From Pseudomonas sp. LS.1a (lineage in GTDB: Bacteria > Pseudomonadota > Gammaproteobacteria > Pseudomonadales > Pseudomonadaceae), in NCBI RefSeq assembly GCF_022533585.1, contig NZ_CP092827.1:497001-561000 (forward strand): a stretch of DNA of 64,000 nt. The letters run 5' to 3'. Within the stretch, counting starts at the first letter, position 1, and each line of letters begins with the position of its first letter. The translations under genes and the position numbers were made by a program. Below, piece after piece: positions 1-64,000 of the stretch. The notes under the pieces were generated by a model, which did not search any database, was not told the origin of the DNA, and saw only the letters and a list, made by a program, of their open reading frames with translations.

Positions 1-812
<812 letters not shown>

Positions 813-876
813 CACGTGACGCGAAGGGGAGTGGGGCAGGTAATGCCCGCTCCCTGCTCCGCCAGGAGGAAAGGCC

Positions 877-3800
877 TTGAAAGACCTACTGAATTTGCTG
901 AAAAACCAGGGTCAAGTCGAAGAGTTCGACGCCATCCGCATCGGTCTGGCGTCGCCTGAAATGATCCGTTCGTGGTCGTTCGGTGAAGTTAAGAAGCCGG
1001 AAACCATCAACTACCGTACGTTCAAGCCTGAGCGTGACGGCCTGTTCTGCGCCAAGATCTTTGGCCCAGTCAAGGACTACGAGTGCCTGTGCGGCAAGTA
1101 CAAGCGCCTCAAGCACCGCGGCGTGATCTGCGAGAAGTGCGGCGTTGAAGTTGCCCTGGCAAAAGTTCGTCGTGAGCGCATGGCGCACATCGAACTGGCC
1201 TCGCCGGTTGCCCACATCTGGTTCCTGAAATCGCTGCCGTCCCGTATCGGCCTGCTGATGGACATGACCCTGCGTGACATCGAGCGCGTGCTCTACTTCG
1301 AGAGCTACGTCGTTATCGATCCGGGCATGACCACCCTGGAAAAGGGCCAGCTGCTGAACGACGAGCAGTACTTCGAAGCGCTGGAAGAGTTCGGTGACGA
1401 CTTCGACGCTCGCATGGGTGCCGAGGCTGTTCGCGAGCTGCTGCATGCTATCGACCTGGAGCACGAGATCGGTCGCCTGCGCGAAGAAATTCCGCAGACC
1501 AACTCGGAAACCAAGATCAAGAAGCTGTCCAAGCGCCTGAAGCTGATGGAAGCGTTCCAGGGCTCGGGCAACCTGCCTGAGTGGATGGTCCTGACCGTCC
1601 TGCCAGTGCTGCCGCCGGACCTGCGTCCGCTGGTTCCGCTGGATGGTGGCCGCTTCGCGACCTCCGACCTGAACGACCTGTATCGTCGGGTGATCAACCG
1701 TAACAACCGTCTGAAGCGCCTGCTGGATCTGTCGGCGCCGGACATCATCGTGCGCAACGAAAAGCGCATGCTGCAGGAAGCGGTCGACGCCCTGCTGGAC
1801 AACGGCCGTCGCGGTCGCGCCATCACTGGCTCGAACAAGCGTCCGCTGAAGTCCCTGGCCGACATGATCAAAGGTAAGCAAGGTCGCTTCCGTCAGAACC
1901 TGCTCGGTAAGCGTGTGGACTACTCCGGCCGTTCGGTAATTACCGTAGGCCCGACCCTGCGTCTGCACCAGTGCGGTCTGCCGAAGAAGATGGCCCTCGA
2001 GCTGTTCAAGCCGTTCATTTTCGGCAAGCTGGAAATGCGTGGTCTGGCGACCACCATCAAGGCTGCCAAGAAGATGGTCGAGCGCGAGCTGCCAGAGGTG
2101 TGGGACGTGCTCGCCGAGGTGATCCGCGAACACCCCGTGCTGCTCAACCGTGCACCGACCCTGCACCGTCTGGGTATCCAGGCCTTTGAACCGGTTCTGA
2201 TCGAAGGTAAGGCTATCCAGCTGCACCCGCTGGTCTGTGCCGCGTACAACGCCGACTTCGACGGTGACCAGATGGCCGTTCACGTGCCGCTGACCCTGGA
2301 AGCCCAGCTCGAAGCGCGCGCGCTGATGATGTCGACCAACAACATCCTGTCGCCAGCCAACGGTGAGCCAATCATCGTTCCGTCGCAGGACGTGGTACTG
2401 GGTCTGTACTACATGACCCGTGAAGCCATCAACGCCAAGGGCGAAGGTCGCGTGTTCGCCGACCTGCAGGAAGTCGACCGCGTATTCCGCGCCGGCGAGG
2501 CTGCCCTGCACGCGAAAATCAAGGTTCGTATCAACGAAACCGTGAAAGAGCGTGACGGTTCCGTGGTCAAGAACACCCGCATCGTCGACACCACCGTCGG
2601 CCGTGCGCTGCTGTTCCAGGTTGTACCGGCAGGCCTGCCGTACGACGTGGTCAACCAGCCGATGAAGAAGAAGGCGATCTCCAAGCTGATCAACCAGTGC
2701 TACCGCGTGGTTGGTCTGAAAGAGACCGTTATCTTCGCTGACCAGCTGATGTACACCGGTTTCGCTTACTCGACCATTTCCGGCGTTTCCATCGGTGTTA
2801 ACGACTTCGTTATCCCGGACGAGAAAGCCCGCATCATCGGTACCGCTACCGACGAAGTGAAGGAAATCGAGAGTCAGTACGCCTCCGGCCTGGTAACCCA
2901 GGGCGAGAAGTACAACAAGGTCATCGACTTGTGGTCGAAGGCGAACGACGAAGTGTCCAAGGCGATGATGGCCAACCTCTCGAAAGAGAAGGTCATCGAC
3001 CGCGAAGGCAAGGAAGTCGAGCAAGAGTCCTTCAACTCGATGTACATGATGGCTGACTCTGGTGCGCGTGGTTCGGCAGCCCAGATCCGTCAGCTGGCCG
3101 GTATGCGTGGCCTGATGGCCAAGCCGGACGGCTCCATCATCGAGACGCCGATCACCGCGAACTTCCGTGAAGGTCTGAGCGTTCTGCAGTACTTCATTTC
3201 GACCCACGGTGCTCGTAAGGGTCTGGCGGATACCGCACTGAAGACTGCGAACTCCGGTTACCTGACTCGTCGTCTGGTAGACGTTGCCCAGGATCTGGTG
3301 GTTACCGAGATCGACTGCGGCACCGACCAGGGCCTGCTGATGACCCCGCACATCGAAGGCGGCGACGTTGTAGAGCCGCTGGGTGAGCGTGTACTGGGTC
3401 GTGTCATCGCCCGTGACGTGTTCAAGCCAGGCACCGAGGACGTCATCGTTCCGGCCGGTACCCTGGTTGACGAGAAGTGGGTCGAGTTCATCGAGCTGAA
3501 CAGCATCGACGAAGTGGTCGTGCGTTCGCCGATCAACTGCGAAACCCGCTACGGCATCTGCGCCAAGTGCTACGGTCGTGACCTGGCTCGCGGTCACCAG
3601 GTGAACATCGGTGAAGCTGTCGGCGTTATCGCTGCCCAGTCGATCGGTGAGCCGGGTACCCAGCTGACCATGCGTACGTTCCACATCGGTGGTGCTGCGA
3701 GCCGTACCTCGGCTGCCGACAGCGTCCAGGTGAAGAACGGCGGTATGGTGCGTCTGCACAACCTGAAGCAGGTAGAGCGTGCTGATGGCAACCTTGTTGC

Positions 3801-5076
3801 CGTATCGCGTTCGGGCGAGTTGGCCATTGCCGACGAGTTCGGTCGTGAGCGTGAGCGCTACAAGCTGCCTTACGGTGCGGTGATTTCGGTCAAGGAAGGT
3901 GACAAGGTCGAAGCTGGCGCCATCGTCGCCAAGTGGGACCCGCACACCCACCCGATCGTTACCGAACTGAAAGGTACCGTGACCTTCGTGGGCATGGAAG
4001 AAGGCATCACCATCAAGCGTCAGACCGACGAATTGACCGGTTTGACCAACATTGAAGTTCTGGACGTCAAGGATCGCCCTGCCGCTGGTAAGGAAATCCG
4101 TCCGGCGATCAAGATGGTCGACGCTTCTGGCAAGGACCTGTACCTGCCAGGTACCGACGTACCTGCCCAGTACTTCCTGCCGGCCAACGCCCTCGTCGGT
4201 GTGGCTGACGGTGCCCAGATCGGTGTTGGTGACGTTATCGCGCGTATCCCGCAAGAAACGTCGAAGACCCGTGACATCACCGGTGGTCTGCCGCGCGTTG
4301 CCGACCTGTTCGAAGCGCGCCGTCCGAAAGAAGCCTCGATTCTGGCTGAAGTCAGCGGCACCATCGCGTTCGGTAAGGAGACCAAGGGCAAGCGTCGTCT
4401 GGTCATCACCCCGACCGACGGTAGCGATCCGTACGAAGAGCTGATTCCGAAGTGGCGCCACCTGAACGTCTTCGAAGGCGAACAGGTAAACCGCGGCGAA
4501 GTTATCTCCGACGGCCCGAGCGATCCGCACGACATCCTGCGTCTGCTGGGTGTGAGCGCGCTGGCGAAGTACATCGTCAACGAGATCCAGGACGTTTACC
4601 GTCTGCAAGGCGTTAAGATCAACGACAAGCACATCGAGACCATCCTGCGTCAGATGCTGCGCAAGGTCGAGATCTCCGAGTCGGGCGATTCCAGCTTCAT
4701 CAAGGGCGACCAGATGGAACTGACCCAGGTACTGGTAGAGAACGAGCGTCTCGCCGCCGAGGACAAGTTCGTCTCCAAGTTCACCCGCGTGCTGCTGGGT
4801 ATCACCAAGGCGTCGCTGTCGACCGAGTCGTTCATCTCCGCGGCTTCCTTCCAGGAAACCACCCGCGTACTGACCGAAGCGGCGGTAACCGGCAAGCGCG
4901 ACTACCTGCGCGGCCTGAAAGAGAACGTGGTCGTGGGTCGTCTGATCCCGGCCGGTACTGGTCTGGCCTACCACAGCGAGCGCAAGCGTCGCCGTGATGC
5001 CGACAAACCGCTGCGTGTGAGCGCCAGTGAGGTGGAAGCCGCACTGACCGAAGCGCTGAATTCCAGCGGTAACTAA
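877..5076 (+). CDS. rpoC: RNA polymerase beta-prime subunit
   Basis: Encodes the 1399-residue beta-prime subunit, which carries the active-site magnesium. The invariant NADFDGDQM motif places the metal-binding aspartates at D460, D462 and D464, the same numbers as in E. coli. An N-terminal zinc site (CLCG...CEKCG, near residue 70) and a second one ([11 protein letters not shown], near 890) are intact. The start is TTG at 877, chosen because AGGAGGA lies 6 nt upstream and the protein begins [10 protein letters not shown] as in relatives. It is co-transcribed with rpoB. A very long antisense frame covers most of the gene but is a codon-bias shadow. Confidence 0.99.
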
Positions 5077-5086
5077 GTACAGGGCA

Positions 5087-5160
5087 GGGCCCCGGCAAGC
5101 CCCGAACGGTCATCGACGACATGAAATGTTGCCGATGATCGGACGGGGAGGGCCGGGGCC
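5087..5160 (+). terminator. Long hairpin between rpoC and rpsL
   Basis: Eleven bases after the rpoC stop, GGCCCCGG (5088-5095) pairs with CCGGGGCC (5153-5160). An inner CATCG/CGATG pair (5111-5115 and 5133-5137) and CCCCGA-type matches extend the fold. No strong T tract follows (TCGTCTTG), so it is not a classical intrinsic terminator. It could be a partial terminator, an RNase III processing site or an mRNA stabiliser that separates rpoBC output from the str operon. The str promoter begins 6 bp later. Confidence 0.45.
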
Positions 5161-5165
5161 TCGTC

Positions 5166-5194
5166 TTGACTGGGTGCAAGATCCTCTTTAGACT
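5166..5194 (+). promoter_or_regulatory. Sigma70 promoter of the str operon
   Basis: TTGACT (5166-5171) and TAGACT (5189-5194) are separated by exactly 17 bp, each differing from consensus at one or two positions. The predicted transcript starts near 5201 and leaves a leader of about 87 nt before rpsL. Placement just after the rpoC hairpin fits an independent promoter for rpsL-rpsG-fusA-tuf. Confidence 0.7.
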
Positions 5195-5287
5195 TTTGTA
5201 CCCTTAAATTTGGTGAGGCTCCGTCTCGCCAATTTTTGGCTTTCTTGCAAGACAATAGAGTCGCAAGACAATCAGTGGAGCTAGTAG

Positions 5288-5659
5288 ATGGCAACTATCA
5301 ACCAGCTGGTACGTCAGCCGCGTAAGCGTTCGGTCGAGAAGTCCGACGTTCCTGCGCTGCAGAACTGCCCGCAGCGTCGTGGCGTGTGCACCCGCGTGTA
5401 CACCACCACGCCGAAAAAACCTAACTCGGCACTGCGTAAAGTATGCCGTGTGCGTCTGACCAACGGTTTCGAGGTTTCCTCGTACATCGGTGGTGAAGGC
5501 CACAACCTGCAAGAGCACAGCGTCGTCCTGATCCGTGGCGGCCGTGTAAAAGACTTGCCAGGTGTTCGTTACCACACCGTTCGCGGCTCTCTGGATACTT
5601 CGGGCGTTAAAGGCCGTAACCAGGGTCGTTCGAAGTACGGTACCAAGCGTCCGAAGTAA
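5288..5659 (+). CDS. rpsL: 30S ribosomal protein S12
   Basis: Encodes S12, a 123-residue protein at the 30S decoding centre that monitors codon-anticodon pairing. It has the usual length. The conserved [14 protein letters not shown] loop and [13 protein letters not shown] loop carry lysines at the two positions where streptomycin-resistance changes usually fall, so the allele looks wild type. The start ATG follows GGAG at about 9 nt. It is the first gene of the str operon (rpsL-rpsG-fusA-tuf), behind the promoter at 5166. Confidence 0.99.
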
Positions 5660-5765
5660 TCGGTCGTTTGCAGACATCCATTTATTTGAGTCGATAAGAG
5701 TAAGGTCGGGCAGGGGTCGAAAGACCTGGTCCCGGGCTAACCTGAAGACCGTTTGAGGGCTTATC
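5660..5765 (+). promoter_or_regulatory. rpsL-rpsG spacer, possible S7 control region
   Basis: This 106-nt spacer is long for a ribosomal operon. It contains GGTC-GAAA-GACC (5715-5726), a perfect stem with a GNRA loop, flanked by further G/C-rich complementarity (GGGC...GCCC type). In E. coli the rpsL-rpsG spacer is where S7 binds to repress its own operon. A similar role here is inference from position and structure only; the sequence was not matched to the E. coli element. Confidence 0.35.
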
Positions 5766-6236
5766 ATGCCAAGACGTCGTGTAGCAGCAAAACGTGAGAT
5801 CCTTGACGATCCGAAGTACGGATCCCAGATTCTCGCCAAGTTCATGAACCACGTGATGGAAAGCGGCAAGAAGGCTGTAGCCGAGCGCATCGTTTACGGT
5901 GCCCTGGATACCGTCAAAGCACGCAAGAACAGCGACCCCCTGGAAATCTTCGAGAAAGCTCTCGACGCCATCGCTCCGCTGGTCGAAGTTAAGTCCCGTC
6001 GTGTCGGCGGTGCCACTTACCAGGTTCCGGTTGAAGTTCGTCCATCCCGTCGTAACGCTCTGGCAATGCGCTGGCTCGTAGACTACGCCCGCAAGCGCGG
6101 CGAGAAGTCGATGGCTCTGCGCCTGGCCGGCGAGCTGCTGGATGCTGCTGAAGGCAAGGGTGCTGCAGTCAAGAAGCGTGAAGACGTGCACCGTATGGCC
6201 GAGGCCAACAAAGCGTTCTCGCACTACCGCTTCTAA
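5766..6236 (+). CDS. rpsG: 30S ribosomal protein S7
   Basis: Encodes S7 (156 residues), the primary binder of the 16S rRNA 3' major domain that nucleates assembly of the 30S head. It starts [12 protein letters not shown] and ends in the conserved [15 protein letters not shown] tail. Length matches short-form bacterial S7. In E. coli it is also the translational repressor of its operon, and the spacer upstream has a suitable hairpin. fusA follows after 30 bp. Confidence 0.99.
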
Positions 6237-6266
6237 TTCAAGCATCAATCATTTTGCGAGGGCTTT

Positions 6267-8414
6267 ATGGCTCGTACTACAGCAATTAACCGCTACCGTA
6301 ACATCGGTATCTGCGCCCACGTTGACGCGGGCAAGACTACCACTACCGAGCGGATCCTGTTCTACACAGGTCTGAGCCACAAGATGGGCGAGGTGCACGA
6401 CGGCGCCGCGACCACCGACTGGATGGTGCAGGAGCAGGAGCGCGGTATCACCATTACCTCCGCTGCCGTTACCACCTTCTGGAAAGGTTCCCGTGGTCAG
6501 TATGACAACTACCGCGTAAACGTCATCGATACCCCCGGCCACGTTGACTTCACCATTGAAGTAGAGCGTTCGCTGCGTGTACTCGACGGCGCGGTCGTTG
6601 TGTTCTGCGGTACCTCCGGCGTTGAGCCGCAGTCCGAAACCGTATGGCGTCAGGCCAACAAGTACGGCGTTCCACGTGTTGTTTACGTGAACAAGATGGA
6701 CCGTGCTGGTGCCAACTTCCTGCGCGTTGTCGGCCAGATCAAGAACCGCCTGGGTCACACCCCGGTTCCGGTCCAGCTGGCTATCGGTGCAGAAGACGAC
6801 TTCCAGGGTCAGGTTGACCTGATCAAGATGAAAGCCATCTACTGGAACGAAGACGACAAGGGCACCACCTACCGCGAGGAAGAAATTCCTGCGGATATGG
6901 TCGACCTGGCTAACGAATGGCGCAACAACATGGTTGAAGCTGCCGCCGAAGCCAACGAAGAGCTGATGAACAAGTACCTTGAAGAAGGTGACCTGTCCGT
7001 CGAAGACATCAAGGCCGGTCTGCGCGCGCGTACCCTGGCCAGCGAGATCGTTCCGGCTGTCTGCGGTTCGTCGTTCAAGAACAAGGGCGTTCCCCTGGTT
7101 CTCGACGCCGTTATCGACTTCCTGCCTGCTCCGACCGAGATTCCTGCGATCAAGGGTATCCACCCTGATCTGGCCGAAGTGCCGAAGGATGAAATCACCG
7201 AAGCGCAGCAGGACGAGCGTCACGCTGACGACGCAGAGCCGTTCTCGGCCCTGGCGTTCAAGATCGCTACCGACCCGTTCGTAGGTACCCTGACCTTCGT
7301 TCGCGTTTACTCGGGCGTTCTGACCTCTGGTGACTCGGTCATCAACTCGGTCAAAGGCAAGAAAGAGCGCGTTGGTCGTATGGTGCAGATGCACGCCAAC
7401 CAGCGTGAAGAGATCAAGGAAGTGCGCGCTGGCGACATCGCGGCCCTGATCGGCATGAAGGACGTTACCACTGGTGAAACCCTGTGCGACGCTGACAAGC
7501 CAATCATCCTTGAGCGCATGGACTTCCCGGAGCCAGTGATTTCGCTGTCTGTCGAGCCGAAGACCAAGCAGGACCAGGAAAAGATGGGTATCGCTCTGGG
7601 CAAACTGGCTCAGGAAGACCCGTCGTTCCGCGTCAAGACCGACGAAGAGACTGGCCAGACCATCATCTCCGGTATGGGTGAGCTGCACCTGGACATCATC
7701 GTTGACCGCATGAAGCGTGAATTCAACGTTGAGGCCAACATCGGCAAGCCGCAGGTTTCGTACCGCGAGAAGATCACCAAGTCCGGTGTCGAGATCGAAG
7801 GCAAGTTCGTTCGCCAGTCGGGCGGTCGTGGTCAGTTCGGTCACTGCTGGATCCGTTTCTCGGAGCCAGAGCAGGACGACAAGGGCAACATCACCGAAGG
7901 TCTGGTGTTCTCCAACGAAGTCGTTGGTGGTGTCATTCCTAAGGAATACATCCCTGCGATCCAGAAGGGTATCGAAGAGCAGATGAAAAACGGCGTTGTT
8001 GCCGGTTATCCTCTGATCGGCCTGAAGGCCGCGGTATTCGATGGTTCGTACCACGACGTCGACTCCAACGAAATGGCGTTCAAGATCGCCGCTTCGATGG
8101 CAACCAAGCAACTGGCCCAGAAGGGCGGTGGCGTGGTTCTCGAGCCGATCATGAAGGTCGAAGTTGTAACCCCGGAAGACTACCTGGGTGACGTGATGGG
8201 TGACCTGAACCGTCGTCGTGGTCTGGTCCAGGGTATGGATGAGTCGGTCTCTGGCCGTGTCGTCCGCGCTGAAGTTCCGCTCGGAGAGATGTTCGGTTAC
8301 GCAACCGACGTTCGTTCCATGTCTCAGGGTCGCGCAAGCTACTCCATGGAATTCTCCAAATACGCCGAAGCTCCGTCGAACATCGTCGAAGCACTCGTTA
8401 AAAAACAAGGCTAA
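6267..8414 (+). CDS. fusA: Elongation factor G
   Basis: Encodes EF-G (715 residues), the GTPase that drives translocation on the ribosome and, with RRF, recycles it. The P loop AHVDAGKT is at residues 17-24, the switch II motif DTPGHVDF follows, and NKMD is the guanine-specificity motif. Domains II to V are complete, including the domain IV tip region (GRGQFGH near 520). The start ATG follows GAGGG. It sits between rpsG and tuf as in most proteobacteria. P. putida-group genomes usually carry a second EF-G gene elsewhere, which is not visible here. Confidence 0.99.
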
Positions 8415-8441
8415 TCCCCTTTAGGCAAGAGGTTCACTGTC

Positions 8442-9635
8442 GTGGCTAAAGAAAAATTTGATCGTTCCCTTCCCCACGTTAACGTCGGCACCATCGGCCA
8501 CGTTGACCACGGTAAGACCACTCTGACCGCAGCTCTGACTCGCGTCTGCTCCGAAGTTTTCGGTTCGGCAGTCGTTGAGTTCGACAAGATCGACTCGGCT
8601 CCGGAAGAAAAAGCGCGCGGTATCACCATCAACACCGCTCACGTCGAGTACAACTCGAACATTCGTCACTACGCTCACGTTGACTGCCCAGGTCACGCTG
8701 ACTACGTGAAGAACATGATCACCGGTGCTGCCCAGATGGACGGCGCGATCCTGGTTTGCTCGGCCGCCGATGGTCCGATGCCACAAACCCGTGAGCACAT
8801 CCTGCTGTCCCGTCAGGTAGGCGTTCCTTACATCGTGGTCTTCCTGAACAAGGCTGACCTGGTAGACGACGCTGAGCTGCTGGAACTGGTCGAGATGGAA
8901 GTTCGCGACCTGCTGTCCACCTACGACTTCCCAGGCGACGACACCCCGATCATCATCGGTTCGGCTCGTATGGCCCTGGAAGGCAAAGACGACAACGAAA
9001 TGGGTACTACCGCTGTCAAGAAGCTGGTAGAAACTCTGGATGCCTATATCCCTGAGCCAGTTCGTGCCGTTGACCAGCCGTTCCTGATGCCGATCGAAGA
9101 CGTATTCTCGATCTCGGGTCGTGGTACCGTTGTTACCGGTCGTATCGAGCGTGGTATCGTCCGCGTTCAGGATCCGCTGGAAATCGTTGGTCTGCGTGAA
9201 ACTTCGACCACCACCTGCACCGGTGTCGAAATGTTCCGCAAGCTGCTGGACGAAGGCCGTGCTGGCGAGAACTGCGGCGTTCTGCTGCGTGGTACCAAGC
9301 GTGACGACGTTGAGCGTGGCCAGGTTCTGGTCAAGCCAGGTTCGGTCAAGCCGCACACCAAGTTCACCGCAGAAGTCTACGTTCTGTCGAAGGAAGAAGG
9401 CGGTCGTCACACTCCGTTCTTCAAAGGCTACCGTCCTCAGTTCTACTTCCGTACCACTGACGTGACCGGTAACTGCGAACTGCCGGAAGGCGTTGAAATG
9501 GTAATGCCAGGTGACAACATTCAGATGACTGTCACCCTGATCAAGACCATCGCAATGGAAGACGGTCTGCGCTTCGCTATCCGTGAAGGCGGTCGTACCG
9601 TCGGCGCCGGCGTCGTAGCCAAAATCATCGAGTAA
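8442..9635 (+). CDS. tuf: Elongation factor Tu
   Basis: Encodes EF-Tu (397 residues), which delivers aminoacyl-tRNA to the ribosome. The P loop GHVDHGKT is at residues 19-26, followed by [10 protein letters not shown] and NKAD. Domains II and III are full length and end [10 protein letters not shown]. The start is GTG at 8442, in the context AGAGGTTCACTGTCGTG. It is the last gene of the str operon and is followed by a strong terminator. Pseudomonads normally have a near-identical second tuf gene near the tRNA cluster upstream of rplK, which is outside this window. Confidence 0.99.
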
Positions 9636-9650
9636 TCACTCGACCGATTG

Positions 9651-9681
9651 AAAAAACCCCCGCTCAGCGGGGGTTTTTTTT
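9651..9681 (+). terminator. Intrinsic terminator after tuf
   Basis: CCCCCGC (9657-9663) pairs with GCGGGGG (9667-9673) over a TCA loop, preceded by six A and followed by eight T. The A/T arms make it able to work in either direction. It separates the str operon from the S10 operon. Confidence 0.9.
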
Positions 9682-9687
9682 ATTGGG

Positions 9688-9716
9688 TTGACACTAAATG
9701 GGGGCGTCTATAGAAT
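9688..9716 (+). promoter_or_regulatory. Sigma70 promoter of the S10 operon
   Basis: A consensus -35 box TTGACA (9688-9693) is followed after exactly 17 bp by TAGAAT (9711-9716), one base from the consensus -10 box. Transcription should start near 9723, giving a leader of only about 54 nt before rpsJ. It is the strongest promoter match in the window. Confidence 0.85.
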
Positions 9717-9776
9717 CACGCCTCCTTTTAGCGGGCGTAGTGCGTCCGTTGGGAACAGCCTGGAGTCTGAAATCCA

Positions 9777-10088
9777 ATGCAAAATCAGCAAATCCGTATC
9801 AGGTTGAAGGCTTTCGACCATCGCCTGATCGACCAATCCACCCAGGAAATCGTGGAAACCGCGAAACGTACTGGTGCACAAGTGCGTGGTCCAATTCCAC
9901 TGCCTACCCGCAAAGAGCGTTTCACCGTTCTGGTTTCCCCGCACGTCAACAAAGACGCGCGTGACCAGTACGAGATCCGCACTCATAAGCGTGTTCTGGA
10001 CATCGTCCAGCCAACGGATAAAACCGTTGATGCGCTGATGAAGCTTGATCTGGCGGCAGGTGTGGAAGTACAGATCAGCCTCGGCTAA
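9777..10088 (+). CDS. rpsJ: 30S ribosomal protein S10
   Basis: Encodes S10 (103 residues), a 30S head protein that also serves as NusE, the partner of NusB in transcription antitermination. It starts [19 protein letters not shown] and ends [13 protein letters not shown]. It is first in the S10 operon, behind the promoter at 9688. The NusB partner gene begins at the far end of this window (63,753). Confidence 0.99.
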
Positions 10089-10168
10089 GACTTCGGTCTA
10101 GTCGTGTAACGCTCTGAAATGGGCGGCCATAGCGGGTGAAAGCCCCGTACACTCATGAGGTTTACAAC

Positions 10169-10804
10169 ATGACTATTGGTGTAATCGGTCGCAAATGCGG
10201 TATGACCCGCATTTTCACCGAAGAAGGTGTCTCCATTCCGGTCACGGTCATCGAGATCGAGCCGAATCGCGTCACCCAGTTCAAAACTGAAGAAACCGAT
10301 GGCTACCGTGCAGTGCAAGTCACTGTCGGTGAGCGTCGTGCTTCGCGTGTGACTGCCGCTCAGGCAGGTCACTTCGCCAAGGCCAACGTTGCCGCTGGTC
10401 GCGGTGTCTGGGAGTTCCGTCTTGAAGAAGGCGATTTCCAGGCTGGCGATCTGATCAAAGCTGAACTCTTCACTGCAGGCCAGCTGGTAGACGTTACTGG
10501 TCAGTCCAAAGGTAAAGGCTTCGCCGGTACCATCAAGCGCTGGAACTTCCGTGGCCAGGACAACACCCACGGTAACTCCGTGTCGCACCGTGTCCCAGGT
10601 TCCATCGGCCAGTGCCAGACTCCTGGTCGTGTGTTCAAGGGCAAGAAAATGTCCGGTCACATGGGCGCCGAGCGCGTGACTGTTCAGTCCCTGGAAGTAG
10701 TTCGCGTAGACGCTGAACGCAACCTGCTGCTGGTCAAGGGTGCCGTTCCAGGCGCTACTGGCGGCGACGTGGTTGTACGTCCAGCTGTCAAGGCTCGCGG
10801 TTAA
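10169..10804 (+). CDS. rplC: 50S ribosomal protein L3
   Basis: Encodes L3 (211 residues), an early-assembling 50S protein that reaches towards the peptidyl-transferase centre. ATG at 10169 was chosen because the protein then begins [16 protein letters not shown] as in relatives and ATGAGG lies upstream. An in-frame upstream extension to 10136 has no family match. The loop with the glutamine that PrmB methylates (near [15 protein letters not shown]) is present. rplD follows 12 bp later. Confidence 0.98.
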
Positions 10805-10816
10805 GGGGAAACTGAC

Positions 10817-11419
10817 ATGCAACTCAATGTAAATGACGCTCAGGCGATCGAAGTTTCCGAACTGACTTTCGGTGGCGAATTCAACGAGACGCTGGTACAC
10901 CAAGCAGTCGTGGCCTACATGGCCGGCGGCCGTCAGGGCACCAAGCAGCAGAAGACCCGTTCCGACGTGGCTGGTGGCGGTAAGCGCCCATGGCGTCAGA
11001 AGGGTACTGGCCGTGCTCGTGCTGGTACCACTCGTGGTCCGATCTGGCGTGGCGGTGGTGTAACCTTCGCAGCTCGCCCTCAAGATCACTCGCAGAAGCT
11101 CAACAAGAAGATGTACCGCGCAGCCCTGCGCTCCATCCTCGCTGAGCTGGTGCGTAGCGACCGTCTGGTCGTGGTTCAGGACTTCGCTGTTGAAGCGCCG
11201 AAAACCAAAGATCTGCTGAACAAGCTGAACGGCATGGGTCTGAACGACGTACTGATCGTTTCCGACGCTGTTGATCAGAACCTGTACCTGGCTGCTCGCA
11301 ACCTGCCGCACGTCGATGTACGTGACGTACAAGGTTCCGACCCGGTCAGTCTGATCGCATACGAGAAAGTGTTGATCACTGTCTCGGCCGTGAAGAAATT
11401 CGAGGAGCTGCTGGGATGA
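10817..11419 (+). CDS. rplD: 50S ribosomal protein L4
   Basis: Encodes L4 (200 residues), whose long loop ([20 protein letters not shown], near residues 45-65) lines the peptide exit tunnel; changes there can cause macrolide resistance and none are obvious here. In E. coli L4 also represses its own operon through a long leader. The leader here is far shorter, so that control is probably absent. Its end overlaps rplW by 4 nt (ATGA), suggesting translational coupling. Confidence 0.99.
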
Positions 11420-11715
11420 ACCAGGAACGCGTATTCAAAGTCCTCCTTGGCCCGCACGTTTCCGAGAAGGCTACCGTTCTGGCTGAGAAAAAAGGCCAGT
11501 TCGTATTCAAGGTTGCTACCGATGCAACCAAGCTGGAAATCAAGAAAGCTGTCGAAGGCCTGTTCAACGTAAAAGTTGAAAACGTGTCGACTGTTAACGT
11601 TCTGGGTAAAACCAAGCGTACCGCACGTGGTCTGGGCAAGCGTAATGACTGGAAGAAGGCGATCGTCTCCCTTCAGCCAGGCCAAGATCTCGATTTCAGC
11701 AGCAGTGCTGAGTAA
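11416..11715 (+). CDS. rplW: 50S ribosomal protein L23
   Basis: Encodes L23 (99 residues), located at the tunnel exit where it docks trigger factor and the signal recognition particle. It begins [20 protein letters not shown]. Its ATG overlaps the rplD stop. rplB follows after 14 bp with a clear GGAAGGGG ribosome-binding site. Confidence 0.99.
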
Positions 11716-11729
11716 GGAAGGGGTGCATC

Positions 11730-12554
11730 ATGGCAATCGTTAAATGCAAACCGACTTCCCCTGGCCGCCGTTTCGTGGTCAAGGTGGTCAATCAGGAGCT
11801 GCACAAAGGCGCTCCTCACGCACCGCTGATCGAGAAAAAATCGAAGTCTGGTGGTCGTAACAACAATGGCCGCATTACCACTCGTCACGTTGGTGGTGGT
11901 CACAAGCAGCATTACCGTCTGGTCGACTTCCGTCGCAACGACAAAGATGGCATCCCAGCCACTGTCGAGCGTATCGAATACGACCCGAACCGTACTGCTC
12001 ACATCGCCCTGCTGTGCTACGCAGACGGTGAGCGTCGCTACATCATCGCCCCTAAAGGCGTGAGCGCTGGCGACCAGCTGATCGCAGGTGCCCTGGCCCC
12101 AATCAAGGCCGGTAACTCCCTGCAGCTGCGCAACATTCCAGTAGGTAGCACCATTCACGGCATCGAACTGAAGCCGGGTAAAGGTGCTCAGATCGCTCGT
12201 TCCGCTGGTGCTTCGGCTCAGCTGATCGCTCGCGAAGGTGTCTACGTGACCCTGCGTCTGCGCTCTGGTGAAATGCGTAAAGTCCTGGCTGAGTGCCGTG
12301 CGACCCTGGGCGAAGTCTCGAACTCCGAGCACAGCCTGCGTTCGCTGGGTAAAGCTGGTGCCAAACGCTGGCGCGGCGTTCGCCCAACCGTTCGTGGTGT
12401 TGCCATGAACCCGGTTGACCACCCACATGGTGGTGGTGAAGGTCGTACCTCCGGTGGTCGTCATCCGGTATCGCCATGGGGCTTCCCAACCAAGGGTGCG
12501 AAGACCCGTGGTAATAAGCGTACCGACAACATGATCGTCCGTCGTCGCAAGTAA
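11730..12554 (+). CDS. rplB: 50S ribosomal protein L2
   Basis: Encodes L2 (274 residues), one of the most conserved 50S proteins, needed for subunit joining and peptidyl transfer. The conserved C-terminal segment with [13 protein letters not shown], containing the histidine important for activity, is intact, and the protein ends MIVRRRK. It sits in canonical S10-operon order before rpsS. Confidence 0.99.
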
Positions 12555-12570
12555 CTAGAGGGATACGACA

Positions 12571-12846
12571 GTGCCACGTTCTCTGAAAAAAGGTCCTTTT
12601 ATCGATCTTCACCTGTTGAAGAAGGTCGAAGTGGCGGTGGAGAAGAACGATCGCAAGCCAGTTAAAACCTGGTCGCGCCGTTCGATGATCCTGCCACAAA
12701 TGGTCGGTCTGACCATCGCGGTACACAACGGTCGTCAACATGTCCCAGTTCTGGTGAACGAAGACATGGTCGGCCACAAACTGGGCGAGTTCGCCGGTAC
12801 CCGCACCTACCGCGGGCACGTGGCTGACAAGAAAGCCAAGCGTTAA
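12571..12846 (+). CDS. rpsS: 30S ribosomal protein S19
   Basis: Encodes S19 (91 residues), a 30S head protein that contacts the A-site tRNA region and forms a heterodimer with S13. It uses a GTG start at 12571, preceded by AGAGGGATACGACA. The protein begins [14 protein letters not shown] after the initiator, the family consensus. Length is normal. Confidence 0.98.
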
Positions 12847-12857
12847 GGGGTAAGGAA

Positions 12858-13190
12858 ATGGAAGTAGCCGCTAAGTTGTCGGGCGCTCGCATCTCCGCCC
12901 AGAAAGCCCGCTTGGTCGCCGACCAGATCCGCGGGAAGAAGGTGGGCGAAGCGCTCAACCTGTTGGCCTTCAGCAGCAAAAAAGCCGCTGAAATCATGAA
13001 GAAAGTCCTCGAGTCGGCCGTAGCCAACGCCGAACACAACGAAGGCGCAGACGTTGATGACCTGAAGGTCTCCACCGTCTTCGTCAACGAAGGGCGTTCG
13101 CTGAAGCGCATCATGCCACGTGCCAAAGGCCGTGCTGATCGCATCGTCAAGCGGTCTTGCCATATCACTGTCAAGGTTGCGGACAAGTAA
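12858..13190 (+). CDS. rplV: 50S ribosomal protein L22
   Basis: Encodes L22 (110 residues), which binds all 23S rRNA domains and forms the tunnel constriction with L4 through its beta hairpin ([15 protein letters not shown]). The ATG follows GGGGTAAGGAA. The macrolide-related hairpin looks unaltered. rpsC starts 13 bp later. Confidence 0.99.
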
Positions 13191-13203
13191 CGGAGTCGAT
13201 CAG

Positions 13204-13890
13204 ATGGGTCAGAAAGTACATCCCACTGGCATTCGCCTGGGAATCGTCAAGGAGCACACCTCCGTCTGGTACGCAGACGGTGCTACTTACGCAGATTACC
13301 TGTTGAAGGATCTGAAAACGCGTGAGTACCTCCAGGACAAACTAAAAAGCGCGTCCGTAAGCCGTATCGATATTCATCGTCCGGCTCAAACTGCACGCAT
13401 CACCATCCACACCGCTCGTCCAGGTATCGTTATCGGGAAGAAAGGTGAAGATGTCGAGAAGCTGCGTCAGGACCTGACCAAGCAGATGGGTGTGCCTGTG
13501 CACATCAACATCGAAGAGATCCGCAAGCCGGAACTCGACGCTATGCTGGTTGCGCAGAGCGTAGCTCAGCAGCTGGAACGCCGCGTAATGTTCCGTCGCG
13601 CCATGAAGCGCGCCGTGCAGAACGCCATGCGTATTGGTGCCAAGGGCATCAAGATCCAGGTGAGCGGTCGTCTCGGCGGTGCTGAGATTGCTCGTACCGA
13701 GTGGTATCGCGAAGGTCGTGTGCCTCTGCACACCCTGCGTGCCGATATCGACTACAACACCTACGAAGCTCACACCACTTACGGTGTGATCGGTGTGAAG
13801 GTTTGGATCTTCAAAGGCGAAGTAATTGGTGGTCGCCAAGAAGAGCTGAAACCACAAGCACCAGCGCCTCGTAAAAAAGCTGCTAAGTAA
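13204..13890 (+). CDS. rpsC: 30S ribosomal protein S3
   Basis: Encodes S3 (228 residues), which lines the mRNA entry channel and helps unwind mRNA. The KH-type motif ([13 protein letters not shown]) is in the N-terminal half and the conserved ISGRL-type segment (here [16 protein letters not shown]) follows. ATG at 13204 gives [13 protein letters not shown], the family start, so the longer upstream extension was rejected. The C terminus is lysine- and proline-rich. Confidence 0.98.
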
Positions 13891-13902
13891 GGGGTACGCC
13901 AA

Positions 13903-14316
13903 ATGTTGCAACCAAAGCGTACAAAATTCCGCAAGCAGATGACCGGCCACAACCGTGGTCTGGCACTGCGCGGTAGCAAAGTCAGCTTCGGCGAATTCGC
14001 CCTGAAAGCTGTTGCTCGCGGTCGCCTCACCGCTCGCCAGATCGAGTCCGCACGTCGTGCGCTGACCCGTCACGTAAAACGTGGCGGCAAGATCTGGATC
14101 CGTGTGTTCCCGGACAAGCCGATCTCCAAGAAGCCTCTCGAGGTTCGTATGGGTAAAGGTAAGGGTTCCGTGGAATACTGGGTTGCCCAGATTCAGCCAG
14201 GCAAAGTCCTGTATGAAATCGAGGGTGTTTCTGAAGAGCTGGCGCGCGAAGCTTTCGCCCTGGCTGCTGCAAAGCTGCCTCTCGCCACCTCCTTTGTTAA
14301 GCGGACGGTGATGTGA
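13903..14316 (+). CDS. rplP: 50S ribosomal protein L16
   Basis: Encodes L16 (137 residues), which helps position tRNA in the A site. It begins [19 protein letters not shown]. It contains the conserved GRLTARQIE and RVFPDKPIS segments, and the arginine that RoxA-type oxygenases hydroxylate in some bacteria lies in this region. Its TGA overlaps the rpmC ATG by one base. Confidence 0.99.
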
Positions 14317-14507
14317 TGAAAGCGAATGAACTTCGTGAAAAATCGGCACAGCAACTGAATGAGCAACTGCTCGGCTTGCTGCGCGACCAGTTCAATCTGC
14401 GTATGCAGAAAGCAACTGGCCAGTTGGGGCAGTCGCACCTGCTCTCGCAAGTTAAGCGTGACATCGCTCGCGTGAAAACTGTGCTCAACCAGCAGGCAGG
14501 TAAGTGA
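14316..14507 (+). CDS. rpmC: 50S ribosomal protein L29
   Basis: Encodes L29 (63 residues), a small alpha-helical protein beside L23 at the tunnel exit. The ATG at 14316 overlaps the rplP stop (ATGA) and gives [17 protein letters not shown]. An in-frame GTG 3 nt upstream is less likely because the family starts MKA. Two long helices are predicted, as is normal. Confidence 0.97.
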
Positions 14508-14509
14508 TC

Positions 14510-14776
14510 ATGGCTGAAGCTGAAAAAACCGTCCGTACGCTGACTGGCCGTGTCGTCAGCGACAAAATGGACAAGACCATCACCGTTCTGATCGAGCGTC
14601 GCGTCAAGCACCCGATCTACGGTAAATACGTTAAGCGTTCGACTAAGCTGCACGCGCACGACGAAGCCAACCAGTGCAAGATCGGCGACAAGGTTTCCAT
14701 CCGTGAAACCCGTCCGCTGGCCAAGACCAAGTCCTGGGCACTGGTTGAAGTCCTCGAACGCGCTGTTGAAGTCTAA
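14510..14776 (+). CDS. rpsQ: 30S ribosomal protein S17
   Basis: Encodes S17 (88 residues), an early-binding OB-fold protein in the 30S body. ATG at 14510, two bases after the rpmC stop, gives [27 protein letters not shown] extension upstream is possible but has no family support. The end of the S10 operon genes is here; rplN follows after 23 bp with no terminator, so S10 and spc genes appear continuous. Confidence 0.97.
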
Positions 14777-14799
14777 GGGCGAAGGGTCGGAGAAATTTT

Positions 14800-15168
14800 A
14801 TGATTCAGACTCAATCCATGCTCGATGTGGCCGATAACAGCGGCGCTCGTCGCGTCATGTGCATCAAGGTTCTCGGCGGTTCGCACCGCCGTTACGCCGG
14901 CATCGGTGACATCATCAAGGTAACCGTCAAGGAAGCAATTCCGCGCGGTAAGGTCAAGAAAGGCCAAGTGATGACTGCTGTTGTCGTGCGTACCCGTCAC
15001 GGTGTTCGTCGCGCTGACGGTTCCATCATTCGTTTCGACGGCAACGCTGCTGTTCTGCTGAACAACAAGCAAGAGCCGATCGGCACTCGCATCTTCGGGC
15101 CAGTGACCCGTGAACTTCGTACCGAGAAGTTCATGAAGATCGTCTCGCTCGCCCCTGAAGTGCTGTAA
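14800..15168 (+). CDS. rplN: 50S ribosomal protein L14
   Basis: Encodes L14 (122 residues), an intersubunit-face protein contacting 16S rRNA helix 14 and the binding partner of the silencing factor RsfS. It begins [20 protein letters not shown] and ends [10 protein letters not shown]. It is the first gene of the classical spc operon. No separate promoter was seen upstream. Confidence 0.99.
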
Positions 15169-15179
15169 GGAGATCCGAC

Positions 15180-15494
15180 ATGCAAAAGATTCGTCGTGAC
15201 GACGAGATCATCGTGATCGCCGGCAAAGACAAAGGTAAGCGCGGTAAGGTGCTGAAGGTTCTGGCTGATAACCGTCTGGTTGTTGGTGGCGTGAACCTGG
15301 TCAAGCGTCATACCAAGCCTAACCCGATGGCGGGCGTACAGGGCGGTATCGTCGAAAAAGAAGCGCCTCTGCACGCTTCCAACGTTGCCATCTTCAACGG
15401 CGAAACCAACAAGGCTGACCGCGTTGGTTTCAAAGTAGAAGACGGTAAAAAAATTCGTGTCTTCAAGTCGACCCAAAAAGCGGTTGATGCTTGA
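15180..15494 (+). CDS. rplX: 50S ribosomal protein L24
   Basis: Encodes L24 (104 residues), one of the assembly initiators of the 50S subunit, with a KOW motif ([14 protein letters not shown]) at the N terminus. The ATG at 15180 follows AAGGAGATCCGAC, a strong ribosome-binding site. Normal length and position. Confidence 0.99.
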
Positions 15495-15514
15495 ACACTG
15501 CTAGGTAGAAGACC

Positions 15515-16054
15515 ATGGCACGACTGAAAGAGATTTACCGGAACGAAATCGCTCCTAAGCTTAAGGAAGAACTTAAGCTGTCGAACGTGATGGAAGTTCC
15601 GCGCGTTACCAAGATCACCCTGAACATGGGTCTGGGCGAAGCGATCGGCGACAAGAAAGTCATCGAGCACGCTGTTGCCGACCTGGAAAAGATCACCGGT
15701 CAAAAGCCGGTCGTGACTTTCGCTCGTAAATCCATCGCGGGCTTCAAAGTCCGTGAAGGCTGGCCGATCGGCGTCAAGGTGACCCTGCGTCGCGACAAGA
15801 TGTACGAATTCCTGGACCGCCTGCTGGCGATCTCCCTGCCTCGGGTTCGCGACTTCCGCGGCCTGAATGCCAAGTCCTTCGATGGCCGTGGCAACTACAG
15901 CATGGGCGTGAAAGAGCAGATCATCTTCCCGGAAATCGACTACGACAAGATCGATGCTCTGCGCGGTTTGGACATCACCCTGACCACCACTGCTCGTTCG
16001 GACGACGAAGGCCGCGCTCTGCTGCGTGCTTTCAAGTTCCCGTTCCGCAACTGA
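15515..16054 (+). CDS. rplE: 50S ribosomal protein L5
   Basis: Encodes L5 (179 residues), which binds 5S rRNA and contacts P-site tRNA through its loop. It begins [16 protein letters not shown] and includes the conserved GLGEAIGDK and [13 protein letters not shown] segments. In E. coli the region near this start is where S8 binds to repress the spc operon; no clear copy of that structure was identified here. Confidence 0.99.
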
Positions 16055-16067
16055 TTGGAGTAGGAAA

Positions 16068-16373
16068 ATGGCCAAGAAGAGCATGAAAAACCGCGAGCTG
16101 AAGCGTCAGCTCACGGTAGCCAAGTACGCCAAAAAGCGTGCCGAGCTGAAAGCGACCATCGTCAACCTGAACGCCTCTCCTGAAGAGCGTTTCGCTGCCG
16201 TTGTCGCCCTGCAGAAGCAGCCACGTGATGCCAGCGCCTCGCGTCTGCGCAACCGTTGCCGCCTGACCGGTCGTCCTCACGGTGTATACCGTAAGTTCGG
16301 CCTGGGCCGTAACATGCTGCGTCAAGCTGCAATGCGCGGTGACGTACCAGGTCTGGTCAAGGCCTCCTGGTAA
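16068..16373 (+). CDS. rpsN: 30S ribosomal protein S14, zinc-free form
   Basis: Encodes S14 (101 residues) of the 30S head. ATG at 16068 gives [20 protein letters not shown]. The long form is present and the paired CxxC motifs of the short zinc-binding form are absent; only a single cysteine ([12 protein letters not shown]) is seen. So this copy should not need zinc. After it comes an unusually long 209-bp gap with a hairpin and a new promoter. Confidence 0.98.
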
Positions 16374-16436
16374 TCGCTGCAGGCAGGATCCCGGCGGAAG
16401 GGGAGCAATCTTCCGACCGCCGGTGACTTCGCCAAC

Positions 16437-16467
16437 AAACAAGCCCCTATATGGGGCTTGTTTCGTT
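16437..16467 (+). terminator. Hairpin terminator inside the spc gene cluster
   Basis: AAACAAGCCCC (16437-16447) and GGGGCTTGTTT (16453-16463) form a perfect 11-bp stem over a TATAT loop, followed by CGTTTC. The terminal A/U pairs mimic a U tract. A second compound fold lies just upstream (CCGGCGG at about 16391 with CCGCCGG at about 16418). It lies between rpsN and rpsH and overlaps the -35 box of the next promoter. Confidence 0.65.
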
Positions 16468-16486
16468 TCTGCCTTGTGTCTAGAAT
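16458..16486 (+). promoter_or_regulatory. Internal spc promoter before rpsH
   Basis: TTGTTT (16458-16463) and TAGAAT (16481-16486) are spaced by 17 bp. The -35 box is in the 3' arm of the terminator hairpin. Transcription would start near 16493, giving a leader of about 90 nt that holds TAGCC-GCAA-GGCTA (16540-16553), a small GNRA-capped hairpin. It could drive rpsH to rpmJ independently. Confidence 0.6.
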
Positions 16487-16582
16487 GACCGGCTCACCTG
16501 AGCCTGGGTTTTTTGCCCTGTCCGCTCGGGTGGTTGTGATAGCCGCAAGGCTAATAATTCTTGTATCAGGAGCATCTAGCCC

Positions 16583-16975
16583 ATGAGTATGCAGGACCCG
16601 TTAGCGGACATGCTAACTCGCATCCGTAATGCCCAGATGGCTGAAAAGTCCGTCGTAAGCATGCCTTCCTCCACCCTGAAGGTCGCGGTTGCCAAAGTTC
16701 TGAAAGACGAAGGTTACATCGCCGGCTACCAGGTAACTGGTGAGGCCAAGCCTTCCCTGTCGATCGAACTGAAGTACTTCGAAGGCCGTCCGGTCATCGA
16801 GGAACTGAAGCGCTCCAGCCGTCCAGGCCTGCGCCAGTACAAGTCCGTCGCAGAACTGCCGAAAGTACGTGGCGGTCTGGGCGTGTCTATCGTCTCCACC
16901 AACAAAGGTGTGATGACTGATCGCGCTGCGCGCGCTGCCGGTGTCGGCGGCGAAGTTCTGTGCACAGTGTTCTAA
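16583..16975 (+). CDS. rpsH: 30S ribosomal protein S8
   Basis: Encodes S8 (130 residues), a central organiser of the 16S central domain and in E. coli the translational repressor of the spc operon. It begins [19 protein letters not shown] and ends GGEVLCTVF. It is the first gene after the internal terminator and promoter pair, so S8 could in principle control its own sub-operon through the roughly 90-nt leader. That is speculation. Confidence 0.99.
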
Positions 16976-16987
16976 GGGGAGATAGGC

Positions 16988-17521
16988 ATGTCTCGCGTCG
17001 CTAAGAACCCCGTTAAGCTGCCAGCAGGTGTCGAAGTCAAATTCGCCGGCCAGCAGCTTTCGGTGAAGGGTGCCAAAGGTACTCTCGAACTGAACGTTCA
17101 CTCGTCTGTTGAAGTTACCGAAGAGTCTGGCGAGCTGCGTTTCGTCGCTCGTAACGGTGACCAGCAAGCTCGCGCCATGGCCGGTACCACCCGCGCTCTG
17201 GTGAACAACATGGTCCAGGGCGTAAGCCAAGGCTTCGAGCGCAAGCTCCAGCTGGTCGGTGTTGGTTACAAGGCACAGGCCAAGGGCACCGTCCTGAACC
17301 TGGCCCTGGGCTTCTCGCACCCAGTGGACTACGAACTGCCAGCCGGTATCACCGCTGAAACCCCAAGCCAGACCGACATCCTGATCAAGGGTATCGACAA
17401 GCAGCTGGTGGGTCAGGTGGCCGCTGAAATCCGCGACTTCCGTCCGCCAGAGCCTTACAAAGGCAAGGGTGTGCGTTACGCGGACGAAGTAGTCCGTCGT
17501 AAAGAAGCCAAGAAGAAGTAG
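16988..17521 (+). CDS. rplF: 50S ribosomal protein L6
   Basis: Encodes L6 (177 residues), with two similar RNA-binding domains, located near the sarcin-ricin loop and the factor-binding site. It begins [19 protein letters not shown] and carries the signature [14 protein letters not shown] near the C terminus. rplR follows after 10 bp. Confidence 0.99.
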
Positions 17522-17531
17522 GGCCTAGCAA

Positions 17532-17882
17532 ATGACCGACAAAAAAGTTACTCGACTGCGTCGCGCTCGCAAAGCACGTCTCAAGATGCACGAACTCGAA
17601 GTCGTGCGCCTGTGCGTGTTCCGCTCCTCGCAGCACATCTACGCCCAGGTCATTTCGGCCGACGGCAGCAAGGTTCTGGCAAGCGCCTCGACCTTGGACA
17701 AAGAACTGCGTGATGGCGCCACTGGCAACATCGACGCGGCCACTAAGGTTGGCAAGCTGGTAGCTGAGCGTGCGAAAGCCGCCGGTGTATCTCAAGTTGC
17801 CTTTGACCGTTCCGGCTTCAAGTACCATGGCCGCGTCAAAGCGCTGGCTGATGCTGCTCGTGAAGGCGGGCTGGAGTTCTAA
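17532..17882 (+). CDS. rplR: 50S ribosomal protein L18
   Basis: Encodes L18 (116 residues), which with L5 and L25 mounts 5S rRNA on the central protuberance. The basic N terminus ([18 protein letters not shown]) and the conserved [21 protein letters not shown] tail are present. rpsE starts 3 nt after the stop. Confidence 0.99.
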
Positions 17883-17885
17883 GTT

Positions 17886-18386
17886 ATGGCAAATAACGAT
17901 CAAAAGCGCGACGAAGGCTACATCGAGAAGCTGGTTCAAGTTAACCGCGTTGCCAAAACCGTAAAAGGCGGCCGTATCTTCACCTTCACCGCGCTGACCG
18001 TGGTAGGTGATGGTAAAGGTCGTGTTGGCTTCGGCCGTGGCAAGTCGCGCGAAGTACCTGCCGCGATCCAGAAAGCCATGGAAGCTGCTCGCCGCAACAT
18101 GATCCAGGTTGACCTGAAGGGCACCACCCTGCAGTACGCCACCAAGGCTGCCCACGGCGCCTCGAAGGTTTACATGCAGCCTGCCTCGGAAGGTACCGGT
18201 ATCATCGCCGGTGGCGCAATGCGTGCTGTCCTGGAAGTTGCTGGTGTTCAGAACGTTCTGGCCAAGTGCTACGGTTCGACCAACCCAGTGAACGTGGTTT
18301 ACGCCACCTTCAAGGGTCTGAAAGCCATGCAATCTCCTGAATCCATTGCTGCCAAGCGCGGCAAGAGCGTCGAGGAGATCTTCTGA
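17886..18386 (+). CDS. rpsE: 30S ribosomal protein S5
   Basis: Encodes S5 (166 residues), which forms the mRNA entry channel with S3 and S4 and affects decoding fidelity. The N-terminal double-stranded RNA-binding fold includes [25 protein letters not shown], here seen as separate conserved blocks, and the loop altered in spectinomycin resistance looks normal. The C terminus ends KSVEEIF. Confidence 0.98.
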
Positions 18387-18388
18387 TC

Positions 18389-18565
18389 ATGGCAACCGTA
18401 AAAGTAACGCTGATCAAGAGCGTCTCGGGCCGTCTGCCTAACCACAAGCTGTGCGTTAAAGGCCTGGGTCTGCGTCGCATCGGTCACACTGTAGAAGTCC
18501 AGGATACTCCCGAAAACCGCGGGATGATCAACAAGGCTTACTACATGCTGAAGGTCGAGGGTTAA
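18389..18565 (+). CDS. rpmD: 50S ribosomal protein L30
   Basis: Encodes L30, a 58-residue protein of the 50S subunit that binds near 5S rRNA and 23S domain II. The frame reads [20 protein letters not shown] and ends YYMLKVEG, the full family length. It starts 2 nt after the rpsE stop and ends 3 nt before rplO. It is easily missed because of its size. Confidence 0.97.
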
Positions 18566-18568
18566 TCG

Positions 18569-19003
18569 ATGAAACTCAATGATCTGAGTCCAGCGCCGGG
18601 TTCCCGTCGCGAGAAGCATCGTCCAGGTCGTGGTATCGGTAGCGGTCTGGGTAAGACCGGCGGCCGTGGCCACAAAGGTCAGACTTCCCGTTCGGGTGGT
18701 TCGATCGCTCCTGGCTTCGAAGGCGGTCAACAGCCGCTGCACCGTCGTCTGCCGAAGTTCGGCTTCGTTTCCCTGAAAGCCATGGACCGCGCCGAAGTGC
18801 GTCTGTCCGAGCTGGCCAAGGTGGAAGGCGACGTGATCTCCGTGCAATCCCTGAAGGATGCCAACGTGATCGGCCAGAACGTACAGCGCGTGAAAATCAT
18901 GCTGTCTGGCGAAGTCACTCGCGCAGTCACCATCAAGGGTATCGCAGCCACCAAGGGTGCGCGTGCGGCTATCGAAGCAGCTGGCGGCAAGTTCGAGGAA
19001 TAA
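18569..19003 (+). CDS. rplO: 50S ribosomal protein L15
   Basis: Encodes L15 (144 residues), a late-assembling 50S protein with a long glycine-rich N-terminal extension ([19 protein letters not shown]) that threads into 23S rRNA. Its stop codon directly abuts the secY start (TAA-ATG), indicating translational coupling. Confidence 0.99.
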
Positions 19004-20335
19004 ATGGCTAAGCAAGGTGCTCTCTCTTCGCTCGGTAAGGGCGGGATGTCGGAACTCTGGGCTCGTCTGCGCTTTCTGTTCATGGCGATCATCGTCTATC
19101 GGATAGGTGCGCATATCCCGGTTCCTGGCATCAATCCGGACCGTCTGGCGGATCTGTTTCGGCAGAATGAGGGGACCATTCTTAGCTTGTTCAACATGTT
19201 TTCCGGTGGCGCGCTCGAGCGCATGAGCATCTTTGCACTGGGGATCATGCCGTACATCTCGGCATCGATCATCATGCAGCTGATGACGGCGGTCAGCCCG
19301 CAACTGGAGCAGTTGAAGAAGGAAGGTGAAGCTGGCCGTCGCAAGATCAGCCAGTACACCCGCTACGGCACCGTTATCCTGGCACTGGTTCAAGCCATTG
19401 GCATGTCCATTGGCCTGGCCAACCAGGGCGTGGCGTTTTCTGTAGGTCTGGGCTTCCATGTCGTCGCCGTCTCCACCTTCGTGGCAGGCGCGATGTTCAT
19501 GATGTGGCTGGGCGAGCAGATCACCGAGCGCGGTGTGGGCAACGGTATCTCGATGTTGATCTTCGCAGGTATCGTTGCCGGTCTTCCGAGAGCAATCGGG
19601 CAGTCTTTCGAGTCTGCGCGCACAGGCGATATCAATATTTTCGCCCTGGTCGCTATCGGTTTGCTGGCAGTAGCGATTATCGGCTTCGTGGTGTTCATTG
19701 AGCGTGGTCAGCGTCGTATCGCCGTTCACTACGCCAAGCGTCAGCAGGGCCGCAAGGTCTTCGCTGCGCAGACCAGCCACTTGCCGCTGAAAGTGAACAT
19801 GGCGGGGGTCATCCCGGCCATTTTCGCGAGCAGCATTCTGCTGTTCCCGGCTTCGCTGGGTGCCTGGTTCGGTCAGTCCGAAGGTATGGGCTGGCTGCAG
19901 GACATCTCGCAGTCGATCGCTCCTGGTCAGCCGTTGAACATTTTGCTGTTTAGTGCAGGGATCATTTTCTTCTGCTTCTTCTACACAGCGCTGATGTTCA
20001 ATCCGAAAGACGTAGCGGAAAACCTGAAGAAGTCCGGTGCCTTTATTCCGGGTATCCGTCCTGGTGAGCAGTCGGCACGCTACATTGATGGCGTTCTGAC
20101 CCGTCTGACCATGTTCGGTGCTCTTTACATGATGGCCGTCTGCCTTCTGCCCCAGTTCCTGGTGGTGGCAGCAAATGTGCCGTTCTACCTTGGCGGGACC
20201 TCGTTGCTGATTGTGGTAGTGGTTGTGATGGACTTCATGTCCCAAGTACAATCGCACCTCGTTTCGCACCAGTACGAATCCCTGATGAAGAAAGCCAACC
20301 TGAAAGGCTACGGTGGCAGCGGTCTGCTGCGCTGA
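19004..20335 (+). CDS. secY: Protein translocase subunit SecY
   Basis: Encodes SecY (443 residues), the inner-membrane pore of the Sec translocon with SecE and SecG. Ten hydrophobic segments can be read, starting with [19 protein letters not shown]. The plug and pore-ring region follows, and conserved cytoplasmic loops such as [15 protein letters not shown] and GGSGLLR at the C terminus are present. It is translated directly after rplO and followed by rpmJ, the usual spc operon end. Confidence 0.98.
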
Positions 20336-20363
20336 TACGCCCCTAAGGTTCGAGGAGTCGGTA

Positions 20364-20480
20364 ATGAAAGTTCGTGCATCGGTGAAAAAGCTGTGCCGTA
20401 ACTGCAAGATCATCCGTCGCGAAGGCGTCGTACGAGTGATCTGCAGCGCGGAACCGCGTCACAAACAGCGCCAAGGCTGA
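20364..20480 (+). CDS. rpmJ: 50S ribosomal protein L36, zinc-binding form
   Basis: Encodes L36, 38 residues, beginning [15 protein letters not shown]. Cysteines at 11, 14 and 27 and histidine 33 form the zinc-ribbon ligand set, so this is the zinc-containing (C+) form. Many pseudomonads have a zinc-free paralogue switched on by zinc limitation elsewhere; none is seen here. The ATG follows CGAGGAGTCGGTA. It closes the spc operon before a hairpin. Confidence 0.97.
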
Positions 20481-20497
20481 GTGTGATCTGCGCTTCA

Positions 20498-20525
20498 AAC
20501 CCAGCAGCTAGTGTGCTGCTGGGTT
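20498..20525 (+). terminator. Hairpin after rpmJ
   Basis: AACCCAGCAGC (20498-20508) and GCTGCTGGGTT (20515-20525) form a perfect 11-bp stem with a 6-nt loop. Only a weak T-rich run follows (GATTATTCGTTTC). It probably terminates or attenuates spc transcription, with the alpha-operon promoter starting at its 3' edge. Confidence 0.65.
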
Positions 20526-20552
20526 GATTATTCGTTTCTACAGCGATATTAT
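20524..20552 (+). promoter_or_regulatory. Sigma70 promoter of the alpha operon
   Basis: TTGATT (20524-20529) and TATTAT (20547-20552) are spaced by 17 bp. The -35 box begins in the last two bases of the preceding hairpin. The leader to rpsM is about 53 nt. In E. coli S4 represses this operon at the rpsM leader; whether the short leader here folds similarly cannot be judged by eye. Confidence 0.65.
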
Positions 20553-20611
20553 CTCGCGCCCTATTTCTTGGCTTCCGGGGCGTAGGTAGCTGTCAATTGG
20601 AGTCCCACTGA

Positions 20612-20968
20612 ATGGCCCGTATTGCAGGCGTCAACATTCCAGATAACAAGCATGCTGTTATCTCGCTGACCTACATCTATGGTGTCGGTCGCACTACTGC
20701 ACAGAAGATCTGTGCAGACGCTGGTGTAAACCCAGCCGCTAAGATCAAGGATCTGAGCGACGAGCAAATCGAAACCCTGCGTGGCGAAGTCGCGAAGTTC
20801 ACCACCGAAGGTGACCTGCGTCGTGACATCAACATGAAGATCAAGCGCTTGATGGACCTGGGTTGCTACCGCGGCCTGCGTCATCGTAAAGGTCTGCCGG
20901 TTCGCGGTCAGCGCACCAAGACCAACGCACGCACCCGTAAGGGCCCGCGTAAGCCGATCCGCAAGTAA
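20612..20968 (+). CDS. rpsM: 30S ribosomal protein S13
   Basis: Encodes S13 (118 residues), a 30S head protein that touches P-site tRNA and forms intersubunit bridges. It begins [20 protein letters not shown] and has the basic tail [16 protein letters not shown]. It is the first gene of the alpha operon. Confidence 0.99.
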
Positions 20969-20986
20969 TCGCCCAGGAATATAGAC

Positions 20987-21376
20987 ATGGCAAAACCTGC
21001 TGCTCGTCCTCGTAAGAAAGTCAAAAAGACAGTGGTTGATGGCATCGCCCACATCCATGCCTCTTTCAACAACACCATCGTGACCATCACCGACCGTCAG
21101 GGCAACGCTTTGTCCTGGGCGACCTCCGGTGGTTCGGGTTTCCGTGGTTCGCGCAAATCCACCCCGTTCGCAGCCCAGATCGCTGCTGAGCGTGCTGGTC
21201 AAGCTGCGCTGGAATACGGTCTGAAGAACCTCGACGTAAACGTCAAGGGTCCAGGTCCAGGTCGTGAGTCCGCCGTTCGTGCACTGAACAGCTGCGGCTA
21301 CAAGATCGCCAGCATCACCGACGTGACGCCAATCCCGCACAACGGGTGCCGTCCGCCGAAGAAGCGTCGCGTGTAA
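20987..21376 (+). CDS. rpsK: 30S ribosomal protein S11
   Basis: Encodes S11 (129 residues), part of the 30S platform next to the mRNA exit. It begins [19 protein letters not shown] and ends [11 protein letters not shown]. The conserved [13 protein letters not shown] motif is present. rpsD follows after 15 bp. Confidence 0.99.
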
Positions 21377-21391
21377 TCAGGAGACAGATAA

Positions 21392-22012
21392 ATGGCACGT
21401 TACATTGGTCCAAAATGCAAACTGTCTCGTCGTGAAGGCACTGACCTGTTCCTGAAGAGCGGCGTTCGCGCTCTGGAATCGAAGTGCAACATCGAAGCAG
21501 CCCCAGGTATCCACGGCCAGCGCCGTGGCCGTCAGTCCGACTACGGCACCCAGCTGCGCGAGAAGCAAAAAGTTCGTCGTATCTACGGTGTTCTGGAGCG
21601 TCAGTTCCGCGGTTACTACCAGGCTGCAGCCTCGAAAAAAGGCGCAACCGGTGAAAACCTGCTGCAACTGCTCGAGTGCCGTCTGGATAACGTCGTCTAC
21701 CGTATGGGCTTCGGCTCGACTCGTTCCGAGTCCCGTCAGCTGGTTTCGCACAAAGCGATCAGCGTCAACGGTAAGACTGTAAACATTCCATCCTACCAAG
21801 TTCGTCCGGGTGACGTGGTCGCGGTTCGCGAGAAGTCGCTGAACCAGCTGCGCATTGTTCAAGCCCTTGAACTGTGCGCCCAGCGTGGCCGCGTTGAGTG
21901 GGTTGATGTGGATGCTGCTAAAAAGTCGGGCGTTTTCAAGAACGTTCCTGCTCGCAGCGACCTGTCTGCCGACATCAACGAGAACCTGATTGTCGAGCTC
22001 TACTCCAAGTAA
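21392..22012 (+). CDS. rpsD: 30S ribosomal protein S4
   Basis: Encodes S4 (206 residues), a primary 16S rRNA binder, fidelity protein and, in E. coli, the repressor of the alpha operon. The S4 RNA-binding domain ([20 protein letters not shown]) is intact. Two N-terminal cysteines remain (CKL and CNI) but not a full zinc-finger set. Normal length. Confidence 0.99.
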
Positions 22013-22034
22013 GGGCTAGAAAATAGGTGCATCC

Positions 22035-23036
22035 ATGCAGATTTCGGTAAATGAGTTCCTGACTCCCCGCCACATTGATGTGCAGGTAGTCAGTCCGACC
22101 CGCGCCAAGATCACGCTCGAGCCTCTCGAGCGTGGCTTCGGCCATACCCTGGGCAACGCGCTGCGCCGCATCCTGTTGTCCTCCATGCCTGGCTGTGCAG
22201 TAGTCGAGGCCGAGATCGACGGCGTACTCCACGAGTACTCCGCGATCGAAGGTGTTCAGGAAGACGTAATTGAAATCCTGTTGAACCTGAAAGGCCTGGC
22301 TATCAAACTGCACGGTCGTGACGAAGTTACGCTGACCTTGTCGAAAAAGGGTTCGGGGGTGGTTACCGCTGCCGATATTCAGCTGGATCACGATGTCGAG
22401 ATCGTCAACCCCGATCACGTAATCGCGAACCTGGCGTCGAACGGCGCCCTGAACATGAAGCTCACTGTAGCTCGTGGTCGTGGTTACGAGCCGGCCGACT
22501 CCCGTCAAACCGACGAAGACGAAAGCCGTAGCATTGGCCGTCTGCAGCTGGACGCTTCGTTCAGCCCGGTGCGTCGTATCGCCTATGTGGTCGAGAACGC
22601 CCGTGTTGAACAGCGTACCAACCTGGACAAGCTGGTCATTGATCTGGAAACCAACGGCACCCTGGATCCTGAAGAGGCTATCCGCCGCGCTGCGACCATC
22701 CTGCAACAGCAGCTGGCCGCGTTCGTCGACCTCAAAGGTGACAGCGAGCCTGTCGTAGTCGAGCAGGAAGACGAGATCGATCCGATCCTGCTGCGTCCGG
22801 TTGACGACCTGGAACTGACTGTACGTTCGGCCAACTGCCTCAAGGCGGAGAACATCTACTACATCGGCGACCTGATTCAGCGTACCGAAGTAGAGCTGTT
22901 GAAGACTCCTAACCTGGGCAAGAAGTCCCTGACTGAAATCAAGGACGTCCTGGCCTCTCGTGGTCTGTCTCTCGGCATGCGCCTCGACAACTGGCCGCCT
23001 GCAAGTCTTAAGAAAGACGACAAGGCGACCGCCTGA
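22035..23036 (+). CDS. rpoA: RNA polymerase alpha subunit
   Basis: Encodes alpha (333 residues), whose N-terminal domain dimerises to nucleate RNA polymerase assembly and whose C-terminal domain binds UP elements and activators. The dimerisation motif [19 protein letters not shown] is near residue 30. The alpha-CTD includes [20 protein letters not shown] with the conserved arginine used for DNA contact. It sits between rpsD and rplQ as expected. Confidence 0.99.
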
Positions 23037-23078
23037 TCGTCGTAATCACCGAACGTAGTGTTTGGTAAGGAATGAATC

Positions 23079-23465
23079 ATGCGTCATCGTAAAAGTGGAC
23101 GTCACCTGAGCCGTACCAGCTCTCACCGCAAGGCTATGTTCCAGAACATGGCAGTGTCGCTGATCGAGCACGAGCTGATCAAAACCACCCTGCCGAAAGC
23201 CAAGGAACTGCGCCGCGTTGCCGAGCCGCTGATCACCCTGGCCAAGGAAGACAGCGTAGCTAACCGCCGTCTGGCCTTCGACCGTACCCGTTCGAAGTCC
23301 GCTGTTGGCAAGCTGTTCAACGACCTGGGCAAGCGTTACGCCACCCGTCAGGGCGGCTACCTGCGCATCCTGAAGTGCGGTTTCCGCGCTGGCGACAACG
23401 CCCCTATGGCGTACGTCGAGCTGGTTGATCGTCCGGTCGGCGGTGCTGTAGAAGCTGCTGAGTAA
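23079..23465 (+). CDS. rplQ: 50S ribosomal protein L17
   Basis: Encodes L17 (128 residues), located near the tunnel exit. It begins [20 protein letters not shown] and ends GGAVEAAE. It is the last gene of the alpha operon and is followed within 22 bp by a strong terminator that closes the ribosomal block. Confidence 0.99.
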
Positions 23466-23486
23466 GACGTTCTGTCTGCTACAAAG

Positions 23487-23511
23487 AACCGGGCCTAGTG
23501 CCCGGTTTTTT
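23487..23511 (+). terminator. Terminator of the alpha operon
   Basis: AACCGGGC (23487-23494) pairs with GCCCGGTT (23500-23507), loop CTAGT, followed by a T run to 23511. It is a textbook intrinsic terminator after rplQ. The following 126 bp to katA are AT-rich and contain no convincing gene or consensus promoter. Confidence 0.9.
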
Positions 23512-23637
23512 GTTGCTACATGCATTGTTTATTTCTATTGATATAAGTCATGTAATGAATTTGTTCTTGTAACCTTGCTCGTCAATACTCTCTCCAAAGC
23601 CGATTAGCCGGCGCTTGTAGACCGATAAGGAGAGCCC

Positions 23638-25077
23638 ATGAGCAAGATTCTCACCACCGCCAGCGGTGCACCTGTAGCCGACAACCAGAATTCCCGTTCC
23701 GCCGGCCCGCGCGGCCCGCTGCTGCTCGACGACTTCCACCTGATCGAGAAGCTTGCCCATTTCAACCGCGAGAACATTCCTGAGCGCCGCGTGCACGCCA
23801 AGGGCTCGGGCGCCTACGGTACCTTTACCGTCACCCGCGATATCACCGGTTACACCAGTGCCAAGCTGTTTGAACAGGTTGGCAAGCAGACCGAAACTTT
23901 CCTGCGCTTCTCTACCGTTGGTGGCGAGCGTGGCTCCGCCGATACCGAGCGCGACCCGCGTGGTTTCGCCGTTAAGTTCTACACCGAGGAAGGCAACTGG
24001 GACATCGTCGGCAATAACACGCCGGTATTCTTCATTCGCGACCCGCTGAAGTTCCCGGACTTTATCCACACCCAGAAGCGTCACCCGCAATCCAACCTGA
24101 AGAACGCCCAGATGATGTGGGACTTCTGGTCGCACTCCCCCGAGGCGTTGCACCAGGTCACCATTCTGTTCTCCGATCGCGGCATTCCGGACGGCTACCG
24201 CCACATGCACGGTTTCGGCAGTCACACTTACAGCCTGATCAATGCCGAGGGTGAGCGCACTTGGGTCAAATGGCACTTCAAGACCCAGCAAGGTATCAGG
24301 AACCTCGCCCCGGCAGATGCCGCGCGCCTGGCAGGTACTGACCCGGACTACGCGCAGCGCGACCTGTTCGAAGCCATTGAGCGAGGCGACTATCCGCGCT
24401 GGACCGTATGCATCCAGGTGATGAGCGAAGCCGAGGCTGCCAGCCGCGACGAGAACCCCTTTGACGTGACCAAGACCTGGTCGCAGAAGGACTACCCGTT
24501 GATCGAGGTGGGCGTGCTGGAGCTCAACCGTAACCCGCTCAACTACTTTGCCGAGGTCGAGCAGGCTGCCTTTGGTCCGAGCAACATGGTGCCGGGTGTC
24601 GGCCTGTCGCCAGACCGCATGCTGCAAGGGCGTGTATTCGCCTACGCTGACGCGCACCGCTACCGGGTGGGCACCAACCACCAGCAACTGCCGGTGAACG
24701 CACCACGCTGCCCGGTTAACAGCTATCAGCGTGATGGTTCCATGGCTGCTGGCAGTTACGGCAGTGCACCGAACTATGAGCCCAACAGCTACAGCGATGC
24801 ACCGAAGCAGTCGCCGCGCCATGCCGAGCCTGCACTGGCCCTGAATGGTTCGGCTGACCGCTACGATCACCGTGAAGACACCGACTACTACAGCCACGCC
24901 GGCGCGCTATTCCGCCTGATGAGCGATGAGCAGAAAGCCCTGCTGATCAACAACATTGCCGGCACCATGGCAGGCGTCAGCCAAGACGTGGTCCAGCGCC
25001 AGCTGCAGTACTTCTTCAAGGCCGATCCGGCCTACGGCGAAGGGGTCGCCAAGGCCCTGGGCGTCAATCTCGCTTAA
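23638..25077 (+). CDS. katA: Heme catalase
   Basis: Encodes a 479-residue monofunctional catalase of the small-subunit type, which splits hydrogen peroxide in the cytoplasm. Catalytic His53 is in [14 protein letters not shown], the distal asparagine in [15 protein letters not shown], and the proximal heme tyrosine in [17 protein letters not shown]. There is no signal peptide. The ATG follows AAGGAGAGCCC. It is a single-gene unit between two terminators, next to a ferritin gene as in P. aeruginosa, which links peroxide defence with iron storage. OxyR control is likely from the family, but no clear OxyR site was identified. Confidence 0.97.
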
Positions 25078-25095
25078 GTCGAAGTGATAAGAAGA

Positions 25096-25120
25096 ACCGC
25101 CCTCATTTGGGCGGTTTTTC
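25096..25120 (+). terminator. Terminator after katA
   Basis: ACCGCCC (25096-25102) pairs with GGGCGGT (25109-25115), loop TCATTT, followed by five T. It isolates katA from the ferritin gene 121 bp further on. Confidence 0.85.
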
Positions 25121-25240
25121 AATGAATATCACTACTGTTTGACCGATTTTTTGCTTCTGATTGCGCGTTTTTCAGTGACCGCTGGCAAAAGCTGGTTCAC
25201 ACTATGTGGCATAGACGTTTTCACATGGAGAAGCAGGGCG

Positions 25241-25705
25241 ATGCAAGGTCACCCGGACGTAATCAACTACCTCGTTACGCTGCTGAAGGGCGAACTGGCG
25301 GCGCGCGACCAGTACTTCATTCACTCGCGGATGTACGAAGACTGGGGCCTGTCCAAGCTCTACGAGCGCATCAACCACGAAATGGAAGAAGAGACGCAGC
25401 ACGCCGATGCCCTGATGCGTCGCATCCTCATGCTCGAAGGCACCCCTGACATGCGCGCGGACGACCTGGAAGTGGGCAGCACCGTGCCGGAAATGATCGA
25501 GGCTGACCTCAAGCTCGAGTACAAGGTGCGCGGCGCGCTATGCAAAGGCATCGAGCTGTGCGAACTGCACAAGGACTACATCAGCCGCGACATCCTGCGT
25601 GCCCAACTGGCTGACACCGAAGAAGATCACACCTACTGGCTGGAGAAGCAGCAGGGGCTGATCAAGGCCATCGGCCTGGAAAACTACCTGCAATCGCAGA
25701 TGTAA
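25241..25705 (+). CDS. ftnA: Bacterial ferritin, often annotated bacterioferritin
   Basis: Encodes a 154-residue four-helix ferritin-family iron-storage protein. ATG at 25241 gives [15 protein letters not shown], with GGAG upstream; the in-frame extension to 25139 has no family match. Di-iron ligands are visible as E18, E51, H54, E94-type and the later EEDH motif. At residue 52, where true bacterioferritins carry the heme-ligating methionine (ESIDEMKHAD), this protein has threonine ([10 protein letters not shown]). It therefore resembles the P. aeruginosa FtnA protein, formerly called BfrA and encoded beside katA, which does not bind heme. Confidence 0.93.
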
Positions 25706-25711
25706 AAGCTG

Positions 25712-25815
25712 GGGGCTGCTTTGCAGCCCTGTCGCGACACAAGGCCGCTCCCACAGACAAATGCACTCCTCCTGTGGGAGCGGCCTTGTGTCGCAACAGG
25801 GGCGCAAAGCGCCCC
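25712..25815. repeat. REP pair between ftnA and uvrA
   Basis: Two inverted arms of 23 bp (25734-25756 and 25772-25794, core GGCCGCTCCCACAG and its complement) are separated by 15 bp. Each side carries a short hairpin: GGGCTGC-TTT-GCAGCCC near 25712 and GGGGCG-CAAAG-CGCCCC near 25799. It lies between convergent genes and probably serves as a two-way terminator as well as a REP element of the P. putida type. Confidence 0.85.
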
Positions 25816-25822
25816 CAAGGCC

Positions 25823-28657
<2,835 letters not shown>

Positions 28658-28688
28658 TGCGGCCTCGCTCGGCGGGCATAAACAAGGA

Positions 28689-28718
28689 AGTATACGGCGC
28701 CCTGCCAGTACGCGGCAA
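28689..28718 (-). promoter_or_regulatory. Putative uvrA promoter
   Basis: Read on the minus strand, TTGCCG (28718-28713) and TATACT (28694-28689) are spaced by 18 bp and would start transcription about 25 nt before the uvrA GTG. The -10 box is good and the -35 box is moderate. Confidence 0.4.
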
Positions 28719-28786
28719 AGCGTCGCGTAGATGCCGTCACGCTGTCGGACTGATAGAATCGCCGCCGGTTCACACGAGGTTAATCC

Positions 28787-30181
28787 ATGCACGACACCCA
28801 CAACGAGCGCATGAGTGGCGGCGAAACCCGCGCCGCTGGCGGCCTGGCCCTGGTCTTTGCCTTTCGTATGCTGGGCATGTTCATGGTCTTGCCGGTGCTG
28901 GCCACCTACGGCATGGACCTGGCCGGTGCCACACCTGCGCTGATTGGCCTGGCCATTGGTGCCTATGGCCTGACCCAGGCCGTTTTGCAGATCCCGTTCG
29001 GGATGATTTCCGACCGCATCGGCCGCCGGCCGGTGATTTACCTGGGGCTGGTGATCTTTGCCCTGGGCAGTGTATTGGCGGCCCAGGCCGACTCCATCTG
29101 GGGTGTGATCGCCGGGCGTATCCTGCAGGGGGCCGGGGCGATTTCCGCTGCGGTCATGGCGCTGCTGTCCGACCTCACCCGCGAGCAGCACCGGACCAAG
29201 GCCATGGCCATGATCGGCATGAGCATCGGCCTGTCGTTTGCCGTCGCCATGGTCGTCGGCCCATTGCTGACTCGTGCCTTTGGCTTGTCAGGATTGTTCC
29301 TCGCCACGGCAGGACTTGCCCTGGTCGGCATCCTGCTGATCGCCTTTGTCGTGCCCAATACCCACAGCATCCTGCAGCACCGTGAGTCGGGTGTGGCGCG
29401 CCAGGCCATCGGCCCGACCCTGCGCCATCCGGACCTTCTGCGCCTGGACGCGGGCATCTTCATCCTCCACGCCATCCTCATGGCCAGCTTCGTCGCGCTG
29501 CCACTGGCCTTCGTCGAGCGCGGCGGTCTGCCGAAGGAGCAGCACTGGTGGGTATACCTGACCGCATTGTTCATCTCATTTTTTGCAATGGTCCCGTTCA
29601 TCATCTACGGCGAGAAAAAGCGCAAGATGAAACGCGTGCTGGCCGGGGCGGTCAGTGTGTTGCTGCTGGTGGAGGTGTTCTTCTGGCAGTGGGCTGACGG
29701 TTTGCGCGGACTGGTGATCGGCACCGTGGTATTCTTTACTGCATTCAACCTGCTGGAGGCATCGCTGCCTTCGCTGGTGAGCAAGGTGTCGCCTGCAGGT
29801 GGCAAGGGGACGGCAATGGGGGTTTACTCCACCAGCCAGTTCCTCGGTGCTGCCCTGGGAGGAATCCTCGGTGGCTGGTTGTTCCAGCACGGCGGGCTGA
29901 ACATGGTGTTCCTCGGTTGTGCGGTACTGTGTGCCATCTGGTTGGTCGTTGCCTTGCGCATGAACGAGCCGCCCTATGTGACCAGCCTGCGCATGCCGCT
30001 GACGCCAGAGGCAGTCCGGGAAGCCGGCCTGACCGAGCGCCTGATGGCCGTGCCGGGTGTGACCGACGCCGTCGTGGTGGCGGAAGAAGCCGCCATCTAT
30101 ATCAAACTGGATACGAAAATTTTGGACCGTACGACCCTCGAGCGCCTGGTGAACCCGGCCTCTTCGGCGTGCGAAGCCTAG
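28787..30181 (+). CDS. MFS transporter with C-terminal extra domain
   Basis: Encodes a 464-residue major facilitator superfamily permease with 12 predicted membrane segments, probably a drug or metabolite exporter. The MFS signature between helices 2 and 3 is seen as [13 protein letters not shown]. After the last helix, about 65 residues (from [12 protein letters not shown]) form a soluble tail that resembles the ferredoxin-like domain of E. coli YajR. ATG at 28787 is preceded by GAGG at a 9-nt distance; ATG at 28811 is an alternative. It lies divergent from uvrA and 9 bp before ssb. The substrate is unknown. Confidence 0.85.
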
Positions 30182-30190
30182 GAGAACGTT

Positions 30191-30733
30191 ATGGCCCGTG
30201 GGGTTAACAAAGTCATTCTGGTTGGTACCTGTGGCCAGGATCCCGAAGTCCGCTACCTGCCCAACGGTAACGCCGTGACCAACCTGAGCCTGGCTACCAG
30301 CGAGCAGTGGACCGACAAGCAGTCGGGCCAGAAGGTCGAGCGTACCGAGTGGCACCGTGTGTCGCTGTTCGGCAAGGTTGCCGAAATCGCCGGCGAATAC
30401 CTGCGCAAGGGTTCGCAGTGCTACATCGAAGGCAAGCTGCAGACCCGCGAGTGGGAAAAAGACGGCATCAAGCGCTACACCACCGAGATCATCGTCGACA
30501 TCAACGGCACCATGCAGCTGCTCGGCGGCCGTCCGCAGGGCCAGCAGCAGGGCGGTGACCCGTACAACCAGGGTGGCGGCAACTACGGTGGCGGCCAGCC
30601 GCAACAGTACAACCAGGCTCCGCGCCAGCAGGCCCCGCGCCCGCAACAGGCTCCTCAGCGCCCGGCACCGCAGCAGCCAGCCCCGCAGCCAGCGGCTGAC
30701 TTCGACAGCTTCGATGACGATATTCCGTTCTGA
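30191..30733 (+). CDS. ssb: Single-stranded DNA-binding protein
   Basis: Encodes SSB (180 residues). The N-terminal OB fold (about 1-110) starts [21 protein letters not shown] glycine-, glutamine- and proline-rich linker follows (about 115-165), and the acidic tip [11 protein letters not shown] recruits repair and replication partners. It is read 9 bp after the MFS gene, so the two may share a transcript, although SSB surely needs its own expression. A strong terminator follows. Confidence 0.98.
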
Positions 30734-30766
30734 TCGGAGCGGTCAGGCGTCTAGCAAGACCAGAAG

Positions 30767-30793
30767 CCCAGGGCAGTTGCCCTGGGTTTTTTT
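30767..30793 (+). terminator. Terminator after ssb
   Basis: CCCAGGGCA (30767-30775) pairs with TGCCCTGGG (30778-30786), followed by seven T. The remaining bases to the next gene (30794-30899) are AT-richer and show no confident promoter. Confidence 0.9.
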
Positions 30794-30899
30794 ATGGGCA
30801 GCCACCCCGTGTAGGAGGCTTCTGAAACTGCTGGTGCTGCAGCTCATTGTTGCCCTCTCAATTTAATATCTGTCCCTAGCAGGCAACGGGAGTGGAAAC

Positions 30900-31769
30900 A
30901 TGGACGTCATCATGGGTTTGATAGCCGCCTTGTTGTGGGGCGTCACCGATTTTCTAGTGGGGGTAAACGCCCGGGCGGTTGGCATTCGTCGAGCTGTCTT
31001 TTTTGGGCAGGTATTGGGTCTGTTGCTGATGGGGCTGATCATCTTCATATCGGCCAATCAGCTGGAAAAGATACTGGCGGCACCTGTTAGCGCATTGCTG
31101 CTTGGCGGAGTTGCGGCGCTTTGCACGGTGTTAGGGGCGCTGTCACTTTCCAAGGCCTTTGCTATCGGCAAGACGGCAGTCGTGGCTCCGCTGGTGACCT
31201 CGTATGGCGTCTTTACTACGCTGCTGGCCTGGCTAGGTGGTGATGAACTGTCGCTTTGGCAGTTTCTTGGCTTGCTGACCTGTTTCCTTGGTGTGCTGTT
31301 GGCCAGTAGCAGCGGTAACAGGGCGGGTGAGCAGGGGCGGTCGATGAGCCGTTTGCCGGTTGCTTTCGCTCTGTTGGCGGCGGCTTTCTACGGCGTCAGT
31401 TTCTGGCTTCAGGGGAAATATGCGCTGCCCTCGCTCGGCCCTGTGAACATGTTGGCGCTAGGGTATGCAGTTGGGGTGATCTTCCTGATGCCCGAAGCGC
31501 TCAGGCTGTTGAGGGGCTGGTCGGTAATCAGGCCAAGAACGTGTGCAACATTGTGCGGTGCCAGCCTGTTCAACCTGGGTGGGTTTTCCGCCTTTTCCTG
31601 GGGGGCGCTAAATGGTTCGATTTCCGTTGTCACCGTGATCAGCACGCTGTCGGGGGGAATCGCCGCGATACTGGGCTTCTTCTTCTATCGGGAGCGGTTG
31701 TCCTGCTTTCAGGTGGTGGGCGTGGGCCTGGTCTTGGTGGGTGCCATTCTACTGCACCTGTTTGGCTGA
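30900..31769 (+). CDS. EamA/DMT-family transporter
   Basis: Encodes a 289-residue integral membrane protein of the drug/metabolite transporter superfamily. About ten hydrophobic helices are arranged as two EamA repeats; the first begins MDVIMGLIAALLWGVTDFLV and the second near residue 150 (LPVAFALLAAAFYGVSFW). Its base composition and codon use look less GC-biased than the flanking genes, so it may be a later arrival. ATG at 30900 follows CGGGAGTGGAAAC. Substrate unknown; neighbours give no clue. Confidence 0.85.
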   Translation: MDVIMGLIAALLWGVTDFLVGVNARAVGIRRAVFFGQVLGLLLMGLIIFISANQLEKILAAPVSALLLGGVAALCTVLGALSLSKAFAIGKTAVVAPLVTSYGVFTTLLAWLGGDELSLWQFLGLLTCFLGVLLASSSGNRAGEQGRSMSRLPVAFALLAAAFYGVSFWLQGKYALPSLGPVNMLALGYAVGVIFLMPEALRLLRGWSVIRPRTCATLCGASLFNLGGFSAFSWGALNGSISVVTVISTLSGGIAAILGFFFYRERLSCFQVVGVGLVLVGAILLHLFG

Positions 31770-31821
31770 TCCCGATAAGCTCAGGTGCTGGTGCGAACGA
31801 GTTCGCAAGCGATCCGCTTAT

Positions 31822-31910
31822 CCTGTGGGAGCGGCTTTAGCCGCGAAGAATCCAGCGCGGTGCATGGCACCGGCTGTGCCGGTGTTCGCGGCTAAAGCCG
31901 CTCCCACAGG
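31822..31910. repeat. REP pair after the DMT gene
   Basis: Two 26-bp arms, 31822-31847 and 31885-31910, are perfect reverse complements (core GGGAGCGGCTTTAGCCGCG). The 37-bp spacer holds its own hairpin, GCACCGGC-TGT-GCCGGTG type. It lies between convergent genes. Confidence 0.9.
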
Positions 31911-31962
31911 GTCCCTGCTAATTCAAAGGGTTAGGTGAGAGCGGGTTCAATAAGGCAGCGCT

Positions 31963-33345
31963 TCAATAGAACAACCGCGGCTCCGGCGAGTCCAGCAGGC
32001 TGACCAGCTTGGTCAGGGCAAAGCCCAGTTCCTGGCGGCTGGGCGCCATCAGGGCGATGCGCACGCCGCAGGTTGCGTGGCTGCGTTCCGGCAGGAACTG
32101 GCTGCCACTGACTACCGTGACGCCGTTGTTGCGCGCCAGGTTGGCGAATTCGTCGCTGGTCCACGGCTCCGGCAACTCCAGCCAGATGTGGAAGCTGTTG
32201 GGCTGGCTGCGGATCTTGTACCTGCCAAGGATCTCCCGGGCCATTTGCTGGCGCGCGGCCGCCTCGTCCTGCTGTACCCGCACCAACTGGTCGGCCATGC
32301 CGCTGTTGATCAGGTTGCTGGCCAGTTGCGCCATCAATGGTGACGGCATCCAGACGCTGCTGCGTACCATCGACGATAACCGCGAGAGGGTTTGCGGTGG
32401 CGCGTACAGGTAACCGATGCGCAGCGCCGGCAGCACGCTCTTGGACAGGCTGGTGAGGTACACCGAGCGTTCGGGCGCATACGCGGTCAGTGGCTGGTAA
32501 TCCGCTGCGGGTTCGAGAAAACCGTAGATATCGTCATCGACGATGAACAGGTCGAACTCGCGGGCGATCTCTGCAATGGCCTGGCGCCGTGCGTGGGGCA
32601 TGATCGAGTTGGTCGGGTTCTGGTGGGTGGTGACGCACACCAGCAGGGAAGGGCGGTGCTCCAGGCAGGCCGCGCGCAATGCCTCCGGAATAAGGCCGTG
32701 CTCGTCCATGGCCACGCCGCGCAGGCGGCGGCCCATGCTGTGGGCCAGGGAGATGATGCCTGGGTAGCAGAACGATTCGCACAGCACCACATCGTCGCTC
32801 TTCGACAGGCTGCTGATGGCCACCAATAGTCCATGCTGGGCGCCAGAGGTCAGTACAACCTGTTGCCAGCGAGCATCAGGCAGCCAGCGCTGAATCCAGG
32901 CTGCCCCTGCTTGTTTGTGGGAGGTGTGACCACCCTCTGTCACATAGTCGAGTACCTGCCCCAGGTCCGGAGAAGTGGCCAGCTCGCTGATCGCCGCACC
33001 CAGCCACTCACTCATGTGGGCGTCGTTGGGTTTGATGATCGATAGATCGATCTGGCTGCTTTCGCCAGTAACGGGTGTGGGCACCGACGGGGTGGATAAC
33101 CGCTGTCGCAACTGCCTGACAAATGTGCCACGGCCTACCTCTCCAACCACCAGGCCGCGTTTGGCGGCTTCGTCGTAGGCTCTTCCAACGGTGCCGGGGG
33201 TTACATTGAGTGCCTCGGCAAGGTCTTTGAGTGTGGGCAAACGATCGCCTGCTGCAAGCCGACCACTTTCGATGTCCTGTTCAAGGGCATTAGCGATCAT
33301 CAGGTAAACCGGCTGGGTTTGATCGCCGTATTGAGGGACCCACAT
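31963..33345 (-). CDS. MocR-type GntR/aminotransferase regulator
   Basis: Encodes a 460-residue chimeric regulator. An N-terminal GntR winged helix (about 10-80, with LPTLKDLAEALNVTPGTVGR) is fused to a fold-type I aminotransferase-like domain (about 110-450). The expected PLP-binding lysine is in the SLSKSVLPALRIGYL segment. MocR proteins such as GabR and PdxR sense PLP-amine adducts. It is divergent from the TSUP permease and SDR genes, which are its likely targets. TCGAT-like repeats lie in the intergenic region. The effector is unknown. Confidence 0.92.
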   Translation of the reverse strand: MWVPQYGDQTQPVYLMIANALEQDIESGRLAAGDRLPTLKDLAEALNVTPGTVGRAYDEAAKRGLVVGEVGRGTFVRQLRQRLSTPSVPTPVTGESSQIDLSIIKPNDAHMSEWLGAAISELATSPDLGQVLDYVTEGGHTSHKQAGAAWIQRWLPDARWQQVVLTSGAQHGLLVAISSLSKSDDVVLCESFCYPGIISLAHSMGRRLRGVAMDEHGLIPEALRAACLEHRPSLLVCVTTHQNPTNSIMPHARRQAIAEIAREFDLFIVDDDIYGFLEPAADYQPLTAYAPERSVYLTSLSKSVLPALRIGYLYAPPQTLSRLSSMVRSSVWMPSPLMAQLASNLINSGMADQLVRVQQDEAAARQQMAREILGRYKIRSQPNSFHIWLELPEPWTSDEFANLARNNGVTVVSGSQFLPERSHATCGVRIALMAPSRQELGFALTKLVSLLDSPEPRLFY

Positions 33346-33444
33346 GGAAATGACACCAGATTCTGCAATTGCGCGCAGCCTAACATGAAAGCCAAGATGC
33401 GGTAATGATGGTAATCGTTGTCATTGAGTCGATTTAATTCGATA

Positions 33445-33474
33445 TTGCATCGATTCAATTTTTGTAATTACAAT
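33445..33474 (+). promoter_or_regulatory. Putative TSUP promoter with TCGAT repeats
   Basis: TTGCAT (33445-33450) and TACAAT (33469-33474) are spaced by 18 bp in an AT-rich divergent region. Three TCGAT or ATCGA motifs occur at about 33428-33455 (TCGATTTA, TTCGATAT, ATCGATTC), overlapping the -35 box. They are candidate MocR binding sites. Motifs are seen; function is inferred. Confidence 0.45.
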
Positions 33475-33543
33475 CATCGCGCTGATTGGGACATGCACAC
33501 TTGCGTTGTGCTTGGCAGGACACTCCACTGGATGGACTTCGCT

Positions 33544-34329
33544 ATGGAAATTCTGGGCGCTTTCTGGGCGGAACACTGGTTGCTGGCGGTGCTCATGCTT
33601 GGGGCTATCGCTTTCGTTGCCGGCTTCGTAGACAGCATTGCCGGTGGCGGCGGGTTGTTCCTGGTGCCGGGCTTTCTGCTGGTCGGCATGCCACCGCAGG
33701 TTGCCCTCGGTCAGGAAAAACTGGTCAGTACCCTTGGCACACTGGCAGCCATTCGCAACTTCCTGGCCAACAGCAAGATGGTCTGGCAGGTGGCGCTGGT
33801 CGGCGTGCCGTTCTCGTTGCTCGGTGCCTACCTGGGGGCACACCTGATCGTGTCGATCTCCCAGGAAACCGTGGGCAAGATCATCCTGGCGCTGATCCCC
33901 CTCGGCATCCTCATCTTCCTCACCCCCAAGGACCGCCCGGTCGAAGAGCGCGAACTGTCATCGCGCATGCTGTTCACCGTGGTCCCGCTGACCTGCCTGG
34001 CCATCGGCTTCTATGACGGCTTCTTCGGCCCCGGTACCGGCAGCATGTTCATCATCGCGTTCCATTACCTGCTGCGCATGGACCTGGTCTCCAGCTCGGC
34101 CAACTCCAAAACCTTCAATTTCGCGTCCAACATCGGCGCCCTGGTGGCCTTCGTCATTGCCGGCAAGGTCGTCTACCTGCTGGCGTTGCCGCTGGTGGCC
34201 TGCAACATCCTCGGTAACCACCTGGGCAGCGCGCTGGCCCTGCGCAAGGGCAACGAAGTGGTGCGCAAGGCGCTGGTGTTTTCGATGCTCTGCCTGTTCA
34301 CCAGCCTGGGCGTGAAGTACCTGGCCTGA
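33544..34329 (+). CDS. TSUP (TauE/SafE) family permease
   Basis: Encodes about 261 residues of a sulfite/organosulfur-exporter type permease with eight hydrophobic helices in two repeats. The first repeat has FVAGFVDSIAGGGGLFLVPGF and the second GFYDGFFGPGTGS, both family hallmarks. ATG at 33544 (MEILGAFWAEHW) fits family length; ATG at 33532 (MDFAMEIL) and a longer form from 33418 are alternatives. It is 21 bp before the SDR gene, probably co-transcribed, and divergent from the MocR regulator. The substrate is unknown; sulfonates, sulfite and sulfoacetate are typical for the family. Confidence 0.88.
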   Translation: MEILGAFWAEHWLLAVLMLGAIAFVAGFVDSIAGGGGLFLVPGFLLVGMPPQVALGQEKLVSTLGTLAAIRNFLANSKMVWQVALVGVPFSLLGAYLGAHLIVSISQETVGKIILALIPLGILIFLTPKDRPVEERELSSRMLFTVVPLTCLAIGFYDGFFGPGTGSMFIIAFHYLLRMDLVSSSANSKTFNFASNIGALVAFVIAGKVVYLLALPLVACNILGNHLGSALALRKGNEVVRKALVFSMLCLFTSLGVKYLA

Positions 34330-34350
34330 CCCTTCCATAGGAGACAACTG

Positions 34351-35112
34351 ATGAAAACCGCATTCGTAACCGGCGCCTCCTCGGGCTTTGGCCGCGCCAT
34401 CTGCCGTACCTTGATCGGCAAAGGCTACCGCGTGATCGGTGGCGCCCGGCGCATGGACAAGCTGCAAGCGCTGGAAGCCGAACTGGGCGCCAACTTCACT
34501 GCGCTGGCGCTGGATGTCACCGACCCGGTGTCGCTCGAGACGGCGGTCGAGAAGATTCGTGATGCTTCGCTGCAGATCGACCTGCTGGTCAACAATGCCG
34601 GGCTGGCGCTGGGCGTGGACCGTGCCCAGGTCAGCAGTGCGGAAAACTGGCAGCGGATGATCGACACCAACATCACCGGCCTGGCCATGGTCACCCACAA
34701 GATACTGCCGCAGATGGTGGAAGCCGACAGCGGCATGATCATCAACATCGGCTCGATCGCCGGCACCTACCCCTACCCGGGCGGTAACGTGTATGGCGCC
34801 AGCAAGGCCTTCGTCCGCCAGTTCAGCCTCAACCTGCGCGCCGACCTGGCGGGCACCCGCGTGCGAGTGAGCAACATCGAGCCGGGGCTGTGCTCGGGTA
34901 CCGATTTCTCGGTGGTGCGCCTGAACGGTGACCTGGATGCCGTGCAGGCGCTGTATAGGGATGTGGAGGCCATTCTGCCCGAGGACATCGCGGCCACGGT
35001 GGCCTGGATTGCCGAGCAGCCGGCGCATGTGAACATCAATACCATCGAGATCATGCCGGTGGCGCAGAGCAGCGCGGCGCTGAACGTGGTGCGCAACCTG
35101 CCGCTTTGCTGA
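34351..35112 (+). CDS. Short-chain dehydrogenase (YdfG-like)
   Basis: Encodes a 253-residue classical SDR. The cofactor motif TGASSGFG is at residues 7-14, NNAG follows, and the catalytic Y148-xxx-K152 is in VYGASK. The sequence is closest in style to E. coli YdfG, an NADP-dependent 3-hydroxy acid (serine/malonic semialdehyde) dehydrogenase, but that is inferred by eye. It starts after ATAGGAGACAACTG. It is the second gene of the TSUP unit. Confidence 0.9.
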   Translation: MKTAFVTGASSGFGRAICRTLIGKGYRVIGGARRMDKLQALEAELGANFTALALDVTDPVSLETAVEKIRDASLQIDLLVNNAGLALGVDRAQVSSAENWQRMIDTNITGLAMVTHKILPQMVEADSGMIINIGSIAGTYPYPGGNVYGASKAFVRQFSLNLRADLAGTRVRVSNIEPGLCSGTDFSVVRLNGDLDAVQALYRDVEAILPEDIAATVAWIAEQPAHVNINTIEIMPVAQSSAALNVVRNLPLC

Positions 35113-35123
35113 TCGGCCGGTGG

Positions 35124-35214
35124 TGGATGGCACCGGCGTTGCCGGTGTTCGCGGGCACGCCCGCTCCCACATTCGGGCAGGTGCAGTACCTGTGGGAGCG
35201 GGTTCACCCGCGAA
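35124..35214. repeat. REP pair after the SDR gene
   Basis: Arms at 35148-35171 and 35191-35214 carry the GGGAGCGGG core with a few mismatches in the loop part. A short GGCACCGGC-GTT-GCCGGTG hairpin precedes them. It ends the SDR transcript side. The rest of the 257-bp gap before the formate dehydrogenase is described in the next entry. Confidence 0.85.
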
Positions 35215-35284
35215 TCAGGCAACACAGCGCCTTCAGCTGACCCATGTCATCGCACCTTCGCGATTCTTGGCTAGTCTTACCTGT

Positions 35285-35307
35285 TGGCGGCCATCAATTG
35301 GCCGCCA
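35285..35307. promoter_or_regulatory. Perfect palindrome upstream of fdnG
   Basis: TGGCGGCCA (35285-35293) and TGGCCGCCA (35299-35307) are perfect 9-bp inverted arms around TCAAT, 63 bp before the formate dehydrogenase start. No T tract follows, so it may be an operator or a leader hairpin rather than a terminator. No ANR/FNR box or convincing sigma70 or sigma54 promoter was found in this gap. Confidence 0.4.
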
Positions 35308-35369
35308 CCGTGACTACCAAGAGGCGCCGGCCATGTTCCGTGCGTCCACCACCTGATCAGGAGTGCACG

Positions 35370-38300
35370 ATGGACCTGAACCGTCGGCAGTTCTTCAAGG
35401 TCGCCGCCGTCGGCCTTGGAGGCTCGAGCCTTGCGGCGTTGGGCATGGCCCCGACACCCGCATTCGCCGAGCAGGTGCGTCACTTCAAGCTGGCGCATAC
35501 CAAAGAAACCCGTAACACCTGCCCCTACTGCTCGGTCGGCTGCGGCCTGATCATGTACAGCCAGGGCGATGCGGGCAAGAACGTCAAACAGAACATCATC
35601 CATATCGAAGGTGACGCCGACCACCCGGTCAACCGCGGCACCCTCTGCCCGAAAGGCGCCGGCCTGCTGGACTTCATCCACAGCCCGAGCCGCCTGCAGT
35701 ACCCCGAGGTACGCAAGCCGGGCAGCAAGGAGTGGGTGCGAGTCAGCTGGGACGAGGCGCTCGATCGCGTCGCCGACCTGATGAAGCAGGACCGCGACGC
35801 CAACTTCATCGAAAAGAACGCCCAGGGGCAAACGGTCAACCGCTGGCTAACCACCGGTTTTCTCGCTGCTTCCGCCGCCTCCAGCGAGGCCGGCTACCTG
35901 ACCCACAAGGTCATCCGCGCAACAGGCATGCTGGGGTTCGATAACCAGGCTCGTGTCTGACATGGCCCGACGGTGGCAAGTCTTGCCCCGACGTACGGCC
36001 GTGGCGCCATGACCAACCACTGGTCCGATATCGCCAACGCGAATCTGGTCCTGGTGATGGGTGGCAACGCAGCAGAAGCGCATCCGTGCGGCTTCAAGTG
36101 GGTGACCGAGGCCAAGGCGCACAACAAGGCGCGGCTGATCGTGGTCGACCCGCGGTTTACCCGTACCGCTTCGGTGGCGGACTACTACGCACCGATTCGT
36201 ACCGGTACCGACATCGCCTTCATGGGCGGGCTGATCAATTACCTGCTGAGCAACGACAAGATCCAGCACGAGTACGTGCGCAACTACACCGACGTGTCGT
36301 TCATCGTCAAAGAGAACTATGGCTTCGAGGATGGCCTGTTCAGCGGCTATGACGAGGCCAAGCGTGTGTATGCCGACAAGTCCGGCTGGGGTTATGAACT
36401 GGGTGAGGACGGTTTTGCCAAGGTCGACCCGACCTTGCAGCACCCGCGCTGCGTGTTCCAGCTGATGAAGCAGCACTACAGCCGCTATACCCCGGAACTG
36501 GCGAGCATGACCTGTGGCATGCCGCAGGACGCCATGCTGAAGATCTGGGAAGAGATCGCCACCTGCTCGGTACCGGGCAAGACCATGACGATCCTCTACG
36601 CGCTCGGCTGGACGCAGCACTCGATCGGCGCACAGATCATCCGCAGTGCGGCCATGGTCCAGTTGCTGCTGGGCAACGTCGGCATGCCCGGTGGCGGGGT
36701 CAACGCCTTGCGCGGGCACTCCAACATCCAGGGCCTGACCGACCTCGGCCTGCTGTCCAACTCGCTGCCGGGTTACCTGACCTTGGCTGGCGATGCCGAG
36801 CAGGACTACGCCGCCTACATCGACAAGCGCGCCTCCAAACCGCTGCGCCCAGGGCAACTGTCGTACTGGCAGAACTACGGCAAGTTCCACGTCAGCCTGA
36901 TGAAGGCCTGGTATGGCGCCAACGCTACGGCAGAAAACAACTGGGGCTACGACTGGCTGCCCAAGCTCGACGTGCCGGCCTACGACGTGCTGCGCATGTT
37001 CGAGATGATGGGCCAGGGCAAGGTCAACGGCTACATGTGCCAGGGCTTCAACCCGATTGCCGCGCTGCCGGACAAGAACCGCGTCACCGCAGCCCTGGGC
37101 AAGCTCAAGTGGCTGGTGATCATGGACCCGCTGGCCACCGAGACCTCGGAGTTCTGGCGCAACGTCGGGCCGTTCAACGATGTCGACACGGCCAACATCC
37201 AGACCGAAGTGATCCGCCTGCCCACCACCTGCTTCGCCGAGGAAGACGGCTCGCTGGTCAACAGCAGCCGCTGGCTGCAGTGGCACTGGAAGGGCGCCGA
37301 CGGCCCGGGCGAGACCCGCACCGACGTGCACATCATGAGCGAGCTGTTCCTGCGTCTGCGCCGACGCTACCAGGCCGAGGGCGGTGCCTACCCTGACGCG
37401 CTGATGAACATCAACTGGCCATACAAGATCCCTGAAGAGCCATCCCCGGAGGAACTGGCCAAGGAAATGAACGGCTGGGCGGTGACCGACCTCACCGACC
37501 CGACTGGCGCAGTGCTCAAGGCCGGCCAGCAACTGGCGGGCTTTGGCCAGCTCAAGGACGATGGCAGCACCGCGTCCGGCTGCTGGATCTTCGCCGGCAG
37601 CTGGACCGAGCAGGGCAACCAGATGGCCCGCCGCGACAACAGCGACCCATACGGCATGCACCAGGTGCAGAACTGGGCCTGGGCCTGGCCAGCCAACCGC
37701 CGCATCCTCTACAACCGTGCTTCCAGCGACCCGCAAGGCAAACCCTGGGACCCGGAGAAGAAGCGCCTGGTATGGTGGAACGGCAAGGCCTGGACCGGTA
37801 CCGACGTGCCCGACTTCAAGGTCGACTCGCCACCCGAGGCGGGGATGAACCCGTTCATCATGAACCCCGAAGGCGTGGCGCGGTTCTTCGCCATCGACAA
37901 GATGGCCGAAGGCCCGTTCCCCGAGCACTACGAGCCGTTCGAGACGCCGATTGGCATCAACCCGCTGCACCCGCAGAACAAGAAGGCCACCAGCAACCCG
38001 GCCGGGCGGGTCTTCGACTCGGTGTGGGACACCCTGGGCAAGCACGACGAGTTCCCGTATGCGGCGACCACGTACCGGCTGACCGAGCACTTCCACTTCT
38101 GGAGCAAGCATTGCCGCCTCAACGCCATTGCCCAGCCCGAGCAGTTCGTCGAAATCGGCGAGGTGCTGGCCAACGAGAAGGGTATCAAGGCCGGTGACCG
38201 GGTGCGGGTGTCGAGCAAGCGCGGGCACATCGAGGCGGTGGCGGTGGTGACCAAGCGGATTCGCCCGCTCAAGGTCAACAACCAGACCGTGCACCAGATC

Positions 38301-38438
38301 GGCATTCCGCTGCACTGGGGCTTCACCGGGGCTACGCGGCATGGCTACCTGACCAACACCCTGGTGCCTTTCCTGGGTGACGGCAATACCCAGACGCCAG
38401 AGTCCAAGTCGTTCCTCGTCAAAGTGGAGAAACTCTGA
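35370..38438 (+). CDS. fdnG: Formate dehydrogenase alpha subunit, selenocysteine-containing
   Basis: Encodes a 1022-residue molybdopterin-containing formate dehydrogenase catalytic subunit read through an in-frame TGA at 35958-35960, which gives selenocysteine 197, one residue from the E. coli FdnG position. A twin-arginine signal is present (RRQFFK at 5-10, then a hydrophobic stretch to AFA at 33). The 4Fe-4S cysteines are C51, C54, C58 and C93. After Sec come H198 and [20 protein letters not shown], the family active site. A SECIS hairpin follows the TGA. It is the first gene of fdnG-fdoH-fdoI-fdhE and probably faces the periplasm. It could equally be named fdoG. Confidence 0.97.
35958..35992 (+). 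promoter_or_regulatory. UGA codon and bacterial SECIS element
   Basis: Counting the T of TGA (35958) as 1, the hairpin has a bulged T at 17 (35974), an upper stem GGCA (35975-35978) with TGCC (35984-35987), and a loop AGTCT in which G is 23 and T is 24 (35980-35981). The lower stem is GG/CC (35972-35973 with 35988-35989). Bulged U17 and loop G23-U24 are exactly the SelB contacts known for the E. coli fdhF element. Confidence 0.93.
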
Positions 38439-39388
38439 TGGCCAGCCAAGACATCATCGCCCGCTCGGCCACCACCACCGTACCGCCTTCGGTACGCCAG
38501 CAGCAGGAAGTCGCCAAGCTGATCGACACCACCAAGTGCATCGGCTGCAAGGCCTGCCAGGTGGCGTGTTCGGAGTGGAACGAACTGCGTGACGAGGTCG
38601 GCCACAACCACGGCACCTATGACAACCCCCAGGACCTCACCGCCGAGACCTGGACCCTGATGCGCTTCACCGAGCATGAGCGCGACGACGGCAACCTGGA
38701 GTGGCTGATTCGCAAGGACGGCTGCATGCACTGCGCCGAGCCAGGTTGCCTGAAGGCCTGCCCGAGCCCGGGGGCGATCATCAAGCACGCCAACGGCATC
38801 GTCGACTTCAACCAGGACCACTGTATCGGTTGCGGCTACTGCATCACCGGCTGCCCGTTCAACATCCCGCGCATCTCGCAGAAGGACCACAAGGCGTACA
38901 AGTGCACCCTGTGTTCCGACCGCGTGACCGTGGGCCTGGAGCCGGCCTGCGTGAAAACCTGCCCGACCGGGGCGATCGTGTTCGGCAGCAAGGACGAGAT
39001 GAAAGTGCATGCCGCCGAGCGCATCGTCGACCTCAAGTCGCGCGGCTATGACAACGCCGGGCTGTACGACCCGCACGGCGTCGGTGGCACCCATGTGATG
39101 TATGTGCTGCACCATGCCGACACGCCGAAACTGTACGCCGGCCTGCCGGATCAGCCGGTGATCAGCCCGCTGGTGGGGCTGTGGAAAGGCTTCACCAAGC
39201 CGCTGGCGCTGCTGGCCATGGGCGCGGCGGTGCTGGCCGGGTTCTTCCACTATGTGCGGGTCGGGCCACAGCGGGTGGAGGAGGACGAACGCCCGACACC
39301 GCCGGATGAAAGCGTGCATCAGGTGGACCCGTCGGTCCATGTCTATGATCCGGCCAAGCCCGGTGGGCAAGGGGAGCAGCGACCATGA
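38438..39388 (+). CDS. fdoH: Formate dehydrogenase iron-sulfur (beta) subunit
   Basis: Encodes a 316-residue electron-transfer subunit with four 4Fe-4S clusters. Four cysteine groups are visible, including [43 protein letters not shown] and CTLCSDRV...[10 protein letters not shown] single C-terminal membrane helix ([18 protein letters not shown], about 260-280) anchors it, as in E. coli FdnH/FdoH. The ATG overlaps the fdnG stop by one base and its end overlaps fdoI by 4 nt. Confidence 0.97.
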
Positions 39389-40041
39389 ACGACAACAAAC
39401 CCATCCTGCGTTACAACGCCAACGAGCGCAGCAACCACTGGGTCGTCGCGATCCTGTTCATCCTGGCTGGCCTGTCGGGGCTGGCGCTGTTCCATCCGGC
39501 GCTGTTCTGGCTCAGCAACCTGTTCGGCGGTGGGCCGTGGACAGGCATCCTGCACCCCTTCATCGGGGTGGCGATGTTCGTGTTCTTCCTCGGCCTGGTG
39601 CTGCGTTTCTGGCGCGCCAACTTCATCACCGCCAACGACCGCCTGTGGCTGCGCCGCGTGGACCGGGTGATGCTCAACAAGGAGGAGGGTGTGCCGCCGA
39701 TTGGCAAGTACAACGCCGGGCAGAAGCTGTTGTTCTGGACCCTGCTGGCGTGCATGCTGGTTCTGCTGGTCAGCGGTGTGGTGATCTGGCGCGCCTACTT
39801 CAGCCATTGGTTCGGCATCGAGGTCATTCGCCTGTCCGCGCTGCTCCACGCCCTGGCGGCGTTCGTGCTGATCCTCAGCATCATCGTGCACATCTACGCC
39901 GGCATCTGGATCAAGGGCTCGATCGGCGCCATGCTGCATGGCTGGGTCAGCCGCGCCTGGGCGCGCAAGCACCATGAGTTGTGGTACCGCGAAGTGACCG
40001 GTGACAAGACGCCGGGCAATCACGGACGAAAAGAAGGATGA
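39385..40041 (+). CDS. fdoI: Formate dehydrogenase cytochrome b556 subunit
   Basis: Encodes a 218-residue membrane subunit that passes electrons to quinone. It has four predicted helices and histidines suited to bind two hemes b, such as those in [23 protein letters not shown] and [21 protein letters not shown]. The C terminus ([19 protein letters not shown]) matches the FdnI/FdoI family. It completes the three-subunit respiratory formate dehydrogenase. Confidence 0.96.
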
Positions 40042-40045
40042 GCGC

Positions 40046-40966
40046 TTGAGCACGATACTCGAACCCGGGCAGATCGAAGCGTCGGCGGTGATGCCGCCGT
40101 TTCTGCACCTGCCCCCCGCCAACCTGTTCGAACTGCGGGCCGCGCGCCTGGAGCAGCTGGCCGAGGGCAATGCCCTTGGCGAATACCTGAAGCTGGTGGC
40201 CCGCTTGTGCCGCATCCAGCAGCAGCTTGTGGATAACCCGCCCGCTGGCATGCCTGTGGCCGAGGAGCGTCAACGCCTGTGCATAAGTCATGGTTTGCCG
40301 CCGCTGGCGGCGGATAGCCTGGTGCGTGAAGGGCCGTGGCTGGTCTGGTTGCAGGCCTTGCTCGAGCACTTCAGCGCGCAAACCAGCGGTCCGTTGGGTG
40401 AGGCACTGCAAGCCCTGCGTGGCAGCGACGACAATCAGCGCAAGGGCTGGGGCATTGCCTTGCTCGCCGGCCAGTACGATGCAGTGCCCGCAGCGCTGGT
40501 GCCGTTCATTGGGGCGGCCTTGCAGGCGGCCTGGTCCAGTTGGTTGCTGGCGCTGCCCGCGCCAGAGCTCAAGCCCGCCGGCAGCCTGGCCCAGTGCCCG
40601 GCCTGCGGCTCGCCGGCGATGGCCGGGGTGGTGCGCAACCGTGGCAAGCACAATGGCCTGCGCTACCTGGCCTGTTCGCTGTGTGCCTGTGAATGGCATG
40701 TAGTGCGGGTCAAGTGCGTCTACTGCGAGTCGAGCAAGGACCTGCGCTACACCAGCCTCGACGATGACCGCCATGCGCCGGGCAAGGCGCCGCTGCGTGC
40801 CGAGTGCTGCCCGGCGTGCGAAAGCTACCTGAAGCAGAACTACCTGGAAAACGATGCGGCGGCCGAGCCGCTGGCCGACGACCTGGCCAGCCTGGCGCTG
40901 GACATTCGCCTGGACGAGGAGGGCTTCCATCGGTTGGCACCGAACCTGATGCTTGCGCCTGGGTAG
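40046..40966 (+). CDS. fdhE: Formate dehydrogenase accessory protein FdhE
   Basis: Encodes a 306-residue cytoplasmic rubredoxin-like maturation protein needed for active formate dehydrogenase. The start was set at TTG 40046 because AAGGA lies about 9 nt upstream and the ATG overlapping the fdoI stop reads into a stop after three codons. CxxC motifs are visible in CPACGS, CSLC, CVYC and CPAC. It lies 4 nt after fdoI, in the same operon, as in E. coli fdoGHI-fdhE. Confidence 0.95.
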   Translation: MSTILEPGQIEASAVMPPFLHLPPANLFELRAARLEQLAEGNALGEYLKLVARLCRIQQQLVDNPPAGMPVAEERQRLCISHGLPPLAADSLVREGPWLVWLQALLEHFSAQTSGPLGEALQALRGSDDNQRKGWGIALLAGQYDAVPAALVPFIGAALQAAWSSWLLALPAPELKPAGSLAQCPACGSPAMAGVVRNRGKHNGLRYLACSLCACEWHVVRVKCVYCESSKDLRYTSLDDDRHAPGKAPLRAECCPACESYLKQNYLENDAAAEPLADDLASLALDIRLDEEGFHRLAPNLMLAPG

Positions 40967-41003
40967 TGGGTGAGTGTCTACACTGTAAGACCGAGTCGCC
41001 TTC

Positions 41004-41085
41004 TTCGCGGGTAAACCCGCCCCCACAGGTACCGCGCAAGCTTCAAAAGCTGCGCGGGCCTTGTGGGAGCGGGTTCCCCCGCGAA
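41004..41085. repeat. REP pair between fdhE and selA
   Basis: Arms at 41004-41028 and 41062-41085 share the GGGAGCGGG-type core with small mismatches. The spacer contains CCGCGC...GCGCGG complementarity. It separates the formate dehydrogenase genes from selA without an obvious T-tract terminator, so readthrough into selA remains possible. Confidence 0.8.
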
Positions 41086-41120
41086 GAGGCCAGTACAGAC
41101 AACGGATCAGTCCAAGGTAG

Positions 41121-44473
<3,353 letters not shown>

Positions 44474-44479
44474 GTTCAA

Positions 44480-44575
44480 GGAAGGCAATCGCGCCCGGTG
44501 GCGCGGCCGGGCTTCAAACCCGGTTGGGGACGGCAGCCGTTCCCGGGCAGGTTCGACTCCCGCTGCCTTCCGCCA
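44480..44575 (+). tRNA. selC: tRNA-Sec (anticodon TCA)
   Basis: A 96-nt tRNA with encoded CCA. The 8-bp acceptor stem pairs GGAAGGCA with TGCCTTCC, one pair longer than normal tRNAs. The anticodon stem CCGGG/CCCGG holds the loop CTTCAAA, anticodon TCA, which reads UGA. A long extra arm (GGACGGC...GCCGTTCC) and a T arm with GGTTCGACTCCC follow. It starts 6 nt after selB, so it is probably cut from the selAB transcript. A run of six T directly follows CCA. Confidence 0.97.
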
Positions 44576-44590
44576 TTTTTTACTGGCCCA

Positions 44591-44671
44591 TTCGCGGGCA
44601 AGCCCGCTCCCACAGGACTTCACAGCCTTCAAGGGCAGTGCTGTACCTGTGGGAGCGGGCTTGCCCGCGAA
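44591..44671. repeat. REP pair after selC
   Basis: Perfect 25-bp inverted arms at 44591-44615 and 44647-44671 with the GGGAGCGGGCTTGCCCGCG core. It lies between selC and the convergent asparaginase gene and is a likely transcript end for both. Confidence 0.9.
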
Positions 44672-44691
44672 TAGGCCCTGATGGGTGAAAG

Positions 44692-45681
44692 CTAGGCCCG
44701 CTCCCCACACAGATCCAGGGCAAACCACTGCTCAGCTGCATCCACATCCAGCCCGGCCCCCAGCAGCGCAACCATCTTGGCCAGCGCTGCCTCACGGGTC
44801 ATGCCCCCACCACTGACCAGCCCGGCCCCGCGCAAGCGGTTACCCGCCGCATAGGTATCGAACACCACCGACCCCTCAGGGCACTGGCTGATAGCTGCCA
44901 GCATCACACCGCGCTGGCGCGCTGCGCTCAGCACATCCAGCAATGCCTGGTCATCCGACGGCCCGGTACCGCTGCCGTAGCACTCCAGCAGCAACCCCTG
45001 CACGCCACTGCCCAGCAGTGCCTGCAAGTGCCCGGCCTGCAGGCCCGGGAACACCGGCACTACCGCCAGGTTGACCGGCTGGCGCGGGTGCTTGTAGCCA
45101 AGCTCGGCAGGGATCGCCGTGGCGCGCTCACTGTCACGATGACGTGGCAGCGCGACAAAGGCATCGAACGCCTCGCTGCGCAGCTTCGACGCCCGGCAGC
45201 CATGCAGCAGCTGGCCATGGAAGTACAGCTGCACGCCGTCTTCCAGCCCTTGTTCGAACTGGCGCAGCGCGCCGCACAGGTTGCCCCAGGCATCGCTGTC
45301 TGCGGCACCCGCCGGCAGCATCGAGCCGGTCAGCAGCACCGGCACCGGCAGGCCCAGCAGCAGGAACGACAATGCCGCGGCGCTGTAGGCCAGGCTGTCG
45401 GTACCATGCAGCACCAGCACGCCATCATGGCCAGCAACCTCTACCGCTGCGACGATGGCATCGCGCATCGCCAGCCAGTTGTGCTGTTGCATGTTGGCGC
45501 TGTCCAGCAGCGGGTTCAGTTCCTGCAGTGTCCACTGCACCTGGGGCGCATCGGGCATGTGGGCGAAGTGTTCGCGCATGCGCGCTTCGAAACCACCGGC
45601 CGGCGCCAGGCCTTCGGGGGTTTCGAGCATGCCGATGGTGCCCCCGGTATAGAGAACGAGGAGATTGTTTACTGCTCGCAT
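44692..45681 (-). CDS. ansA: Type I (cytoplasmic) L-asparaginase
   Basis: Encodes a 329-residue asparaginase that hydrolyses L-asparagine to aspartate and ammonia. Both active-site motifs are visible: YTGGTIGM (nucleophile T12) and LHGTDSLAYS (92-96). The second has serine where most family members have threonine (HGTDT). No signal peptide is seen, which fits the cytoplasmic type. ATG at 45681 (MRAVNNLLVLYTGG) was chosen; ATG at 45690 is possible. The next gene upstream, an amino-acid symporter, is transcribed in the same direction 72 bp away. Confidence 0.9.
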   Translation of the reverse strand: MRAVNNLLVLYTGGTIGMLETPEGLAPAGGFEARMREHFAHMPDAPQVQWTLQELNPLLDSANMQQHNWLAMRDAIVAAVEVAGHDGVLVLHGTDSLAYSAAALSFLLLGLPVPVLLTGSMLPAGAADSDAWGNLCGALRQFEQGLEDGVQLYFHGQLLHGCRASKLRSEAFDAFVALPRHRDSERATAIPAELGYKHPRQPVNLAVVPVFPGLQAGHLQALLGSGVQGLLLECYGSGTGPSDDQALLDVLSAARQRGVMLAAISQCPEGSVVFDTYAAGNRLRGAGLVSGGGMTREAALAKMVALLGAGLDVDAAEQWFALDLCGERA

Positions 45682-45752
45682 GGGAAGCATCCGTAGCGGT
45701 GAGCGGAGAAAAGGTAAGCCGCCCACGGACGGGGCGGCTGGAAGGGAGAATA

Positions 45753-47195
45753 TCAGCGCTGCGTCTGGACTTCGCCGACTGCTTTGTCAGTGGCTGTTTC
45801 CGCCTGCGGATTGGCAGGCCAGGCATTGCGGTCCAGGTCCAGGTCGGCGAACTTGGCCGAGTCGAACACCGGCTGGTCGACGCCCGCCTTGCGCTGCTCG
45901 TCGTAGTCGCGCATTACCCGCAGGCCGACCTTGAACAGCAGGGCCAGAGCCACCAGGTTGACGAAGGCCAGGCAGGTCATGGTGATATCGGCAAAGGCGA
46001 ACACGGTCGACAGGTCCTGCAGCGAACCCCATACCACCAGCGCCAGTACCAGGCCACGGAACACCATCAGTACCACGCGATTGCGGCTGAGGAACTGCAG
46101 GCTGTTCTCGCCCAGGTAGTAGTTGTAGAGGATGCAGGTGAACACGAACAGCGACAGCGCGACGCTGACGAACACGCGGCCCCAGTCACCAACCACGGCG
46201 GCCAGCGAGTTCTGGGTCAGGACGATACCGTCACCTTCGAAGCCCGGGGTGTAGAAGCCCGACAGCAGGATCAGCAGCGCGGTGCAGGTGCAGATCACGA
46301 AGGTGTCGAGGAACACGCTGAAGGCCTGGACCACGCCTTGGGCACCCGGGTGTTTCACGGCGGCCACGGCGGCGACGTTCGGTGCACTGCCCAGGCCCGC
46401 TTCGTTGGCGAACACGCCACGCTTCACGCCCATGACGATGGCGCTGCCGAGCAGGCCGCCGAACGCCGGGTCGAGGCCGAAGGCGCTCTTGAAGATGGTT
46501 TCCAGCATGGCTGGCACGTGTTCGATCTGGGTGCCGATCACGTACAGGGTCACGCCGATGTAGGCCAGGGTCTTGACCGGTACCAGCAGGTCCGACACCG
46601 CGGCGATGCGCTTGATGCCGCCGATGAAGGTGATGGCCAGCAGCACGGCGAGGACGATGCCGGTGTGCTTGGGGTCGAAGGCGAAGGCGTTCTGCAGCGA
46701 GTGGGTCACGGTGTACGACTGCAGGCCGATGAAGGCGAAGCCGTAGGTGACCAGCAGCAGGACCGAGAACACGATGGCCATGCTTTTCAGCTTCAGGCCG
46801 TGCTGGATGTAGTAGGCCGGGCCGCCACGGTACAGGCCGTCGCCATCGGCGCGCTTGTAGACCTGGGCCAGGGTGCATTCGAAGAAGCTGCTGGACATGC
46901 CCACCAGTGCGGTGACCCACATCCAGAATACGGCGCCTGGGCCACCCAGGGTCACGGCAATGCCGACACCGGCGATGTTACCGGCGCCCACACGGCCGGC
47001 CAGGCTCAGCATCAGGGCCTGGAAGGAGCTCAGCTGGCCAGCCTGGCCACGCAGCGACTCCTTGAACACACCGAACATGTGGCCAAAGTGGCGGAACTGG
47101 ACGAAACGGGAGCGGATGGTGAAGTAGCTACCCAGCCCTACGATCAGCACAATGAGAAGTTTCCCCGAGAGGAAATCGTTGAGTACTTCGAGCAT
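45753..47195 (-). CDS. Sodium:alanine/glycine symporter (AGCS family)
   Basis: Encodes a 480-residue inner-membrane permease of the alanine-or-glycine:cation symporter family. The AGCS signature is GRVGAGNIAGVGIAVTLGGPGAVFW-like, seen at about residues 65-90, and about eleven helices can be counted. It probably imports alanine or glycine with sodium. It is divergent from the HTH regulator at 47,375, 180 bp apart, and upstream of ansA in the same orientation. The family symbol would be agcS or dagA; no exact paralogue name is assigned. Confidence 0.93.
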   Translation of the reverse strand: MLEVLNDFLSGKLLIVLIVGLGSYFTIRSRFVQFRHFGHMFGVFKESLRGQAGQLSSFQALMLSLAGRVGAGNIAGVGIAVTLGGPGAVFWMWVTALVGMSSSFFECTLAQVYKRADGDGLYRGGPAYYIQHGLKLKSMAIVFSVLLLVTYGFAFIGLQSYTVTHSLQNAFAFDPKHTGIVLAVLLAITFIGGIKRIAAVSDLLVPVKTLAYIGVTLYVIGTQIEHVPAMLETIFKSAFGLDPAFGGLLGSAIVMGVKRGVFANEAGLGSAPNVAAVAAVKHPGAQGVVQAFSVFLDTFVICTCTALLILLSGFYTPGFEGDGIVLTQNSLAAVVGDWGRVFVSVALSLFVFTCILYNYYLGENSLQFLSRNRVVLMVFRGLVLALVVWGSLQDLSTVFAFADITMTCLAFVNLVALALLFKVGLRVMRDYDEQRKAGVDQPVFDSAKFADLDLDRNAWPANPQAETATDKAVGEVQTQR

Positions 47196-47334
47196 TGGAA
47201 AATGACCTCGATTCTTATTGTTCGTGTGGAAAGACCAGCGGACGGCGGGCGCACCGCTATTCGTTGGGGCGCATGGTTGGCTATGACAAGGCCGGTTACA
47301 ATTTCGCGGATTGCTCTGATTTGGTGCAACCTGA

Positions 47335-47343
47335 TGCTATACT
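47335..47343 (+). promoter_or_regulatory. Extended -10 promoter of the HTH gene
   Basis: TGCTATACT (47335-47343) is an extended -10 element (TGN plus TATACT). A weak -35-like CTGATT lies 16 bp upstream. It lies 32 bp before the HTH gene start. Confidence 0.5.
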
Positions 47344-47374
47344 TGCGTCATTCGCGTCACCCGAGCCCTGTGTC

Positions 47375-48184
47375 ATGAGCGTTCATTTCGCTACCAATCT
47401 CAAACTGGCCTGCAGCCACTACCGCTCTATCTCCGAAGTTTGCCGCAAGCTCGCGATCAATCGCGCACAGTTCAACAAGTACCTGAGCGGGCAGAGCCGT
47501 CCGACGGCATTCAATCTCAAGCGCATCAGCGATTTCTTCGGTGTCGAGGATTACGAGCTGAATTTGCCGCCCGAGCAGTTCAGCCACCTGATCGGTGCGC
47601 GTGTGTCGACCTTGGCCGAGCAACCTGGCGACCCGATCAGCGAGTTGTTTCGCCCGTTGCACGAACATGCCGGCAATCTGTCGCGTTATTGCGGCTATTA
47701 CCTGGAGTATTCCAACTGCATGTCGGTGCCGGGCACGATCCTGGTGTCGCTGGTGCACCTGTGGGAAGAGCGCGGGCAGTTTCTGTTCGAGCGCCAGGAA
47801 CGCCAGGAGCGCTCCAGTGCCACTGACCACCATGCCGAGGTGCGTTGCCGTTACCTGGGGGCGGCGTTCCAGTTGCAGGACCGGATGTTCCTGGTCGACT
47901 ACGAGTCGCTGACTTTCAACGAGATGAGCCAGACCATCCTCATCCCCAGCTTCAAAAGCCGCATTACCCGCCTGAACGGCCTCAAGGCCGGTGTTTCCAG
48001 CGGTGACCAGCGCTACCCGGCCTGTACCCGGGTGGTGTGGGATTACCTGGGAGAGGAGATCAATCGCATCAACGCCTATCGCCAGGTAAAACTGTACCAG
48101 CCGGATGATCCCCGTATAGATGACGACATACGCGAGCGCTTGAGTGTGAGGCCGCTTAGTAACGGATTGTTTGAAATCAAGTAG
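47375..48184 (+). CDS. Cro/CI-type HTH transcription regulator
   Basis: Encodes a 269-residue protein with an N-terminal helix-turn-helix (about 8-58: ISEVCRKLAINRAQFNKYLS then RPTAFNLKRISDFFGV) and a 200-residue C-terminal part that I do not recognise as a named sensor domain. ATG at 47375 follows the extended -10 promoter; longer upstream forms cross the promoter. It is divergent from the AGCS symporter, which may be its target. The C-terminal region may sense an amino acid, but this is only inferred from context. Confidence 0.8.
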   Translation: MSVHFATNLKLACSHYRSISEVCRKLAINRAQFNKYLSGQSRPTAFNLKRISDFFGVEDYELNLPPEQFSHLIGARVSTLAEQPGDPISELFRPLHEHAGNLSRYCGYYLEYSNCMSVPGTILVSLVHLWEERGQFLFERQERQERSSATDHHAEVRCRYLGAAFQLQDRMFLVDYESLTFNEMSQTILIPSFKSRITRLNGLKAGVSSGDQRYPACTRVVWDYLGEEINRINAYRQVKLYQPDDPRIDDDIRERLSVRPLSNGLFEIK

Positions 48185-48195
48185 TGGTCAACGCG

Positions 48196-49041
48196 TCAGG
48201 CGTCGTCGAGGATGAAGTTTTCCACGGCGCTCGCAACCTGATCGGCAATCGCTGGCGTACTGCGTAAGTGGGCGGCGATGCCATGGTCGCAGTCTGTAAG
48301 AAACAGGCATTGCAAACGCGACGCTGAAACTGATTGCATCAGGGCCTGGGTAACTTCTTCAGGAATCGGGCTGTAGCGCTCGGCGCCGGCCAGCCACAGG
48401 TTACCTGCGCTAGTGCCCGGATCTTTGCCAAATCGTTGTGAGTTCAGCCCGTCATACTCGCCAATTACCATCAGAACTCTGCCTTGGAACCGCTTGAGGA
48501 AGGCGTAACTGTCACAATCGAGAAAACCATAGGGTTCTCTGATCGCGGCCGTGAATGCCGGGCCGAACGGTACCTTGTGAGCACGGTCTGGATAGACCGC
48601 CGGGCAGATCAGCACGATGCTGTCCACTTGCGGCAACTGTGCTGCAAGTTTCAGCGTTATAGCCGCGCCCAGGCTGTGGCCTATTATCGTCCGACAGCGA
48701 AGCGCGATATGCGCGTGGAAACGCCGTGCTTCATCAAGGTTGGTAGCCAGTGAGGGTGACACTGCGCCTGGCTCACTGGCGAGGCTATGACCTGACAGAT
48801 TGGCAGTGAGGGAACCAATGCCTGCGGCCTGCAGGCGATAGAGCAGTGGATTGAGCCGGGTAAAGTCGGAGCGTGCGCCCCCCAGGACGAATGCCGGCGC
48901 TGCGCGTTCGATATCGGGGACCAGCAAGCGGGCTTGTTGCTGGTAGTTTCCAAATACTTCGTCGATGAACAGTTCTTTGCCTGGGGCGAGTTCGTCAAAC
49001 TGCCATTTCAGGCGCTGAGAAGATTCCGTTTGCAAGTGCAT
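48196..49041 (-). CDS. Alpha/beta hydrolase
   Basis: Encodes a 281-residue alpha/beta-hydrolase-like protein. The nucleophile elbow GHSLGAA places serine at 123, and a late DCDHG supplies the likely catalytic histidine. No signal peptide is seen. AGAGG lies 5 nt upstream of the ATG. Its first 15 codons overlap the tail of a decayed TSUP permease reading in another frame. Base composition is slightly lower in GC than the flanks. Substrate unknown; esterase or lipase-like activity is a family guess. Confidence 0.75.
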   Translation of the reverse strand: MHLQTESSQRLKWQFDELAPGKELFIDEVFGNYQQQARLLVPDIERAAPAFVLGGARSDFTRLNPLLYRLQAAGIGSLTANLSGHSLASEPGAVSPSLATNLDEARRFHAHIALRCRTIIGHSLGAAITLKLAAQLPQVDSIVLICPAVYPDRAHKVPFGPAFTAAIREPYGFLDCDSYAFLKRFQGRVLMVIGEYDGLNSQRFGKDPGTSAGNLWLAGAERYSPIPEEVTQALMQSVSASRLQCLFLTDCDHGIAAHLRSTPAIADQVASAVENFILDDA

Positions 49042-49260
49042 GGGGCCTCTGGAGGAATTGCTTGAGCCATTCGCCGAGTGGAGTTCCCGTATCGAGTAGC
49101 AGTTTGATTGCCATGATGATGCAGATAATGACCAGCAGCGGCTTTATGAGACCAGAGCCGAAACGAACGGTACAGCGCAGGCCAGCATGAACAACCAGCC
49201 GGCTCCAGGGCCGAAGTTGTCATCATAAAACCCGATGCCTGGAGCAACCTCCACACAGAA
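48995..49260 (-). pseudogene. Decayed TSUP family permease
   Basis: Two pieces of a TSUP permease can be read on the minus strand in different frames. The first (about 49260-49147) includes GIGFYDDNFGPGAGWLF, matching the GFYDGFFGPGTGS motif of the intact TSUP gene at 33.5 kb. The second (from about 49168 to the stop at 48995) reads RFGSGLIKPLLVIICI and then MAIKLLLDTGTPL, the family's C-terminal helix. Roughly 80 residues between them and the whole N terminus are missing, so it is non-functional. The region up to 49401 has no other gene. Confidence 0.55.
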
Positions 49261-49401
49261 CAGGTCAGTCCTTTGCCTCCGGGCGGCCCAAGTCTGCAAT
49301 GGTTTGGCTTGCAATGGCTATGGCCCACGTTGGACTTCCCCGCCCAGAAACCGCAAAATGAGCCCTTTCCTTCAATCAACCTCTCCGGATCTGCTGACTC
49401 T

Positions 49402-50286
49402 ATGCGTATGCGCCTAATGCTGTTGGGTGGTGGCAATGCCCTCGGGCAAGCGCTGATTCGTCTTGGGGCCGAGGAGGACATCGCATTCCTGGCGCCGCGC
49501 CCGCCCGAGAACGGCTGGACGCCGGCCAGCCTCACCCAGCTGCTCGACGATCATCGCCCCGATGCCCTGGTCAACCTGGCCTATTACTTCGACTGGTTCC
49601 AGGCCGAGTCGGTCAGCGAGCAACGCCTGGCTCAACAGGAGCGGGCGGTGGAGCGGTTGGCGGAGCTGTGCCAGCACCACCAGATCACCCTGGTGCAGCC
49701 TTCCAGCTACCGGGTGTTCGATGGTTCGCGGGCCACGGCCTATAGCGAAAAGGACGAGCCGGTGCCGCTGGGCCTGCGTGGCCAGGCCCTGTGGCGCATC
49801 GAGCAGAGCGTGCGCGCGGCTTGCCCGCAACACGTGCTGCTACGCTTTGGCTGGCTGCTCGACGAAAGCATCGATGGGTCGCTGGGGCGCTTCCTGACCC
49901 GTGCCGAGCAACCCCAGGAGCTGCTGCTGGCCGATGACCGGCGCGGCAACCCGACGCCGGTCGACGACGCCGCCCGGGTGATACTGTCGGTGCTCAAGCA
50001 ACTCGATTGCAGCGCGCCGCTGTGGGGCACCTACCATTACGCCGGCAACGAGGCGACCACGCCGCTGGCGCTAGGCCAGGCGATCCTCGCCGAGGCCGGC
50101 CAATACCGTCAGCTGGCCGTGCAGGCACCGACGCCGCAGGCCCATGCCGCGCGCCCGGATGCCAGCGAAGAGCCGCAGCACGCGGTACTGGCCTGCAAGA
50201 AAATCCTTCATACCTTCGGCATCAAGCCGCGCGCCTGGCGCGCCGGCCTGCCGCCCCTACTGGACCGGTTCTACCGCCATGGCTGA
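49402..50286 (+). CDS. RmlD-like sugar nucleotide-binding reductase
   Basis: Encodes a 294-residue Rossmann-fold protein resembling dTDP-4-dehydrorhamnose reductase (RmlD) and related extended SDR enzymes. An unusual N-terminal dinucleotide motif LLGGGNALGQAL takes the place of the common GxxGxxG. PSSYRVFDG and the later ADDRRGNPTPVDDAARVI region match the RmlD substrate side. ATG at 49402 or 49408 are both possible; no strong ribosome-binding site is seen. It overlaps the next epimerase gene by 8 nt, so the two are coupled. The sugar is unknown. Confidence 0.8.
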   Translation: MRMRLMLLGGGNALGQALIRLGAEEDIAFLAPRPPENGWTPASLTQLLDDHRPDALVNLAYYFDWFQAESVSEQRLAQQERAVERLAELCQHHQITLVQPSSYRVFDGSRATAYSEKDEPVPLGLRGQALWRIEQSVRAACPQHVLLRFGWLLDESIDGSLGRFLTRAEQPQELLLADDRRGNPTPVDDAARVILSVLKQLDCSAPLWGTYHYAGNEATTPLALGQAILAEAGQYRQLAVQAPTPQAHAARPDASEEPQHAVLACKKILHTFGIKPRAWRAGLPPLLDRFYRHG

Positions 50287-51211
50287 CGCCCCCATCCTGA
50301 TCACCGGCGGTGCCGGCTTCATTGGCTCCCACCTGTGCGATGCGTTGTTGGACAAAGGCTACGCAGTACGCATTCTCGACGACTTCTCCACTGGCCAGCG
50401 GGGCAACCTGCAGGTCGGCCACCCACGGCTGGAACTGGTTGAAGGCGATGTCGCCGATGCCGGGCTGGTCACGCAGGTTGCGGCTGGTTGCAGTGCTGTG
50501 GTGCACCTGGCGGCGGTGGCCTCGGTGCAGGCCTCGGTCGAGGACCCGGTGCGGACCCATCAGAGCAATTTCATCGGCACCCTCAATGTGTGCGAAGCCA
50601 TGCGCGTGCATGGCCTGCGCCGGGTGTTGTTCGCCTCCAGTGCTGCGGTGTACGGCAACAATGGCGAAGGCGAGTCGATTGCCGAAGACACCCCCAAGGC
50701 GCCGCTGACCCCCTATGCCGTGGACAAGCTGGCCAGTGAGCAGTACCTGGACTTCTACCGTCGCCAGCATGGCCTGGAGCCTGTGGTGTTCCGCTTCTTC
50801 AATATCTTCGGGCCGCGCCAGGACCCGTCTTCGCCGTATTCCGGGGTGATCAGCATCTTCTCCGAGCGTGCTGTGCAGGGTTTGCCGATTACGGTGTTCG
50901 GCGATGGCGAGCAGACCCGGGACTTCCTCTACGTGGGCGACCTGGTACAGGTGATGGTGCAGGCGCTGGAGCAGCCGCAGGTCGAAGAGGGCGCGGTGAA
51001 TATCGGCCTCAACCAGGCCACGTCGCTTAACCAGCTGCTGGCGGCGCTGGAGAAAGTGGTGGGTAGCTTGCCGGCGGTCAGCTATGTGCCGGCACGCTCG
51101 GGTGACATTCGCCATTCGCGGGCGGATAACCAGCGTTTGCTGGCGCGGTTCGAGTTTCCGCAGGCGACGCCGATTGTCGAGGGCCTGGCGCGGCTTCTGG
51201 GCAAGGGCTGA
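50279..51211 (+). CDS. NAD-dependent sugar epimerase/dehydratase
   Basis: Encodes a 310-residue extended SDR of the GalE/WbpP type. The cofactor motif ITGGAGFIGSHL is near residue 8, SSAAVYG follows, and the catalytic pair is in TPYAVDKLASEQY (YxxxK). FNIFGPRQDP and GDGEQTRDFLYVGDL are typical UDP-glucose/UDP-GlcNAc epimerase signatures. The start overlaps the previous gene. It likely acts on a UDP-hexose used for a surface polysaccharide, but no glycosyltransferase is near. Confidence 0.88.
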   Translation: MADAPILITGGAGFIGSHLCDALLDKGYAVRILDDFSTGQRGNLQVGHPRLELVEGDVADAGLVTQVAAGCSAVVHLAAVASVQASVEDPVRTHQSNFIGTLNVCEAMRVHGLRRVLFASSAAVYGNNGEGESIAEDTPKAPLTPYAVDKLASEQYLDFYRRQHGLEPVVFRFFNIFGPRQDPSSPYSGVISIFSERAVQGLPITVFGDGEQTRDFLYVGDLVQVMVQALEQPQVEEGAVNIGLNQATSLNQLLAALEKVVGSLPAVSYVPARSGDIRHSRADNQRLLARFEFPQATPIVEGLARLLGKG

Positions 51212-51221
51212 AATCCTTGGG

Positions 51222-51338
51222 GGTGCTTTGCGCCCCCTATCGCGACACAAGGCCGCTCCTACAGAGATCGCGTAAAGCCAAACATGTCCGGTCCATGTGG
51301 GAGCGGCCTTGCGTCGCGAAAGGGCCGCACAGCGGCCC
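51222..51338. repeat. REP pair between epimerase and HxlR genes
   Basis: Arms at about 51241-51263 and 51296-51318 (GCGACACAAGGCCGCTCC and near complement) are flanked by short hairpins: GGGGGTG-CTTTG-CGCCCCC and GGGCCGC-ACA-GCGGCCC. The layout copies the ftnA-uvrA element. It lies between convergent genes and probably ends both transcripts. Confidence 0.85.
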
Positions 51339-51343
51339 CGGAA

Positions 51344-51787
51344 TCATCGATGCCGCACCACTTTTCGCAGGCAATCCCCGGCCGCCAGCACCCGCCCATC
51401 CCGGGCCCGCACCTGCAGTGTTTCCAGCGCCTGCCCGGTATCGCCATCCACCAACTCCGAACGCACTTCACCTGCCTCGAACAGAAACCGCTCCCCCCAC
51501 TGCCTCAAGCCAACCACCACCGGGAACACCGATCGTCCTTTCTCGGTCAGCACATATTCCTTGTAGGCACTGCCATCCGACGCAGGCTGCAGCGTCAGCA
51601 GCCCGCTTTCCACCAGCCACTTGAGCCGAGAGGCGAGGATATTCTTCGCCAGCCCCAGGTTCTTCTGGAATTCACTGAAGCGCCGCAGGCCATCGAAGGC
51701 ATCGCGCAGGATCATTAACGCCCAACGGTCTCCCAGCACCTCCAGGGCCCGGGCCACGGGGCATTGCGCATTGTTTTCATCGAGCAT
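51344..51787 (-). CDS. HxlR-family transcription regulator
   Basis: Encodes a 147-residue MarR-like winged-helix regulator of the HxlR family. The conserved opening CPVARALEVLGDRWALMILRD holds the family cysteine (C9). The recognition region FQKNLGLAKNILASRLKWL follows. Many HxlR proteins sense quinones, aldehydes or other electrophiles through that cysteine. It is divergent from an MFS exporter, with two matching dyads between them, so it most likely represses or activates that exporter and itself. Confidence 0.92.
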   Translation of the reverse strand: MLDENNAQCPVARALEVLGDRWALMILRDAFDGLRRFSEFQKNLGLAKNILASRLKWLVESGLLTLQPASDGSAYKEYVLTEKGRSVFPVVVGLRQWGERFLFEAGEVRSELVDGDTGQALETLQVRARDGRVLAAGDCLRKVVRHR

Positions 51788-51810
51788 GGACGGGGCCTTT
51801 CATGATCATC

Positions 51811-51874
51811 TGGTTGCAGATTAAAACCACATTTGCTAAATAGCCAGCATGTAGTTTCAATTCGAAACCAGATT
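51811..51874. promoter_or_regulatory. Paired operator-like dyads, HxlR-MFS
   Basis: Two 23-bp sites at 51811-51833 and 51852-51874 share the pattern GGTT/AGTT-N3-CA...AAACCA-N-ATT. The second contains GTTTC-AATTC-GAAAC (51854-51868), a perfect dyad. They are 41 bp apart, close to four helical turns, in the 102-bp divergent promoter region. They are good candidates for HxlR binding sites. Confidence 0.6.
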
Positions 51875-51889
51875 GACGAGGCCAGCCCG

Positions 51890-53095
51890 ATGACCCCTAC
51901 GCTGACACGCTGGATAACCCTGTTGCTGGCCACCACCAGCGCCATGGCCGTGGCGACCGTGTATTTCGCCCAGCCTTTGCTCGAATCGATGGCCGCCGAC
52001 CTGGGCGTGGCGCAGCAGCAGATCGGCTGGGTAGTTGGCGCGACCCAGGCGGGCTATGCGCTGGGGTTGTTGCTGATCGTGCCGCTGGGGGACCTGATCG
52101 ACCGCAAGCGCCTGTTGCTCGGGCAGTTGCTGTTCTCGACCCTGGCGCTGGTTGGTGTTGGCATGGCGCCGACCTGGGCGCTACTGCTGCTGGCCCTGGC
52201 CATCACCGGGCTGATGGCGGTCATGGTGCAGGTGATGGTGGCGCATGCAGCGAGCCTTGCCGCCCCCGGGCAGCAAGGGCAGGCCGTGGGCAGCGTCACC
52301 AGCGGCGTGGTGCTGGGCATTCTGCTGGCGCGTCTGGTCTCGGGCGGGCTTGCCGACCTGGCCGGCTGGCGCAGCGTGTACCTGTTTGCCGCAGGGCTGC
52401 TGATGCTACTGGCCCTGGTGCTGTGGCGCAGCCTGCCCACGGGGCAGCCGGTGACGCTGCGGTCTGGCTACCGGGCGCTGATCGTTGCCCAGTTCAGGCT
52501 GTATCAGCACGATCGGTTGCTGCGTCAGCGTGGGCTGTTCGGCGTATTGATCTTCGCCGCGTTCAGCGTGCTGTGGAGTGCCATGGTCATGCCCCTGAGT
52601 GCCGCGCCATTGGCGCTGAGCCATACCGAGATCGGTCTGTTCGGCCTGGCGGGTGTTGCCGGCACATTGGCGGCAGCGCGCGCCGGTCGCCTGGCCGACC
52701 AGGGGTTGGCGGAGCGCACCACCGGGTTGGCGCTGGTGCTGCTGGTGCTGTCATGGCTGCCTACGGCTTTCGTCGGGCATTCACTGCTGGCCTTCGGGCT
52801 GGGTGTGCTGATGCTGGACTTTGCCGTGCAGGCGGTGCATGTCACCAACCAGAGCCTGTTGCTGGCCGGGCGTGGCGCAATGGCCAGCCGGTTGATCGGC
52901 GCCTACATGTGCTGCTATTCGCTTGGCAGTGGGCTTGGCGCGGTACTGGCGAGCTGGGTGTATGCCCATTGGGGTTGGGCAGCGGTGTGTGGGCTTGGGA
53001 TGGGCATCAGCGCGGTCGCGCTGGGGTATTGGCTAGGGTTGCAACGAGCGAGGGCGGCCGAAGCCGCCCTGCAGTGTTCGGGTCAGAACTTGTAG
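51890..53095 (+). CDS. MFS efflux transporter
   Basis: Encodes a 401-residue major facilitator with 12 predicted helices. The A-motif-like VPLGDLIDRKRLLL lies between helices 2 and 3. GAGG sits 8 nt before ATG 51890, and the protein begins MTPTLTRWITLLL; an in-frame start at 51833 crosses the operator region and was rejected. It is divergent from the HxlR regulator, a usual layout for drug or toxic-metabolite exporters. Substrate unknown. Confidence 0.88.
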   Translation: MTPTLTRWITLLLATTSAMAVATVYFAQPLLESMAADLGVAQQQIGWVVGATQAGYALGLLLIVPLGDLIDRKRLLLGQLLFSTLALVGVGMAPTWALLLLALAITGLMAVMVQVMVAHAASLAAPGQQGQAVGSVTSGVVLGILLARLVSGGLADLAGWRSVYLFAAGLLMLLALVLWRSLPTGQPVTLRSGYRALIVAQFRLYQHDRLLRQRGLFGVLIFAAFSVLWSAMVMPLSAAPLALSHTEIGLFGLAGVAGTLAAARAGRLADQGLAERTTGLALVLLVLSWLPTAFVGHSLLAFGLGVLMLDFAVQAVHVTNQSLLLAGRGAMASRLIGAYMCCYSLGSGLGAVLASWVYAHWGWAAVCGLGMGISAVALGYWLGLQRARAAEAALQCSGQNL

Positions 53096-53766
53096 CCAAG
53101 GCCGACCATGTACACCCACGGGTCGACTTCGACGTCGACCTTGGTCTTGCTGTAGCCCAGTGCGGACGGGCCGTTGACGCTGGCCTTGGTGTCGATGTCG
53201 ACGTACCAGACCGAGGCGTTGACCAGCAGATTGTCGGTAATCATGTAGTCCATGCCCAGCTGGCCGGCGATGCCGACCGAGTCCTGCAGCTTCAGGTTGC
53301 TGAAGCCCTGCTGCTTGCGTGCACTACTGAGGTCTTCATCGAAGAACAGGGTGTAGTTGATGCCGACGCCGGCATACGGCTGGAACCTGGAAGTCGGCTC
53401 CATCGGGTAGTACTGCAGCGACAGGGTCGGTGGCAGTTGCTTGATGTCGGCCAGCTTGCCGTCCAGGCCGCCGCCCAGGCCTTTGACGCCGACGGTGTGC
53501 TTGAACGGGGTGGCTGCCAGCAGTTCCAGGCCGATGTGGTCGGTGAGCATGTAGGCGAAGGTCAGGCCCAGCTGGGTGTCGCTGTCCAGGGTCGCCTTGG
53601 TGCCCGAGACTTTGTTGCCGTCGAATTTCAGGTCGCCGCTGCTTTCGTTGGGAGCGGTGGTGATGGCACCGGCACGGACGATGACATCGCCTGCCTGGTG
53701 GGCGTGGGCGACAGGGGCAGCGAGCGCCAGGGCCGCGAGGGCGGCGCTGAGCAAGGACTTGTTCAT
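53083..53766 (-). CDS. ompW: OmpW-family outer membrane protein
   Basis: Encodes a 227-residue outer-membrane protein of the OmpW/OprG family, an eight-stranded beta barrel that passes small hydrophobic molecules. A signal peptide is clear (MNKSLLSAALAALALAAPVAHA, cut before HQAGD). The protein ends YMVGLGYKF with the aromatic C terminus needed for barrel insertion. Its 3' end overlaps the MFS gene by 13 bp. An ANR/FNR-like site lies 66 bp before the start. In Pseudomonas the homologue is called OprG. Confidence 0.92.
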   Translation of the reverse strand: MNKSLLSAALAALALAAPVAHAHQAGDVIVRAGAITTAPNESSGDLKFDGNKVSGTKATLDSDTQLGLTFAYMLTDHIGLELLAATPFKHTVGVKGLGGGLDGKLADIKQLPPTLSLQYYPMEPTSRFQPYAGVGINYTLFFDEDLSSARKQQGFSNLKLQDSVGIAGQLGMDYMITDNLLVNASVWYVDIDTKASVNGPSALGYSKTKVDVEVDPWVYMVGLGYKF

Positions 53767-53831
53767 GGAAGCTCCCAAAGGACGTGAGTAATCGAGTAGT
53801 CCAATGGTACGGATGCGGTTAAACAGAAAGT

Positions 53832-53845
53832 TTGACCCAGCTCAA
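53832..53845 (-). promoter_or_regulatory. ANR/FNR-like box upstream of ompW
   Basis: On the minus strand the site reads TTGAGCTGGGTCAA, with intact TTGA and TCAA half-sites and the 14-bp length of the ANR/FNR box (TTGAT-N4-ATCAA). One base per half-site departs from consensus. It lies 66-79 nt before the ompW start. OmpW in E. coli and OprG in P. aeruginosa respond to FNR/ANR, which supports it. Confidence 0.6.
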
Positions 53846-53875
53846 AGAAGCGTCTTCACGAATTCGAAACAGATC

Positions 53876-54409
53876 TCACTTCAGCTCGTAAGCGTATATT
53901 TTCTCGGCTTCCATCTGGTATCCAGCGTCGGCCAGTTCGCTGCTGGATGCTCTAACCTGCAGCTTTCCCTCGATCCAGTAGGGTTGGTAGAGGTCTTCGA
54001 TGCGCACGCCCATCTCGCTGAAAATGTGCACGATCTGGTTCGAGGGCGGTGGTGGCACGTGGATGCACGCGCCGTAGTAGGGGACCAGCAGGAATTCGGT
54101 GGTGCGGCCTTCTTCGCTCACTTCCAGCGGCACGATGTAGCCGGGTAGTTTGATCTGCTGGCCATCGAGGCTTTTCACCACCGGGGCGGCGGGGACCTGC
54201 TGGCGCGCCGGTGGGGCGGATTCGGCGGACAGGGCGTTGCTGAGCTGCGACATGTCGTGCAGCGGCGCGAGTTGGGGCGGGATGACCGGGGCGCCTTCGG
54301 GGATAAGGGCGGGCCAGTCCAGTTCGCGGGGTTCCGAGGCCCACAGAGGCATCGCTACTGTCAGCAGCAGGATCAGCAGCGTGTGCAGTGCTGGCCTTTT
54401 CGCGGGCAT
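53876..54409 (-). CDS. DUF3299 lipoprotein-like/periplasmic protein
   Basis: Encodes a protein of about 177 residues of the DUF3299 family. After an N-terminal hydrophobic signal (LHTLLILLLTVAMPLWA) it is soluble and contains the family motif YYGACIHVPPPPSNQIVHI. The only ATG that leaves a signal peptide, 54409, lies inside a REP arm. A further in-frame extension to 54505 translates through the whole REP and is unlikely. It is the last gene of the zinc-type ABC operon, 105 bp downstream of the permease. Function unknown; it may help zinc handling. Confidence 0.7.
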   Translation of the reverse strand: MPAKRPALHTLLILLLTVAMPLWASEPRELDWPALIPEGAPVIPPQLAPLHDMSQLSNALSAESAPPARQQVPAAPVVKSLDGQQIKLPGYIVPLEVSEEGRTTEFLLVPYYGACIHVPPPPSNQIVHIFSEMGVRIEDLYQPYWIEGKLQVRASSSELADAGYQMEAEKIYAYELK

Positions 54410-54481
54410 GCCCGCTCCCACAGGGTTCACCGCAGGCATGGAACCGTGTGAAGAACCTGTGGGAGCGGGCGCGCCCGCGAA
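54399..54481. repeat. REP pair at the DUF3299 start
   Basis: Arms 54399-54423 and 54457-54481 with the GGGAGCGGG core. Unlike the other pairs, it lies between two co-oriented genes of one operon (permease and DUF3299) and overlaps the likely DUF3299 start. It could reduce downstream expression or stabilise the upstream mRNA. Confidence 0.85.
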
Positions 54482-54514
54482 GAAGGCAGTGAGGTAGTGG
54501 ATCATTGCACGCCC

Positions 54515-55780
54515 TCAGAGGTGAATGGACAAGCCATCGGCCAGCGACTGCCGATAGGCCCGCCACGCCGGCACGCTGCCCATCAGCAGAGCAGCCCCCA
54601 GGATAATAGCCAGCAACATCCATTCATGAGCGCTTGGCATGGCCAGCGGCAAATACAAACCATAGTTGGCCTGTACATACCCCTGGGCCAGCGCGATACC
54701 CGCATACAGCAAGCCAAGCCCGGCGCCGATCCCGACCGCCGCCAGCGACAGCGCCTCCAGCACCAGCAGCCCTGCGATATGCCATGGCCTGGCGCCAACC
54801 GAGCGCAGTATCGCCATCTCCCGGCGGCGTTCGTTGAGGCTGGTGAGAATCGCCGTGAGCATGCCGATCAGGCCGGTCAGCACCACGAACAGCGAAACCA
54901 CGAACAACGCCTGTTCCGCAGTGCCCATCAGGCTCCACAGCTCCTGCAGGGCTACCCCGGGCAGGATCGCCAGCAACGGCTCGCTGCGGTATTCATTGAT
55001 CTCCCGCTGCAGGCTGAATGTCGCGATCTTGCTGTTCAGGCCGAGCATGAATGCAGTAATGGCGGCAGGTTGCAGGTCCATGCTCCGTGCCTGCTCGGCG
55101 CTGATACGCCCGGCGCCGCGGGCCGGCACGCCGTTGTGCCAGTCGACGTGGATGGCCTCCATGCCGCCCAGGCTGATATGCAGCGTGCGGTCGACCGGCG
55201 TGCCGGTGCGCTTGAGCACACCGACCACGGTGAATGGCTTGTCATCGTGCTTGACCAGGCTGATCGCGGCGACGCCATGTGCCAGCACCAGCTTGTCGCC
55301 CAGCTTGTAGTGCAACGCCTCGGCCACTTCGGCACCGAGCACCACCTCGAACGGATCATCGGCAAACGCGCGACCCTGGCTCAATTCCAGGTGCTGGCGG
55401 CGACCGTACTGGTAATGGCTGAAGTAGTCGCCGGTAGTGCCCATCACCCGATAACCGCGGTGCGAGTCGCCCAGCGAGATGGGGATGGCCCATTTTACCC
55501 GCGGGTCCTTGGCGTAGTGCTCATAGCTGTCCCAGCGGATGTTGTTGGTGGCGTTGCCGATACGGAATACCGAGTACAGCAGCAGGTTCACCGAGCCGGA
55601 GCGGGCACCGACGATCAGGTCTGTACCGCTGATGGTGCTGGCGAAGCTGGCCCGGGCCTCGGTACGGACCCGTTCCACGGCCAGCAGCAGGCACACCGAC
55701 AGGGCAATGGCAAAGGCGGTGAGGAATGCGGTGAAACGGCGGTTGGCCAGGCTGGCCAGGGCAAGGCGGAGCAGGTACAT
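54515..55780 (-). CDS. ABC transporter permease, FtsX/MacB type
   Basis: Encodes a 421-residue permease with one N-terminal helix, a large periplasmic domain (about 45-270) and three C-terminal helices, the layout of FtsX/MacB/LolCDE permeases. The first helix includes FTAFLTAFAIALSVCLLLAV. ATG at 55780 overlaps the ATPase stop by one base and gives MYLLRLALASL; the in-frame extension to 55900 runs into the ATPase gene. It belongs to the DUF2796-ATPase-permease-DUF3299 operon, comparable to the Vibrio zrgABCDE zinc uptake operon. Confidence 0.9.
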   Translation of the reverse strand: MYLLRLALASLANRRFTAFLTAFAIALSVCLLLAVERVRTEARASFASTISGTDLIVGARSGSVNLLLYSVFRIGNATNNIRWDSYEHYAKDPRVKWAIPISLGDSHRGYRVMGTTGDYFSHYQYGRRQHLELSQGRAFADDPFEVVLGAEVAEALHYKLGDKLVLAHGVAAISLVKHDDKPFTVVGVLKRTGTPVDRTLHISLGGMEAIHVDWHNGVPARGAGRISAEQARSMDLQPAAITAFMLGLNSKIATFSLQREINEYRSEPLLAILPGVALQELWSLMGTAEQALFVVSLFVVLTGLIGMLTAILTSLNERRREMAILRSVGARPWHIAGLLVLEALSLAAVGIGAGLGLLYAGIALAQGYVQANYGLYLPLAMPSAHEWMLLAIILGAALLMGSVPAWRAYRQSLADGLSIHL

Positions 55781-56490
55781 CAGGCCTCCCGGGGCTTGGC
55801 GGCACGGTTGAGTTCGACCAGCGACAGGTGGCGGTCGAACAGCGGCGCCAGGCTCTGGTCGTGGCTGACGAACAGCAGGCTGGCACCGGCGGCGCGGCAT
55901 TCATCGAACAGCAGGCGGATGAACGCTTCGCGGGCGTCGGTATCCAGCGCCGAGGTTGGTTCGTCGGCGATCACCAGTTCGGGCTGGCCGATCAGTGCGC
56001 GGGCGGCGGCAACCCGTTGTTGCTGGCCGATCGACAGGCTGTCGGCGCGGCGGGCGAGCAGGGCGGGGTCGCCCAGCCCCAGGTGGGCCAGCAGCGTGCT
56101 GGCCGCCTGGTCGACGCTGCCATGGCGCTGCTCGGCGCGGGCCTTGCGGCTGCGCGAGAAACGGCAGGGCAGCTCGACGTTTTCGCGTACCGAGAGGAAC
56201 GGCAGCAGGTTGAACTGCTGGAAGATGTAACCGGTGTGGTCGACCCGGAATCGGTCACGGGCGCCTTGGCCCAGGCGGCCGAGGTCCTGGCCGAGCAACT
56301 GGATACGGCCCTGGCCCGGCACGTTCACCCCGCCCAGCAGGCCCAGCAACGTGGTCTTGCCACTGCCGCTGGGGCCCTTGAGAAACAGGGCCTCGCCAGC
56401 CTCCAGGCGGAATGCCGGAATGTCCAGCAGCGCGGGCTGGCCTGGCCAGGCGAACACCAGGTCATGCAGTTCGATCAACGGCTGGCGCAT
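55780..56490 (-). CDS. ABC transporter ATP-binding protein
   Basis: Encodes a 236-residue ATPase of the LolD/MacB class. The Walker A motif GPSGSGKTTLL is near residue 39, the signature LSIGQQQRVAAARAL has LSIGQ in place of LSGGQ, and Walker B LVIADEPTSALD is intact. It powers the permease encoded next, whose start overlaps its stop. It begins directly after the DUF2796 stop. Confidence 0.92.
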   Translation of the reverse strand: MRQPLIELHDLVFAWPGQPALLDIPAFRLEAGEALFLKGPSGSGKTTLLGLLGGVNVPGQGRIQLLGQDLGRLGQGARDRFRVDHTGYIFQQFNLLPFLSVRENVELPCRFSRSRKARAEQRHGSVDQAASTLLAHLGLGDPALLARRADSLSIGQQQRVAAARALIGQPELVIADEPTSALDTDAREAFIRLLFDECRAAGASLLFVSHDQSLAPLFDRHLSLVELNRAAKPREA

Positions 56491-57069
56491 TCAGAACGCG
56501 ACCGCGGCCTTGGCCGGCGTGGTTTCCACACCTTTCTGGCCATTGGGGCCGATTAGTTGCACGTTGATTTTCTGGGTGGCCGGGAAGGCCTTGAACAGCG
56601 GCGCGAGGTCCACCTGTACCAGTTTGTCTGGGTTGGCGCAGGTCAGCTGGTAGTGGGCGCCGATGTCGCTGTGCGGGTGGCTGTGCTCGTGCTCGTGCTC
56701 GTCACCGTCGTCGTCGGTTTTCGGGGCGTCACCGAACAGCGGGCTTTCCAGTTCCTGCTGGTCTTCCTTGCAGCCGGCGGCAGCGGGCAGGCCGAACAGC
56801 TTCAGTGGTTGCTCGAGCTGCTGGCGCACCGCCGCGACCTTGGCCTTGTCGGCGTCGCTGTTGGCGGCGTGTTCGAAGCCGACCAGGTTCATGGCCGGGC
56901 TGTCCAGCTCCAGCTCCAGGGTGTTGCCATCGAGCACTGCGTTGAGCTTGGCCACGCCATGCTCGTGGGCACCGAGGGTGCCATGGGCGTGGTCATGATC
57001 ATGGTCATCAGCGTGGGCATGGGCCAGGGGTAGCAAGGCGATGGGCAGGGCGAGCAACAGGCGACGCAT
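56491..57069 (-). CDS. His-rich periplasmic DUF2796 protein (ZrgA-like)
   Basis: Encodes a 192-residue exported protein of the DUF2796 family. A signal peptide (MRRLLLALPIALLPLAHAHA) is followed by DDHDHDHAHGTLGAHEHG and, mid-protein, a second His/Asp/Glu-rich stretch (DEHEHEHSHPHSD, about 130-145), which suit zinc binding. Vibrio ZrgA has the same family and histidine richness and is a zinc-binding periplasmic partner of an ABC importer. It is the first gene of this operon, behind a Zur-like box. Confidence 0.88.
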   Translation of the reverse strand: MRRLLLALPIALLPLAHAHADDHDHDHAHGTLGAHEHGVAKLNAVLDGNTLELELDSPAMNLVGFEHAANSDADKAKVAAVRQQLEQPLKLFGLPAAAGCKEDQQELESPLFGDAPKTDDDGDEHEHEHSHPHSDIGAHYQLTCANPDKLVQVDLAPLFKAFPATQKINVQLIGPNGQKGVETTPAKAAVAF

Positions 57070-57099
57070 GGACGACTCCGGAGCGGGCGGGAAGATTGG

Positions 57100-57112
57100 G
57101 TTATGTTATAAC
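57100..57112 (-). promoter_or_regulatory. Zur-like operator
   Basis: GTTAT-GTT-ATAAC (57100-57112) is a perfect 5-bp dyad of the GTTAT-N3-ATAAC Zur type. It overlaps a possible -10 box (minus strand TATAAC, + 57110-57105) with CTGGCA about 17 bp upstream as a -35 candidate. It lies 31 bp before the DUF2796 start. Repression by zinc-loaded Zur would fit a zinc import operon. Confidence 0.65.
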
Positions 57113-57199
57113 AACTTTTCCGCGTGCTGCCAGTCTGCGTGGCTCAGGTTTCATGTTGGGGTAGCATGGTGGCATTGACTTGGGTTCAAGGTATGCAGC

Positions 57200-57544
57200 A
57201 TGAGAATTCGTGGACAGATTGGTGATTGGCCTGTGGATCTGACCATCGAGCTGGCGCCGGAAGAGTGGGTGCAACTGGGGCGGCAGATCGAATTGCCTGC
57301 GGTGGCGCAGACCGCAGCAGCGGAACCCTTGGCGACAACTCGTCAGGATGATGGGCAATGGACTGCGGCTCGTGAGGTGTTGCGCCTGGCAGGGCAGATG
57401 AGCGGGCCGGAATTGCTGGATCGGTTGGAGGGGCTGGCGGGGAGTACGGCGGCGGGTAAACGGCTGTTGGTGCGGTTGCGGCACAGCAGTGATGTGAAGG
57501 TGGAAAGCGGCGTGGACGCGCCGGTGTATCACTGGGTGGGATAG
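57200..57544 (+). CDS. Small conserved-looking protein of unknown function
   Basis: Encodes a 114-residue soluble protein that I do not recognise as a named family. It begins MRIRGQIGDWPVDLTIELA and has a leucine-rich middle (ISAREVLRLAGQMSGPELLDRL-like helix). There are no cysteines, membrane segments or signal peptide. GCATG context at the start has only a weak ribosome-binding site. It is divergent from the zinc operon, but whether the Zur site affects it is unknown. It reads with normal Pseudomonas codon use, so it is probably a real gene. Confidence 0.65.
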   Translation: MRIRGQIGDWPVDLTIELAPEEWVQLGRQIELPAVAQTAAAEPLATTRQDDGQWTAAREVLRLAGQMSGPELLDRLEGLAGSTAAGKRLLVRLRHSSDVKVESGVDAPVYHWVG

Positions 57545-57569
57545 ATCTCTATTGCCTGTGCTGGCCTCA

Positions 57570-57638
57570 TTCGCGGGCATGCCCGCTACCACAGTGAGTA
57601 CAGTGCGTACCCTGTGGGAGCGGGCGTGCCCTCGCAGA
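57570..57638. repeat. REP pair between the small gene and cnoX
   Basis: Arms 57570-57594 and 57612-57638 with the GGGAGCGGGC core and several mismatches (ACCACAG, CTCGCAGA). The spacer is short (17 bp). It lies between convergent genes. Confidence 0.8.
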
Positions 57639-57648
57639 TAACTTCAGG

Positions 57649-58521
57649 TCAGAACATCGCCGCCGACAACTTGCGACGATACACGCTGACCAGCGGGTGA
57701 TCCCCACCCAGCAACTCGAACACTTGCAGCAACGCCTTTTGCGGCAACCCGTTCTCATAACCACGGTTACGCTGGAACAGCTTCAGCAACCCCTCCAGCG
57801 CCGCCTCATACTGCTGGCGAGCCAGTTGCTGGATGCTCAGCTGATAGGCCGCCTCGTCATCCTGCGGGTTCTGCGCCAGTCGGCTTTTCAGGTCGGCCAC
57901 TTCTGGCAGGCTGGCGGCCTGGCGCAGGAAGGTCAGCTGAGCCTTGGCCCCGGCCAACGCAGCCTTGTGCTCGTCGGTCTTGACCGCATCCAGCACCACC
58001 TGGGCTTCACCCAACTCCCCGCGCTCGGCCAGGCAGCGGGCGTACAGGATCAGCGCCTCGGCATTGCTGTTGTCCTCACCCAGCAGCGCCTGCAGCAGCG
58101 CTTCGGCCTCGGCAAAACGGCTTTCGGCAAACAGCGCCTTGGCTTGTTCCAGCGGCGAAGCAACGGGCGCGGCAGGCAGTTGCACGTGCGGTTCGAGCAT
58201 GGCGCGGATCGCCGACTCCGGCTGTGCACCGGCAAAGCCGTCCACCGGTTGACCGTCCTTGAACAGCACCACGGTCGGCAGGCTGCGGATGCCGAACTGG
58301 GCAACCACCTGTTGCTCCACGTCGCAGTTGATCTTGGCCAGCAGCAGCTCGCCCTGGTAACCCTCGGCGATCTTCGCCAGCAGTGGCATCAGTGCCTTGC
58401 ACGGCGCACACCACTCGGCCCAGAAGTCCACCAGCACCGGCTTGTGGAAGGAGTTCTCGATTACCAGTTGCTGGAAGGTGGCATCGGTGGCGTCGAAAAT
58501 GTAAGGCGTGTCTTGGGTCAT
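57649..58521 (-). CDS. cnoX: Thioredoxin-like co-chaperone CnoX (YbbN)
   Basis: Encodes a 290-residue protein with an N-terminal thioredoxin fold (about 1-115) and C-terminal tetratricopeptide-like repeats (about 120-285). The redox motif is WCAPC with C38 and C41, unlike E. coli CnoX, which lacks the normal CxxC pair. The family protects substrates and hands them to GroEL under oxidative stress. It has its own transcription unit upstream of the methyltransferase gene, 31 bp away. Confidence 0.9.
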   Translation of the reverse strand: MTQDTPYIFDATDATFQQLVIENSFHKPVLVDFWAEWCAPCKALMPLLAKIAEGYQGELLLAKINCDVEQQVVAQFGIRSLPTVVLFKDGQPVDGFAGAQPESAIRAMLEPHVQLPAAPVASPLEQAKALFAESRFAEAEALLQALLGEDNSNAEALILYARCLAERGELGEAQVVLDAVKTDEHKAALAGAKAQLTFLRQAASLPEVADLKSRLAQNPQDDEAAYQLSIQQLARQQYEAALEGLLKLFQRNRGYENGLPQKALLQVFELLGGDHPLVSVYRRKLSAAMF

Positions 58522-58552
58522 CGCGACTCTCGCAAACTGGTGAATTGCACCA

Positions 58553-59212
58553 CTATAAGGTGTCGCGACTGGCGTGGTACAGGCTGACCCGGCGGAATTC
58601 GTGCGGCTCGGCCAGGTCCGGCAGGGTCAGCGCTTCCAGCACGCCCAACGGCTGGTACAGCGGGTGGCTGAAGTCGCGTACCCGCGAGTCGGCCACCAGC
58701 GCCTGGCGCCCGCGCCCGAGGAAGGCATCCAGCAGCGGCAGGTTGGCGCGGTCGTACAGCACATCGGCAACCAGGATCAGGTCGAAGCGGTCGTCTTCGG
58801 CGAAGAAGTCATGGCTGTAACCCAGTTCTACCCCGTTCAGCGCGGCGTTCGCGCGGCAAGCATCGAGGGCCAGCGGGTCGAGGTCACAGGCCACCACTTC
58901 CAGCGCACCGGCGCGGGCGGCGGCAATGCCGGCGATACCGGAGCCGGCGCCAAAGTCCAGCACGCGCTTGCCGGCTACCCACTCCGGGCGCTCGGCCAGG
59001 TAGCGCGCCATGGCCAGGCCGCTGGCCCAGCAGAAGCTCCAGTAGGGCGGGTCTTCAAGAATGCGCCGGGTCTCCTCGCTGCTGAAAGCACGGTCCATGT
59101 TCTGGTCGTCGATCAGCCACAGCTTCAGGTCGCAGCCGGGCAGTTCGCTGATGACCAGGCGCGCTTCGCCGATCAGGCCGCTGAGGGCCTGTTGCAGGGC
59201 TAGCGGCGCCAC
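58553..59212 (-). CDS. Class I SAM-dependent methyltransferase
   Basis: Encodes a 219-residue methyltransferase. Motif I is DFGAGSGIAG (86-95), and an acidic CDLDPLALDA follows. The overall pattern, including the N-terminal ELPGCDLKLWLID and the PPYWSFCWASG segment, fits the ETFB-lysine/nicotinamide N-methyltransferase-like group that often modifies protein lysines. The start is GTG at 59212, directly abutting the stop of the lipoprotein gene. The substrate is unknown. Confidence 0.8.
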   Translation of the reverse strand: MAPLALQQALSGLIGEARLVISELPGCDLKLWLIDDQNMDRAFSSEETRRILEDPPYWSFCWASGLAMARYLAERPEWVAGKRVLDFGAGSGIAGIAAARAGALEVVACDLDPLALDACRANAALNGVELGYSHDFFAEDDRFDLILVADVLYDRANLPLLDAFLGRGRQALVADSRVRDFSHPLYQPLGVLEALTLPDLAEPHEFRRVSLYHASRDTL

Positions 59213-59665
59213 TTACGGCGCCTTCTCGAAACGCAGCGGGCCGATGGCCTGGGTCTGGGCCTGGGTAATGCGCACCGGCGGCAGGTGCATGATCAGCTGG
59301 CCGGAGCGGCTGGCGCGGCCACGCAGCTCGACCCGGGCACCGGCGGGGAAGGCCTCGGGGTTGAAGCGCAAGTGGTAGGGCAGGGCCTGGCCAGTGCCGG
59401 TCAGGTTGCTGCTGGCCAGCAGGCGTTGTGGGCGGTCGCGTTCGTCGATGACCAGCAAGGCCAGCTCCACGTCGGCACCGGCCGGGATCTCCAGCAAGGT
59501 GCCGCTCAGCTCGCGCTGGTAGGCCGGCAGCGGGCCCAGTACTTCGGCCGGCTTGGCCGCGCGGGCGGGCGTGGGGGCCGGAGGGGTGTCGGGCTTTGGC
59601 CTGTCGCTGCCGCAGGCGGCGAGCAGGGCGGCGCAGCACAGCACGACGAGCGCTCGGTAGTGCAT
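59213..59665 (-). CDS. YbaY-family lipoprotein
   Basis: Encodes a 150-residue lipoprotein. The signal peptide MHYRALVVLCCAALLAAC ends in the lipobox LAAC, and the mature protein has the proline/alanine-rich spacer PKPDTPPAPTPARAA before a YbaY-like beta domain (LLEIPAGADVELALLVID). ATG at 59665 was chosen because it begins the signal peptide. It is co-oriented and abutting with the methyltransferase gene. The function of the YbaY family is unknown. Confidence 0.85.
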   Translation of the reverse strand: MHYRALVVLCCAALLAACGSDRPKPDTPPAPTPARAAKPAEVLGPLPAYQRELSGTLLEIPAGADVELALLVIDERDRPQRLLASSNLTGTGQALPYHLRFNPEAFPAGARVELRGRASRSGQLIMHLPPVRITQAQTQAIGPLRFEKAP

Positions 59666-59771
59666 GGGGTAGTCCTTCACGGGCAGATTTCCCATGGATG
59701 TTAACCCCTTTGGCTTGTCTTGCCAGTGGGATGCGCTACCATGGCCCTCCCTTTTTTTGTTGCCTGCCACC

Positions 59772-60236
59772 ATGCACTGTCCCTTTTGCGGTGCCAACGA
59801 CACCAAGGTCATCGACTCTCGCCTCGTCGCCGAGGGCGAGCAGGTGCGCCGCCGCCGCGAATGCGTCGCCTGCGGTGAGCGCTTCACCACCTTCGAAACC
59901 GCTGAGCTGGTGCTGCCCCGGCTGATCAAGCAGGACGGCACGCGCCAACCCTTCGACGAGGATAAGCTGCGTGCCGGCATGCAGCGGGCACTGGAAAAGC
60001 GCCCGGTCAGCGTCGAGCGCCTGGAAGCGGCGTTGGCGCATATCAAGAGCCGCCTGCGTGCCACCGGTGAGCGCGAAGTCAAATCGCTGGTGGTGGGTGA
60101 AATGGTCATGGCCGAGCTGCGCAAGCTCGACGAAGTGGCCTATATCCGTTTTGCCTCGGTTTACCGGCGCTTCCAGGACCTCGACGAGTTCCGCGAAGAA
60201 ATCGACCGCCTGGCCCGCGAGCCGGCTAAAGAGTGA
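59772..60236 (+). CDS. nrdR: Transcriptional repressor NrdR
   Basis: Encodes NrdR (154 residues), which represses ribonucleotide reductase genes when bound to (d)ATP. The zinc ribbon cysteines are C3, C6, C31 and C34 (MHCPFC and CVACGERF), and an ATP-cone domain follows (about 50-140, with [25 protein letters not shown]). ATG at 59772 gives the family start; a longer in-frame form was rejected. It overlaps the ribD region by its stop codon. Confidence 0.97.
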
Positions 60237-60238
60237 AC

Positions 60239-61369
60239 ATGCCCAGCCAAGCTGCCATCCTCGACGCCCACTACATGGCCCGCGCGCTGGAGCTGGCGCG
60301 CAAGGGCCTGTACACCACCCACCCGAACCCGCGCGTAGGCTGCGTGATCGTGCGCGATGGCGAGGTGGTCGGCGAAGGCTGGCATGTGCGCGCCGGCGAG
60401 CCGCATGCCGAGGTGCATGCCCTGCGCCAGGCCGGTGAGCGTGCTCGTGGCGCCTGTGCCTATGTCACCCTTGAGCCCTGCAGCCACCATGGCCGCACGC
60501 CGCCGTGCGCCGAAGCGCTGGTCAAGGCCGGCGTGGCGCGGGTAGTGGCCGCCATGCAGGACCCTAACCCGCAAGTGGCGGGGCAGGGCCTGCGGCGCCT
60601 GGCCGAGGCCGGCATCGAAGTGGCCAGCGGCGTGCTCGAGGCCGAGGCCCGGGCACTCAACCCCGGTTTCCTCAAGCGCATGGAACATGGCCTGCCGTTC
60701 GTTCGCGCCAAGCTGGCCATGAGCCTGGATGGCCGCACCGCCATGGCCAGTGGCGAAAGCCAATGGATCACCGGCCCGGCCGCCCGCTCGGCGGTGCAGC
60801 GCCTGCGCGCCCGTTCCAGCGTGGTGCTGACCAGCGCCGCCAGCGTGTTGGCCGATAACGCGCGGATGACCGTACGTGGTGCCGAACTGGGCCTGGATGC
60901 CGAAACCACCGCACTGGCACTCAGCCGCACACCGCTGCGCGTGCTGGTCGATGGCCGCCTGCGCGTGCCGCTGGATGCACCATTCTTCCAGGCCGGCCCG
61001 GCCCTGGTGGTGACCGCTGTCGCAGATGACCCGCGCTATGCCGCTGCCGGCCACGAACTGCTCAGCCTGCCGGGCGACAATGGGCAGGTAGACCTGCCGG
61101 CGCTGCTGCAGGCCCTGGCGGCTCGTGGCGTCAACGAAATCCTGCTGGAAGCCGGTGCCGGCCTGGCCGGCGCCTTTGCCCGGCAAGGCCTGGTCGACGA
61201 GTACCAGTTGTTCGTCGCCGGCACCTTCCTCGGTTCCCGGGCCCGCCCGCTGCTGGACTGGCCACTGGACAGGATGAGCGAAGCGCCGCGACTGAAAATT
61301 ACCGAAATGCGCGCAGTGGGCGATGACTGGCGGGTCACGGCCATCCCCCTGCCGGCGCCCGGCGTATAA
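60239..61369 (+). CDS. ribD: Bifunctional riboflavin deaminase/reductase
   Basis: Encodes RibD (376 residues), catalysing the deamination and reduction steps after GTP ring opening. The N-terminal deaminase zinc ligands are in HAEVHAL and PCSHHGRTPPC, and the C-terminal reductase begins about 145 (FVRAKLAMSLDGRTAMASGES). ATG at 60239 was chosen; GTG at 60233, overlapping the nrdR stop, is an alternative. It is the first rib gene of the cluster. Confidence 0.96.
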   Translation: MPSQAAILDAHYMARALELARKGLYTTHPNPRVGCVIVRDGEVVGEGWHVRAGEPHAEVHALRQAGERARGACAYVTLEPCSHHGRTPPCAEALVKAGVARVVAAMQDPNPQVAGQGLRRLAEAGIEVASGVLEAEARALNPGFLKRMEHGLPFVRAKLAMSLDGRTAMASGESQWITGPAARSAVQRLRARSSVVLTSAASVLADNARMTVRGAELGLDAETTALALSRTPLRVLVDGRLRVPLDAPFFQAGPALVVTAVADDPRYAAAGHELLSLPGDNGQVDLPALLQALAARGVNEILLEAGAGLAGAFARQGLVDEYQLFVAGTFLGSRARPLLDWPLDRMSEAPRLKITEMRAVGDDWRVTAIPLPAPGV

Positions 61370-61411
61370 TGCCAGGCTTGCCCCGCGCAAACCGTTTTTG
61401 AGGAAGACCCC

Positions 61412-62077
61412 ATGTTCACCGGCATCATCGAATCCATCGGCACCATCCGCAGCCTGACCCCCAAGGGTGGCGACGTGCGCGTCTACGTCGAAACCGGCAA
61501 GCTCGACCTGGGTGACGTCAAGCTCGGCGACAGCATCGCCGTCAACGGCGTGTGCCTGACCGCCGTCGAACTGCCGGGTGACGGCTTCTGGGCCGACGTC
61601 AGTGTCGAAACCCTCAAGCGAACCGCCTTCATCGACCTCAAGAGTGGCAGCAAGGTCAACCTGGAAAAAGCCCTGACCCCCACCACCCGGCTGGGCGGGC
61701 ACCTGGTCAGCGGCCACGTCGACGGGGTCGGCGAAATCATCTCGCGCAGCGATAACGCCCGCGCCATCCAGTTCCGCGTGCGTGCACCGAAGGAGCTGGC
61801 CAAGTACATCGCCCACAAGGGTTCGATCACCGTCGACGGCACCAGCCTGACGGTCAACGAGGTCAATGGCGCCGAGTTCGAGCTGACCATTGTCCCGCAC
61901 ACCCTGTCCGAAACCATCATGGCCGACTACCGTGCAGGGCGTCGGGTGAACCTTGAGGTCGACCTGCTGGCCCGTTACCTGGAGCGTTTGCTGCTGGGTG
62001 ACAAGGCCGCCGAACCGAGCAAGGGCAGTGGCATTACCGAAAGCTTCCTGGCCGCCAACGGCTTCTTGAAATCCTGA
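61412..62077 (+). CDS. ribE: Riboflavin synthase, alpha chain
   Basis: Encodes a 221-residue riboflavin synthase (also called ribC in some Pseudomonas annotations) that dismutates two lumazine molecules. It has two related barrel halves, beginning MFTGIIESIGTIRSL, with GDSIAVNGVCLTAVE and the second copy GSITVDGTSLTVNEV. AGGAAGACCCC precedes the ATG. No FMN riboswitch sequence was found in the 42-bp gap before it. Confidence 0.96.
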   Translation: MFTGIIESIGTIRSLTPKGGDVRVYVETGKLDLGDVKLGDSIAVNGVCLTAVELPGDGFWADVSVETLKRTAFIDLKSGSKVNLEKALTPTTRLGGHLVSGHVDGVGEIISRSDNARAIQFRVRAPKELAKYIAHKGSITVDGTSLTVNEVNGAEFELTIVPHTLSETIMADYRAGRRVNLEVDLLARYLERLLLGDKAAEPSKGSGITESFLAANGFLKS

Positions 62078-62095
62078 TTGAGAAGGGGGTGCCGC

Positions 62096-63187
62096 GTGGC
62101 GCTCAACAGCATCGAAGAACTGGTCGAAGACATTCGCCAGGGCAAAATGGTCATCCTCATGGATGACGAAGACCGCGAAAACGAAGGCGACATCATCATG
62201 GCAGCCGAGTGCTGCCTGCCCGAGCACATCAACTTCATGGCCAAGCATGCCCGTGGCCTGATCTGCATGCCGATGACCCGCGAGCGTTGCGAAACGCTGA
62301 AGTTGCCGCTGATGGCGCCGCGCAACGGCTCGGGCTTCGGTACCAAGTTCACCGTGTCGATCGAAGCCGCCGAAGGTGTCACTACCGGCATCTCCGCCGC
62401 TGACCGCGCGCGCACCGTGCAGGCGGCCGCCGCCAAGGATGCCAAGGCCGAAGACATCGTCAGCCCTGGCCACATCTTCCCGCTGATGGCCCAGCCTGGC
62501 GGTACCCTGGCCCGTGCCGGCCACACCGAAGCCGCCTGCGACCTGGCGCGCATGGCCGGGTTCGAGCCGAGCGGCGTGATCTGCGAAGTGATGAACGACG
62601 ACGGCACCATGTCGCGCCGTGCCGAGCTGGAAGTGTTCGCCGCCGAGCACGGCCTGAAGATCGGCACCATCGCCGACCTGATCCACTACCGCATGATCCA
62701 CGAGCGCACCGTGCAGCGCGTCTCCGAGCAACCGGTGGAGAGCGAGCTGGGCGAGTTCAACCTGGTCACCTACCGCGACGCGGTGGAAGGCGACGTGCAC
62801 ATGGCCCTGACCCTGGGCAAGATCTGCGCCGAAGAGCCGACCCTGGTGCGCGTGCACAACATGGACCCGCTGCGCGACCTGCTGCTGGTCAAGCAACCGG
62901 GCCGCTGGAGCCTGCGCGCGGCCATGGCCGCCGTGGCCGAGGCCGGCAGCGGCGTGGTATTGCTGCTGGGCCACCCGCTGGACGGCGACGTGCTGCTGGC
63001 GCACATCCGCGAAAGCGCCGGCGATGCACCGGCCAAGGCACCGACCACCTACAGCACCGTGGGTGCCGGTTCGCAGATCCTGCGTGACCTCGGCGTGCGC
63101 AAGATGCGCCTGATGAGTTCGCCGATGAAGTTCAACGCGATATCCGGATTCGATCTGGAAGTTGTAGAATACGTGCCCTCCGAGTGA
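62096..63187 (+). CDS. ribB: DHBP synthase with degenerate GTP cyclohydrolase II domain
   Basis: Encodes a 363-residue RibBA-like protein, GTG start at 62096 (VALNSIEELVEDI). The N-terminal 3,4-dihydroxy-2-butanone-4-phosphate synthase is intact, with DDEDRENEGD at 23-32 and GHTEAACDLARMAG. The C-terminal part (about 206-363) aligns with GTP cyclohydrolase II by position, but the zinc cysteines of that family (SCxxGD...QRCDCG) are absent; the matching stretch reads VHNMDPLRDLLLVKQPGRWSL. It probably has only DHBP synthase activity (RibBX type), with a separate ribA elsewhere. Confidence 0.92.
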   Translation: MALNSIEELVEDIRQGKMVILMDDEDRENEGDIIMAAECCLPEHINFMAKHARGLICMPMTRERCETLKLPLMAPRNGSGFGTKFTVSIEAAEGVTTGISAADRARTVQAAAAKDAKAEDIVSPGHIFPLMAQPGGTLARAGHTEAACDLARMAGFEPSGVICEVMNDDGTMSRRAELEVFAAEHGLKIGTIADLIHYRMIHERTVQRVSEQPVESELGEFNLVTYRDAVEGDVHMALTLGKICAEEPTLVRVHNMDPLRDLLLVKQPGRWSLRAAMAAVAEAGSGVVLLLGHPLDGDVLLAHIRESAGDAPAKAPTTYSTVGAGSQILRDLGVRKMRLMSSPMKFNAISGFDLEVVEYVPSE

Positions 63188-63232
63188 CTTGAGGCGGCAG
63201 TGACGCCCTCCAGCTCGAGTCCATACCCCTGT

Positions 63233-63256
63233 CGAGGCCGCCAGCATGCGGCCTCG
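63233..63256 (+). other. Hairpin before ribH
   Basis: CGAGGCCGC (63233-63241) pairs perfectly with GCGGCCTCG (63248-63256) over a 6-nt loop, 23 bp before ribH. No T tract follows. It may modulate ribH translation or processing. An FMN riboswitch is not seen. Confidence 0.5.
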
Positions 63257-63279
63257 CTCTTGAAGATGAGAATATCGGA

Positions 63280-63756
63280 ATGACCCTGAAGACCATCGAA
63301 GGTACCTTCATCGCCCCCAAAGGTCGCTATGCTTTGGTGGTTGGCCGCTTCAACAGCTTCGTCGTCGAAAGCCTGGTAAGCGGTGCCGTTGATGCCCTGG
63401 TACGCCACGGTGTCAGCGAAAGCGACATCACCATCATCCGTGCCCCGGGTGCATTCGAAATCCCGCTGGTGGCACAGAAGGTCGCCCAGCAAGGCGCCTA
63501 CGACGCGATCATCGCCCTGGGCGCGGTGATTCGTGGCGGTACCCCGCACTTCGAATACGTGGCGGGCGAATGCACCAAGGGCCTGGCCCAGGTGTCCATG
63601 GAGTTCGGTGTTCCGGTGGCCTTCGGCGTACTGACCGTCGACTCCATCGAGCAAGCCATCGAGCGTTCCGGCACCAAGGCCGGCAACAAAGGTGCTGAAG
63701 CTGCCCTGTCCGCTCTGGAAATGGTCAGCCTGCTGGCGCAGTTGGAGGCCAAGTGA
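63280..63756 (+). CDS. ribH: 6,7-dimethyl-8-ribityllumazine synthase
   Basis: Encodes lumazine synthase (158 residues), which joins the ribD and ribB products to form lumazine for riboflavin synthase. It begins [39 protein letters not shown] and [16 protein letters not shown] are the active-site segments. The stop overlaps the nusB start (GTGA). Confidence 0.97.
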
Positions 63757-64000
63757 TTAGCGACGAAAGCGATCGTTTCAACCCGCGCGATCCAAAACCT
63801 GCGGATGCCGGCAAGCCCTCGAAGAGCGCCAAGCGCCGCGAAGCCCGCAAGCTCGCGACCCAGGCGCTGTACCAGTGGCACATGGCGCAGCATTCGCTGA
63901 ACGAGATCGAAGCGCAGTTCCGGGTCGATAACGATTTCTCCGATGTCGACGGCGCTTATTTCCGCGAGATCCTGCACGGGGTCCCGGCGATCAAGAGCGA
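63753..64000 (+). CDS. nusB: Transcription antitermination factor NusB, N-terminal part
   Basis: Encodes the first 82 or so residues of NusB, which with S10 (NusE, rpsJ at 9,777) binds boxA RNA for rRNA antitermination. GTG at 63753 overlaps the ribH stop. [18 protein letters not shown] is the characteristic start of the fold. The reading frame runs open to the end of the window. The ribH-nusB order is common in proteobacteria. Confidence 0.95.

Follow-up and report, generated by a model that had tools for sequence, protein, structure and literature searches.

The gene for the alpha subunit of a formate dehydrogenase in Pseudomonas sp. LS.1a carries a UGA triplet inside its reading frame, and the question raised by this locus is how that triplet is read. 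It lies at 35958 of the window, by which we mean the whole stretch of 64,000 nucleotides that was analysed, corresponding to positions 497001-561000 of a single contig of 5.75 Mb; all positions below are those of the window unless the contig or another locus, genome or plasmid is named. From the reading frame, the RNA that follows it, the neighbouring genes and comparison across genomes, this UGA almost certainly encodes selenocysteine (Sec) in a formate dehydrogenase of the membrane-bound FdnG/FdoG kind.

An in-frame UGA in fdnG

The internal TGA is codon 197, as the preliminary description of this DNA had stated, and is in phase with an ATG at 35370. Once this codon is read through, the frame encodes 1022 residues and stays open up to a TGA at 38436-38438, with no second internal stop. 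The product matches the formate dehydrogenase-N alpha profile TIGR01553 at 1464 bits (cut-off 814.2) over profile positions 2-1009 of 1009, and contains Fe4S4, molybdopterin and dinucleotide-binding domains (Pfam accessions in Table 1). At its N-terminus it carries RRQFFK, which we take to be a twin-arginine-like signal. When compared with FdnG/FdoG proteins, as the preliminary description had suggested, residue 197 falls opposite the X (non-standard residue) of E. coli FdnG (PDB 1KQF chain A; E=0 over residues 1-1021). The UGA therefore sits at the active-site position of 1KQF, where homologues in the genus sample that lack it encode cysteine (13 of 13). This alignment, the TIGR01553 score and the SECIS_3 match described below all support the earlier claim of a Sec codon in a formate dehydrogenase alpha gene. 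Past the terminal TGA, an Rfam scan of the window matched no SECIS element, and this second UGA is accordingly taken to be a true stop.

Table 1. Features of the fdnG-selC region, in window coordinates
Feature	Position	Strand	Evidence
fdnG, formate dehydrogenase-N alpha, predicted Sec197	35370..38438	+	TIGR01553; Pfam PF04879, PF00384, PF01568; 1KQF_A
SECIS element (Rfam SECIS_3) with the lower helix immediately 3' of the UGA	35955..36013	+	78.1 bits, cut-off 63
In-frame UGA, codon 197, predicted to be read as selenocysteine	35958..35960	+	Frame; alignment with 1KQF_A X
Upper stem-loop of SECIS; bulged U17 at 35974, G23-U24 at 35980-35981	35972..35989	+	Fold and comparison
Terminal UGA of fdnG, true stop	38436..38438	+	Frame end; SECIS match absent 3'
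Formate dehydrogenase beta subunit (iron-sulfur), fdnH type	38438..39388	+	TIGR01582 458.1 bits, cut-off 334.7
Formate dehydrogenase gamma subunit (cytochrome b), fdnI type	39385..40041	+	TIGR01583 193.9 bits, cut-off 115.85
fdhE accessory protein	40001..40966	+	TIGR01562 355.3 bits, cut-off 187.65, from residue 18
selA, L-seryl-tRNA(Sec) selenium transferase	41127..42554	+	TIGR00474 604.8 bits, cut-off 267.9
selB, selenocysteine-specific elongation factor	42551..44473	+	TIGR00475 453.3 bits, cut-off 242.25, from ORF residue 15
tRNA-Sec (selC), anticodon UCA	44480..44575	+	ARAGORN; Rfam RF01852 79 bits, cut-off 47

It had also been predicted that gene finders would split the gene at this codon, which holds only in part. 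A mechanical translation table 11 list of open reading frames indeed does so, giving 35244-35960 and 35973-38438, but in a public record a P. putida plasmid homologue with an internal TGA at codon 197 and the same 41 bases from the TGA on is recorded as one 3066-base coding sequence, and E. coli fdnG is likewise annotated as a single coding sequence. The locus is of use for annotation, and it offers a natural comparison within one genus between Sec genes with a constrained hairpin and Cys genes without that constraint.

A SECIS hairpin follows the UGA

The SECIS_3 match on the coding strand (78.1 bits; E = 9.2e-17 for the whole window) covers model positions 1-59 with the UGA in register. It is the sole SECIS match above cut-off in the window, and a genome-wide search returned one SECIS_3 match at E <= 0.001, that at fdnG. 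With the U of the UGA counted as position 1, position 17 is U and positions 23-24 are GU. In the minimum-energy fold of 35958-35997, U17 is bulged out, flanked by paired positions 14-16 and 18-22, and G23-U24-C25 form the apical loop; the structure is kept under sequence change, as detailed below. Base count and fold thus bear out the bulged U at 17 and the G-U at 23-24 in the preliminary description, and its proposed match to the SelB-contact bases of E. coli fdhF also holds, since U17, G23 and U24 stand equally distant from the UGA there. According to the available text of a review (PMC8659212), these three are positions without free variation, and U17 and G23 are SelB binding sites.

Folding energy provided no evidence (z = -0.47, with 56 of 200 shuffles equally or more stable), and conservation tests were therefore used in its place. 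The window has 1891 TGA triplets, counting both strands; 15 of them are followed by U17 and G23U24, and TGA 35958 alone has in addition all seven tested upper-stem pairs. The second-best match, a TGA at 43648 within selB with 6 of 7 pairs, was rejected; its coordinate puts it outside the selB frame.

E. coli fdnG and fdoG resemble the gene analysed here: their UGA falls at the corresponding residue (numbered 196), the flanking peptide is identical, and U17 and G23U24 are present. They differ in that the stem here is GC-richer, with a predicted fold of -11.6 as compared to -6.2 kcal/mol. E. coli fdhF encodes an enzyme of another subfamily (formate dehydrogenase H), and its minimum-energy fold pairs otherwise below the upper stem. 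The element shares 46 of 59 bases with E. coli fdnG and 41 of 59 with fdhF, and its Rfam family is SECIS_3; on these grounds it is nearer the fdnG/fdoG type than fdhF.

Silent sites and base pairs of the hairpin are conserved

Synonymous variation was calculated for 44 of the genus's 84 Sec genes and for 12 of its 13 Cys homologues, the thirteenth (genome G076) being in two pieces. Across codons 198-209 the 44 Sec genes averaged 0.057, as compared to a gene mean of 0.300. All of the seven lowest of 915 12-codon windows overlap the hairpin codons, and 0 of 20000 random draws were as low, these draws ignoring relatedness and neighbour effects. A subset of 12 Sec genes gave a similar result (0.063 at the hairpin codons versus a gene mean of 0.346), whereas the corresponding codons of the 12 Cys homologues varied more than their genes as a whole (0.445 versus 0.304; rank 833 of 883). 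Ser204 is AGT and Leu205 is CTT in 44 of 44 Sec genes, codons that serve for 2 of 49 serines and 3 of 79 leucines in the window's fdnG. The UGA itself is codon 197 in all 44 genes read of the 84. Every one of 91 Sec rows, some of which represent one gene twice, retains both U17 and G23-U24. Taken alone, U17 is weak evidence: a conserved Val codon has it as its middle base, and T also stands there in each of the 12 full-length Cys homologues from the genus.

Of 29 distinct SECIS sequences that were collected, 18 were used to examine base pairing. All seven pairs of the upper helix are kept in 100% of cells, including two pairs at which both sides have changed: columns 21/33, from G-C to A-U in two sequences, and columns 24/30, from A-U to C-G in one. 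At 21/33 neither substitution alters the protein (Val GTG/GTA and Ala GCC/GCT). The number of double-changed pairs was reached in 9 of 500 shuffles, and neither the number of such cells nor the covariation score was reached in any (0 of 500). When partners were shifted by 1 to 3 columns, 27 to 48% of cells remained paired, as compared to 91.7% in the true register. The lower helix is 85.2% paired, and among the 18 sequences it has no pair with a change on both sides.

The selenium machinery lies beside the gene

Seven genes run in one direction in the order fdnG, fdnH, fdnI, fdhE, selA, selB and tRNA-Sec at 44480 (Table 1). The true start of fdhE is probably downstream of 40001, and a selB start at 42551 is inferred in place of the mechanical ORF start at 42509. 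SelB residues 16-646 align with SelB of PDB 5LZB, the C-terminal winged helix included, and winged-helix domains were also matched separately. The fourth component, selD, lies away from the block at contig positions 924548-925465 and has no internal stop; to judge from its sequence, the adjoining frame is presumably mnmH/ybbB. With selA, selB, tRNA-Sec and selD all in the genome, the set for decoding Sec is complete.

This arrangement has been described previously. In the available text of Zhang et al. 2006 (PMC1794560), selA-selB-selC beside fdhA is the Sec module of Pseudomonadales, in which FdhA is the sole selenoprotein and selD is paired with ybbB; the gene neighbourhood here is identical, and as far as that text goes no departure from it was found in this genome. 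A 2016 survey, in the part available, counts 1276 Sec formate dehydrogenases across 822 organisms (PMC5029168). Since these two papers describe such cases, the preliminary observation is a correct identification of a known kind: it is real, rightly read and ordinary.

The components co-occur across the genus

An identical set of 84 of 199 genus genomes contains a UGA-bearing fdnG, a SECIS_3 match over cut-off and a SelB over cut-off, and tRNA-Sec is above cut-off in 84 of these 84. None of the four components is present in 113 of the 199. Borderline tRNA-Sec matches in two module-less genomes, G194 (48.6 bits) and G014 (47.7 bits; cut-off 47), were taken as false. Because the genes form one block and the genomes one genus, co-occurrence and low variation partly reflect shared ancestry. 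In a wider sample of the class, SECIS_3 was found in 8 of 274 genomes, the window's own counted.

Sub-threshold SECIS_3 matches (28.8-48.2 bits) are the sole kind in 11 of 199 genomes. Those at the 12 full-length Cys genes of the genus were rejected as real SECIS elements and are read as echoes of the protein sequence, because 23-24 is not GU there; further sub-threshold matches lie in G069, G082, G187 and G076.

Several single genomes stand out. G062 has three over-cut-off tRNA-Sec genes, two of which (locus L090, 897-992 and 5792-5887) each lie ~400 bases or less from a C4 antisense RNA; the extra genes are perhaps phage or satellite copies. G105 has a second, weaker tRNA-Sec (53.3 bits). 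The fdnG of G111 (L105) has an extra in-frame TGA at codon 638, which is Trp in the window's gene, from mutation or sequencing error. In three genomes the alpha gene is divided between two pieces that overlap and are in different frames: a Sec gene in G007 (C8 4797-7885) and G034 (C1 4099967-4103028), and a Cys gene in G076 (C313 297-3343). The G076 gene was rejected as UGA-bearing, since it has Cys at the site and its TGA is codon 214 of its first piece, beyond an apparent frame change.

Selenocysteine decoding and its alternatives

The codon, the hairpin with its conserved register, the machinery and the coupling across genomes can all be read from the sequences. That the UGA is a nonsense mutation or sequencing error, the gene being broken and the hairpin a leftover, would fit the fact that table 11 ORF calling stops at TGA 197. 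This is extremely improbable, as the TGA recurs in fdnG of 84 of 199 genus genomes and stands at codon 197 in all 44 read, the silent positions of the hairpin are constant, the machinery is intact and there is no other internal stop. A C after the UGA makes for a leaky context, which would favour selenium-independent suppression by a near-cognate tRNA inserting, for example, Trp. We give this reading next to no credence: homologues that lack the UGA encode Cys, not Trp, at the site (13 of 13 from the genus sample, 4 of 4 read in the family sample), U17 and G23-U24 are present in every one of the 91 Sec rows, and across the 199 genomes no UGA gene occurs without SelB and tRNA-Sec.

A third alternative accepts the hairpin as functional but supposes that this strain's gene stays silent or marginal, Sec being rarely inserted. 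A scan for a sigma-70-like promoter consensus found 0, which could be counted in its favour, but with 0.8 expected by chance the scan is uninformative; more generally, promoter and terminator scans gave nothing beyond chance. Conservation of the frame and upper stem across the genus argues for use under some condition, and we consider a silent gene quite unlikely.

Under selenocysteine decoding, the events at this UGA can be modelled on known relatives. SelA and SelD would charge tRNA-Sec with selenocysteine, and SelB would bring the Sec-tRNA to the ribosome, its C-terminal winged helix gripping bulged U17 and G23-U24 of the hairpin immediately 3' of the UGA, such that Sec-tRNA would be delivered at the UGA in place of release factor 2. 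As in its homologue 1KQF, Sec197 would be a ligand of the active-site molybdenum in formate oxidation, from which electrons would pass through the beta iron-sulfur subunit and the gamma cytochrome b to the quinone pool.

Cysteine homologues and a second Sec class

Cys-type homologues, 60-62% identical, were found in 13 of 199 genus genomes (12 plus G076), 5 of which also have a Sec gene. All 12 full-length genes lack GU at 23-24, and where Sec genes have Ser204 they encode Ala (11) or Gly (1). One of the four Cys homologues read from the family sample (L145) does have GU, and G23-U24 is therefore an imperfect separator of Sec and Cys genes. E. coli FdnG is 66.1-69.6% identical to the 12 Cys genes and 62.1-65.9% to the 44 Sec genes. 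In quick unrooted protein trees, whose Cys members were L073-L084 and L143-L146 (L137 left out), the Cys genes and the E. coli pair stand opposite the Pseudomonas Sec genes with a support of 1.0.

Among the 148 genomes of the family sample, 20 of those listed carry a second UGA-bearing class of formate dehydrogenase alpha genes, 61-65% identical. The five read (L138-L142) belong to other genera in the family; their UGA is codon 194 of the stretch retrieved, they encode Gly in place of Ser204, and GU is kept in 5 of 5. By this comparison of sequences, the RNA seems to hold GU and to leave the protein free for Ser or Gly. These five genes join the Pseudomonas Sec side of the tree. Derivation of the Cys genes from this second Sec class was therefore not supported, and by their placement the Cys genes look unlike offspring of either Sec class. 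As far as its available text goes, PMC1794560 reports Sec-to-Cys changes in FdhA and proposes that the Pseudomonadales Sec module, grouping with alpha- and beta-proteobacteria, may have come by transfer; the Cys/Sec picture here is in line with both.

A broader reading, which we put forward tentatively and would not favour over its opposite, is that fdnGHI-fdhE-selA-selB-selC is a self-contained, all-or-none, single-selenoprotein module still circulating in pseudomonads, partly via conjugative plasmids, to which some lineages may add a separate Cys enzyme nearer E. coli FdnG/FdoG than the local Sec enzyme. If true, a selenium-dependent and a selenium-independent isoform would occur within one cell.

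A plasmid copy and other observations

The closest annotated plasmid match to the window is from P. putida. In P. putida WBC-3 the module is found complete, from UGA-bearing fdnG to tRNA-Sec (L136, 2558-11881), on the 46 kb plasmid NZ_CP142112.1. This plasmid is typed as conjugative, and a Tn3-family transposase lies ~1 kb downstream of the module. Its FdnG falls among the Pseudomonas Sec copies in the tree.

Within the window, the Rfam scan also matched a Pseudomonas rpsL leader. Palindromes lie at 41000-41089, in the fdhE-selA gap, and at 44583-44679, past tRNA-Sec, and both drew weak matches to microRNA models on both strands. These matches (MIR1882 and mir-3198) are below cut-off and were rejected; the intergenic palindromes beneath them are, we presume, REP-type repeats.
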